DNA of 44,438 nt, taken from the NCBI GenBank assembly GCA_017695095.1, contig JADILW010000062.1:1-44438 (forward strand). The letters are read 5' to 3'. Origin of the DNA: Candidatus Cryptobacteroides avistercoris. Its GTDB lineage: Bacteria; Bacteroidota; Bacteroidia; Bacteroidales; UBA932. This document shows positions 1 through 44,438 of the stretch, piece after piece. Below the pieces are notes generated by a model that did not search any database, had not been told where the DNA came from, and saw only the letters and a list, made by a program, of their open reading frames with translations. The position numbers were made by a program, and so were the translations under genes. Within the stretch, counting starts at the first letter, position 1. Each line of letters opens with the position of its first letter.

Positions 1-322
1 GCGCCGCGGCCAGCAGCTGCGGGTCGGCGTCGAAGCGCTGCGGCTCTCCTTCGACCTGCCCCGGCAGGTTGGGTTCGCCGCACCAGACGTCGTGGTAGGC
101 GCACTGCGCGCCGATGACCACGTCCATGACCCTGACGTCAGCCTTCAGACTGCCCGCGCAGCCGGAGTTTATGATGCAGTCCGGCCTGTCGAGCAGAATC
201 ATCTCCGCCGCTGTGGCCGCCGCGTTGGCCTTGCCTATGCCCGACATCGTGGCGGCCGCGATTCCGCTCCGCCTCAGCGCATCGTATTCTCTGCGCATAG
301 CTACTATGACTCCTGCTTTCAT
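1..322 (-). CDS. mtnN: 5'-methylthioadenosine/S-adenosylhomocysteine nucleosidase, C-terminus cut by window edge
   Basis: The minus-strand frame from the ATG at 322 gives MKAGVIVAMRREYDALRR, then a stretch containing MSGIGKANAA, then INSGCAGSL. This matches the start of the MTA/SAH nucleosidase (Pfs) family: an N-terminal beta strand (MKIGIIGAMEEE-like), the GIGKVNAA motif and the NxGxAG loop. The enzyme cleaves adenine from S-adenosylhomocysteine and methylthioadenosine in the cytosol, producing S-ribosylhomocysteine, the substrate of LuxS, which is encoded divergently next door. About 107 residues are visible of an expected 230 or so. The ORF stays open to the window edge. A TAATTTTG promoter box lies only 8 nt upstream of the start, so the mRNA may be almost leaderless. 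Confidence 0.85.
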   Translation of the reverse strand, partial: MKAGVIVAMRREYDALRRSGIAAATMSGIGKANAAATAAEMILLDRPDCIINSGCAGSLKADVRVMDVVIGAQCAYHDVWCGEPNLPGQVEGEPQRFDADPQLLAAA

Positions 323-329
323 GATGCCG

Positions 330-337
330 CAAAATTA
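330..337 (-). promoter_or_regulatory. -7 promoter box TAATTTTG for the nucleosidase gene
   Basis: The minus strand reads TAATTTTG, an exact match to the Bacteroidota -7 consensus TAnnTTTG. It sits 8 nt before the ATG, so transcription would begin at or next to the start codon. Confidence 0.45.
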
Positions 338-370
338 AAAATTCCGGCGCAGTTTCTTCGCGCAATTCGC

Positions 371-378
371 TATCTTTG
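371..378 (+). promoter_or_regulatory. -7 promoter box TATCTTTG for luxS
   Basis: TATCTTTG matches TAnnTTTG exactly and lies 19 nt before the luxS ATG at 397. It rules out the in-frame TTG at 376 as the start, because that codon falls inside the promoter box. Confidence 0.6.
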
Positions 379-396
379 ACGTCAAACTTCGCAAGA

Positions 397-882
397 ATGG
401 AAAAGATAGCCAGTTTCACCATCAACCACCTCAAGCTTTCGAGGGGTATATTCGTATCGCGCAGGGACCTGGTCGGCGGCGAGGTAGTCACTACCTTCGA
501 CATACGCATGAAGGAGCCCAACCGCGAGCCCGCCCTCGGGCAGGGCGCCATCCACACCATAGAGCACCTTGCTGCGACTTACCTGCGCAACAATCCCGAG
601 TGGCGCGACCGCATTGTCTACTGGGGTCCGATGGGTTGCCTGACCGGCAATTACCTGCTTCTGCGCGGCGATTACAGTTCCGCCGACATCCTGCCGCTGA
701 TGCGCGACACCTTCAGCTTCATAGCCGGCTACGAGGGCGAAGTGCCCGGCGCCACCCCCGCCGACTGCGGCAACTGGCTGCTGCACGACCTGCCCATGGC
801 CCGCTACGAGGCCCGCAAGTACCTGACCGAAGTCCTGGAACATCCGTCCAGGGAGAACCTGGAGTACCCGGCAGGCTCATAG
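397..882 (+). CDS. luxS: S-ribosylhomocysteine lyase (autoinducer-2 synthase)
   Basis: This 161-residue protein starts MEKIASFTINH, as LuxS proteins do, and matches the family's usual length. The metal-binding HxxEH motif is present (H53, E56, H57), with the third ligand C124 in DCGNW and the catalytic cysteine C81 in GPMGC. It cleaves S-ribosylhomocysteine to homocysteine and the AI-2 precursor DPD in the activated methyl cycle. The divergent neighbour encodes the nucleosidase that makes its substrate, so both detoxification steps sit together. An upstream TTG-initiated extension of seven residues is rejected because it overlaps the promoter box. Convergent with the ZIP transporter gene, 17 nt away. 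Confidence 0.95.
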   Translation: MEKIASFTINHLKLSRGIFVSRRDLVGGEVVTTFDIRMKEPNREPALGQGAIHTIEHLAATYLRNNPEWRDRIVYWGPMGCLTGNYLLLRGDYSSADILPLMRDTFSFIAGYEGEVPGATPADCGNWLLHDLPMARYEARKYLTEVLEHPSRENLEYPAGS

Positions 883-899
883 TCCCCTGGTTCAAGACG

Positions 900-1649
900 T
901 CATATCACCCTTTCCAGCAGCACAAGCCCCACGAAGCCGAGCACGAGGCACCAGGTGGCGGTCTTCTCGTAGCCGTGGGCGTGCGTCTCGGGAATCATCT
1001 CGTCGCTGACCACATATAGCATCGCGCCGCCGGCGAACGAGAGCATCAGAGGAAGCATCTTCATGCTGATGGCTCCGAGCGCGTAGCCGGTCCACACGCC
1101 CGCGACCTCCAGCATCGCGATTGCGAGCGAGATCAGCAGCGTGCGCATCTTGCTGACTCCGGCGAGCAGCAGGGGAGCGATCACCACCATGCCCTCCGGG
1201 ATGTTCTGAAGTGCGATTCCGGCGGCCACGGTCCATGCGTCGCTGACATCTTCAGAGTTGAACCCGACTCCGCTGGCGATGCCTTCCGGGAACTTGTGCA
1301 GCGCAATCGCCAGCACGAACAGCAGGATGCGGTTGAGCGAGGCGTTGTGCAAGTGTTCTTCCTGGTCGAGTCCGGTAATCTTATGCAGGTGCGGCGTGAG
1401 CTTGTCGAGCACATTGAGGAACAGCATGCCCAGCACCACGCCAGCCAGCACGAGCCACCATGCGCCTCCCGCCTGCTCCGCTGCGGGAACTATCAGTCCG
1501 AGGGTCGACGCTCCGAGCATGATTCCGGCGCAGAATCCCAAAACTCCGTCGTTCCATTTGTGCGGCAGCTCCTTGAACGCGAAGCCCAGCAGCGACCCCA
1601 GCAGAGTCGCCGCCGAAAGCCCGGCCGCGGTTATCCATATCTGTTGCAT
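900..1649 (-). CDS. ZIP family metal transporter (GufA/ZupT-like)
   Basis: This 249-residue, highly hydrophobic protein has about eight membrane segments. It carries the two ZIP signatures: LHKFPEGIASG in the fourth segment and LQNIPEGMVV in the fifth, which form the binuclear metal site. The second motif has Gln-Asn in place of the His-Glu of ZupT, as in GufA-type members. Family members import divalent cations such as zinc, often with broad selectivity; the substrate here is not deducible. The start MQQIWITAAGLS was chosen because it begins directly with the first membrane helix. An upstream in-frame extension to 1718 would cross the promoter box at 1654-1661. Confidence 0.88.
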   Translation of the reverse strand: MQQIWITAAGLSAATLLGSLLGFAFKELPHKWNDGVLGFCAGIMLGASTLGLIVPAAEQAGGAWWLVLAGVVLGMLFLNVLDKLTPHLHKITGLDQEEHLHNASLNRILLFVLAIALHKFPEGIASGVGFNSEDVSDAWTVAAGIALQNIPEGMVVIAPLLLAGVSKMRTLLISLAIAMLEVAGVWTGYALGAISMKMLPLMLSFAGGAMLYVVSDEMIPETHAHGYEKTATWCLVLGFVGLVLLERVI

Positions 1650-1653
1650 TCTG

Positions 1654-1686
1654 TAAAGATACGCAAATCCGACTGCATAAGACAAA
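1654..1686 (-). promoter_or_regulatory. Promoter of the ZIP transporter gene (-33 TTTG, -7 TATCTTTA)
   Basis: On the minus strand, TTTG at 1686-1683 is followed after 21 nt by TATCTTTA at 1661-1654, close to the Bacteroidota -33/-7 arrangement. The last base of the -7 box deviates from consensus. The ATG follows at 1649. Confidence 0.45.
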
Positions 1687-1695
1687 AAGAATTGA

Positions 1696-1703
1696 TACCT
1701 TTG
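1696..1703 (+). promoter_or_regulatory. -7 promoter box TACCTTTG for the YgjP-like gene
   Basis: TACCTTTG is an exact TAnnTTTG match. It ends only 5 nt before the ATG at 1709, which implies a leaderless or nearly leaderless transcript. Confidence 0.5.
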
Positions 1704-1708
1704 CCCCC

Positions 1709-2368
1709 ATGTCTTCAAGAACCTACAATGACCCTGAAATAGGCCCGGTGCGGCTCGTGAAGAGCGCGCGGGCGAGGCGTATCAGCGTCAGGGTGCATCC
1801 GCTGAAAGGCGTGACCGTGACGGTGCCGCGGTTCTGCTCATACGCTGCCGGCTTGCAGGTCTTCGGGCAGTGCCGAGGGTGGGTGCTGAAGACGTTGGAG
1901 AAGCAGAAGTCCCTTCGGGAAACCGCTTCCGCCTCTGCCGTGGCTCCGGAGCAGATCGAGGCCATGCGCCAGGAGGCGAAAATGCTGCTGCCCCGTCGGC
2001 TCTCCGAACTGGCGGAGCGCTATGGTTTCAGCTATGGCCGCGTATTCATAAAGCACAATTCGTCCAACTGGGGCAGTTGCTCCGCCCGGGGCAACATCAA
2101 TCTCAACCTGAACCTCGTACGCCTGCCGCAGCTGCTGCGCGACCATGTGATCCTGCACGAGCTCTGCCACCTCAGGCATCCGAACCACGGGCCGGAGTTC
2201 CACGCGCTTCTGGAGCGGCTGGACGCGGACAATCTCCGGCTGCTCGCCGGGGCGGGGGAGCAGGAGCAGGCATTCAGGCAGCTGCAGGATACGATCAGAC
2301 GCAGCCGTGCCGGATTCCCGGTCCAGTACGTTCTTCAGCAAGAGTTGAAAAAGTACCCGCTTGTCTGA
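1709..2368 (+). CDS. YgjP-like (DUF45) zinc metallopeptidase domain protein
   Basis: This 219-residue protein has the zinc-peptidase motif HELCHLRHPNHGPEF, giving predicted ligands H150, H154 and H160 with E151 as general base. This is the HExxH...NHxxxF pattern of the YgjP/DUF45 family. The preceding WGSCSARGNINLNLNL is the usual SxWGSCxxxxxxxxN segment of that family. No signal peptide is seen, so it is probably cytosolic. The physiological substrate of the family is unclear; members also occur in restriction-like contexts, but nothing of that kind is nearby. The gene stands alone, with its own promoter and terminator. Confidence 0.85.
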   Translation: MSSRTYNDPEIGPVRLVKSARARRISVRVHPLKGVTVTVPRFCSYAAGLQVFGQCRGWVLKTLEKQKSLRETASASAVAPEQIEAMRQEAKMLLPRRLSELAERYGFSYGRVFIKHNSSNWGSCSARGNINLNLNLVRLPQLLRDHVILHELCHLRHPNHGPEFHALLERLDADNLRLLAGAGEQEQAFRQLQDTIRRSRAGFPVQYVLQQELKKYPLV

Positions 2369-2396
2369 CGCCCGGCTTCTTCGGGCGGAAATTTTT
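2369..2396 (+). terminator. Rho-independent terminator after the YgjP-like gene
   Basis: Stem CGCCCG (2369-2374) pairs with CGGGCG (2382-2387) around the 7-nt loop GCTTCTT and is followed by GAAATTTTT. It begins directly after the TGA of the upstream gene. Confidence 0.65.
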
Positions 2397-2398
2397 GC

Positions 2399-2406
2399 TA
2401 TCTTGG
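2399..2406 (+). promoter_or_regulatory. Possible -7 promoter box TATCTTGG for guanine deaminase
   Basis: TATCTTGG differs from TAnnTTTG at one position and is 25 nt before the ATG at 2432, a spacing similar to other genes here. No good -33 element is seen. Confidence 0.4.
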
Positions 2407-2431
2407 CGCAGAAATCAAACAACGGACTGAT

Positions 2432-2899
2432 ATGACAAAAGAAGAACTGATGCGGAAGGCGATTGAGCTTTCGGTGAAGAACGTCGCCGAGGGCGGCGGA
2501 CCTTTCGGCGCCGTGATAGCCAGGAACGGAGAGATAGTGGCGACGGGGGTGAACCGCGTTACCGACGAGCACGACCCCACCGCGCACGCCGAGGTGAGCG
2601 CGATCAGGGCCGCCTGCCGCAAGCTGAACACCTTCGATCTCAGCGGCTGCGAGATCTACACCTCCTGCGAGCCCTGCCCGATGTGCCTGGGCGCCATCTA
2701 CTGGGCGCACCTCGACCGCATGTACTACGGCAACAACCAGCACGACGCAGCAGAAATCGGCTTTGACGACGCGTTCATCTACGAAGAGATCGCCCTGAAA
2801 CCCGAAGAGCGCCGGCTGGCCCCTACGAGGCTGCTCCCGGAGGAGGCGATCAAGGCCTTCGAAGCCTGGAGGCTCAAGGACGACAAGGTCGAATACTAG
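2432..2899 (+). CDS. guaD: Guanine deaminase-type nucleoside/base deaminase
   Basis: This 155-residue cytidine-deaminase-fold protein closely resembles Bacillus GuaD in length and along its whole sequence. Shared segments are GGPFGAVI, the zinc motif TAHAEVSAIRAAC (H52, catalytic E54), YTSCEPCPMCLGAIYWA (C82, C85), and the C-terminal GFDDAFIYEEI and FEAWR...KVEY. GuaD hydrolyses guanine to xanthine and ammonia in purine salvage. A related tRNA adenosine deaminase (TadA) is the main alternative, but the GFDDxFIYxEI block and the terminal EY favour GuaD. It converges with the HAD gene and shares 4 nt with it. Confidence 0.85.
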   Translation: MTKEELMRKAIELSVKNVAEGGGPFGAVIARNGEIVATGVNRVTDEHDPTAHAEVSAIRAACRKLNTFDLSGCEIYTSCEPCPMCLGAIYWAHLDRMYYGNNQHDAAEIGFDDAFIYEEIALKPEERRLAPTRLLPEEAIKAFEAWRLKDDKVEY

Positions 2900-3534
2900 A
2901 CGAGCTTCAGAAGTTCGGCGAAGCTGCCGATGAGATGGTCAGGAGACGCAGTGCGCAGCTGCGTCTCCTTCTGGTTTCCGTAGGTCACCCCGCAGGTGCG
3001 GCAGCCGGCGCCGGAACCCATCAGCATGTCGTATACCGTGTCCCCGACCACGAGGGTGCTTCCGGCAGGCTGATTCATGCGGGCGAGCAGCGTGAGAACC
3101 ATGTCGGGCGCAGGTTTCGGCGCGAGGCGGTCGGTGGCGGTGACCATCTCCTCGAAATATCCGCCGACGCCGTAGGGCGCCATGATGGCCTCCAGCGACT
3201 CCCGTCCGCGCGAGGTGGCTATCGCCATCCGGTATCCGCGCGCGTGCAGTTCGCCGAGGGTCTCCGGCACTCCGGGGAAGAGGCTGCTGTTCACCTCCCC
3301 GTATTCCGGGAATATCTCCCGGTACAGCCGGGCCGCATCCCGGGTCTGGGCGTCGGAGAGGTCTCCGATCTGCTGGAGTGACTGTTCCAGGACCAACCCG
3401 ATGGTGGGCCTGATGCGCTCGTCGTCGGCTCCCTGGAAGCCGAGGCGTCTGAAAGTCTCCTTGACGGTGGCGAGAATCCCGGCGGCGGTGTCGGCCAGCG
3501 TGCCGTCGAAATCGAATATTATGCAGTCTGTCAT
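2896..3534 (-). CDS. HAD-family phosphatase, phosphoglycolate phosphatase-like
   Basis: This 212-residue protein has HAD motif I FDFDGTLADT (nucleophile D8, acid D10). Motif II is in the IATSRG segment, a conserved lysine is in APKPAPDM, and motif IV is VGDTVYDMLMG. The helical cap between motifs I and II (residues about 15-85) marks subfamily IA, which includes Gph and beta-phosphoglucomutase. The exact substrate cannot be read from sequence, and pyrophosphatase PpaX or phosphoglycolate phosphatase are both possible. A minus-strand TAATTTTG box at 3555-3562 lies 20 nt upstream of the ATG. Confidence 0.8.
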   Translation of the reverse strand: MTDCIIFDFDGTLADTAAGILATVKETFRRLGFQGADDERIRPTIGLVLEQSLQQIGDLSDAQTRDAARLYREIFPEYGEVNSSLFPGVPETLGELHARGYRMAIATSRGRESLEAIMAPYGVGGYFEEMVTATDRLAPKPAPDMVLTLLARMNQPAGSTLVVGDTVYDMLMGSGAGCRTCGVTYGNQKETQLRTASPDHLIGSFAELLKLV

Positions 3535-3554
3535 CTGTCCTTTCTTTTCGGCTG

Positions 3555-3562
3555 CAAAATTA
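3555..3562 (-). promoter_or_regulatory. -7 promoter box TAATTTTG for the HAD gene
   Basis: An exact TAnnTTTG match on the minus strand, 20 nt upstream of the ATG at 3534. No clear -33 element was found. Confidence 0.5.
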
Positions 3563-3768
3563 GAAGTTGTTTTGAAATTTTGCGAATATTCTTTTCATTG
3601 CGGCTTCTTTAATGAATGTGCGATTACTGCAATATTCCTTCTTTCGTTTTTTATTCTTGCGTGATGATACAGGGTGCAATAACTGTCCACTTGCTCTCCG
3701 CTCCGGTGATGCTTCGGCAAATATGTCTGTTTCTGAACGAAAACTGAACAACGGAACGGAAATATCAA
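3563..3768. other. AT-rich divergent intergenic region without a recognised gene
   Basis: Part of the roughly 320-bp gap between the divergent HAD and tetR genes. It is clearly richer in A and T than its surroundings. No ORF with homology, RNA gene or repeat was recognised. The functional sites found in the gap are the HAD promoter at its left end and the tetR promoter and operator at its right end. Confidence 0.5.
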
Positions 3769-3776
3769 TATATTTG
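3769..3776 (+). promoter_or_regulatory. -7 promoter box TATATTTG for the tetR operon
   Basis: An exact TAnnTTTG match. The predicted transcription start, about 7 nt downstream, falls right next to the palindrome at 3786. Confidence 0.55.
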
Positions 3777-3785
3777 CATCGTTGT

Positions 3786-3813
3786 TAACGATATCGTTAG
3801 ACAATATCGTTAG
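3786..3813. promoter_or_regulatory. Palindromic operator candidate for the TetR regulator
   Basis: TAACGATATCGTTA (3786-3799) is a perfect 14-bp palindrome. Half of it, ATATCGTTAG (3791-3800), is repeated directly at 3804-3813. The site lies just downstream of the tetR -7 box, where a bound repressor would block initiation. TetR proteins commonly bind such palindromes and autoregulate; that this one does so is inference. Confidence 0.55.
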
Positions 3814-3858
3814 CCGCCGTCCCGCAATCAGGGCCGATATTGTTGACGACATGAACAA

Positions 3859-4497
3859 ATGCAGATGACAAAGGAACAGGAAATACTCTCGGCCGCATCG
3901 GAGGAGTTCTTCGAGAAAGGCTACGACGGCACATCCACTGCGGTGATAGCGCGGAAGGCGGGTGTCACGCACGCGATGGTCAACTATTATTTCAGGACGA
4001 AGGAACAGCTGTTCCTCAGGATACTCGACTCCGCGGTCTACGACTTCGTTCAGGGTCTCAAGCCTATAATGCATGGGGAGGGGGATTTCCTCCGGACCAT
4101 CCTGAATGCCGCTTCGGCAATCTTCGACTGCATGGACAGACATCGGAGGCTGCCTTTCATGATCATGGACCTTGCGCGCAACCATCCCGAACTTCTTGAC
4201 CGCTACCTTGAATCCGGAATGAGCGAAGCAAGGGGAGTGATAGCCGGGCATTCCGGGCGGCTTGCGGCGCAGATAGCCGCCGGAACATTTCCCGAAACGG
4301 GCATAGAAGACATTCTGGATACTGTGCTGACTCTTGCGACGGCGCCTTTCCAGAACATACCGCTGCTCGAGAACGTGCTGCATTTCACCTCCGGACAGAT
4401 TGAAGATTATCTTCAGGCCCGCAAGTGTGAGATGCTCTGCATGCTCGAACGGCGCTACTCCCTTCAGCCGCCGGAGGGAGCCGATGAAGACAAATGA
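3859..4497 (+). CDS. TetR/AcrR family transcriptional regulator
   Basis: This 212-residue protein has an N-terminal TetR helix-turn-helix at about residues 8-54: ILSAASEEFFEKGYDGTS, IARKAGVTHAMVNYYFRTKEQL. A divergent ligand-binding helical domain follows, as usual for the family. The in-frame ATG at 3865 (MTKEQEIL) is an equally good start. The last 4 nt overlap the next gene (ATGA), so the regulator and the membrane protein are translationally coupled. A palindrome between promoter and gene is the likely operator. The ligand is unknown. Confidence 0.9.
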   Translation: MQMTKEQEILSAASEEFFEKGYDGTSTAVIARKAGVTHAMVNYYFRTKEQLFLRILDSAVYDFVQGLKPIMHGEGDFLRTILNAASAIFDCMDRHRRLPFMIMDLARNHPELLDRYLESGMSEARGVIAGHSGRLAAQIAAGTFPETGIEDILDTVLTLATAPFQNIPLLENVLHFTSGQIEDYLQARKCEMLCMLERRYSLQPPEGADEDK

Positions 4498-5507
4498 CAA
4501 GACTGATAAACAATGATATTATGACAGAAAAGAAATTGTACTGGGGCAGGACGATAGCGTCGTTCTTCCTCGTTCTGTTCACGATGCCCCTCGGACATGC
4601 GCTGATGCGCGTTATGGAGGAGACGATGGAGACTTCGGTGATGAACACCTGCGCTTTCATAATGGGTGCTGTCGGACTGGCGATAGTTGTCTGGGGCGTG
4701 TTCGTCAAGGGAGACACGAAGCAGACCCTGTTCGGACTGTTCGGCGGCCTGCTGTTCTGGACCGGCTGGGTGGAGTTCCTCTACGGGTATTTCGCGATGC
4801 GTTTCGGCGTGCATTACGACCTGGTGGGCTCCGGCACGGTGCAGACGATCACCGAATACGTCAACGGCATCGGCGTGAGCCATGACATGCTGATAAACGG
4901 CGTCAATGTGAACGACATCCCGGCCGACGTGCTGAAGGAGATGCGTGGTTCGCGCCCGGAGTACCTGATAATGCCGGCTTCATTCGGTTTCTGGGTGATG
5001 TTCATCGTGCTCTACCTCTTCGGCTCGCGCACCGGCTGCCATGCGCTGAACTGGCTGCAGAAGGTGTTCTTCGGCAAGAAGATGCAGGAGATAGTGCCGC
5101 GCTCGATGAGCCGCCATACGGCAATCACGACCTTCATGGAGTTGAACATCATGATGTGGACCATGTATCTGCTGCTGATGTTCGTCTACGACCCGGCGTT
5201 TCTGGGGGAGAGCCATCCGGTCACGATAGCCATTGCGATCGGCTGCCTCGTGGGCTCGATCTTCATGTTCCGCTATGAGCTCGGTCTGCACGGCTGGGGC
5301 CCGAACATCCGCATGGCGATATCGACCGTGGTGATCTTCTGGACGACCGTGGAGGTCTTCGCCCGCAACGGTTTGCTGACCGAATTCTGGATCGACCCCA
5401 TGAACCATGTTGCCGAGATGGTGAGCATACTCGTATGCTTCGTCGCCCTCGCCGCCTTCCTGATCATCCGCGCCGTCCGTCACAGGAAAGCCGTAGAAAG
5501 CAATTAG
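4494..5507 (+). CDS. Multi-pass membrane protein of unknown function in the tetR operon
   Basis: I do not recognise a family. The 337-residue protein has about seven to eight hydrophobic segments, for example SFFLVLFTMPLGHALM, FIMGAVGLAIVVWGVFV, GFWVMFIVLYLF, TMYLLLMFVYDPAFL, TIAIAIGCLVGSIFMF and MVSILVCFVALAAFLIIRAV. The largest loop, residues about 105-160, contains two Gly/Asn-rich stretches. A later start at 4521 (MTEKKLYWGRT) would remove nine residues and the overlap with tetR. Coupling to a TetR gene suggests a role in transport or membrane stress, but this is only context. It is followed by a long cruciform repeat rather than a U-tract terminator. Confidence 0.75.
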   Translation: MTRLINNDIMTEKKLYWGRTIASFFLVLFTMPLGHALMRVMEETMETSVMNTCAFIMGAVGLAIVVWGVFVKGDTKQTLFGLFGGLLFWTGWVEFLYGYFAMRFGVHYDLVGSGTVQTITEYVNGIGVSHDMLINGVNVNDIPADVLKEMRGSRPEYLIMPASFGFWVMFIVLYLFGSRTGCHALNWLQKVFFGKKMQEIVPRSMSRHTAITTFMELNIMMWTMYLLLMFVYDPAFLGESHPVTIAIAIGCLVGSIFMFRYELGLHGWGPNIRMAISTVVIFWTTVEVFARNGLLTEFWIDPMNHVAEMVSILVCFVALAAFLIIRAVRHRKAVESN

Positions 5508-5514
5508 TATTATA

Positions 5515-5631
5515 ACCTATGTCAGATGCTCCCTGCAGAGAGGTTCCGCTTCGCTCCATCCCGCCGCTTTCGCGGCACCCACTTACGGCCGTGGGCGGCC
5601 AGCCTCTCTGCAGGGAGCATCTGACATAGGT
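5515..5631 (+). repeat. Cruciform element E1: 29-bp perfect arms around a conserved 59-nt core
   Basis: Left arm 5515-5543 and right arm 5603-5631 are perfect reverse complements over 29 bp. The core (5544-5602) starts TTCCGCTTCGCTCCATC and ends with GGCCAG. Inside it, GCCGC/GCGGC (5563-5567 with 5572-5576) and GGCCG/CGGCC (5587-5591 with 5596-5600, loop TGGG) form two hairpins. The core aligns with those of E2 (on the minus strand) and E3; the arms do not. It begins 8 nt after the stop codon of the membrane-protein gene, in the sense direction of that gene. No U-tract follows, so it is not a standard terminator. Confidence 0.8.
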
Positions 5632-5661
5632 AACAGATATAATAATAGATATATTGCGTGT

Positions 5662-5772
5662 CGGCAGGTGTGCCGGCGTCCGGGAGGCTTGCCGTCCGCG
5701 GCAGTGAGCGGACGATGCGAAGCATCGATGGAGCGCTTGCGCGTAACCTCCCGGACGCCGGCACACCTGCCG
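5662..5772 (-). repeat. Cruciform element E2: 26-bp perfect arms, same 59-nt core on the minus strand
   Basis: Arms 5662-5687 and 5747-5772 are perfect reverse complements over 26 bp and unrelated to the arms of E1. Read on the minus strand, the 59-nt core contains GCGCTCCATCGATGC, CCGCTCACTGCCG and GGCAAG, matching E1 and E3. Internal hairpins are CGATGC/GCATCG (5713-5718 with 5722-5727) and TGCCG/CGGCA (5690-5694 with 5699-5703). The element sits 10 nt past the stop of the DUF3737 gene, in its sense direction, so each of the two convergent genes has its own copy. Confidence 0.8.
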
Positions 5773-5782
5773 CTACAACATG

Positions 5783-6625
5783 CTACCGGGTTCTGATGAC
5801 GCAGTCGGCGGGCGGCAGTATGTTCTCGTCGAGAGTGACGGAGCCGATGGAGTCCGCGACAATCAGCCCCGAGGTCGGATTCTTGATGTTGGCGATCGAA
5901 CCGCGGATGTCTGCTCGCAGAGTCGAATACTCGAAAGCCCTGTCGCAGGCCGCGTCGAAAGTACAGTTCTCCAGCACCAGGTCGTGAGCATAGCACAGAG
6001 GCTGCTCGCCCGAGATATGGCAGTTCACCAGACGCAGGTTCCTGGAATGCCAGCCGAGATATTCACCGTCCAGCACCGAGTCATAGATTGTCACGTTCTC
6101 GACCTCCCAGAACGCATCCTTGGTAGTTATCCTCGCATTGTGAATCTCCACGTTCTTCACATACTGGAACACGTACTTGCTGTCGCTTTCCAGTCCGTCC
6201 ACGATGATGTCCCTGCTGAACATGAAAGGATAGGTGCCCTCATGCAGCTTCAGGTTCTTCACCCTGATGCCGCTGCAGCGCCAGAACACCTCGTCGGCGT
6301 CGTTCATCACGACGTTCTCGATGTCGATCTCGCTCATCTCGCGGAACATTTTCGGCGCGTCGATCACCGTGTCCTTCATCTTCAGGTGGTCCGAATACCA
6401 GAGCGCCGAGCGTCCGCCGACCGCGAAGTAGCAGTTCTCGATCGTGAAGCCGTGGACATGCCAGAAAGGGTAGTTGCCCTCGAAGCGGCAGTTCGTAGCC
6501 ACGATGTTGCTGCATTCCTTGATCGCGGACTCGCCGGCGAGTATGGTCACGTTGTCCAGATGGAGGTCGTGCGACGCGAACAGCGGGCGCTCGCCCCCGA
6601 ATTCCCTATTCTTGATCAGCTGCAT
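5783..6625 (-). CDS. DUF3737 family protein (right-handed beta-helix fold)
   Basis: This 280-residue protein consists of repeated short strand-turn units such as LHLDNVTILAGESAIKECSNIVATNCRF, IENCYFAVGGRSALWYSDHLKMKDT and LRLVNCHISGEQPLCYAHDLVLENC. That is the DUF3737 pattern, predicted to form a right-handed parallel beta-helix. The N-terminus MQLIKNREFGGERPLFAS is typical of the family. There is no signal peptide, so it is probably cytosolic. The biochemical role of the family is not established. The gene is monocistronic, with a minus-strand TATTTTTG box at 6648-6655, and ends next to cruciform element E2. Confidence 0.85.
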   Translation of the reverse strand: MQLIKNREFGGERPLFASHDLHLDNVTILAGESAIKECSNIVATNCRFEGNYPFWHVHGFTIENCYFAVGGRSALWYSDHLKMKDTVIDAPKMFREMSEIDIENVVMNDADEVFWRCSGIRVKNLKLHEGTYPFMFSRDIIVDGLESDSKYVFQYVKNVEIHNARITTKDAFWEVENVTIYDSVLDGEYLGWHSRNLRLVNCHISGEQPLCYAHDLVLENCTFDAACDRAFEYSTLRADIRGSIANIKNPTSGLIVADSIGSVTLDENILPPADCVIRTR

Positions 6626-6647
6626 GGTTCCAAAGTTTTTAACGCTG

Positions 6648-6655
6648 CAAAAATA
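6648..6655 (-). promoter_or_regulatory. -7 promoter box TATTTTTG for the DUF3737 gene
   Basis: An exact TAnnTTTG match on the minus strand, 22 nt upstream of the ATG at 6625. Confidence 0.55.
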
Positions 6656-6716
6656 CTATGAATTCCAGATTTTAGTATCTTCATATCATCGTTTGAACTA
6701 CCCGATTTACAGAAAT

Positions 6717-6860
6717 ATGAGAAAAATCCATCTGCTCTGCGCGGCGCTGCTGTCCGCCGCGACCCTGCTTTCCGGATGCGGACACGCCCCGGTGACCCCG
6801 GAGACGCCCTCGGGAGACTACATTTCCAGCGCCAGCAGGTCGGCCACGGCGAGCATATAG
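6717..6860 (+). pseudogene. Truncated lipoprotein gene (leader peptide plus about 27 residues)
   Basis: The ORF encodes a clear lipoprotein signal, MRKIHLLCAALLSAATLLSG, with lipobox LSGC and acylated C21. Only some 27 mature residues (starting CGHAPVTPETPSGDY) precede a stop codon. From about 6818 the frame runs antisense through the 3' end of the TolC-like gene, so the last 13 or so residues are probably not native. A TATCTTCA box at 6676-6683 could drive it. The likeliest reading is a lipoprotein gene whose body was replaced when the efflux operon arrived or rearranged. A genuine 47-residue lipoprotein cannot be excluded. Confidence 0.5.
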
Positions 6861-8017
6861 TCCAGCTGGGTCTGCAGAGCCAGTTCGCGGGAGCTGTAGA
6901 AATACTCGATTTCGTTCATATAGTCCAGCAGCGACATCTGCCCGCTGTCGAGAGCCTTGCGCAGGTCGTCCAGGCCTCCTGCCGCGGCTGAACCGGATGA
7001 TGCGGCTGATTTCAAATCAGCCGCATCCGCAACTGCCGCAGCGGACTCGGCAAGCCTCATGGCCTTGTCGTAGAGATTCTCGGCGTTGGTGCGGAACTGC
7101 ACCAGAGCGTCCTGCTCGGCGATGCGGGCGGCTTCCAGCTGCTTCTTCGCGCTGGAAATCTTCTTGCCGGCCGACCAGAGAGGGATGCTCATGCCCACTG
7201 ACACGCCCCTGAATCCCTCGCCGGGAACTACTTCCGACTTGTAGCCTATCGAGAGACTGGGGAGCGCCTCGCTGCGGCTCAGCCTGAGCTGCTGCTCGGA
7301 TGCTTCTGTCGAGCAGCGGACATAGTTCAACGCGCTGCTTCTGGATGACGCCTCGTCGAGCCACTGCTCGAAACTTGCGGGCAGCAGCAGAGTCTCCTGC
7401 TCGCATGCTGTCACGCTGATCTCGATTCCTCCGTTGAGATTCCTGAGCTCGGCAAGCATTCCGTCGCGTTCGACCTCCAGCAGTTTCAGATTGCCTTCGG
7501 CCTCGGCGAGGCTCACCGCCGCCTTGCGGTAGTCGATCACCGAGAATTCGCCCTTCTCATAACCGGAGCGGTAGGCGCGCTCCACGGTCCTGGCGTTCTC
7601 CACACGCTGCCCGTATTCGGCGATCAGCGCGTTGCGGTGGATTATCTGGTAGACGAGCTTCCTCGCGGAAGTCAGCACGTCGCGGCGGCTGGCGCGGTAT
7701 TCCAGCCGGAGCAGCTCGTTCTGGCCAAGAGCGGCCTTGCGGCGGGCTCCGGTCAGCGTGCCGAAGTCTATGCTCTGGCTCACGCCGAAGTCGTGTCTGC
7801 GTCGTCCGTCGTCGCCGAAGAGGTAGCCGAACTCGATTTCCGGCCCTTCGAGCGATGATTCGGCCAGGTTGGCGTCGCCCTGCGCATCCACCTGTTGCTG
7901 GAGTGCCTTGAGTGTCAGGTTGTTGTCGGAAATCTGCGAGAGTATCTCGTCGATGTTTTGTGCGCCTGCCGCGGAGTAGGCGAGCAGAGCGGCAAGCAGT
8001 GTCAGGATTCTTTTCAT
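6818..8017 (-). CDS. TolC-family outer-membrane efflux channel of a heavy-metal RND system
   Basis: This 399-residue protein has a signal peptide MKRILTLLAALLAYSAAGAQ and two repeats of the outer-membrane efflux protein family rich in coiled-coil heptads. Examples are LKALQQQVDAQGDANLAESSL and the C-terminal KALDSGQMSLLDYMNEIEYFYSSRELALQTQLDYMLAVADLLALE. The SLLDYxxEIxxYxxSRxxxLxxxxDY pattern is typical of channels paired with CusA/CzcA pumps in Bacteroidota. It is the last gene of the operon and overlaps the pump gene by 4 nt. Expected role: outer-membrane exit duct of a tripartite pump. Confidence 0.88.
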   Translation of the reverse strand: MKRILTLLAALLAYSAAGAQNIDEILSQISDNNLTLKALQQQVDAQGDANLAESSLEGPEIEFGYLFGDDGRRRHDFGVSQSIDFGTLTGARRKAALGQNELLRLEYRASRRDVLTSARKLVYQIIHRNALIAEYGQRVENARTVERAYRSGYEKGEFSVIDYRKAAVSLAEAEGNLKLLEVERDGMLAELRNLNGGIEISVTACEQETLLLPASFEQWLDEASSRSSALNYVRCSTEASEQQLRLSRSEALPSLSIGYKSEVVPGEGFRGVSVGMSIPLWSAGKKISSAKKQLEAARIAEQDALVQFRTNAENLYDKAMRLAESAAAVADAADLKSAASSGSAAAGGLDDLRKALDSGQMSLLDYMNEIEYFYSSRELALQTQLDYMLAVADLLALEM

Positions 8018-11000
8018 TTCTGTTCCTCCTTTTCGCTGAAGATGTCGTAGACAATGGGAATCACGAAGGCGTTGAGCAGCGTCGAGCTGAGCAGGCCGCC
8101 GAGTATGACCTTGGCCATCGGACTCTGTATCTCGTTGCCCGGGAGTTCGCCGCCGAGGGCGAGGGGAATCAGGGCGAGCGCCGACGACAGCGCCGTCATC
8201 AGTATGGGGTTGAGCCTGTCGAGCGAGCCTGTCATCACGGCGTCGCCGACGCTGAGTCCGCCGTGGCGGAGGTCGTTGTAGCGGTCAATCAGCAGCATGC
8301 CGTTGCGCGTCGCGATGCCGAACAGCGAGATGAAGCCTATGATCACCGGTATCGAGAGCACCTTGTCGCTGAAGAACACCATCAGAACGCCGCCTATCAG
8401 CGCGAGCGGCAGGTCGATGAGCACGATGGCAGACTGCTTGAAGCTGCGGAACTGGTTGTAGAGCAGCAGGAAGATCACGATGATGGCGAGCACCGTCAGG
8501 ATGGACAGCGTGCGCGACGCACTCTGAGCGCTCTCGAACTGTCCGCCGAATTCGATGTGGTAGCCTTCGGGCAGCGCCACCTTCTCGGAGATGGCGGCCT
8601 GCATGGCGTCCACCGCACCCTGGAGGTCGCCTCCGGTGATGTTGGCCGACACGACCACCTTGCGCTGCGCGTTCTCACGGTTGATGGTGTTCGGACCGGA
8701 GGTCGAACGGATTTCCGCTATGCGGTCGAGCGGCACCTTGCCGTAGGGCGTGTCCACGGTCATGTCGTGGATGGTTTCGATACGGTCGCGCCAGTCGCCC
8801 GAGGCCTTCACGGTGAGGTTGAACACCTTGCCGCCCTCGTAGACCTGGGACACGGCGCGTCCTCCGAGGCAGACTTCCACATATTCCACGAATTCCGACA
8901 TCGTGACGCCGTAGCGCGCCAGCATCTCGCGGCGGGGCACGATGGCGAGCTCCGGCCTCTCGATCTGCTGCTCCACGTTCAGGTCGGCGAGCCCTTCGAC
9001 ATCAGCGACTGCCTCCTTGATCTCGTTGCCTATGTTGAACAGCGTGTTCAGGTCGTCGCCGAATATCTTCACGGCTATCGCAGCCTGGGTGCCCGACAGC
9101 ATCGCGTCGATGCGGTGGGAGATTGGCTGGCCTATCTCCACGTTGACTCCGGGCAGGGTGCCCAGCTTCTCGCGCAGTTCGGCGATGATTTCGCTCTTGG
9201 GGCGTCCGCCGAATTCGAAGGGAGCCTCCATCTCGGAGGTGTTGACTCCGAGCGCATGCTCGTCGAGCTCGGCACGGCCCGTCTTGCGGGCCACGGTCTT
9301 GATTTCGGGAACCGAGAGTATGAGTTCCTCGGCCTTTCGGCCTATGGCGTCGCTTTCCTCAAGCGAGACTCCGGGGAGGGTGCTCACGTTGATCGTGAAC
9401 GAGCCTTCGTTGAACGGCGGCAGGAAGCTGGAGCCGAAGCCGAAGGCCATGACTATGGCGCCGACAAGGGCGGCCGCGGACACTCCGAGCACCGCCTTGC
9501 GGTGGTGAAGGGCGCCGGCCAGGGCCTTGCCGTAGACCTTCTTTAGCCAGCGGGTCACCGGGGATTCCTTGCTGGTACTCTTTGTCGCTCCGGTGTTCTT
9601 GAGCAGGAAGCTGCAGAGCACGGGGGTGAGCGTCAGGGCCACGAGCGTAGAGGCGAAGAGCGACACGATGAACGCGACTCCGAGAGGAATCAGCATCCTT
9701 CCTTCGATGCCGGAGAGGAAGAAGATGGGGATGAAGCTGACAACTATGATGAAGGTGGAGTTCAGTATGGGCATGCGGACCTCCTTGGAGGCGTCGAACA
9801 CCACGTCGAGCACCCTGCGCCTCTGTCCTTCGGGCTTCAGGCGGTTTTCTCTCAGACGCTTGAACACGTTGTCCACGTCCACGATCGCGTCGTCGACCAG
9901 CGAACCGATGGCGATCGCCATGCCTCCGATGCTCATCGTGTTGATGCTCATGCCGCTGATGCGCAGCACTATGATGGTGATAAGCAGGGAGAGAGGGATG
10001 GTAACCAGCGAGATCAGCGTCGTCCTGACGTTCATCAGGAACAGGAAGAGCACGAGAATCACGAACAGCGCACCTTCGATCAGCGCGCTCCGGATATTGC
10101 CTATCGACGCGTCGATGAAGTCGCTCTGGCGGAAGATGTCGGTCTTCACCTGCACGTCGGAGGGCAGGGTACGGGCGATTTCGGCTATCTTGGCGTCGAG
10201 GGCGTCGGTGAGGTCGTTGGTGGAGACTTTTGGCTGCTTGGTCACGGTCAGCAGCACTCCGGGCCTGCCTTCGATGGAGGCGGTTCCGGTGCGCGGCTCC
10301 TGGGGGCCGGTGCGCACCTCGGCGATATCCCTCAGGGTTATCGGCCTGCCGTCGGGGGCAGTCTTGACCACCGCAAGGGCGATGTCGTCGACGGCGGTCG
10401 TGGACGACATTCCGCGTATTATGTATTCATTGGAATATTCATACAGCACGCCGCCAGAGGCGTTGCGGTTCATGTCCTCAGTGGCTGCGAGCACCTCGTC
10501 GGTCGTGACTCCGTAGCGGCGCATGCGGTCCATGTCGAGCAGTATCTGGTATTCCTTGATGTCGCCGCCGAGCACGGCCACCTGGGCGACTCCGCCCACG
10601 GCGAGCAGCTGGGGCCTGATGGTCCAGTCGGCTATGGTGCGCAGCTCCTCGAGTGAGGTCTGTCCGTCGGCGGTGAGGCCTATTATCAGCACTTCGCCGA
10701 GAATCGAGGACTGGGGGCCGAGCGTGGGCGTGCCCACGTTGGCGGGAAGCTGGTCGCCGAGGGTGGCGAGCTTTTCGGAGACTATCTGCCGGTCGCGGTA
10801 GATGTCGGTGCCCCAGTCGAACTCAACCCATACGACGGAGAATCCGGTGGTCGACGACGAGCGCACGCGGCGCACGTCCGTGGCTCCGTTGACAGCCGTC
10901 TCGATGGGGAAGGTCACGGTCTTTTCGACCTCTTCCGGGGCCATGCCCTGGGCTTCGGTCATTATGACCACGGTGGGAGCGTTCAGGTCGGGGAACACGT

Positions 11001-11109
11001 CCACCTCCATGGTTTCGGTGACATAGATGCCGCCGAAGGTCAGGAGCACCGCCGTCAGCAGGATGAACAGCCTGTTGTGCAGCGCGAATTCGATTATCTT
11101 GTTCAGCAT
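8014..11109 (-). CDS. CusA/CzcA-family heavy-metal RND efflux pump
   Basis: This 1031-residue protein shows the RND layout: a membrane helix at residues 11-30, a periplasmic loop, six helices, a second periplasmic loop and six more helices. The fourth-helix segment reads AIGSLVDDAIVDVDNVFKRL. From family knowledge, this AIG..VDDAIVDV form resembles the HME3-type subgroup (metal uncertain) rather than the DFG..VDGAVVMVEN of CzcA or the AIGAMVDAAIVMIEN of CusA. It uses the proton gradient to move metal ions from the periplasm or cytosol through the TolC-like channel. It starts 9 nt after the adaptor gene and overlaps the channel gene by 4 nt. Confidence 0.93.
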   Translation of the reverse strand: MLNKIIEFALHNRLFILLTAVLLTFGGIYVTETMEVDVFPDLNAPTVVIMTEAQGMAPEEVEKTVTFPIETAVNGATDVRRVRSSSTTGFSVVWVEFDWGTDIYRDRQIVSEKLATLGDQLPANVGTPTLGPQSSILGEVLIIGLTADGQTSLEELRTIADWTIRPQLLAVGGVAQVAVLGGDIKEYQILLDMDRMRRYGVTTDEVLAATEDMNRNASGGVLYEYSNEYIIRGMSSTTAVDDIALAVVKTAPDGRPITLRDIAEVRTGPQEPRTGTASIEGRPGVLLTVTKQPKVSTNDLTDALDAKIAEIARTLPSDVQVKTDIFRQSDFIDASIGNIRSALIEGALFVILVLFLFLMNVRTTLISLVTIPLSLLITIIVLRISGMSINTMSIGGMAIAIGSLVDDAIVDVDNVFKRLRENRLKPEGQRRRVLDVVFDASKEVRMPILNSTFIIVVSFIPIFFLSGIEGRMLIPLGVAFIVSLFASTLVALTLTPVLCSFLLKNTGATKSTSKESPVTRWLKKVYGKALAGALHHRKAVLGVSAAALVGAIVMAFGFGSSFLPPFNEGSFTINVSTLPGVSLEESDAIGRKAEELILSVPEIKTVARKTGRAELDEHALGVNTSEMEAPFEFGGRPKSEIIAELREKLGTLPGVNVEIGQPISHRIDAMLSGTQAAIAVKIFGDDLNTLFNIGNEIKEAVADVEGLADLNVEQQIERPELAIVPRREMLARYGVTMSEFVEYVEVCLGGRAVSQVYEGGKVFNLTVKASGDWRDRIETIHDMTVDTPYGKVPLDRIAEIRSTSGPNTINRENAQRKVVVSANITGGDLQGAVDAMQAAISEKVALPEGYHIEFGGQFESAQSASRTLSILTVLAIIVIFLLLYNQFRSFKQSAIVLIDLPLALIGGVLMVFFSDKVLSIPVIIGFISLFGIATRNGMLLIDRYNDLRHGGLSVGDAVMTGSLDRLNPILMTALSSALALIPLALGGELPGNEIQSPMAKVILGGLLSSTLLNAFVIPIVYDIFSEKEEQK

Positions 11110-11118
11110 GGCGGTCGA

Positions 11119-12279
11119 CTAATGGTTGTGGGTGTGGCCGGGGATTACTGAAGCCGAGGAGAGCCTGACCTGGTATGCTCCCTTGACGACCACGTTCTCT
11201 CCTCCGGCGAGGCCGGACAGAATCTCCACGTTGACGCCGTTGCGGCCGCCGACAGTCACGGGCACTTTCTTATAGCATTCGGCGTCGAGCTGCACATAGA
11301 CGAAATATTCGCCCTGCTCCTCGGTGAGGGCGGTCTCGGGCACGGCGATCACGCCGTCACGGCTCTCGGTGAGCAGCCAGACCTCGACATAGGAGCCGGG
11401 CATCAGACCGTCGCGGTTGCTGAACTCGAAGGTCACGGGGATGTAGGCGGTGCCGGCGGTGACCGAGCGGCCTACGGAGACGGGGCGGCCTTCGGAGCCG
11501 CTGAGGCTCAGCGTGGCGTCGTCATACATGAGGCGGAAGTTCGCACCGGAGATGGAATTGCGCAGGCCGGCGTATTTTTCCGGCAGGTCGGCCACGAGCC
11601 GCAGGCGGGAATCGGCCGACACGGTGGCTATGGCTTCGCCGGCGGCCACATAGTCACCCTCGTTCTTGAGCACGTCGACGATGTAGCCGGAGAGGGGAGA
11701 GCTGACCGCCACCCCGTCGGCGGCTCCGTCGGCGGTGGAGCCCTGATATGCGTTGAGCGCGGTCCTGTAGTCGGCTTCGATCGCGGTGAACTCTCTCTGG
11801 GAGATGATCTTGTCTTCCAGGAGCGCCCTGGCTCTGTCGTATTCCGTCTTCGCGGCCTCGTAGGCGATCGCGGCGCGGGTCACGGCGTCGCCTTCACCCA
11901 TTCCGCCGGCGGATATCCTGGCCATCACTTCCTTTTCGCCCACCCTCTGTCCGGGCACGGGGGTTCCGCCGCTCCAGGCGAGGATGCCGGCGGTGCGCGA
12001 GGCTATGGTCGCCGATCCGCTGCCGGCGGGGGAGAGGACTCCGGAGGTCCTGACGGCGGCGCTGAATCTGCCCGGATTGATGGTTGCGACCTCCACTCCG
12101 GCTTCCTTCGCCCTTTCGGGCGAGAGGACGATTTCGCCGTGGGCGGCTTCTCCTTCGTGGGCGTGCGCCTCCGCGGCCGCTTCGGCTTCATGGTCGTGAT
12201 CGTGGTCTTCTGTCTTGTCTTGACAGGCTGTGGTGGCGAGCAGGCTCAGGGCTGCCAGAATCAGGTATTTCTTTTTCAT
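11119..12279 (-). CDS. Periplasmic adaptor (membrane-fusion) lipoprotein of the metal efflux pump, His-rich ends
   Basis: This 386-residue protein begins MKKKYLILAALSLLATTACQ, a lipoprotein signal with C19 acylated. A His/Asp/Glu-rich segment (DHDHDHEAEAAAEAHAHEGE) follows, and then the HlyD/CusB adaptor fold: lipoyl-like half motifs around PVPGQRVGEKEVMARI and SGYIVDVLKNEGDYVAAGE, a helical hairpin between them and beta-barrel domains after. The C-terminus is also His-rich (IPGHTHNH). His clusters at both ends suggest capture of metal cations in the periplasm. The start at 12279 was chosen over 12342 because it begins with the signal peptide and lies downstream of the promoter box at 12340-12347. 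Confidence 0.92.
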   Translation of the reverse strand: MKKKYLILAALSLLATTACQDKTEDHDHDHEAEAAAEAHAHEGEAAHGEIVLSPERAKEAGVEVATINPGRFSAAVRTSGVLSPAGSGSATIASRTAGILAWSGGTPVPGQRVGEKEVMARISAGGMGEGDAVTRAAIAYEAAKTEYDRARALLEDKIISQREFTAIEADYRTALNAYQGSTADGAADGVAVSSPLSGYIVDVLKNEGDYVAAGEAIATVSADSRLRLVADLPEKYAGLRNSISGANFRLMYDDATLSLSGSEGRPVSVGRSVTAGTAYIPVTFEFSNRDGLMPGSYVEVWLLTESRDGVIAVPETALTEEQGEYFVYVQLDAECYKKVPVTVGGRNGVNVEILSGLAGGENVVVKGAYQVRLSSASVIPGHTHNH

Positions 12280-12339
12280 TATAGGTTTTTGGTTTGTTTT
12301 CGGCATCCGGCGCCGGAAGTGTCTTTTTCCGACGGCTGG

Positions 12340-12347
12340 CAAAGATA
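12340..12347 (-). promoter_or_regulatory. -7 promoter box TATCTTTG for the metal efflux operon
   Basis: An exact TAnnTTTG match on the minus strand, 60 nt upstream of the adaptor ATG. TTTG at 12376-12373 could be a -33 element, but at 25 nt the spacing is longer than usual. Confidence 0.55.
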
Positions 12348-12359
12348 GATTTTATTCAG

Positions 12360-12374
12360 TGCAATCAGATTGCA
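12360..12374. promoter_or_regulatory. Inverted repeat TGCAATC-A-GATTGCA, operator candidate of the efflux operon
   Basis: Seven-bp arms are perfectly complementary around one central A. The site lies between the possible -33 and -7 elements of the efflux promoter and 34 nt upstream of the gdhA -7 box. That is a good place for a metal-responsive regulator, but no regulator gene is adjacent. Confidence 0.45.
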
Positions 12375-12407
12375 AAATTCCGTGTCGGAATTTAGAGGAG
12401 ATTTTTT

Positions 12408-12415
12408 TATATTTG
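12408..12415 (+). promoter_or_regulatory. -7 promoter box TATATTTG for gdhA
   Basis: An exact TAnnTTTG match, 23 nt upstream of the gdhA ATG at 12439. Confidence 0.6.
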
Positions 12416-12438
12416 GAGGTTAGTTAAAAATTTCCCTT

Positions 12439-13794
12439 ATGGACAAATTCACGAAAAATTATGTAGAGAAGTTCATGTCTGAACTCATCTCGCGCAATCC
12501 CGGTGAGAGCGAATTCCACCAGGCGGTAAGAGAGGTTGTGGAAAGCGTGGCCGACTATGTGGTGGCCTACCCCTACCTGATGGACCTCAAGATTCTCGAG
12601 AGGATGGTCGAGCCCGAGCGCGTGATCATGTTCAGGGTACCGTGGACTGACGACCGCGGGGAGGTGCACATCAACCGCGGCTATAGGGTGCAGATGAATA
12701 GCGCCATCGGCCCGTACAAGGGAGGAATCCGTTTCCATGCGAGCGTGAACCTCAGCATCATGAAGTTCCTCGCATTCGAGCAGACCTTCAAGAACGCCCT
12801 CACCACCCTGCCAATGGGCGGCGCGAAGGGCGGTTCCGACTTCAACCCCAGAGGCAGGTCCGACGCCGAGGTGATGCGCTTCTGCCAGAGTTTCATGACC
12901 GAACTCCAGCGCCATATCGGCCCCGACACCGACGTGCCCGCAGGCGACATCGGAGTGGGCGGACGCGAGGTCGGCTACATGTTCGGCCAGTACAAGCGTC
13001 TGCGCGACGAGTTCACCGGCTCCATGACCGGCAAGGGCCTCGCCTGGGGCGGCAGCCGTCTGCGTCCCGAGGCCACCGGCTACGGAGTCTGCTATTTCGC
13101 CCAGGAGATGATGGCCCTGAAGGGCAAGTCCTTCGAGGGACAGACCGTGGCGATCTCCGGCTCCGGCAACGTGGCCCAGTATGCCGCCCAGAAGGCGATG
13201 AGACTTGGCGCCAAGGTCGTGACCCTTTCCGATTCCGACGGCTACATCCATGACCCCGAGGGACTTGACGAGGAGAAGATGGCATACGTGTTCGAACTCA
13301 AGAACGTGCGCCGCGGACGCATCAGGGAGTACGCCGAGAAATATCCTCAGGCCAAGTATTTCCCCGGCGAGAGGCCCTGGGGCGTGCCCTGCGACATAGC
13401 TCTGCCCTGCGCGACCCAGAATGAGATCGAAGCCGCCGACGCCGAAAAGCTCGTGAAGAACGGATGCTGGTGCGTGGCCGAGGGTGCGAACATGCCCACG
13501 ACCCCCGAAGCCATCCAGATCTTCCAGAGCGCGAAGCTGCTCTATTCTCCCGGCAAGGCGTCGAACGCCGGCGGAGTCGCGACCTCCGGACTGGAGATGA
13601 CCCAGAACTCCATACGCCAGAAGTGGACCGCGGAGGAGGTCGACGCCCAGCTGCACCGAATCATGTCCGACATCCACGCATCCTGCCTCAAGTACGGCAA
13701 GGAGGAGGACGGATATATCAACTACGTGAAGGGCGCCAACATCGCAGGCTTCATCAAGGTGGCCAACGCGATGGTCGACCAGGGACTCGTTTAA
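12439..13794 (+). CDS. gdhA: Glutamate dehydrogenase, hexameric type
   Basis: This 451-residue protein matches the 450-residue hexameric GDH family along its length. Substrate and catalytic motifs are GPYKGGIRFH, FKNALTTLPMGGAKGGSDF and PAGDIGVGGREVGYM. The Rossmann motif is SGSGNVAQYAA, followed by SDSDGYIHDPEG, which resembles NADP-using enzymes, although coenzyme choice should be measured. It aminates 2-oxoglutarate to glutamate (or the reverse), the main ammonium entry alongside the glutamine synthetase at the other end of this window. It is followed after 9 nt by the receiver/PPDK-N gene, probably on the same transcript. Confidence 0.95.
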   Translation: MDKFTKNYVEKFMSELISRNPGESEFHQAVREVVESVADYVVAYPYLMDLKILERMVEPERVIMFRVPWTDDRGEVHINRGYRVQMNSAIGPYKGGIRFHASVNLSIMKFLAFEQTFKNALTTLPMGGAKGGSDFNPRGRSDAEVMRFCQSFMTELQRHIGPDTDVPAGDIGVGGREVGYMFGQYKRLRDEFTGSMTGKGLAWGGSRLRPEATGYGVCYFAQEMMALKGKSFEGQTVAISGSGNVAQYAAQKAMRLGAKVVTLSDSDGYIHDPEGLDEEKMAYVFELKNVRRGRIREYAEKYPQAKYFPGERPWGVPCDIALPCATQNEIEAADAEKLVKNGCWCVAEGANMPTTPEAIQIFQSAKLLYSPGKASNAGGVATSGLEMTQNSIRQKWTAEEVDAQLHRIMSDIHASCLKYGKEEDGYINYVKGANIAGFIKVANAMVDQGLV

Positions 13795-13803
13795 TCTCCA
13801 ACC

Positions 13804-16746
13804 ATGTTCGGACAGGACTACACCCGGCTGATGACCAGGAAGATACGGAGCATCCTCCTGATCTGCAACAACTACGACAGCTTCTCCCTCGAGGAGGACG
13901 GCCACATCGAAGGGCAGATTTCGCAGGACTATGCGGAGCTGAACCTCAGCAACCCTCCTTCCATCGACCGGGTGGAGTCCACGCTGGAAGCTCTGGAGCT
14001 GCTCAAGCACCAGGGCGACCGCTACGACCTCATCATCACCATGTTCAATGTCGGGAAGCTCGACGTGTTCGAGTTCTCCCGGCTTGCCAAGGTGATAGCC
14101 CCGCACACCCCGATCGTTCTGCTTTCGTCGTACTCCAAGGTCATCTACAACTACATCGCGAAGCAGGACAAGACCAACATCGACTACGTGTTCAGCTGGA
14201 ACAACAGCACCGACCTGATCATCGCGATCATCAAGCTGCTGGAGGACAAGATGAACGCCGAGCACGACGTGCTGGAGATGGGAGTGCGCACCATAATGCT
14301 GGTGGAGGATTCCGTCCACTACTATTCGGCCTATCTGCCCATCCTCTACAAGCTCGTGCTTCGCCAGAACAACGAGGCGGTGCGCGACGCTCTCAACGAG
14401 GAGCAGCAGTTCATGCGCAAGCGCGCCCGTCCGAAGATAATGCTGGCCACCTGCTACGACGAGGCGGTGGAGCTCTACCAGAAATACAAGACCAACATGC
14501 TCGGCATCATCTCCGACGTGGGCTTCATCCTCCACAAGGGCGACGACCGCGCCACCGAGGTGATCGACGCCGGCATCAATCTCTGCCGGCTCATCAAGGC
14601 CGACAACCCCACGCTGCCGTACCTGCTGCAGTCCTCGCAGGAGAGCATGAGGTCGGTGGCGGAGGAGCTCGGGGTGGGCTTCGTGCGCAAGACGTCCAAG
14701 ACACTGATCCACGAGCTCAGCGAATACATCGCCCGCGAGTTCGCGTTCGGCGACTTCATAGTCACCGACCCGATGACCGGGCAGGAGACAGCCCGCGCCC
14801 GCAATCTCTACGAGTTCGAACGTCTGATCAAGACCATGTCCGACGAGTCCCTGCGCTATTTCGCAGGCAGGAACTATATCTCGCGCTGGCTCTACAGCCG
14901 CGGTCTGTTCAGCATCGGCGACTCTTTCCGCGACATCGACGTCAACGACGAGACCGACCTCGGCGAGATACGCAAGCTCAACCTCCGGATGCTGCACGAC
15001 TACCGCATGCGCCAGGGGCTCGGAGTCGTGGCGCGTTTCGACCCCGCCACCTACAACGACGCCATCTGGTTCTCCCGCCTCGGCGACGGTTCCCTGGGCG
15101 GAAAAGCCAGGGGCCTCGCCTTCCTGAACCACATTCTCTCCAAATACGACCTCTACGGCAAGTGGGAGGACGTGAGGGTGCTCGTGCCCCGCACGCTGGT
15201 GGTCACCACCGAATATTTCGACCGATTCATACTCGAGAACGGCCTCCAGTACGTGATCAACTCCGACCTCAGCGACGCCGAGATTCTTTCGGAGTTCGTG
15301 GCCTCCACCCTGCCTCCGGACCTCACCGACGCCTTGCGCGTGTTCATACGCAACGTGCGCCGTCCGCTCGCGGTGCGCTCCTCCTCGATACTCGAAGACT
15401 CCTACTACCAGCCCTTCGCCGGCGTGTATTCGACCTACATGATACCGCATACCGAGAATGAGGACCAGGAGCTGCGCCTGCTCTCCAAGGCAATCAAGAG
15501 CGTCTACGCCTCCGTCTATTTCGCATCGTCGAGGGGCTACATAATCTCGACCTCCAACGTGATTTCGGAGGAGAAGATGGCCATCGTGCTGCAGGAAGTC
15601 TGCGGAAGCGAGGACGGCGGCTACTATTTCCCTACCTTCTCGGGAGTCGCACGCTCCATCAACTTCTACCCCATAGGCTACGAGACTCCAGAGGACGGAG
15701 TCGCGAAGCTGGCGTTCGGACTCGGCAAGGCCGTGGTCGACGGCGACCAGGTGCTTCGCTTCTCGCCGAAATACCCCAAGAACGTGCTGCAGACCTCAAC
15801 TCCCGATCTCACGATGCGGGAGACGCAGCAGGCGATGTTCGCGCTGAACCTCCAGCCCGACAAGTTCAAGACTTCGGTCGACGACGCGGTGAACCTCGAA
15901 CGCATCCCGATTTCCGACTGCGGACGTTTCCGCTCGTTCTCGAAGGTGGTCTCCACCTGGGACTACGAGAACCAGCGCATCGTGGATTCGCCTGTTCCCA
16001 AAGGGCCCAAGTTCGTGACCTTCGCCCACATCCTGAAATATAACACCTTCCCGCTCGCTGACATACTCAACACTCTGCTGGAGATCACCCGCAAGGAGGT
16101 GAAGTGCGCCGTGGAGATAGAGTTCGCCGCCGACCTCGACAGGGGCGACAGGGCGGCTCTGTTCAACGTGCTGCAGATACGTCCCATCACGTCGGTCAAC
16201 AGCTTCAACGCAGTGGACTGGAATTCGCTGGACACCGAAGGCGCCCTGATCTCGTCGGGCTGCGCTATCGGCCCCGGAATGATACAGGGCGTCAGGGACG
16301 TGGTCTATCTGCGCAGGCAGAATTTCGACGTGATGAAGACGCGCGAGATGGCCGCGGAGATGACAGCCATCAACAACCGCATGCGCGACGAAGGGCGGAA
16401 CTATGTGCTGATAGGTTACGGCCGCTGGGGCTCAAGCATCCCCTCGCTTGGCGTGCCGGTGCAGTGGAGCAACATCTCGGAAGCCAAGGTGATCGTGGAA
16501 TGCTGCCTGGAGAATTTCCGCATCGACCCAAGCCAGGGCACGCATTTCTTCCAGAACATGACCTCTTTCAATGCGGGCTACGTCAACGTGAACCCGTATT
16601 CCCGCCCCGGTGAGTACTGCGACCTCGACGCGCTCGACTCGATGCCCGCCGAATACGAGAGCGACTTCGTGCGCATCGTGCATTTCCCCGAAGACCTCAC
16701 CGTCTGCATCGACGGCAAGGAGAACCGCGCCCTGGTGAAGGCGTAG
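13804..16746 (+). CDS. Receiver-PPDK_N fusion: response-regulator domains joined to a PEP synthase-like ATP-grasp domain
   Basis: 980 residues. Residues about 14-150 look like a degenerate receiver domain with no acceptor Asp (ITMFNVGKLD). Residues about 160-310 form a second receiver with the acidic pair E168-D169, acceptor D238 in GIISDVGF, S277, and K296 in VRKTSK. Residues about 420-800 match the PEP synthase/PPDK nucleotide-binding domain: SLGGKARGLAFLN (K434), AVRSSSILEDSYYQPFAG (R525), FGLGKAVVDGDQV and LQIRPI (about 790-795). The phosphohistidine swivel domain and PEP-binding barrel are absent. Instead a 180-residue C-terminus carries LIGYGRWGSS and GTHFFQNMTSFNAGY. It is often annotated as PEP synthase, but it lacks the parts needed for that reaction. 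The position after gdhA suggests a regulatory phosphotransfer role in carbon/nitrogen balance (inference). Confidence 0.85.
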   Translation: MFGQDYTRLMTRKIRSILLICNNYDSFSLEEDGHIEGQISQDYAELNLSNPPSIDRVESTLEALELLKHQGDRYDLIITMFNVGKLDVFEFSRLAKVIAPHTPIVLLSSYSKVIYNYIAKQDKTNIDYVFSWNNSTDLIIAIIKLLEDKMNAEHDVLEMGVRTIMLVEDSVHYYSAYLPILYKLVLRQNNEAVRDALNEEQQFMRKRARPKIMLATCYDEAVELYQKYKTNMLGIISDVGFILHKGDDRATEVIDAGINLCRLIKADNPTLPYLLQSSQESMRSVAEELGVGFVRKTSKTLIHELSEYIAREFAFGDFIVTDPMTGQETARARNLYEFERLIKTMSDESLRYFAGRNYISRWLYSRGLFSIGDSFRDIDVNDETDLGEIRKLNLRMLHDYRMRQGLGVVARFDPATYNDAIWFSRLGDGSLGGKARGLAFLNHILSKYDLYGKWEDVRVLVPRTLVVTTEYFDRFILENGLQYVINSDLSDAEILSEFVASTLPPDLTDALRVFIRNVRRPLAVRSSSILEDSYYQPFAGVYSTYMIPHTENEDQELRLLSKAIKSVYASVYFASSRGYIISTSNVISEEKMAIVLQEVCGSEDGGYYFPTFSGVARSINFYPIGYETPEDGVAKLAFGLGKAVVDGDQVLRFSPKYPKNVLQTSTPDLTMRETQQAMFALNLQPDKFKTSVDDAVNLERIPISDCGRFRSFSKVVSTWDYENQRIVDSPVPKGPKFVTFAHILKYNTFPLADILNTLLEITRKEVKCAVEIEFAADLDRGDRAALFNVLQIRPITSVNSFNAVDWNSLDTEGALISSGCAIGPGMIQGVRDVVYLRRQNFDVMKTREMAAEMTAINNRMRDEGRNYVLIGYGRWGSSIPSLGVPVQWSNISEAKVIVECCLENFRIDPSQGTHFFQNMTSFNAGYVNVNPYSRPGEYCDLDALDSMPAEYESDFVRIVHFPEDLTVCIDGKENRALVKA

Positions 16747-16771
16747 ATATAGGCAAATCACAGAGAAATTG

Positions 16772-16779
16772 TATTTTTG
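16772..16779 (+). promoter_or_regulatory. -7 promoter box TATTTTTG for the Cof-type HAD gene
   Basis: An exact TAnnTTTG match, 23 nt upstream of the ATG at 16803. Confidence 0.55.
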
Positions 16780-16802
16780 TGCCCGGATTACAGTGAACGC
16801 TG

Positions 16803-17582
16803 ATGATAAAGGCTATATTTTTTGACATCGACGGCACCCTGGTGAGCCTCAGGACCCACCGCATCCCGCAGTCAGCGATAGAGGCGATAACGCAGGCGAA
16901 ACGGCGGAGCGTGAAGATATTCATCTCCACCGGGCGTCCGTTTCCCTTGATAGACAACATAGAAGAGATAAGGCATCTGGTCGACGGCTACATCACCACA
17001 AACGGCGCCTGGTGCTTCATAGGCGACAGGGTCATCGCCTGCTCGCCGATTTCGCAGAATGACGCGGCGGCCATGGTGCGTCTGGCCGATGAAATGGGGT
17101 TCGGGACTCTCGTGGTAGGGGAGAAGGACGTCATCATGTACAACGACCACGGTGCAAGCGAGGTGTTCCGGCAGCTTCTCAACGTCCGGAACATGAAGAG
17201 CGACGTGCCTGTGGAGACCGTCCTCTCGCAGCGCGTCCTGCAGTTCACGCCGGTGATAACTCCAGAGCAGGAGGAGCGTCTGATGCCACATCTTCCAGGC
17301 TGCGAGTCCAGCCGTTGGTGCCCGGAATTCGCCGACGTCACCGCGCGCGGCGTGAACAAGGGGAAGGGCCTGCATGCCATGATTGCCGACCTGAACATCG
17401 GTATCGGGGAGACCATGGCCTTCGGCGACGGCGGCAACGACCTCGCCATAGTCAGGGCCGCCGGGCTCGGCGTGGCCATGGGCAACGCCAACGATTCCTT
17501 GAAGGCCGTCGCGGACTATGTGACCGACTCCGTCGACGACGACGGCATCAGCAACGCGCTGCACCGCTGGGTGCTGGAATAA
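16803..17582 (+). CDS. Cof-type HAD-IIB family phosphatase
   Basis: This 259-residue protein has motif I FFDIDGTLVSL (D8, D10), motif II ISTGRP, a Cof-type alpha/beta cap at about residues 80-180, and motif IV GDGGNDLAIVRAAGLGVAMGNA. Members dephosphorylate sugar phosphates, nucleotides or vitamin intermediates such as pyridoxal phosphate and flavin precursors; the substrate here cannot be read from sequence. Monocistronic, with its own promoter, and convergent with asd. The 42-nt gap between them contains no clear terminator. Confidence 0.88.
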   Translation: MIKAIFFDIDGTLVSLRTHRIPQSAIEAITQAKRRSVKIFISTGRPFPLIDNIEEIRHLVDGYITTNGAWCFIGDRVIACSPISQNDAAAMVRLADEMGFGTLVVGEKDVIMYNDHGASEVFRQLLNVRNMKSDVPVETVLSQRVLQFTPVITPEQEERLMPHLPGCESSRWCPEFADVTARGVNKGKGLHAMIADLNIGIGETMAFGDGGNDLAIVRAAGLGVAMGNANDSLKAVADYVTDSVDDDGISNALHRWVLE

Positions 17583-17624
17583 GGCTGTCCGCTTCCCGCG
17601 TGCGGCTCCGGCTGGTTATCTGTA

Positions 17625-18629
17625 TTACTTTTCGTGCTGGATGAGATACTCCGCTATCTGCACGGCGTTGAGCGCGGCGCCCTTGCGTATCTGGTCGCCG
17701 GAGAGCCAGAGGGTCATGCCGTTCTCGTCGGCGATGTCGCGGCGTATGCGGCCCACGTAGACGTCGTCCTTGCCGCCGGTGAAGAGAGGCATGGGGTAGG
17801 TCTTGGTCGCGGGGTCGTCCTGCACGGTGACTCCCGGGGCGGCCTCGAGCGCGGCGCGTACCTGCTCCTCCGTGAGAGGCTCCTCGGTCTCTATCCATAC
17901 TGCCTCGGAATGTGAGCGCAGCGAGGAAATCCTCACGCAGGTGGCCGAGCAGCGGATGTCCGAATGCAGGATCTTGCGCGTCTCGTTGAACATCTTCATC
18001 TCCTCCTTCGTGTAGCCGTTGTCGGTGAACACGTCGATCTGCGGAATCACGTTGTAGGCCAGCTGGTAGGCGAACTTGTCGACCGTGACGGGCTCGCCGT
18101 TCACTATCTGCCGGTATTGCTCCTGGAGTTCGGCCATGGCCTGGGCGCCGGCTCCCGACGCCGACTGATAGCTCGCCACGTGCACGCGGCGGATGTGCGA
18201 GAGCCTGTCGATCGGTTTCAGGACCACCACCATCATTATCGTGGTGCAGTTGGGGTTGGCTATGATGCCGCGCGGACGCACCAGGGCGTCTTCGGCATTG
18301 CACTCAGGCACCACGAGAGGCACGTCGGCGTCCATGCGGAACGCGCTCGAGTTGTCGATCATCACGGTGCCGTGCTTCGTTATGGTCTCCGCGAATTCGC
18401 GGGAAGTGCCCGCCCCTGCGGAGACGAAGGCGTAGTCAACGCCCTTGAAGTCGTCGTTGTGCTGGAGCAGCCTGACTTCAATCTCTCTGCCCTTGAAGGT
18501 GTATTTGCTTCCGGCGCTTCTCTGCGAACCGAAGAGCAGAAGTTCGTCTACCGGGAAATTTCTCTGTTCGAGCACGCGGAGGAACTCCTGTCCCACCGCT
18601 CCGCTCGCTCCTACTATCGCTGCTTTCAT
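17625..18629 (-). CDS. asd: Aspartate-semialdehyde dehydrogenase
   Basis: This 334-residue protein begins [20 protein letters not shown] (NADP-binding loop). It has the catalytic-cysteine motif [13 protein letters not shown], the [13 protein letters not shown] segment, and the later CSATCVRI...SHSEAV region. It reduces aspartyl phosphate to aspartate semialdehyde, the branch point to lysine and to homoserine. The start at 18629 fits the canonical N-terminus; a longer frame to 18833 only reads into thrA antisense to nothing useful. It lies 14 nt behind thrA, and the two probably form one operon. Confidence 0.95.
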
Positions 18630-18643
18630 ATCTTTGTGTCTGC

Positions 18644-21073
18644 TTAAATGTTTGCTATGCTCATAATGTCCGCGAACACTCCCGCGGCGGTCACGTCGGC
18701 GCCCGCTCCGTAGCCCTGGATCAGCATGGGGTGGCGGTTGTAGCGCTCGGTGGTCAGGCGTATGATGTTGTTGGAGCCGTCCAGCACGTAGAAGGAGTGG
18801 CTGCTGTCCACCTCCTGCAGGCCGACCGAACATCTGCCGTGGTCCATCACGGCCACGAACCTGAGGCGCTTGTGCTCACGCTCGAGAATCTGCCTGCGCC
18901 TCTCGAATTCGGCGTCGAGTCCGGGCAGCTTCCGCCAGAACTCTTCCATCGGGCAGCGGAAGAGTTCGTCCGGAATGAAGAGCTTCGCCTCCACGTCTTC
19001 GAGGTTCACCTCGTAGCCGGCCTCCCGCGAGAGAATCACGAGCTTGCGCATCACGTCCTTGCCGGAAAGGTCTATCCTGGGGTCAGGTTCGGAGAAGCCC
19101 TGTTCCTGGGCCATGCGCACCGCGCGGCTGAAAGGCACCTCGGCCGAGATTGTGTTGAAGATGAAGTTCAGCGTGCCGCTGAGCACCGCCTCCAGCCGGA
19201 GTATCCTGTCGCCGCTGTTGCACAGGTCGTTGATGGTGTTGATTATCGGAAGCCCGGCGCCCACGTTGGTCTCGAACAAGTATTTCACGCTGTGGCGCAG
19301 CGCGGTGTCCTTGAGCCTGCGGTAGACGGGGTAGTCGGAAGAGGCCGCCACCTTGTTGGCCGCGACCACCGAAATGCTATGCTTGAAGAAGTCCTCGTAG
19401 AGCGCGGCAATTTCCTCGCTGGCGGTGCAGTCCACGAACACGGAGTTGAAGATGTTCATGCCCGTCACCTCGTCGCGCAGAGCCGCGGGCGTGATTTCCT
19501 TTCCGGAGGCCAGGGCTTCGCGCCAGCAGCGCAGGTCGATGCCGTCGCGGTCGAAGACCGCACGGGTGCTCCTCGCGATACCGACCACGTTGATCTTGAG
19601 ATTCCTCTCCTTCATCAGCCTCTCGCGCTGCGAGGCGAGCTGCTCGAGCAGCTTTCCGCCCACTGTGCCGACTCCGCACACGAAGAGGTTCAGCTCCTGG
19701 TACTCCGAGAGGAAGAAGCTGTCGTGAATCACGTTTAGCGCCTTCCGGAGGTTCTTCCGGTTGACAATGAAGGAAATGTTGCTCTCCGACGAGCCTTGGG
19801 CGCACGCGATGACGCTGATGCCGTTGCGGCCCAGTGTGCCGAAGAGTTTTCCGGCTATGCCGGCATGGTATTTCATGTTTTCGCCGACCACCGCCACCGC
19901 GGCCAGCTCGTATTCCACCTGCACGGGGAGAATCGCCCCGCTTTCGATCTCGTGGGCGAATTCACGGTCGATCACCTCGGCCGCGGGGACAGCGTCGCGC
20001 CGGCTCACACCTATGGTGATTCCGGTTTCCGAAGCCGACTGGCTCACGAGGAAGGCGCTTATGTTCTCTTCCGCAAGCACCTTGAAGATGCGGTTGTCGA
20101 TGCCGACTATGCCGACCAGCGAAGTGCCCGAGAGGGTGATGAGGCAGATGTCGTCTATGGACGAGATGCCCTTGATGAGCCTGTCGTCGCGGCGACATTC
20201 CCGCTTCACCGCGGTGCCGGGGAAGCCGGGGTTGAAGGTGTTCTTTATCAGGATGGGGATGCCCTTGGCGCAGACTGGGTACAGGGTGGGGGGATAGATC
20301 ACCTTCGCTCCGAAGTTGCAGAGCTCCATGGCCTCGGCATAGCTCATCTCCTCGATTACGTAGGAAGTCTTGATGATTCTGGGGTCGGCGGTCATGAAGC
20401 CGTCCACGTCCGTCCATATTTCTAGCTGCTCCGCGTCCAGCGCAGCGGCGATCAGGCTGGCGCTGTAGTCTGAGCCTCCGCGGCCGAGATTGGTGATGTC
20501 GCCGGTGGAGCTGTCGCGCGCGATGAAGCCGGGGACGACCGCCACTGCGGCGCCGAAATCCGCGAAAGCTTCGCGGATGAGCCTCGATGTGTTCTCCGTG
20601 TCCGCCACGTTCTCGCCGCGCTGGCGCACGGTGCGCATGAAGCTCAGGGAGTCGTACAGAGCGGATGAAGGTATCGCTGCGCTCACTATCAGTGCCGACA
20701 TGCGCTCTCCGAAGCTCACGACCTCGTCAAGGGTCTTGGCGGGCAGCACCTGGAGCAGCAGGATGCCCTCGCAGATGCTCAGGAGCCTGTCCAGCATGAT
20801 GCCCAGTTCGGTCTCCACCTCAGCCCTGCGCTCCGCGGGCACGACTTCCGAACATACGGAGAAATGCCGTCCGCGCATCGCGGCGATCTCGTCGCGGAAG
20901 GCCGGGTCACCCTCCTCGGCGAGCCGCGCCGAGCGGATGAGCTGGTCGGTGACGCCCGAAAGGGCGGAGACCACGACTATCGGCGCTTCAGGCCGCGATG
21001 TGACTATTTCCTTGACCTTGAGTATGCTTTCGGGCGTACCGACGGACGTGCCGCCGAACTTGAGTACTTTCAT
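18644..21073 (-). CDS. thrA: Bifunctional aspartokinase / homoserine dehydrogenase
   Basis: This 809-residue protein has the usual ThrA length. The kinase half begins [20 protein letters not shown], carries [14 protein letters not shown] and [16 protein letters not shown], and is followed by tandem ACT domains (about residues 310-455; [30 protein letters not shown]). The homoserine dehydrogenase half starts at about 465 with [18 protein letters not shown] and contains [15 protein letters not shown] and LSGTLNFIF. It supplies steps 1 and 3 of homoserine synthesis, and asd behind it supplies step 2. Allosteric control by threonine is typical of the family. A second kinase, lysC, is encoded at 37110. 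Confidence 0.95.
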
Positions 21074-21099
21074 CTTGTCTTTCCGGGCTTTTGGGATGC

Positions 21100-21130
21100 C
21101 AAAAGTAGAGAAATTATCGCTTTCTTCAAA
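21100..21130 (-). promoter_or_regulatory. thrA-asd promoter (-33 TTTG, 19-nt spacer, -7 TACTTTTG)
   Basis: On the minus strand, TTTG at 21130-21127 and TACTTTTG at 21107-21100 are separated by 19 nt, a very good match to the Bacteroidota promoter model. The thrA ATG follows 26 nt after the -7 box. No leader peptide or attenuator was seen in the short leader. Confidence 0.65.
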
Positions 21131-21201
21131 AGAAAAATTCGGCAACTATTTGCTTTTTCGCCGTAAAACCCGAACTTTATAAGCCGTAAGTTGTTTGTAG
21201 C

Positions 21202-23034
21202 ATGAAGTTGAGAAGTAGTGTAACCACCGAAGGCCGCCGCATGGCGGGAGCGAGAGCTCTCTGGCGGGCCGCCGGAATGAAGGAGGGGCAATTCGGTAAA
21301 CCTGTGATAGCCATAGCGAATTCCTTTACGCAGTTCGTCCCGGGACATACCCATCTGCACGATGCCGGACAGATCGTCCGGCAGGAGATCGAGCGCCTCG
21401 GCTGCTATGCCGCCGAGTTCAACGTCATCGCCGTGGACGACGGAATCGCCATGGGCCATGACGGGATGCTCTATTCGCTGCCCTCGAGAGACCTGATCGC
21501 CGACAGCGTCGAGTATATGGTCAACGCCCACAAGGCCGACGCTCTCGTGTGCATCAGCAACTGCGACAAGATCACCCCGGGAATGCTTATGGCGGCGATG
21601 AGGCTCGACATTCCGACCGTGTTCGTGTCGGGCGGCCCCATGGAGGCGGGAGTCAGAGGAGAGTCGAGGCTGGACCTGATAGACGCGATGGTCATGTCGG
21701 CCGATTCCGAAGCCTCCGACGAGGAGGTCGCCGGAATCGAAGCCTGCGCCTGCCCCGGCTGCGGCAGCTGCTCGGGAATGTTCACCGCCAACTCCATGAA
21801 CTGCCTGGCCGAGGCCATAGGGCTCGCCCTGCCCGGAAACGGGACGGTGCTGGCCACCCACGTGCAGCGCCGCGAGCTCTTCCTGAAGGCGGCGAGGCTC
21901 ATAGTCAGGAACGCATTCAAATATTACCGCGACGACGACGCCTCGGTGCTGCCCCGCAGCATCGCCACCCGTCAGGCGTTTCTCAACGCCATGTCGCTCG
22001 ACATAGCCATGGGCGGCTCCACCAACACTGTCCTCCACCTGCTCGCCGTGGCTTCGGAGGCCGGAGCCGACTTCAGCATGTCCGACATCGATTCCCTGTC
22101 GCGCCGGGTGCCCTGCATCTGCAAGGTGGCGCCCAACACCGCGCGCTACCACATTCAGGACGTCGGCCGGGCCGGCGGGGTCGTGGCCATCATGGCCGAA
22201 CTCGCCCGGGCTGGGCTGGTCGACACCTCCGTCCTCAGAGTCGACGGCATGACCCTCGGGGAGGAGATAGCCGCCTACGACATAAACGGAGCGGAGCCCT
22301 GCGAGGACGCGCTGAAGATATATTCGAGCGCCCCTGCCGGGAAATTCAGCACTGAGCTGGCTTCCCAGGACTGCAGCTGGCCTGAACTGGACAGGGACAG
22401 GGCCGCCGGATGCATACGCGACGTCGCCCACGCATATACTACCGACGGAGGCCTGGCCGTGCTCTCCGGCAACCTTGCCCCCGACGGCTGCATAGTCAAG
22501 ACCGCCGGAGTCAGCGAGGACATCTTCCGTTTCAGCGGTCCGGCCAGGGTGTTCGAATCCCAGGAGGAGGCGTGTGGGGGCATACTGGGCGGCCGCGTCC
22601 GTCCCGGCGACGTCGTGGTGATAGCCTATGAGGGGCCTAAGGGCGGACCGGGAATGCAGGAAATGCTCTACCCGACTTCATATTTGAAGTCCATGCACAT
22701 GGGAAGCAGCTGCGCCCTGCTCACCGACGGAAGGTTCAGCGGCGGCACCTCGGGGCTGAGCATAGGGCATGTGTCGCCCGAAGCCGCGTCTGGCGGAACG
22801 ATAGCGCTCGTTCGCGACGGCGACATCATAGACATAGACATCCCGTCGCGCAGCATCTCGCTGAGGGTGTCGGACGAGGAGCTTGAGGCCCGGCGCGCGG
22901 AGGAGAAGGACAGAGGCGTGCGGGCGTTCACGCCACATGACCGCGACCGGAAGGTTTCCCGCAGCCTGAAAGCGTACGCTTCCATGGTGAGCAGCGCGGA
23001 CAAGGGGGCGGTCAGGATAATAAGGGAGGACTGA
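21202..23034 (+). CDS. ilvD: Dihydroxy-acid dehydratase
   Basis: This 610-residue protein is of E. coli IlvD type, with [60 protein letters not shown] and [24 protein letters not shown], which include the iron-sulfur ligands. The C-terminal region has [24 protein letters not shown]. It dehydrates dihydroxy-isovalerate and dihydroxy-methylvalerate in valine/leucine and isoleucine synthesis. It is the first gene of the twelve-gene operon that runs to metX. No leader peptide was found upstream, and its promoter was not convincingly located (TAAGTTGT at 21187 is weak). Confidence 0.96.
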
Positions 23035-23036
23035 GA

Positions 23037-24761
23037 ATGAAGAAAAGGATGACAGGAGCGGAGATTCTGCTCGAATCTCTGATAGCTGAAGGCGTGGACA
23101 CGCTGTTCGGCTATCCGGGCGGGCAGATACTGACGGTCTACGACAAGCTGTACGATTATTCCGACAGGCTCAACCACGTGCTGGTCCGCCACGAACAGGG
23201 GGCGATTCACGCCGCCCAGGGCTATGCGCGCGCCACTTCGCGTCCCGGGGTGGTGATGGTGACTTCCGGTCCGGGCGCGACCAACGTGATCACCGGAGTC
23301 GCCGACTCGATGATAGATTCCACTCCGGTGATAGTGATCGCCGGACAGGTGGGGACCGCCCTGCTGGGCAGCGACGCCTTCCAGGAGACCGACGTCGTTG
23401 GTATGACCCGCCCCATCGACAAATGGACCTTCCAGATACGCAGGGCGGAGGATGTCGCCCCCGCAGTGGCCAAGGCCTTCCACATAGCCGCAACCGGGCG
23501 TCCCGGTCCTGTAGTGCTGGACTTCACGCGCGACGCGCAGGTGGGTGAGGCGGAATTCGAATACCGGAAATGCAGCTCGATGCGCAGCTATGTGCCGGAG
23601 AAGGAGATCTCCGTGGAGGCTGTGGAGACGGCGGCGAAGCTCATCGACGAAGCCGAGAGGCCGCTCGTGGTCTATGGCCAGGGCGTCCTGCTTTCGCATG
23701 CCGAGAAACAGCTGCAGGACTTCCTTAAGAAAGGAGGCATCCCGGCGGCGTCGACCCTGCTCGGCCTGAGCGCCCTGCCGTCCGATTTCCCGTACTATCT
23801 GGGGATGGCGGGGATGCACGGCAACATAGCCGCCAACATGATGACCCAGCGCTGCGACGTCCTGGTCGCGGTCGGAATGCGCTTCGACGACAGAGTGACC
23901 GGCAAGGTCTCGGAATACGCCAGGCAGGCAAAGGTCATCCATATCGACATCGACGAGACGGAAATCGGAAAGATCATCCCCGTGGAGGTGGGAATAGCCG
24001 GCGATGCCGCCAAGGTGCTCGAAATGCTCACCGCACGCATCAGGTTCGCCTTCCATGACGAGTGGAGGCTGACGGCGCGCGGCTACTTCGAGGTAGAGGA
24101 CAGGGAGGTCATGGCTCCGGAACTCCGCCCAGGCGCGGGGCCGCTGAACATGGGCGAGGTAGTGGCGAAGGTCTCCGAACTCTCCGGCGGCGACGCGATA
24201 GTAGTCACCGACGTGGGCCAGAACCAGATGAGTTCGGCGAGATATTCGCGCTTCACGCGCAGCCGCTCCTTCATCAGCTCCGGCGGACTGGGGACCATGG
24301 GCTTCGGGCTGCCTGCTGCGATAGGGGCGAAGCTCGGAAGACCCGACAGGCAGGTCTGTCTCTTCGTGGGTGACGGCGGCCTTCAGATGACCATCCAGGA
24401 GCTCGGCACGATAATGCAGACCGGAGCGGCGGTCAAGATAGTGCTGCTCGACAACAACTGGCTGGGCAACGTCCGCCAGTGGCAGGAACTCTTCTACGAC
24501 GAGCGCTATTCCCAGACCAGGATGATGAATCCCGACTATTCGAAGATCGCCGAAGCCTACGGCATAGCCTGCCGGACAGTGGAGCGCAGGGAGGAGCTGG
24601 ACGATGCCGTGCGCAAGATGCTGGACTCCCCGCAGGCCTTCATCCTCGACGCGCATATCCGCGAGCAGGGCATGGTCTATCCCATGATACCGGCCGGACG
24701 CCGCGTCGACGAAATCATGTTGAACAAGGGCAAATGGTTTGAAGAAAATGGACAGAGCTAG
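23037..24761 (+). CDS. ilvB: Acetolactate synthase, catalytic (large) subunit
   Basis: This 574-residue thiamine diphosphate enzyme starts RMTGAEILLESLIAEGVDTLFGYPGG. The catalytic glutamate is in VRHEQGAIHAAQGYARAT. Further segments are TSGPGATNVITGVADSMIDSTP, QETDVVGMTRPIDKW and the ThDP/metal motif GDGGLQMTIQELGTIMQTGAAVKIVLLDNN. It condenses two pyruvates to acetolactate, or pyruvate with 2-oxobutyrate to acetohydroxybutyrate. It begins 2 nt after ilvD and overlaps ilvN, so the subunits are translationally coupled. Confidence 0.96.
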   Translation: MKKRMTGAEILLESLIAEGVDTLFGYPGGQILTVYDKLYDYSDRLNHVLVRHEQGAIHAAQGYARATSRPGVVMVTSGPGATNVITGVADSMIDSTPVIVIAGQVGTALLGSDAFQETDVVGMTRPIDKWTFQIRRAEDVAPAVAKAFHIAATGRPGPVVLDFTRDAQVGEAEFEYRKCSSMRSYVPEKEISVEAVETAAKLIDEAERPLVVYGQGVLLSHAEKQLQDFLKKGGIPAASTLLGLSALPSDFPYYLGMAGMHGNIAANMMTQRCDVLVAVGMRFDDRVTGKVSEYARQAKVIHIDIDETEIGKIIPVEVGIAGDAAKVLEMLTARIRFAFHDEWRLTARGYFEVEDREVMAPELRPGAGPLNMGEVVAKVSELSGGDAIVVTDVGQNQMSSARYSRFTRSRSFISSGGLGTMGFGLPAAIGAKLGRPDRQVCLFVGDGGLQMTIQELGTIMQTGAAVKIVLLDNNWLGNVRQWQELFYDERYSQTRMMNPDYSKIAEAYGIACRTVERREELDDAVRKMLDSPQAFILDAHIREQGMVYPMIPAGRRVDEIMLNKGKWFEENGQS

Positions 24762-25068
24762 CAGGATGCACATAATAACCGTCTATTCGGAGAATCAGAT
24801 AGGGCTGCTCTGCTCCATCTCCGGAATATTCGCGCGCAGGAACATCGACATCGACAGCCTGACGGTCTTCCCGTCGGAGTTCCCTGGCATATACCGCTTC
24901 ACCTTCAGGCTCTCGGTCAACGAAGAGACGGCTGAGCGCCTGGTCAGGATAATCGAGAAGAACGTCGAAGTGCTCAAAGCCTTCTGCTTCAGGAGCAACG
25001 AGGTGTGGGACAGCGAGCATGAGACGGTAGCCGCATATTTGAGAGAACATATGAACAATAATCAATAG
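24748..25068 (+). CDS. ilvN: Acetolactate synthase, short regulatory subunit (ACT domain)
   Basis: This 106-residue protein carries one ACT domain: MHIITVYSENQIGLLCSISGIFARRNIDIDSLTVFPSE...IYRFTF. Family small subunits bind valine (or other branched-chain amino acids) and confer feedback inhibition on IlvB. The length resembles E. coli IlvN (about 96 residues), whereas many Bacteroidota and IlvH-type subunits are 160-185 residues with a second domain that is missing here. The ATG at 24748 overlaps the ilvB end by 14 nt; an in-frame TTG at 24739 and an ATG at 24766 are alternatives. No remnant of a lost second domain lies before ilvC. Confidence 0.88.
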   Translation: MDRASRMHIITVYSENQIGLLCSISGIFARRNIDIDSLTVFPSEFPGIYRFTFRLSVNEETAERLVRIIEKNVEVLKAFCFRSNEVWDSEHETVAAYLREHMNNNQ

Positions 25069-25072
25069 CACT

Positions 25073-26116
25073 ATGGCAAAGATGAATTTCGGCGGAGTTG
25101 AGGAGAATGTCGTCACCCGCAGTGAATTTACGTTGGACAAGGCACGCGAAGTGCTCAAGAACGAGGTGGTGGCCATCATAGGCTACGGAATCCAGGGCCC
25201 CGGACAGGCTCTCAACCTCAGGGACAACGGCATCAACGTGATCGTCGGCCAGCGCAGGAGCAAGACCTACGATAAGGCGGTAGCCGACGGATGGGTGCCC
25301 GGAGAGACGCTTTTCAGCATCGAAGAGGCCTGCGAGAGGGCCACCGTGATCGAGTTCCTGCTCTCCGACGCCGCCCAGATCGAGCAGTGGCCGGTGGTCA
25401 AGAAACATCTCACCGCGGGCAAGGCCCTCTATTTCTCGCACGGCTTCGGCATCACTTTCAGCGACCGCACCGGCATCGTGCCTCCCGAGGATGTCGACGT
25501 GATCATGGTCGCCCCCAAGGGCTCAGGAACCTCTGTGCGCAGGCTCTTCCTGCAGGGCAGGGGCATCAACTCCTCCTACGCCGTGTACCAGGACGCCACC
25601 GGCAGGGCGCTCGAGCGCACGCTGGCCCTCGGCATCGCCATCGGCTCCGGCTATCTCTTCGAGACCGACTTCAAGCGCGAGGTCTACTCTGACCTCACGG
25701 GGGAGCGCGGCACGCTGATGGGAGCCATCCAGGGCATGCTGCTCGCCCAGTTCGAAACCCTCCGCGAGCACGGCCACACCCCCTCCGAAGCCTTCAACGA
25801 GACCGTGGAGGAGCTCACCCAGTCGCTGATGCCGCTCTTCGCCGAGAAAGGCATGGACTGGATGTACGCCAACTGTTCCACCACAGCGCAGCGCGGCGCC
25901 CTCGACTGGATGGGCCGCTTCCACGACGCGACCAAGCCGGTGTTCGAGCAGCTCTACGAGGAGGTTGCCAGCGGCCGTGAGGCCCAGCGTTCCATAGACT
26001 CCAACTCGAAGCCCGACTACCGCGAAGGTCTCGAAAAGGAACTCAAGGAACTGCGCGAAAGCGAGCTCTGGCGCACCGGCGCCGCCGTCCGTGAACTCCG
26101 ACCCGAAAACAAGTAG
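25073..26116 (+). CDS. ilvC: Ketol-acid reductoisomerase
   Basis: This 347-residue protein is of the type found in Bacteroidota. The NADPH-binding loop is IIGYGIQGPGQALNLRDNG, followed by GQRRSKTYDKA, whose Arg and Ser residues would contact the coenzyme phosphate. Catalytic-domain motifs are SHGFGITF, MVAPKGSGTSVRRLF, ETDFKREVYSDLTGERGTLMG (metal-binding acids), and the C-terminal ANCSTTAQRGALDW. It isomerises and reduces acetolactate or acetohydroxybutyrate to the dihydroxy acid used by IlvD. It begins 4 nt after ilvN. Confidence 0.96.
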   Translation: MAKMNFGGVEENVVTRSEFTLDKAREVLKNEVVAIIGYGIQGPGQALNLRDNGINVIVGQRRSKTYDKAVADGWVPGETLFSIEEACERATVIEFLLSDAAQIEQWPVVKKHLTAGKALYFSHGFGITFSDRTGIVPPEDVDVIMVAPKGSGTSVRRLFLQGRGINSSYAVYQDATGRALERTLALGIAIGSGYLFETDFKREVYSDLTGERGTLMGAIQGMLLAQFETLREHGHTPSEAFNETVEELTQSLMPLFAEKGMDWMYANCSTTAQRGALDWMGRFHDATKPVFEQLYEEVASGREAQRSIDSNSKPDYREGLEKELKELRESELWRTGAAVRELRPENK

Positions 26117-26122
26117 AGTCAG

Positions 26123-27622
26123 ATGGACGGCAACAGAGTCTACATTTTCGACACGACCCTCAGGGACGGAGAGCAGGTGCCGGGATGCCAGCTCAACACC
26201 ATTGAGAAGATCCAGGTCGCCAAGGCGCTTGAAAGTCTCGGGGTCGACGTGATCGAGGCCGGATTCCCGGTGTCGAGCCCCGGCGACTTCAATTCGGTGG
26301 TCGAGATATCCAAGGCAGTGACCTGGCCCACGGTCTGCGCCCTCACGCGGGCGGTGCAGAAGGATATCGACGTGGCCGCCGAAGCCCTGCACCACGCGAA
26401 GAAGAAGCGCATCCACACTGGAATAGGCACCTCCGACCAGCACATACGCTACAAGTTCAACTCGAACCGCGAGGAGATAATCGAACGGGCCGTCAGGGCG
26501 GTCAAATACGCACGACAGCTCGTGGATGAAGTGGAGTTCTACGCCGAGGACGCCGGGCGCACCGACAACGAGTACCTCGCCCGGGTGGTCGAGGCGGTCA
26601 TCAAGGCCGGGGCCGGCATAGTGAACATCCCCGACACCACCGGCTACTGCCTGCCCGGGGAGTATGCCGCGAAGATACGCTATCTGATGGAGCATGTCGA
26701 AGGCATTGAGAACGTGATTCTCTCGACCCACTGCCACGACGACCTCGGACTCGCGGCGGCCAACACCGTGGCCGGACTGTCGGCCGGTGCGCGGCAGTGC
26801 GAGGTGACGGTCAACGGAGTCGGGGAGAGGGCCGGCAACACGGCTCTCGAGGAGGTGGCCATGATACTGCGCTGCCGCCATGACCTCGGCCTGCAGACCA
26901 ACGTCAACACGACCAAGATCTCCTCGGTCAGCCGTCTTGTGTCCGGCCTGATGAACATGCCGGTACAGGCGAACAAGGCCATAGTCGGACGCAACGCCTT
27001 CGCCCACTCCTCCGGCATCCACCAGGACGGAGTGCTGAAGGACAGCTCGACCTACGAGATCATGTGCCCTCAGGACGTGGGGGTCGACGACAACAACATA
27101 GTCCTGACCGCGCGCAGCGGCCACGCGGCTCTCAAGTACAGGCTCGAGGTGCTCGGCATCTCGATGAGCCCCGAAAGGCTGGACAGCTTCTATCAGGAGT
27201 TCCTCAGGCTCGCCGACCAGAAGAAGCAGGTCAGCGACGACGACCTGCTGGTGCTCGCCGGAGCCCACAGGCAGGAGACGGCTCACGTGCGCCTGGACTA
27301 TCTCCAGGTCACGAGCGGACGCGGCCTGAAGCCGGTGGCCAGCATAGGCCTGGACATTTCAGGGGAGAAATTCGAGGCCGCCGCGAGCGGCAACGGTCCG
27401 GTCGACGCCGCGATCAACGCGCTCAAGCTCATCATACGCCGTCAGATGACCATCAAGGAGTTCACCATACAGAACATCACCAAGGGCTCCGATGACGTCG
27501 GCAAGGTGCACATGCAGGTCGAGCACGACGGCAGGATATACTATGGCTTCGGCGCCGACACCGACATCGTCAGCGCTTCGGTCGAGGCATACATTGACTG
27601 CATCAACAAATTCAAGAACTGA
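26123..27622 (+). CDS. leuA: 2-isopropylmalate synthase
   Basis: This 499-residue protein has the HMGL-like TIM barrel: [48 protein letters not shown] (metal His-x-His) and [16 protein letters not shown]. The C-terminal regulatory (LeuA dimer) domain spans about residues 375-499 ([19 protein letters not shown]). It condenses acetyl-CoA with 2-oxoisovalerate, the committed leucine step, and is normally inhibited by leucine. FPVSSPGDF and the PGCQLN segment distinguish it from the paralogue three genes downstream. Its TGA overlaps the leuC ATG. Confidence 0.94.
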
Positions 27623-28989
27623 TGAACACTCTTTTTGACAAGATATGGGACTCGCACGTGGTCTCGGCAATCGACGGCGGCCCCCAGCAGCTCTACATCG
27701 ACAGGCTCTACTGCCATGAGGTCACGAGCCCCCAGGCGTTCGACGGCTTGAGAGCCAGGGGGATCGGCTGCCTGCGGCCCTCGAAGGTAGTATGCATACC
27801 TGACCACAACATCCCCACCCACGATCAGGACAAGCCAATAGCCGACCCCGTGTCGGCGGCGCAGGTCGAGACCCTCAGGCGCAACGCCTCCGAGTTCGGC
27901 CTCACGTACTACGGCATGATGGATCCCGGCAACGGCATAGTGCATGTCGTAGGTCCGGAGAAGGGACTCTCGCTGCCCGGCATGACCATAGTCTGCGGCG
28001 ACTCCCACACTTCCACCCACGGCGCCGTCGGGGCGGTGGCCTTCGGAATCGGCACCAGCGAGGTGGAGATGGCCCTCGCATCGCAGTGCATACTCCAGCA
28101 GAAGCCTAAATCCATGCGCATCAGCATCGGAGGCAGGCTCGGCAGGGGCGTGACCGCCAAGGACATGGCTCTCTTCCTGATGATGAAGCTCAGCACTTCC
28201 GGAGCCACGGGATATTTTGTGGAATATGCCGGCCAGGCAGTCAGCTCGCTCTCGATGGAGGGCCGCCTGACCCTCTGCAACCTCTCGATCGAGATGGGCG
28301 CGAGGGGCGGTTTCATCGCACCCGACGAGACCACGTTCGAATACCTCAAGGGCAGGGAATACTCCCCTAAGGGCGAAGACTGGGACAGGGCGGTGGAATA
28401 CTGGAAGACCCTGCGCAGCGGCGACGACGCCGTGTTCGACAGGGAGCTCAGCTTCGACGCCTCCGAGATCTCGCCCATGATCACCTACGGCACGAACCCC
28501 GGCATGGGCATGCCCATAGACGGCACCATACCCTCCGACGCCAGTCCCAAGGCTCTGGCCTATATGGGACTCGAGGCCGGCCGCCCTCTGCTCGGCCACA
28601 AGGTCGACTACGTCTTCCTCGGAGCCTGCACCAACGGACGCATTGAGGATTTCCGCGCCTTCGCCTCATTGGTCAGGGGCAGGAGGAAGGCCGACGGGGT
28701 CACCGCCTGGCTGGTACCGGGCTCCTGGGCCGTGAAACGGCAAATCGAGGAGGAGGGCCTTGACAGAGTGCTCGGCGAGGCGGGATTCGAGGTGCGCCAG
28801 CCCGGCTGCTCCGCCTGCCTCGCGATGAACGACGACAAGATTCCGGAAGGCAAGTATGCCGTGTCCACGAGCAACCGTAATTTCGAGGGCCGCCAGGGCC
28901 CAGGTTCGAGGACTCTGCTTGCGAGCCCCCTTACAGCAGCGGCAGCAGCCGTGACAGGAAGAGTAACCGATCCAAGAGAATTGCTATGA
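27622..28989 (+). CDS. leuC: 3-isopropylmalate dehydratase, large subunit
   Basis: This 455-residue aconitase-fold protein has [55 protein letters not shown] and [15 protein letters not shown], which supply the three cysteine ligands of the 4Fe-4S cluster. [28 protein letters not shown] is the usual C-terminus. It isomerises 2-isopropylmalate and, with the citramalate synthase encoded downstream, probably also citramalate. Overlaps of 1 nt with leuA and 4 nt with leuD couple the genes. Confidence 0.95.
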
Positions 28990-29585
28990 AACAGAAATTC
29001 GACATAATTGAAAGCACCTGCGTGCCCCTGCCTCTGGAGAACGTGGACACGGACCAGATAATCCCCGCACGCTTCCTCAAGGCCACCACCCGCGACGAGA
29101 AGTTCTTCGGAGAGAATCTCTTCCGCGACTGGAGATATCTGCCCGACGGCAGCCCGAACCCCGGTTTCGTGCTCAACGACCCCCGCTACGGCGGCTGCGT
29201 GCTCGTGGCCGGCAAGAATTTCGGTTCGGGAAGCAGCCGCGAGCATGCTGCCTGGGCCCTGGCCGGATATGGATTCAGAGCGGTGATCTCCAGCTTCTTC
29301 GCCGACATCCACAGGAACAACGAGCTGAATAATTTCGTGCTTCCCGTGACCGTGTCCGAAGCCTTCCTGGCCGAACTTTTCGACTGCATCGCCGCCGACC
29401 CCGCGACCAGGGTCAGGATAGACGTGCATGAACTCACGGTAACCAACCTTGCGAGCGGGAGGAGCGAGAAGTTCGAGATGAACGCCTACAAGCAGTACTG
29501 CTTTCTCAACGCGATGGACGACATAGACTATCTTCTCGCCCACAAGGACAGAATCGAGGAATACGAAAGGAATTCAGCCTTATGA
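28986..29585 (+). CDS. leuD: 3-isopropylmalate dehydratase, small subunit
   Basis: This 199-residue aconitase swivel-domain protein has [49 protein letters not shown] and [15 protein letters not shown]. It is the partner of LeuC, and its length is normal for the bacterial subunit. It overlaps leuC and the following cimA gene by 4 nt each. Confidence 0.95.
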
Positions 29586-31111
29586 TAGAGATAATGGACA
29601 CCACCCTCAGGGACGGCGAGCAGACTGCCGGGGTCTCGTTCAACGCGAGCGAGAAACTTGCCATAGCCCAGCTGCTCATTGAGGAGCTCCACGTCGACAG
29701 GGTCGAAGCGGCATCCGCCAGGGTCTCGAAAGGAGAGTCCGAGGGATTCCGCCGCATCTGCTCGTGGGCGGCCTCCTGCGGCTGTCTCGACAGGATAGAG
29801 GCACTCGGCTTCGTGGACGGGGGTGTCTCGGTCGACTGGATAGCCGGCAACGGGGGCAAGGTGGTCAACGTACTCTCCAAGGGGTCTCTACGCCACCTGA
29901 GCGGGCAGCTCCGCAAGACCCCGGAGCAGCATCTCGCCGATATCGCGGCGGTGCTGGAGCTTGCAGTCGCCAGGGGCATGACGGCCAACATCTATTTGGA
30001 GGACTGGTCCAACGGCATAGTCGATTCGCCCGACTACGTGCGCTTCCTGCTCGACGGGCTGAGCCGTCTGCCGGTCAGGAGGGTGATGCTCCCCGACACT
30101 TTGGGTATCTTCAATCCCTGGCAGGTCGAGAAATACTGCGGGGAAATGCTTTCTCTCTACCCGGATCTGCATTTCGACTTCCACGCCCACAACGACTACG
30201 GGCTTGCGGTGGCCAACACTCTCGCCGCCGCGAAAGCCGGCGTCCACGGCGTGCACACCACCGTGAACGGCCTCGGTGAAAGAGCGGGCAACGCGCCTCT
30301 CGCGAGCGTCACCGCCGGTCTGAACGACCAGGTCGGACGCCGTGTCGCCCTGGATGAAAGCCGGCTGACCCACGTGTGCAGATATGTGGAGAGCATCTCA
30401 GCTGTCAGGATACCGGGCAACGAGCCCGTGGTGGGGGAGAACGTGTTCACCCAGAGCAGCGGGGTGCATGCCGACGGCGATAAGAAGGACAACCTCTACG
30501 CCAACCGCCTGCTTCCCCAGAGATTCGGCCGCATCAGGACATACGCCCTGGGCAAGGTCAGCGGCAAGGCCAACATCATCAACAATCTCGACAAGCTAGG
30601 AATCAAGCTCACCGAGCAGCAGGTGAAGCTGGTGACCGCAAGGGTCGTGGAACTGGGCGACAAGAAGGAGACGGTGACCGCCGAGGACCTGCCTTTCATC
30701 GTGGCCGACGTCCTCAAGAGCGCCGGACCGGCGACTGCGGACAACATCCATATCGTGAACTACTCGCTCCAGCTTGCCAGAGGCATGCGCCCGGTGGCCA
30801 TAGTCAAGGTGAGCATCCACGGAAAGGAGTATGAGGCGTCATCGCCCGGCGACGGCCAGTACGACGCCTTCATGAAGGCCCTGTGGATCATCTACGCCAG
30901 GCTGGGCAAGGAGCATCCGGTGCTCACGGACTATCAGGTCAGCATTCCTCCGGGAGGAAAGACCGACGCCCTCGTGGCCACCACGATTTCGTGGAAGAAC
31001 GGGGACAGCGAATTCAAGACAAGGGGCATAGACTCCGACCAGACGGAAGCCGCCATCAAGGCTACCGTCAAGATGCTGAACATTATAGAGAACATAAACA
31101 TCAAGAACTGA
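29582..31111 (+). CDS. cimA: (R)-citramalate synthase, Leptospira type
   Basis: This 509-residue LeuA-family protein has [65 protein letters not shown] and a C-terminal regulatory domain ending [14 protein letters not shown]...IDSDQTEAA. It resembles the characterised Leptospira citramalate synthase far more than the LeuA encoded upstream. Residues aligned to its pyruvate pocket (Leu81, Leu104 and Tyr144 there, from memory) are L75, L98 and Y138 here, with R10-D11 and E140 also kept. It condenses acetyl-CoA with pyruvate to make 2-oxobutyrate via LeuCD and LeuB, bypassing threonine for isoleucine. Generic annotation as 2-isopropylmalate synthase would be misleading. Confidence 0.87.
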
Positions 31112-31112
31112 A

Positions 31113-32183
31113 ATGAAACTCAGGATAGCACAGCTTCCGGGGGACGGAATCGGCCCCGAGGTCGTGGCCCAGGCGGCGAAGGCCATAGACGCCGTCTGCG
31201 CAAGATTCGGACATGAAGTCGAGTACAGATACGCAAGCGTGGGCGCCTGCGCGATCGACAGATACGGCGACGCCTTTCCCGAGGAGACCTACCGCATCTG
31301 CCTCGAAAGCGACGCGGTCCTCTTCGGAGCGGTCGGCGACCCCCGCTACGACAACGACCCCACCGCGAGGGTCAGGCCGGAGCAGGGTCTGCTCGCGATG
31401 CGCAAGAAGCTCGGGCTCTACGCAAACCTGAGGCCGGTGGAGACTTTCCCCGCCCTGATTGACAAGTCGCCTCTGAAGAGGGAGCTTGTCGAGGGGGCCG
31501 ACTTCGTGTGCGTGCGTGAGCTCACCGGAGGAATGTATTTCGGCGAGAAAGGCCGGCGCGACGACGGCGACACCGCCTACGACACCAATGTCTACAGCCG
31601 CTTCGAGATCGAGCGCATCCTCAGGCAGGCGTACTCGCTCGCCCGGCTCAGGCGGCGCCATCTGACCGTGGTCGACAAGGCCAACGTCCTCGAGTCCTCC
31701 CGTCTGTGGAGGCAGGTCGCCCAGGAGATGTCGGCCGAGTATCCTGACGTGCAGACCGACTACATGTTCGTGGACAACGCCGCCATGAAACTGATCACGA
31801 ACCCCAGGTTCTTCGACGTGCTGGTCACCGAGAACACCTTCGGCGACATCCTGACCGACGAGGCGAGCTGCATCTCCGGTTCGATGGGTCTGCTCGCGTC
31901 CGCGTCGATAGGCGAGCGCACCGGCGTCTATGAACCGATCCACGGCTCATACCCCCAGGCCGCGGGCAAGGACATCGCCAACCCGCTGGCGACGATACTT
32001 TCGGCCGCGATGATGTTCGAGACAGCCTTCGGGCTCAAGGAGGAGGGCGCGGCGCTGCGCAACGCCGTCAGGGCGAGCATCGAGGCGGGCTTCGTCACCG
32101 AGGACCTCGCCGACGGAGCCGTAGCCCGCAGGACTTCGGAGGTGGGCGACTGGGTGGCCGCAAGGATATCGGAAGAGAAATAA
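31113..32183 (+). CDS. leuB: 3-isopropylmalate dehydrogenase
   Basis: This 356-residue decarboxylating dehydrogenase has [31 protein letters not shown], the substrate arginines in [11 protein letters not shown] and [52 protein letters not shown], and [23 protein letters not shown] (NAD binding). It acts on 3-isopropylmalate and presumably on methylmalate from the citramalate route. It starts 1 nt after cimA. Confidence 0.96.
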
Positions 32184-32204
32184 ACAACAAAAAATCAGAA
32201 TATC

Positions 32205-33242
32205 ATGGTAGAACTGGACTGGTCAAATCTCGCATTCAGCTATCGCAAGACCAACGCGATCATCATCAGCAGATTCAAGGACGGCAAATGGTCGGAACCC
32301 GAAATCTCCAACGACTTCGACTTCCATCTCAACGCCTTCGCCGGCGTCTTCCACTACGCCAACTCCTGCTTCGAGGGGCTCAAGGCCTTCAGGGGAGCGG
32401 ACGGGAAGGTGAGGATCTTCCGTCCCGACGAGAACGCAAGGCGCCTGATACGCAGCGCGGCGAGGATAGGCATGGCCGCACCTCCCGAGGAACTCTTCAT
32501 CAGGATGTGCCGCATGTGCGTACACGAGAACCTCGACTTCCTGCCGCCTTTCGGCTATAACGCGTCGCTCTACATACGCCCCGTGCTCGAAGGGATTAAC
32601 CCCCAGATCAACATAGTCTCCTCCGAGGAGGTGATGTTCGCGGTGATGTGCCTGCCCGTGGGGACCTACGCCGACTCGAAGCCCCTGACTCCCGTGAGCG
32701 CGGTCATCTCCAGGGACTTCGACAGGGCAGCACCCAACGGCACGGGAGCCTATAAGATCGCGGCCAACTATGCGCTCGCCTTCTATCCCTACAATGCCGC
32801 CCACCGTCTTGGCTATACCGAACTTCTCTTCCTCGACCCCGCAACCAAAACCAAGGTCGACGAGTTCGGCTCGTCCAACTTCCTCGCCATCAAGGGCGAC
32901 ACCTACGTGACCCCGCTTTCGGACAGCGTGCTGCCCTCGATAACCAACAAGTCTCTCCAGACCCTGGCCGCCGACCTCGGCCTGAAGGTTGAGAAGCGCG
33001 TGATTCCCGTGGAGGAAATCGCCGAATTCGACGAAATCGACGCCTGCGGCACAGCCGTGGTGATCACGCCTGTCAAGTCCATCGACGACAAGCCCAGGCT
33101 CGAAGGAGACGTGGTCTCAAGGACCTGGAGGATGCCTTCCGGCGACGAGTGCGGCAAGGTCAGCAGAAAGCTGTTCCAGATGATACGAGGAATCCAGAAT
33201 GGAGAGGAGCCCGACATCCACTCCTGGTGCTATGAGCTCTAG
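32205..33242 (+). CDS. ilvE: Branched-chain amino-acid aminotransferase
   Basis: This 345-residue class IV PLP aminotransferase has the Schiff-base lysine K184 in GAYKIAANYA. Supporting segments are HYANSCFEGLKAFRGADGKVRIFRPDENARRL, YIRPVLEG, ELLFLDPATKTKVDEFGSSNFLAIKG and ITPVKSI. Length and motifs fit the eukaryote-like BCAT group common in Bacteroidota. It performs the last step of valine, leucine and isoleucine synthesis using glutamate as donor. It is 21 nt downstream of leuB. Confidence 0.94.
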   Translation: MVELDWSNLAFSYRKTNAIIISRFKDGKWSEPEISNDFDFHLNAFAGVFHYANSCFEGLKAFRGADGKVRIFRPDENARRLIRSAARIGMAAPPEELFIRMCRMCVHENLDFLPPFGYNASLYIRPVLEGINPQINIVSSEEVMFAVMCLPVGTYADSKPLTPVSAVISRDFDRAAPNGTGAYKIAANYALAFYPYNAAHRLGYTELLFLDPATKTKVDEFGSSNFLAIKGDTYVTPLSDSVLPSITNKSLQTLAADLGLKVEKRVIPVEEIAEFDEIDACGTAVVITPVKSIDDKPRLEGDVVSRTWRMPSGDECGKVSRKLFQMIRGIQNGEEPDIHSWCYEL

Positions 33243-33245
33243 GCC

Positions 33246-34562
33246 ATGAAGCTGTTCAGTGATAAGCTTGTCGCCGAGGCCTGCTCAGCCTGCAACGTGT
33301 CCGACCTCTCGCACGCCACCATCGGAGAGATTCTGCTTGCCGCGCAGTATCTCGAGAACAAGACGGGCATCCCCTTCGTCCGCATGGACCAGGGCTCTCC
33401 TGGCCTGCCTGTCAACCGCTACGGCGTAGAGGCGGAGAAGAAGGCTCTCGACTCCGGCATCTGCTCGCAGTATCCCGCTGCAGAAGGGTTCAATGGGCTG
33501 AAGGAGGCCGCCTCCCGTTTCGTGAAGGCCTTCATCGACGTGGACATCGACCCGCGCGGCTGCGTGCCCACGACAGGTTCGGTGGAGGGAACCTTCGCTG
33601 CGTTCATAGCGTGTACGCAGAGGATTCCAGGCAAGGACAAGGTTCTGTTCATAGACCCGGGCTTCCCCATACAGAAGTCCCAGCTGCGCATACTCGGCAT
33701 AGAATGGCGGAACTTCGATGTCTATTCCTGGAGGGGAGCAGAGAAGCTGCGCTCCAGGCTTGAGGAGGAGCTTGCTTCCGGCGACATAGCCGCCATAATC
33801 TATTCCAACCCCGACAATCCTGCCTGGATATGCCTCGAGGAGGAGGAACTGGAGGTGATAGGCGAGCTCGCCACCAGGTATGACGCGGTGGTGCTCGAGG
33901 ATCTTGCATATTTCTGCATGGACTACCGCAAGGAGCTCGGCAGGCCGTTCGAGCCGCCGTATCTGCCCACCGTGGCGCGCTATACCGACAACTACATCCT
34001 GCTGCTCTCGGCGTCCAAGATATTCAGCTATGCCGGTCAGCGCATTGCGATGATGTGCATCAGCGACGGACTCTTCAACAGGAGATATCCCGCCCTGGCG
34101 GAGAGATACCACGACTCCGGCGTGTTCGGTGTCACCCTGACCGCCTCAATCCTCTACATGATCACCAGCGGCTGCACCTACAGCACCCAGTTCGGCTACA
34201 TGGAGATGCTGAACCTCTCCTGCGAGGGCGTCATCGATTTCGTGGGCGACACTCGGGAGTACGCGGCCAGGACGCGCCGCATCAAGGAGATCATGCTGCG
34301 CCACGGCTTCCACGTGGTCTACGACAAGGACATCGCCCAGCCCGTCGGCGACGGATTCTTCTTCACGGTCGGCTATGAGGGTCTCAGCGGCGACGAGCTT
34401 GTCGTGGAACTCATGCACTACGGCGTCAGCTGCATCAGCCTGTCGACTACCGGCAGCCTGCAGCAGGGCGTGCGCGGGTGCAGCAGCCGCATGCGCGAGG
34501 ACCTCTATCCGCTGCTCGAGGAGAGAATGGCGGAATTCGAAAAAGACCATCCCGTAAGATGA
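33246..34562 (+). CDS. PLP-dependent class I/II aminotransferase of unknown substrate
   Basis: This 438-residue fold-type I aminotransferase has the PLP lysine K258 in SASKIFSYAGQR. Further features are YSNPDNPAWICLEEEEL (cofactor Asn), VVLEDLAYFCMDYR and a C-terminal arginine region (LQQGVRGCSSRMRED). The N-terminus MKLFSDKLVAEACSACNVSDLSHATIGEILLAAQYLE is longer than in AspC. Substrate is not predictable. Its place between ilvE and metX, with a 4-nt overlap into metX, suggests work on a branched-chain, aromatic or sulfur amino acid. Re-amination of the methionine salvage keto acid is one possibility (inference). Confidence 0.85.
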   Translation: MKLFSDKLVAEACSACNVSDLSHATIGEILLAAQYLENKTGIPFVRMDQGSPGLPVNRYGVEAEKKALDSGICSQYPAAEGFNGLKEAASRFVKAFIDVDIDPRGCVPTTGSVEGTFAAFIACTQRIPGKDKVLFIDPGFPIQKSQLRILGIEWRNFDVYSWRGAEKLRSRLEEELASGDIAAIIYSNPDNPAWICLEEEELEVIGELATRYDAVVLEDLAYFCMDYRKELGRPFEPPYLPTVARYTDNYILLLSASKIFSYAGQRIAMMCISDGLFNRRYPALAERYHDSGVFGVTLTASILYMITSGCTYSTQFGYMEMLNLSCEGVIDFVGDTREYAARTRRIKEIMLRHGFHVVYDKDIAQPVGDGFFFTVGYEGLSGDELVVELMHYGVSCISLSTTGSLQQGVRGCSSRMREDLYPLLEERMAEFEKDHPVR

Positions 34563-35596
34563 AATACCACAAGATTGAAATCGACGAACCCTTCGAATTC
34601 GAAGCCGGAGGGCGGCTGGACAGGCTTGAGCTCGTCTACCACACTTCAGACCGGGAATACCGCCCCGGCGAGACCGTAGTGTGGATATGCCATGCCCTCA
34701 CGGGCAATTCCAATCCCGAAGACTGGTGGCCGCAGACCGTCGGCAAGGGGAGGCTCTTCGACCCGGACAAATACTACATCGTGTGCGCCGGCATGCTGTG
34801 TTCGCCCTACGGCTCCAGCTCTCCGGCGTCCGTGAATCCCGCTACCGGCAGGCCGTATATGATGGACTTCCCCAAGACCACCGTGCGCGACGTCGTCAGG
34901 GCCAACATACTGGTGCGCAAGCACCTCGGAATCGAGCACATCGACCTTATGATAGGGCCGTCGATAGGCGGCTTCCAGGCTCTGGAATGGGTCATCATGG
35001 AGCCTGACATGGTCTCCGACGCAGTCTTTCTCGCCACCTCCACCCGCGTGACGCCCTACATGACCGCCTTCAACGAATCGCAGCGCATGGCGCTCGAGGC
35101 GGACCCGGAGTTCATGACAGCGGAAAGCCTGGATTCGGGAAAGGCCGGACTCGCCTGCGCGCGCTCCATCGCCCTGATCTCCTACAGAACCTTCGAGGGC
35201 TACAACCGCACGCAACAGGAGCCTGACAAGGAGACGCTGTTCGCGGGCCGCGCCTGCTCGTATCAGCGCTATCAGGGGAAGAAGATGGTCGACAGGTTCG
35301 ACGCCTACTGCTACTGGTATCTGACCTGGATGCTTGACAGCCAGAACGTGGGAAGGGGCCGCGGGGGAGTGGAGGCCGCGCTCGCGCAGATCAAGGCCGA
35401 CTGCCTCGTGGTGAGCATCGACAGCGACGTGCTCTTCCCGCCCGCGCACGGCAAGGCCACGGTCGCCGAGCTCCGGCATGCAAGATATGCGGAAATCAGC
35501 TCCGCCTTCGGCCACGACGGTTTCCTTATCGAGAACGACCAGCTGGTCGGCATCCTGCAGCCACTGCTAGATAAACTAGATAAATATGATCGATGA
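34559..35596 (+). CDS. metX: Homoserine O-acetyltransferase
   Basis: This 345-residue alpha/beta-hydrolase has the oxyanion segment WICHALTGNSNPEDWW and the nucleophile S135 in GPSIGGFQALEW (GGSMGGMQALEW in classical members). The acid is in VVSIDSDVLFPP and the base His in FGHDGFLIEND. The acyl donor, acetyl- or succinyl-CoA, should be checked because MetX-like proteins vary. It activates homoserine, made by ThrA, for methionine synthesis. The ATG overlaps the preceding TGA by 4 nt; longer upstream readings are rejected. It is the last gene of the ilv-leu operon, followed 2 nt later by hairpin element E4. Confidence 0.92.
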   Translation: MKYHKIEIDEPFEFEAGGRLDRLELVYHTSDREYRPGETVVWICHALTGNSNPEDWWPQTVGKGRLFDPDKYYIVCAGMLCSPYGSSSPASVNPATGRPYMMDFPKTTVRDVVRANILVRKHLGIEHIDLMIGPSIGGFQALEWVIMEPDMVSDAVFLATSTRVTPYMTAFNESQRMALEADPEFMTAESLDSGKAGLACARSIALISYRTFEGYNRTQQEPDKETLFAGRACSYQRYQGKKMVDRFDAYCYWYLTWMLDSQNVGRGRGGVEAALAQIKADCLVVSIDSDVLFPPAHGKATVAELRHARYAEISSAFGHDGFLIENDQLVGILQPLLDKLDKYDR

Positions 35597-35598
35597 CT

Positions 35599-35650
35599 GA
35601 CTGCGGAAGGGGTGGCTAGCCTCTCCTGAGGCAGCACCCCTTCCGCAGTC
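35599..35650 (+). repeat. Hairpin element E4: 16-bp perfect arms with a reduced core
   Basis: Arms 35599-35614 and 35635-35650 are perfectly complementary. The 20-nt interior carries GCTAGCCTCTC, part of a 12-nt identity (GGCTAGCCTCTC) with the 3' end of the core of E3, and forms its own GCCTC/GAGGC hairpin (35619-35623 with 35628-35632). It starts 2 nt after the metX stop, in sense orientation. It may act as the operon's 3' end structure, but no U-tract follows directly. Best read as a short or core-deleted relative of E1-E3. Confidence 0.6.
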
Positions 35651-35670
35651 GACGCGATTTTGATATATAT

Positions 35671-36261
35671 ATGTCAAGTGAAAAAGAAAAATGCCGCGCA
35701 GGCGGGCTCTATGACGCCAATCACGACAGGCAGCTTATTGAGGAGAGGCTCAGGTGCAAGCGCCTGTGCTTCGAATACAACCGGCTTGACCCAGGGTTGG
35801 AGGAGCGCCGGGAGGAGATGCTGCGCGGACTGCTCGGAAAGACAGGAAAGAACTTCCTGATAGAGCAGCCGTTCCTCTGCGACTACGGCTACAATATCGG
35901 AATCGGGGAGAATTTCTACGCGAACGTCAATTGCGTGATACTCGACGAGGCCGCCGTGACTTTCGGGGACAACGTTTTCATAGGCCCGAACTGCGCCTTC
36001 TACACTGCCGCTCATCCTCTCGATGCTGGACAGCGCCGGCTCGGACTGGAGTTCGCACGCCCTATCTCCGTCGGCAGCGACGTATGGATAGGCGGCAACG
36101 TGGTCGTGCTTCCCGGAGTCACGATTGGGGACGGCTGCATCATAGGTGCGGGCAGCGTGGTGACCCGGGACATACCGGCCGGCTGTCTCGCCTTCGGCAA
36201 TCCCTGCCGCGTCATCCGCGCAGACTATGACCAGACTTGGTCGTTGTCCGATGCGCCGTAA
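35671..36261 (+). CDS. Sugar O-acetyltransferase of the maltose/galactoside acetyltransferase family
   Basis: This 196-residue protein has the family's N-terminal helical segment (AGGLYDANHDRQLIEERLRCKRLCFEYN) and a left-handed beta-helix of hexapeptide repeats. The catalytic His is in FYTAAHPLDAGQRR. Later segments are GSDVWIGGNVVVLPGVTIGDGCIIGAGSVVT and GNPCRVIR. It transfers acetyl from acetyl-CoA to a sugar hydroxyl in the cytosol; its physiological acceptor is unknown. Its last codons (GAT GCG CCG TAA) run into the left arm of cruciform element E3, so the protein's end and the repeat share sequence. Confidence 0.9.
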   Translation: MSSEKEKCRAGGLYDANHDRQLIEERLRCKRLCFEYNRLDPGLEERREEMLRGLLGKTGKNFLIEQPFLCDYGYNIGIGENFYANVNCVILDEAAVTFGDNVFIGPNCAFYTAAHPLDAGQRRLGLEFARPISVGSDVWIGGNVVVLPGVTIGDGCIIGAGSVVTRDIPAGCLAFGNPCRVIRADYDQTWSLSDAP

Positions 36262-36373
36262 GGCCGGTGGGCTGCCTTCAAGGTTCCGCTGCGCTCCATC
36301 GATGCTCCGGAGCATCGCCCGCTCACAGCCGCGGGCGGCTAGCCTCTCAGGCAGCCCACCGGCCTTACGGCGC
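36253..36373 (+). repeat. Cruciform element E3: 25-bp perfect arms, conserved 59-nt core
   Basis: Arms 36253-36277 and 36349-36373 are perfectly complementary over 25 bp. After a short unpaired stretch, GG/CC closes a 59-nt core (36284-36342) that starts TTCCGCTGCGCTCCATC. It contains the hairpins CGATGCT/AGCATCG (36300-36306 with 36311-36317) and AGCCG/CGGCT (36327-36331 with 36336-36340, loop CGGG). It shares core but not arms with E1 and E2. The left arm includes the stop codon of the acetyltransferase gene. Confidence 0.8.
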
Positions 36374-36410
36374 GCAATACGATGAATAAGTTCAACAAAA
36401 AAGCAATAAT

Positions 36411-37067
36411 ATGATGAAAAGACTGATTTTCGCAGGCCTCGCCCTGATAGCGGGCATGCAGCTTGCCGGGGCCCAGACCCTCGAGAAGATGATCTGGTTC
36501 AACGAACCCGAACACTGGGAGATCAAGGACAACGCCCTCACGATGTCCGTCACACCTCAGAGCGACTACTGGCGCATATCCCACTACGGCTTCACCGTCG
36601 ACGACGCGCCCTTCTACTACACCACCTACGGCGGCGAATTCGAAGTCAAGGTCAAGATATCCGGCGACTACAAGGTGCGCTTCGACCAGGCCGGCCTGAT
36701 GCTCCGTATCGACAAGGAGAACTACATCAAGACCGGAATCGAATACGTGGACGGAAAGTTCAACCTCAGCACCGTGGTGACCCACCACACCTCCGACTGG
36801 AGCGTGATCACCCTCGACGAGCCCGTCCCCTACATCTGGATCAAGGCTGTGAGGAGGCTCGACGCAGTGGAGATATTCTACTCGTTCGACGATGTGAACT
36901 ACGTGATGATGCGTAACTGCTGGCTGCAGGACAACTCGCCCGTGATGGTGGGGCTCATGGCCGCATGCCCCGACGGACAGGGATTCGAAGCAAGGTTCGA
37001 GAACTTCAGCGTGAAGCACCTTCCCGACCAGCGCCGCCTGGAATGGCTCGAGGAGAATCCCGAATAA
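36411..37067 (+). CDS. Secreted DUF1349 domain protein
   Basis: This 218-residue protein has a signal peptide (MMKRLIFAGLALIAGMQLAGAQ), with cleavage likely after AGA. One DUF1349 domain follows, a concanavalin-like beta-sandwich: WFNEPEHWEIKDNALTMSVTPQSDYWR, FEVKVKISGDYKVRFDQAGLMLRIDKENYIKTGIEYVDG, and C-terminal GLMAACPDGQGFEARFENFSV. DUF1349 proteins resemble glucanase-like lectin folds, but no catalytic residue assignment is possible here. Periplasmic or secreted; a carbohydrate-related role is conjecture. The ATG at 36414 is an equally good start. Elements E3 upstream and the lysC promoter downstream suggest it is monocistronic. Confidence 0.85.
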   Translation: MMKRLIFAGLALIAGMQLAGAQTLEKMIWFNEPEHWEIKDNALTMSVTPQSDYWRISHYGFTVDDAPFYYTTYGGEFEVKVKISGDYKVRFDQAGLMLRIDKENYIKTGIEYVDGKFNLSTVVTHHTSDWSVITLDEPVPYIWIKAVRRLDAVEIFYSFDDVNYVMMRNCWLQDNSPVMVGLMAACPDGQGFEARFENFSVKHLPDQRRLEWLEENPE

Positions 37068-37079
37068 GCGAAATTTGAT

Positions 37080-37099
37080 TATTTTTGCACCTGCAAAAA
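37080..37099 (+). promoter_or_regulatory. lysC promoter box TATTTTTG overlapped by an inverted repeat
   Basis: TATTTTTG (37080-37087) is an exact -7 box, 22 nt before the lysC ATG. TTTTTGCA (37082-37089) and TGCAAAAA (37092-37099) form a perfect 8-bp inverted repeat with a 2-nt centre that covers the -7 box and the start-site region. This is a plausible repressor operator; no cognate regulator is visible. Confidence 0.5.
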
Positions 37100-37109
37100 G
37101 TGTGCAGAA

Positions 37110-38429
37110 ATGAAAGTGATGAAATTCGGCGGCACCTCCGTCGGAAACGCAGAAAGAATAAGAAACGTGGCCGGACTCTCAGCAGAATCCGGCCGCAATC
37201 TCGTCGTGGTCTCGGCCGTGTCCGGAACCACCAACTCGCTGGTTGAATTCTCCGACTACCTCTACAACGGCAACCCCGACGGAGCCAAGGACGTGGTCTC
37301 ACGCCTGGAGGCCTCCTACGACGTGCTGATCCGGGAACTCTACCATACGGAGGAGGCGGCCTGCAAGGCCAGGACCTACGTGCAGGAAGTCTTCAGCTAC
37401 CTGCGCACCATGACGCGGCAGCTCTTCACCACGACCGAGGAGAAGGTGGCGCTGGCCCAGGGAGAACTTATCTCCAGCCATCTGCTCAGCTGGTACCTCG
37501 AAGAGGCGGGCGTGAAGGTGTGCCTGCTTCCCGCCCTCGAGTTCATGAAGATCGACGGCCGCGGCGAGCCTGATACCGACTACATAAAGACGGAGCTGAA
37601 CGCCCTGATCGAAAAGCATCCCGAGGCCGAACTCTTCGTGACCCAGGGTTTCATCTGCCGCAACCTGCACCACGAGATCGACAACCTGAAGCGCGGAGGC
37701 TCCGACTATACCGCATCCCTTGTCGGGGCGGCCGTCGGCGCAGAGGAGATACAGATCTGGACCGACATCGACGGTCTGCAGAACAACGACCCCAAGATCG
37801 TCGAGAACACCGCTCCGGTGCGCCACCTCCATTTCGACGAGGCTGCCGAACTCGGATATTTCGGAGCCAAGATACTCCACCCGACCTGCATACAGCCGGC
37901 CAAGTTCGCGAACATCCCAGTGCGTCTGCTCAACACCATGGCCCCCGCCGCCCCCGGCACGCTGATCGACAACGTGCGCGACCGCGGAAGCATCAAGGCC
38001 GTGGCCGCCAAGGGCAACATCACCGCCATCAGCATACGCTCGTCGAGAATGCTCCTCGCACACGGCTTCCTGCGCCGCGTATTCGAGATTTTCGAGAGCT
38101 GGCAGACCTCCATCGACATGATCTGCACCTCCGAGGTGGGAGTGTCGGTGTCGGTCGACAACACTGCCCACCTCAATGAGATAGTCCACGACCTGAAGAA
38201 ATACGGCACCGTGACCGTCGACATGGACATGTGCATCATCTGCGTGGTCGGCGACATGGACTGGGAGAACGTGGGCTTCGAGACCCGCGCGATGGAAGCC
38301 ATGAAGGACATCCCCGTGCGCATGGTCTCCTACGGTGGAAGCAACTACAACATCTCCTTCCTGGTGAAGGACGAAGACAAGGTAAGGACCCTGAGGTCCC
38401 TCAGCAAATGCCTGTTTGAGAAATGCTGA
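37110..38429 (+). CDS. lysC: Aspartokinase (monofunctional)
   Basis: This 439-residue protein has a kinase domain [78 protein letters not shown] and IDGLQNNDP. Two ACT domains follow at about residues 295-439 (ISIRSSRMLLAHGFLRRVFEIF, CIICVVGDMDWENVGF). It phosphorylates aspartate. Its coupling to lysA (7-nt overlap) indicates that this isozyme serves lysine and diaminopimelate synthesis, with lysine as the probable feedback effector. The ThrA kinase at 18644 serves homoserine. Confidence 0.95.
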   Translation: MKVMKFGGTSVGNAERIRNVAGLSAESGRNLVVVSAVSGTTNSLVEFSDYLYNGNPDGAKDVVSRLEASYDVLIRELYHTEEAACKARTYVQEVFSYLRTMTRQLFTTTEEKVALAQGELISSHLLSWYLEEAGVKVCLLPALEFMKIDGRGEPDTDYIKTELNALIEKHPEAELFVTQGFICRNLHHEIDNLKRGGSDYTASLVGAAVGAEEIQIWTDIDGLQNNDPKIVENTAPVRHLHFDEAAELGYFGAKILHPTCIQPAKFANIPVRLLNTMAPAAPGTLIDNVRDRGSIKAVAAKGNITAISIRSSRMLLAHGFLRRVFEIFESWQTSIDMICTSEVGVSVSVDNTAHLNEIVHDLKKYGTVTVDMDMCIICVVGDMDWENVGFETRAMEAMKDIPVRMVSYGGSNYNISFLVKDEDKVRTLRSLSKCLFEKC

Positions 38430-39577
38430 AAGGTTCTTTTCCCGTCGAGAAGTTCGGGGGCCTCAGGACCCCGTTCTACTACTATGACCTCAGGCTGCTG
38501 CGCCGCACGCTCGAGACCATAAGGTCCTGCACCGAAGCTATCCCCGAATTCAAGGTCCATTATGCCGTCAAGGCCAACGCCAACCCCGTGCTGCTTGCCG
38601 AAATAGCCGCCGGCGGCCTCGGGGCCGACTGCGTGAGCGGAGGGGAGATTAGGGCGGCCGTGGAAGCCGGTTTCCGGCCCGGCGACATCGTCTACGCCGG
38701 AGTAGGGAAGAGCGACGCCGAGATTCTGCTCGCCCTCGAGACCGGCATATCCCGGTTCAACGTCGAATCCGCGGCGGAGCTGGAAGTCATCAGCGAACTT
38801 GCGGCCGCGGCGGGAAAGAAGGCCCCCGTAAGCCTGCGCATCAACCCCGACATCGGAGCGCACACGCATTCCAACATAACCACCGGCCTCGCCGAGAACA
38901 AGTTCGGCATCAACTACGAGCAGATGGAGGATGTGCTGCGTATGGCGCTGGAGCTGCCGGGTGTCGAATACAAGGGGCTGCATTTCCATATCGGCTCGCA
39001 GATTCTCGACATGATGGATTTCGTGGCGCTGTGCAACCGCGTCAATTCCCTGGTCGACGAACTGACCAGGGCCGGTCTGCCGGTGGGCGACATCAACGTG
39101 GGCGGCGGCCTCGGGGTGAGCTATGAGCATCCCAATCTGCTGCCCGTGCCCGATTTCAAGTCGTATTTCGAGACCTTCCGCCGCCACCTGAGGCTTCCCG
39201 CGGGCACCTGCGTGCATTTCGAGCTTGGAAGGAGCGTGGTCGCGCAGTGCGGCAGCCTGATCTCCCGAGTGCTCTACGTCAAGCAGGGCACCACGAAGCA
39301 GTTTGCTGTAGTAGACGGAAGCATGACGGAACTTATACGCCCCGCGCTCTACAAAGCCTACCACAGAATCGAGAATCTGAGTTCAGAAGGCCCTGAAGAG
39401 ATATACGACGTGGTCGGACCCGTCTGCGAGAGCTCCGACGTGTTCCTGAAGGCGGCGCATCTCAACAAGTGCAGTCGCGGAGACCTGCTCGCCATCCGCA
39501 GCGCCGGCGCCTACGGCGAAGCCATGGCCTCGCGCTACAACTGCCGCCCGCTCCCGGAAGCGTATTACGACAGATAA
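38423..39577 (+). CDS. lysA: Diaminopimelate decarboxylase
   Basis: This 384-residue fold-type III PLP enzyme has the cofactor lysine K50 in HYAVKANANP. Further motifs are GGLGADCVSGGEI, GLHFHIGSQILD, INVGGGLGVSYEHP, ELGRSVVAQCGSLISRVLYVK and the C-terminal GPVCESSDVF...SAGAYGEAMASRYNCRPLP. It converts meso-diaminopimelate to lysine, the last pathway step. Carboxynorspermidine decarboxylase is a related family, but the GPVCESSD motif and lysC linkage favour LysA. The start overlaps lysC. Confidence 0.94.
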   Translation: MLKGSFPVEKFGGLRTPFYYYDLRLLRRTLETIRSCTEAIPEFKVHYAVKANANPVLLAEIAAGGLGADCVSGGEIRAAVEAGFRPGDIVYAGVGKSDAEILLALETGISRFNVESAAELEVISELAAAAGKKAPVSLRINPDIGAHTHSNITTGLAENKFGINYEQMEDVLRMALELPGVEYKGLHFHIGSQILDMMDFVALCNRVNSLVDELTRAGLPVGDINVGGGLGVSYEHPNLLPVPDFKSYFETFRRHLRLPAGTCVHFELGRSVVAQCGSLISRVLYVKQGTTKQFAVVDGSMTELIRPALYKAYHRIENLSSEGPEEIYDVVGPVCESSDVFLKAAHLNKCSRGDLLAIRSAGAYGEAMASRYNCRPLPEAYYDR

Positions 39578-39593
39578 TCTGACCGGAAACGGA

Positions 39594-39654
39594 GCAGAAA
39601 TTGCCCCGTAGCAGGCGAGAACTTGAGAAAAGCCTGCTGCGGGGCAATCTCTGC
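39594..39654. terminator. Long hairpin between convergent lysA and nadE, probable bidirectional terminator
   Basis: GCAGA at 39594-39598 pairs with 39650-39654 and the 17-nt arm 39600-39616 pairs with 39632-39648, with one mismatch (39599/39649) and one G-T pair. The loop is 15 nt. There is no U-tract and no similarity to the cores of E1-E3. It lies 17 nt after lysA and 9 nt from the nadE stop. Confidence 0.5.
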
Positions 39655-39662
39655 GCAACAGT

Positions 39663-41591
39663 CTACAATTTCCACCAAGTCTCCAGGTCCGAGGGCATGC
39701 GCCAGTCGCCGCGAGGCGACAGCGACACCAATCCCACCTTGGGCCCGTCGGGCAGGCAGGAACGCTTGAACTGCTGGGCGAAGAAGCGCTTCATGAAGGT
39801 GGAGAGCCAGTGGCTCACGGTCTCCTCGTCATAACGCCCGGCGAACGCCTTGAGCGCCAGGAAAAGGATCTTCCGGGGGTTGTAGCCGCAGCGGAAGAAA
39901 TTGTACAGGAAGAAGTCGTGAAGTTCGTAGGGCCCGACCAGGTCCTCGGTCTTCTGGGCTATGCTTCCGTCGTCGGCCGCGGGCACGAGTTCCGGGCTGA
40001 TCGGAGTGTCGGCGATGTCGAGCAGCACGTCGCGCAGTTCGGAAGTGTCGCCGAAGCGGTTGTTCGCCGCCCAGACCACCAGCGTTCGCACAAGGGTCTT
40101 GGGTACGCTCACGTTGACCCCGTACATCGACATGTGGTCGCCGTTGTAGGTGCACCAGCCCAGGGCGAGTTCCGAGAGGTCGCCGGTTCCGACGACTATT
40201 CCGCCCTCCTTGCCGGCTATGTCCATGAGCAGCTGCGTGCGTTCGCGCGCCTGGCTGTTCTCGTAGGTCAGGTCGTGAACGTCCTCGTCCTGTCCGATGT
40301 CGGCGAAATGCTGGCGCACCGCCGGGAGTATGGATATTTCGCGGAAGTCAGTGCCCAGCAGCTCCATTAGCCTGGTCGAATTGTCGTGCGTGCGCCCGCT
40401 GGTGCCGAAGCCGGGCATGGTCACGGTTACGATGTTCCTGCGGGGCAGTCCGAGCTCGTCGAAGGCCAGCACGGCCACCAGCAGGGCGAGGGTGGAGTCC
40501 AGGCCGCCGGAGACGCCTATCACCGCCTTGCGGCAGCGGATGTGCTCCAGACGCGAACTCAGGCCGGCAACCTGGGATGAGAGTATCTCCCGGCAGCGCG
40601 CTGCGAGAGCTTCAGGGTCGCCCTGGGGTACGAAGGGGTGGGGTTCGACATGCCGCAGCAGCGAGGTGCAGAAGTCGGTGAGGGCCGGCTTGCCGGCGTC
40701 TCTTACCTCATATTCGGGGATGCTGCCCGCATAGCCGTAGCAGTGTTCCCTGGTGCGGAGGGTCTCCATCCTCTCGATGTCCACGTCGCCGCAGAGCAGG
40801 CTGGAGCCGCGCTGGAAACGCCGGCTTTCGGCTATCAGGGAGCCGTTTTCATATATCAGTGAGGAGCCTGCCCAGACAAGGTCCTGGGTGGATTCCCCGT
40901 AGCCGCAGGAGCAGTAGAGATAGGCTGCGAAAAGGCGGGACGAGGTGGCGGACACGAGCATCTTCCTGTATTCATGCTTCATGAGCACTTCGTTGCTGGC
41001 GGAGAGGTTGATGATCAGCTGTGCGCCGGCCAGAGCGGCCCATGAGCTCTGGGGTACGGGAGACCAGAGGTCCTGGCAGATCTCCACCCCGAACAGGGCG
41101 TTTCCCACCCTGAAGAGCTGACGGACGCCGAAAGGTATGTCCTTCTGCCCGGCGAAGTCCACGCCGACGCAGCGCCCGGGCAGCTTGTCGGCGGATTCGA
41201 ACCAGCGCGGCTCGTAGAACTCCCCGTTGCCGGCGAGGTAGGTCTTTGGAACGATTCCGATGATCTTCCCGCCCCTCGAGACCACGGCGCAGTTGTACAG
41301 CCGGCCGCGCCAGCGCATCGGTGTGCCGAACACCAGCACGCAGTCCATTCCTGCCGACATCCTCACGATGTCGGCGCAACTCTGCTCGGCCTTGTCGACG
41401 AGTGTCTGCTGGCCGAAGAGGTCGGCGCAGGTGTAGCCGGTGACGCTGAGCTCGGGGAAGGCAACTATCGAGACTCCGCGTATGACCGCGTCGTTCACTA
41501 GGTTCAGTATCTCCCTGGTGTTGGATGCAGGGTCGGCCACATGCACCCTGGGCATCGCCGCCGCCACTCTCAGAAAGCCGTAATTCTCCAT
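39663..41591 (-). CDS. nadE: Glutamine-dependent NAD+ synthetase
   Basis: This 642-residue protein has an N-terminal nitrilase-type glutaminase domain (about 1-290) with triad E47 (AFPELSVTGYTC), K116 (GIVPKTYLAG) and C172 (FGVEICQDLW). The C-terminal synthetase domain has the PP-loop GVSGGLDSTLALLV, followed by VTMPGFGTSGRTHDNS, VVGTGDLSELALGWCTYNGDHMSMYGVN and the C-terminal FKRSCLPDGPKVGLVSLSPRGDWRMPSD. It amidates nicotinic acid adenine dinucleotide to NAD+ with ammonia channelled from glutamine. Gene start MENYGFLRVAAAMPRV fits the first nitrilase strand. Divergent from the glutamine synthetase unit. Confidence 0.95.
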   Translation of the reverse strand: MENYGFLRVAAAMPRVHVADPASNTREILNLVNDAVIRGVSIVAFPELSVTGYTCADLFGQQTLVDKAEQSCADIVRMSAGMDCVLVFGTPMRWRGRLYNCAVVSRGGKIIGIVPKTYLAGNGEFYEPRWFESADKLPGRCVGVDFAGQKDIPFGVRQLFRVGNALFGVEICQDLWSPVPQSSWAALAGAQLIINLSASNEVLMKHEYRKMLVSATSSRLFAAYLYCSCGYGESTQDLVWAGSSLIYENGSLIAESRRFQRGSSLLCGDVDIERMETLRTREHCYGYAGSIPEYEVRDAGKPALTDFCTSLLRHVEPHPFVPQGDPEALAARCREILSSQVAGLSSRLEHIRCRKAVIGVSGGLDSTLALLVAVLAFDELGLPRRNIVTVTMPGFGTSGRTHDNSTRLMELLGTDFREISILPAVRQHFADIGQDEDVHDLTYENSQARERTQLLMDIAGKEGGIVVGTGDLSELALGWCTYNGDHMSMYGVNVSVPKTLVRTLVVWAANNRFGDTSELRDVLLDIADTPISPELVPAADDGSIAQKTEDLVGPYELHDFFLYNFFRCGYNPRKILFLALKAFAGRYDEETVSHWLSTFMKRFFAQQFKRSCLPDGPKVGLVSLSPRGDWRMPSDLETWWKL

Positions 41592-41609
41592 AAGTCCGTT
41601 TTTCAGGCG

Positions 41610-41641
41610 CTAATATACAACATCCTTGTCGGGGCGGCAAA
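41610..41641 (-). promoter_or_regulatory. nadE promoter (-33 TTTG, 20-nt spacer, -7 TATATTAG)
   Basis: On the minus strand, TTTG at 41641-41638 and TATATTAG at 41617-41610 are 20 nt apart. The -7 box deviates from TAnnTTTG at one base. The ATG is 18 nt downstream. Confidence 0.5.
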
Positions 41642-41660
41642 AATTTTTGGTGCCGGGATG

Positions 41661-41689
41661 TTGCAAGAAAAAAATTTTTTCTAAATTTG
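41661..41689 (+). promoter_or_regulatory. glnN leader promoter (-33 TTG, 18-nt spacer, -7 TAAATTTG)
   Basis: TTG at 41661-41663 and the exact -7 box TAAATTTG at 41682-41689 bracket a near-palindrome of A7T6 (AAGAAAAAAATTTTTTCT, 41665-41682). The start of transcription would be near 41696, giving a leader of about 190 nt before glutamine synthetase. That leader contains the Gln-rich ORF and the terminator. Confidence 0.6.
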
Positions 41690-41709
41690 CCCCTTGAGTT
41701 TTGGAACGA

Positions 41710-41790
41710 ATGTACAGCATGAATGTATACAGCCAGCAGCAGATGCAGCAGCAGGGCCAGTCACAGGTTCTGCGTCTCTTTGCGTGCTGA
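41710..41790 (+). CDS. Gln-rich 26-residue leader peptide upstream of glutamine synthetase
   Basis: The ORF encodes MYSMNVYSQQQMQQQGQSQ followed by VLRLFAC. Eight of 26 codons are CAG (Gln), at codons 9-11, 13-15, 17 and 19. It begins 20 nt after an exact promoter box and ends 98 nt before the glutamine synthetase gene, with a terminator in between. A run of codons for the end product of the downstream enzyme is the hallmark of translation-coupled attenuation. Translation of this ORF is inferred. No Shine-Dalgarno sequence is present, as usual in this phylum. Confidence 0.65.
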   Translation: MYSMNVYSQQQMQQQGQSQVLRLFAC

Positions 41791-41865
41791 CCAGCCGGCA
41801 CACATGTCAGGCAGACATTCATCTTGTTGATATTCAGGCTGGCCCGGTACGGACCGGCCTTTTTT
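41754..41865 (+). promoter_or_regulatory. Attenuator: alternative antiterminator and terminator structures before glnN
   Basis: Terminator: GGCCCGGT (41841-41848) pairs with ACCGGCC (41853-41859) with one bulged C and loop ACGG, followed by six T (41860-41865). Antiterminator A: 41754-41762 (GGGCCAGTC, inside the Gln-rich ORF) pairs with 41837-41845 with one G-U pair. Antiterminator B: CCAGCC (41791-41796, directly after the leader stop) pairs with GGCTGG (41837-41842). Both consume the 5' arm of the terminator. A ribosome stalled on early Gln codons leaves A free to form (read-through). A ribosome that reaches the stop codon covers B and has displaced A, so the terminator forms. Confidence 0.6.
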
Positions 41866-41888
41866 GTTGACATCTAATTTATACTCTT

Positions 41889-44063
41889 ATGGATAGATTT
41901 GACCTCGTTAAGGAATCCTTCGAAAAGAAGGCGGTGAAAGTGGAGAGTCCTTCGCGCAAGACCTCCGATTATTTCGGCGAACTTGTGTTCGACCGCACCA
42001 AGATGCACAAGTATCTCGACGCCGGAAGCCTCAAGGCCCTGCTGGAGTGTATCGACAACGGCATCCCCCTCGACCGCGAGACCGCCGACGGAGTTGCGCG
42101 CGGAATGAAGGAGTGGGCTATGGAGAACGGCGTAACCCACGTCACCCACTGGTTCCAGCCCCTCACCGAAGGCACGGCCGAAAAGCATGACTCCCTGATC
42201 GACTACGACGGCAAGGGCGGAGTCATCGAGACCTTCAGCGGCAAGGACCTCGTTCAGCAGGAACCCGACGCCTCGTCTTTCCCCAGCGGCGGAATCCGCG
42301 CCACCTTCGAGGCCAGAGGCTACACCGCCTGGGACCCCACCTCGCCCGTCTACATCCAGGACGACACGCTCTGCATACCCACCGTGTTCATCTCCTACAC
42401 CGGCGAGGCCCTCGACTACAAGACGCCCCTGAAACGCGCCCTCAAGGCCGTGAGCGACGCCGCACTGCCAATCTGCAGGCTCTTCGACCCCTCCGTGGGC
42501 AAGGTTTACTCCTACCTCGGATGGGAACAGGAATACTTCCTCGTGGACGAGTCTCTCTATTCGGCGCGCCCCGACCTCATGATCACCGGACGCACGCTGA
42601 TGGGCCACAATTCTTCCAAGAACCAGCAGCTCGACGACCACTACTTCGGCTCGATCCCGACCCGCGTGGCCGCCTTCATGAGAGAGCTTGAGATAGCCGG
42701 ACACCGCCTCGGAATACCTCTCAAGACCCGCCACAACGAAGTCGCCCCCAACCAGTTCGAACTCGCTCCCATCTACGGGGAGACCAATCTGTCCAACGAC
42801 CAGAACCAGATAGTGATGAACCTGATGAACAAGATCGCCCGCAAGCACGGCTTCGTGGTGCTCTTCCACGAGAAGCCTTTCGAGGGCGTGAACGGTTCGG
42901 GCAAGCACAACAACTGGTCGCTCGGCACCGACACCGGAGTCCAGCTCTTCGCCCCCGGCAAGGACCCCAACGGCAACCTGCAGTTCATCGCCTTCTTCGT
43001 CAACGTGCTCGCCGCGGTGCAGAAGCACAACGCCCTGCTCAAGGCGTCCATAGCTTCGGCCACCAACGCCTACCGCCTCGGCGCCAATGAAGCACCCCCT
43101 GCAATCGTGTCGGCCTTCCTCGGCACCACTATGACCAACGTGCTGCGCAAATTGCTCGAGGTGCCTTCCGACACCCCCATCGAGATTTCCGGCAAGAAGG
43201 GGAAGAGCGTAGGCCTGATAGAGATTCCCGAGATCTTCGTCGACAACACCGACCGCAACAGGACTTCGCCTTTCGCGTTCACCGGCAATCGTTTCGAATT
43301 CAGAGCTGTCGGGTCAAGCGCAAACTGCGCAAGCGCCATGACGACGCTCAACGCTGCCGTGGCCGAGCAGCTCACCGTCTTCAAGGCCGCGGTCGACAAG
43401 GAGCTCGCAGCCGGCAAGCCGGTCAACGTGGCGGTGATGGACGCGCTCAAGCCCATAATCGCTTCGGTTATCGACGTGGTCTGCTTCGACGGCAACGGCT
43501 ACACCGAGGAATGGAAGAAGGAGGCGGAGCGCCGCGGGCTCGACGTGGAGACCAGCGTGCCCGAGATGATAAAGGATTTCGTGAAGCCGGAATCAATCAA
43601 ACTTTTCACCTCCACGGGCGTCTACACCGAGAAGGAGCTCGAGGCCCGCAACGAAGTGAAGTGGGAGACCTATTGCAAGAAGGTTCAGATCGAGTCCCGC
43701 GTGATGGTCAGGATGGCCACCAACCACATCATCCCCGCGGTGCTGGAGTACAAGACCAAGCTGCTCAAGGACATCGCCCTCACCAAGGAGATCTTCGGCG
43801 ACACCACCAGGTGCTCCTACGAACTCGACCTGCTCGGAAAGATCAACTCCTACGTGGAGGAGGTGCATCAGAAGGCCGCCGAGATGAAGGAGGCACGCAA
43901 GAACGCCAACGCCATCGAGGACATCTACAAGAAGGCCGTTGCATATCATGAGATTGCCGAGAGTCTTGCCGACCTGCGCAAGCCTATCGACAAGCTCGAG
44001 GACATCGTCGACAACAAGATGTGGCCGCTTCCGAAATACCGCGAACTGCTGTTCATCAGCTAG
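41889..44063 (+). CDS. glnN: Glutamine synthetase type III (GSIII)
   Basis: This 724-residue protein matches the roughly 725-730-residue GSIII family known from Bacteroides rather than the 450-470-residue GSI. Recognisable segments are SDYFGELVFDRTKMHKYL, VTHVTHWFQPLTEGTAEKHDS, PTSPVYIQDDTLCIPTVFISYTGEALDYKTPL, YLGWEQEYFLVD, RHNEVAPNQFELAPIYGETNLSNDQN, FHEKPFEGVNGSGKHNNWSLGTD and RTSPFAFTGNRFEFRAVGSSANCA. It makes glutamine from glutamate, ammonia and ATP as a large cytosolic oligomer. The gene is preceded by a long leader with a Gln-rich ORF and attenuator. It is followed 20 nt later by a strong terminator. Confidence 0.96.
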   Translation: MDRFDLVKESFEKKAVKVESPSRKTSDYFGELVFDRTKMHKYLDAGSLKALLECIDNGIPLDRETADGVARGMKEWAMENGVTHVTHWFQPLTEGTAEKHDSLIDYDGKGGVIETFSGKDLVQQEPDASSFPSGGIRATFEARGYTAWDPTSPVYIQDDTLCIPTVFISYTGEALDYKTPLKRALKAVSDAALPICRLFDPSVGKVYSYLGWEQEYFLVDESLYSARPDLMITGRTLMGHNSSKNQQLDDHYFGSIPTRVAAFMRELEIAGHRLGIPLKTRHNEVAPNQFELAPIYGETNLSNDQNQIVMNLMNKIARKHGFVVLFHEKPFEGVNGSGKHNNWSLGTDTGVQLFAPGKDPNGNLQFIAFFVNVLAAVQKHNALLKASIASATNAYRLGANEAPPAIVSAFLGTTMTNVLRKLLEVPSDTPIEISGKKGKSVGLIEIPEIFVDNTDRNRTSPFAFTGNRFEFRAVGSSANCASAMTTLNAAVAEQLTVFKAAVDKELAAGKPVNVAVMDALKPIIASVIDVVCFDGNGYTEEWKKEAERRGLDVETSVPEMIKDFVKPESIKLFTSTGVYTEKELEARNEVKWETYCKKVQIESRVMVRMATNHIIPAVLEYKTKLLKDIALTKEIFGDTTRCSYELDLLGKINSYVEEVHQKAAEMKEARKNANAIEDIYKKAVAYHEIAESLADLRKPIDKLEDIVDNKMWPLPKYRELLFIS

Positions 44064-44083
44064 TTCCGCAGCAGCCATACACA

Positions 44084-44124
44084 AAGGGCGGCGTCAGACT
44101 CTCATCTGGCGCCGCCCTTGTTTT
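44084..44124. terminator. Strong terminator hairpin after glnN, usable from both sides
   Basis: Fifteen-nt arms 44084-44098 and 44105-44119 pair throughout (one G-T pair) around the loop CTCTCA and are followed by GTTTT. On the minus strand the stem is followed by TTTGT, so it may also serve the convergent gene at 44145. Confidence 0.8.
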
Positions 44125-44144
44125 CTGATATTGTGCCGCCGGGA

Positions 44145-44438
44145 CTAGAATTCCAGGCCTATGGATAGCTTGGGCATGAAGCCGAAAGCGGTGCCGCCTG
44201 TCACCGGGTAGGAGAAGGTGGTCAGGCCGAGGGTCAGATTGAGACCCAGATTCTCGTTGAAGGTCCAGGCCCAGCCGGCGTGGGGCTCGAATTCGGCCGC
44301 TTTGGAAAAACGGTTCCCGGGTGCGTCACCGTTCAGGGGACCCATACATCCGAACTTGAAGCCGACCACCGGGGTACTGTTCTTCTTCAGGATATAAGCC
44401 TTGTACTCCATGAAGATGTGGGCGAAAGGTGGTGTGGC
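44145..44438 (-). CDS. C-terminal part of a putative outer-membrane beta-barrel protein, N-terminus beyond the window
   Basis: The frame is open to the window edge (about 97 residues visible) and reads ATPPFAHIFMEYKAYILKK...VVGFKFGCMGPL, then HAGWAWTFNENLGLNLTLGL and ends FMPKLSIGLEF. Alternating polar/hydrophobic strands, Gly and aromatic residues, short turns and a terminal Phe are typical of outer-membrane barrels recognised by the BAM machinery. No specific family is recognised. The internal ATG at 44411 is probably not the start because the barrel-like sequence continues upstream. Confidence 0.55.
   Translation of the reverse strand, partial: ATPPFAHIFMEYKAYILKKNSTPVVGFKFGCMGPLNGDAPGNRFSKAAEFEPHAGWAWTFNENLGLNLTLGLTTFSYPVTGGTAFGFMPKLSIGLEF

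Follow-up and report, generated by a model that had tools for sequence, protein, structure and literature searches.

The window analysed here is a stretch of 44,438 nucleotides from Candidatus Cryptobacteroides avistercoris. Its last part carries a gene for a type III glutamine synthetase (GSIII, glnN) preceded by a presumed promoter, a short Gln-rich ORF and an intrinsic terminator, the latter being located between the leader ORF and GSIII as the first structural gene (Table 1). The Pfam domain GSIII_N matches the encoded protein with 1e-74, and a terminator-like inverted repeat is found 3' of GSIII in this organism. All eight Gln residues of the leader are encoded by CAG (41734-41742, 41746-41754, 41758-41760, and 41764-41766), which is also the sole Gln codon used in the GSIII gene.

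Table 1. Features of the GSIII leader region in the window
Feature	Position	Strand	Remarks
Presumed Bacteroidota-type promoter	41661-41689	+	TTG (-33) at 41661-41663, TAAATTTG (-7) at 41682-41689; read from the sequence
Leader peptide ORF	41710-41790	+	26 codons, MYSMNVYSQQQMQQQGQSQVLRLFAC; homologous Gln/Asn-rich ORFs in relatives
Putative sensor region	41734-41766	+	Gln codons 9-11, 13-15, 17, 19
In-ORF complement of the terminator arm	41754-41762	+	GGGCCAGTC; counterpart in L002 only
Outer stem P0	41769-41815	+	UCUGC 41769-41773 / GCAGA 41811-41815; predicted by folding, covariation in relatives
Inner stem P1	41784-41801	+	GUGC 41784-41787 / GCAC 41798-41801; predicted by folding, covariation in relatives
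Candidate antiterminator segment	41791-41796	+	CCAGCC, abuts the leader stop codon; complementary to 41837-41842
Intrinsic terminator	41836-41865	+	AGGCTGGCCCG-GTA-CGGACCGGCCT and TTTTTT (41860-41865); covaries in relatives
Type III glutamine synthetase (GSIII, glnN)	41889-44063	+	724 aa; Pfam GSIII_N, Gln-synt_C-ter, Gln-synt_C

An earlier note on this DNA had described a promoter, an ORF of 26 codons, eight of them CAG, and a hairpin followed by six T ahead of GSIII. All three are present, and the coordinates of that note are correct throughout. The promoter is of the Bacteroidota type and was not picked up by a sigma-70 scan of the window; we assigned it by matching TTG and TAAATTTG to the Bacteroidota type (consensus TAnnTTTG). 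It is separated from the leader ORF by 20 bp, and boxes resembling the -7 element occur about 28-33 nt 5' of the start codon in most leaders of relatives. The hairpin of the terminator (41836-41860) has a predicted energy of -15.0 kcal/mol.

A gene for a glutamine-dependent NAD+ synthase (39663-41591, - strand) diverges from GSIII, the upstream region being common to both. Elsewhere in the window, a run of branched-chain amino-acid genes (21202-32183) includes two 2-isopropylmalate-synthase-like genes (26135-27607 and 29585-31081); when the 20900-21200 region preceding this run was inspected by eye, no leader peptide was found. In the genome of the window's organism, which is about 93% complete, neither glnK nor a close asnB was found.

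Leaders in related genomes and their amino-acid specificity

Among the 80 GSIII loci of the GTDB collection that are closest to the window's, about 26 have a Gln- or Gln/Asn-rich short ORF followed by a terminator. These loci are mostly from Cryptobacteroides and from unnamed rumen Bacteroidales, the remaining ones being labelled Prevotellaceae, Bacteroidaceae, Muribaculaceae, Porphyromonadaceae or Salinivirgaceae. A covariance model (R1) was built from nine leaders and searched in 200 genomes of the window's genus, and all of the best 25 loci are upstream of GSIII with such a leader. Directly after these 25, the leader MFLFNQQNNQNNNQNQQVLIASVYYSPVGNMM was found before asnB (L216) and the leader MKFSINNQNRKKQNQNQILQL before glnK-amtB (L217); matches of lower rank (L218-L220, L320-L324) are mostly ordinary terminators. 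Covariance-model matches obtained in 198 Bacteroidales genomes (about 1e-5 to 1e-8) likewise resemble ordinary terminators, and matches of this strength were not used for this reason. Altogether, about 50 leaders, found in Cryptobacteroides and further Bacteroidales, have a common layout; they are not all independent cases, as the two collections probably include genomes of the same species.

The earlier note had proposed a comparison of glnN leaders in relatives as a test, and the proposal withstood it: ORFs rich in Gln, or in Gln and Asn, are retained with varied sequence, together with the terminator and a complementary segment next to the stop codon. The reading frame is conserved as well: over 49 leaders, Q+N make up a fraction of 0.35 in the frame of the ORF, compared to 0.00 and 0.04 in the two alternative frames. 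Which codons are abundant depends on the target gene, with leaders being rich in Gln before GSIII, rich in Asn before asnB and purF-asnB, and mixed before glnK-amtB, so that the ORFs before GSIII and asnB are rich in codons for the product of the downstream gene. The median of N/(N+Q) is 0.30 in 31 GSIII leaders versus 0.67 in 11 asnB or purF-asnB leaders (Mann-Whitney p=2e-6), and four GSIII leaders (L035, L036, L058, L064) are rich in Asn instead of Gln. Within the genus, asnB genes that are outside longer operons often have an Asn-rich leader, such as MRNVNNINNYGIRINNNLDNAYMHIRR (L287) and MMKLNNINVNNSWINNFNSANCLVQ (L293), and a purF-asnB pair (L318) is preceded by MLTGMFYTFNNNNNNNQNLNNEVLRKSRV. 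While Gln is nearly always encoded by CAG, both AAT and AAC are used for Asn, which indicates that selection acts on the amino acid. As far as sequence comparison goes, the leader ORF and its specificity are established, and what is kept is the kind of amino acid, in agreement with the gene product.

In one locus (L311), the leader is followed in the same direction by GSIII, gltB, gltD, pyrG, a weakly matching glutamine-amidotransferase-like protein, glnK, amtB, and asnB, which, judging from spacing and direction, would form a single transcript. The protein encoded between pyrG and glnK (L311:10162-11904) has 581 aa and only weak matches to class-II glutamine amidotransferases.

The distribution of the leaders is patchy, since no convincing leader was found directly upstream of GSIII in 60 Bacteroidales upstream regions, nearly all of them from outside the leader-bearing group. 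Nor was a convincing leader found in upstream regions of glnK and asnB in other families. A nearly identical Asn-type leader is shared by all ten close GSIII copies (L373-L382) of one genus, which was reached via G018 and corresponds to the Salinivirgaceae loci; more distant GSIII copies of the same family are without a leader. The pattern suggests that leader and GSIII gene may have been transferred together between lineages. Seven loci with GSIII or asnB (L012, L032, L034, L037, L038, L042, L288) have retained the terminator and lack a Gln/Asn-rich ORF; losses, paralogues or assembly faults could account for them. In L037, the CCAGCC segment is retained and the leader MFLKDKTSSPAGE is devoid of Gln and Asn. 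On the contig of a Salinivirgaceae MAG, an Rfam match to Acido-Lenti-1 RNA was obtained (L058:878-923; 46.3 bits, above gathering).

A covarying hairpin and its complementarity to the terminator arm

Fold predictions place a hairpin across the 3' end of the leader ORF and the sequence just after it, with P0 as the outer and P1 as the inner stem. In the window, P0 has five pairs, and a short P1 encloses both the stop codon and CCAGCC. In 39 distinct leaders, 93.7% of the cells are paired for P1 (8 of 9 pairs with changes in both partners) and 78.8% for P0 (8 of 8 pairs); these counts lean towards the model, as P0, P1, and the terminator had been used to fit the alignment. None of 500 shuffles equalled this covariation, and pairing dropped to 29-48% when the stems were slid. 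The stability of the P0/P1 region is ordinary (mean z -0.55). The bases of P0 and P1 vary freely, and the constant part is confined to the segment that matches the terminator arm.

In the predicted folds, this segment is left in the apical region by P0/P1 rather than being paired in the manner of a protector (1:2) stem. An apical position of the motif CCAGYC is predicted for 35 of 48 leaders, compared to 23% of shuffled controls. Its pairing with the terminator arm, which was outside the fitted model, is found in 96.8% of the cells in 39 leaders, with little variation at these positions. Diverged matches between loop and arm are CCGGTC/GGCCGG (L004), CGGCCT/AGGCCG (L317), GTCGGT/ACCGAC (L287), and GTCGGC/GCCGGC (L293). 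Upon permutation, none of 2000 trials gave a match as good, and p=0.002 was obtained among ten diverged arms. The loop:arm complementarity is kept with covariation and represents a conserved pairing that would be exclusive of the terminator. Together with P0/P1 and the terminator, this complementarity is a result of the comparison itself.

Two complements of the terminator 5' arm had been pointed out in the earlier note, and both exist. The one next to the stop codon is conserved. The one within the ORF was rejected as an antiterminator, its counterpart being restricted to the closest relative (L002). The attenuation geometry proposed in the note is supported by the relatives; a plain 2:3 hairpin became less likely, the note having overlooked the covarying stems P0/P1. 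With CCAGCC in the apical region of these stems, the antiterminator is probably a pairing of the loop with the terminator.

The position of this segment relative to the ribosome was also evaluated. The antiterminator starts at a median of 2 nt past the first base of the stop codon. With the segment being sought within 24 nt of the stop, 98% of the leaders would have it covered by a ribosome that has arrived at the stop codon, and for 98% of the Q/N codons a ribosome stalled there would leave it uncovered. In nested minimum-energy folds of the window, the terminator always wins (-15 kcal/mol vs -10 for the six-pair antiterminator), so that antitermination would have to be kinetic or stabilised as a pseudoknot by stacking on P1. 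The terminator also forms in every case when a ribosome is masked, and nested folding thus does not separate the two states.

Attenuation model and alternatives

We consider it highly probable that the leader acts by ribosome-mediated transcription attenuation. The sensed signal would be glutamine, via charged tRNA-Gln (tRNA-Asn for the Asn leaders). Transcription would start about 15 nt 5' of the leader start codon, and the ribosome would for this reason trail RNA polymerase closely. With charged tRNA-Gln at hand, the ribosome would proceed to the stop codon, where its footprint would lie over CCAGCC and P1 would be opened. The terminator would then fold, ending transcription near 41865. When charged tRNA-Gln is scarce, the ribosome would stall in the Gln codons, allowing P1 (and P0, space permitting) to fold, with CCAGCC being displayed in the apical region. 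The displayed segment could pair with the emerging GGCUGG of the terminator arm, which would block the terminator and permit GSIII to be made. As the antiterminator would be covered at the stop codon and free upon a stall at Q/N codons, read-through is expected on stalling and termination on full translation. Points that speak against the model are the prevailing terminator in nested folds, the ordinary stability of P0/P1 and the short P1 of the window, the seven loci lacking a Gln/Asn-rich ORF, and the four Asn-rich leaders of GSIII.

P0/P1 are located 3' of the sensor codons and CCAGYC is apical, so that we favour a capture of the arm by the loop while P1 is folded. This pseudoknot form, in which P1 and the loop:arm pairing coexist, is advanced tentatively, at close to an even chance. 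If it holds, an untranslated leader would be read through by default, the reverse of the trp attenuator.

A serious alternative within the same explanation is a classical attenuator of the trp type with a plain nested antiterminator hairpin. P1 would then merely sequester or pause and would have to open for the pairing of CCAGYC, and untranslated RNA would terminate by default. Such a device would need an identical leader, terminator and complementary segment. A related case exists in the window's genus, where His-rich leaders with terminators are found upstream of hisG (L345-L358, e.g. L355 and L350; leaders such as MRKYNAYHHHHRV, that of L355, and MNIVVRTYFHHHHFLRNW). They share with the Gln/Asn leaders the lineage, the terminator and, as seen by eye, a match to the terminator arm close to the stop codon. 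They differ in having His codons and, again by eye, in a stem that encloses these, with its 5' arm ahead of the sensor codons, which is near to classical protector logic. In the Gln/Asn leaders, however, P0/P1 follow the Gln codons and are thus free to form beside a stalled ribosome, and the apical placement of CCAGYC exceeds that in shuffled controls. We regard the trp-type variant as possible, with a probability distinctly below even. The His leaders also indicate that attenuation by leader peptides is probably used more widely in this lineage.

The same parts could work with the opposite sign, a stall at Gln codons causing termination and full translation causing read-through. In Prevotella ruminicola, GSIII-2, gltBD, glnK, amtB, and asnB are up about 27-69-fold on ammonium versus the comparison condition, as given in the part of that report considered here (PMC5552732), and glutamine is possibly abundant on ammonium. 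The same response is equally expected, however, if peptides rather than ammonium supply Gln and Asn. A reversed sign is also at odds with an antiterminator that would be covered by the ribosome at the stop codon and free upon a Gln/Asn stall, and with the His leaders of the genus, in which the codon for the pathway product is abundant. We consider this reading improbable.

It is very improbable that the hairpin and its loop pairing represent the ligand pocket of a glutamine-binding riboswitch, with the Q-rich ORF being incidental. A hairpin with pseudoknot-like pairing next to a short ORF is reminiscent of the Gln-II (downstream-peptide) riboswitch. However, a search of the leader against Rfam yielded no family match, including the glutamine riboswitches and the T-box, the latter being rejected on this basis; the bases of P0/P1 are free to vary outside the segment matching the terminator arm; and the change from Gln to Asn codons follows the target gene. 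Finally, a chance CAG-repeat ORF next to an ordinary terminator has a negligible probability: since 2 of the 970 open frames of at least 20 codons in the window have 8 Gln within 20 codons, one sequence by itself is no more than a hint, but frame, amino-acid type, hairpin, and pairing are conserved across the relatives, by which chance is ruled out.

Relation to known attenuators and to nitrogen assimilation in Bacteroidales

The leaders share with the attenuators of amino-acid operons (trp, his, leu, ilv, phe, thr) a short ORF with many codons for the pathway product, an intrinsic terminator, and a mutually exclusive antiterminator by the leader stop codon. They differ in that Gln and Asn would be sensed, that the antiterminator would be displayed apically in a hairpin 3' of the sensor codons, and that the targets are GSIII and nitrogen-assimilation genes, for which such control was not found in the literature searched. 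With glutamine riboswitches (glnA and downstream-peptide types), they have in common that glutamine synthetase or nitrogen genes would be under control of the glutamine state; conserved aptamer-like bases are not found here, and the conserved feature is the amino-acid codons.

The earlier note was not aware of a described glutamine leader for GSIII. None was found in Rfam, and neither a Gln/Asn leader peptide nor a GSIII attenuator was found in the literature searched, mostly outside subscription journals, so that an earlier mention is possible. For Flavobacterium psychrophilum, also a member of the Bacteroidota, leader-peptide attenuation of amino-acid operons has been inferred from transcript data; the part of that report considered here names no Gln/Asn leader and no glutamine synthetase (PMC9723704). 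Small ORFs reminiscent of leader peptides have been reported for Bacteroides thetaiotaomicron (PMC7366714), and a broad survey of premature terminators mentions neither glutamine nor Bacteroidota (PMC2965389).

The regulation of ammonium assimilation in Bacteroidales has been poorly explained so far. The joint rise of the P. ruminicola genes on ammonium (PMC5552732) is not expected under control by nitrogen limitation. These data fit our model and do not prove it. If a leader is present in P. ruminicola as well, an attenuator sensing tRNA-Gln/Asn on this gene set would offer a direct and testable explanation; an Asn-rich leader is found in a related Prevotellaceae MAG (L036). We propose, with somewhat less than even confidence, that a Gln/Asn leader-peptide regulon may govern central nitrogen assimilation in gut Bacteroidales by means of a pseudoknot antiterminator attenuator. 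A tRNA-Gln/Asn-sensing attenuator would also bring Gln and Asn into the set of amino acids for which leader-peptide sensing is known, its codons shifting to suit the target gene.
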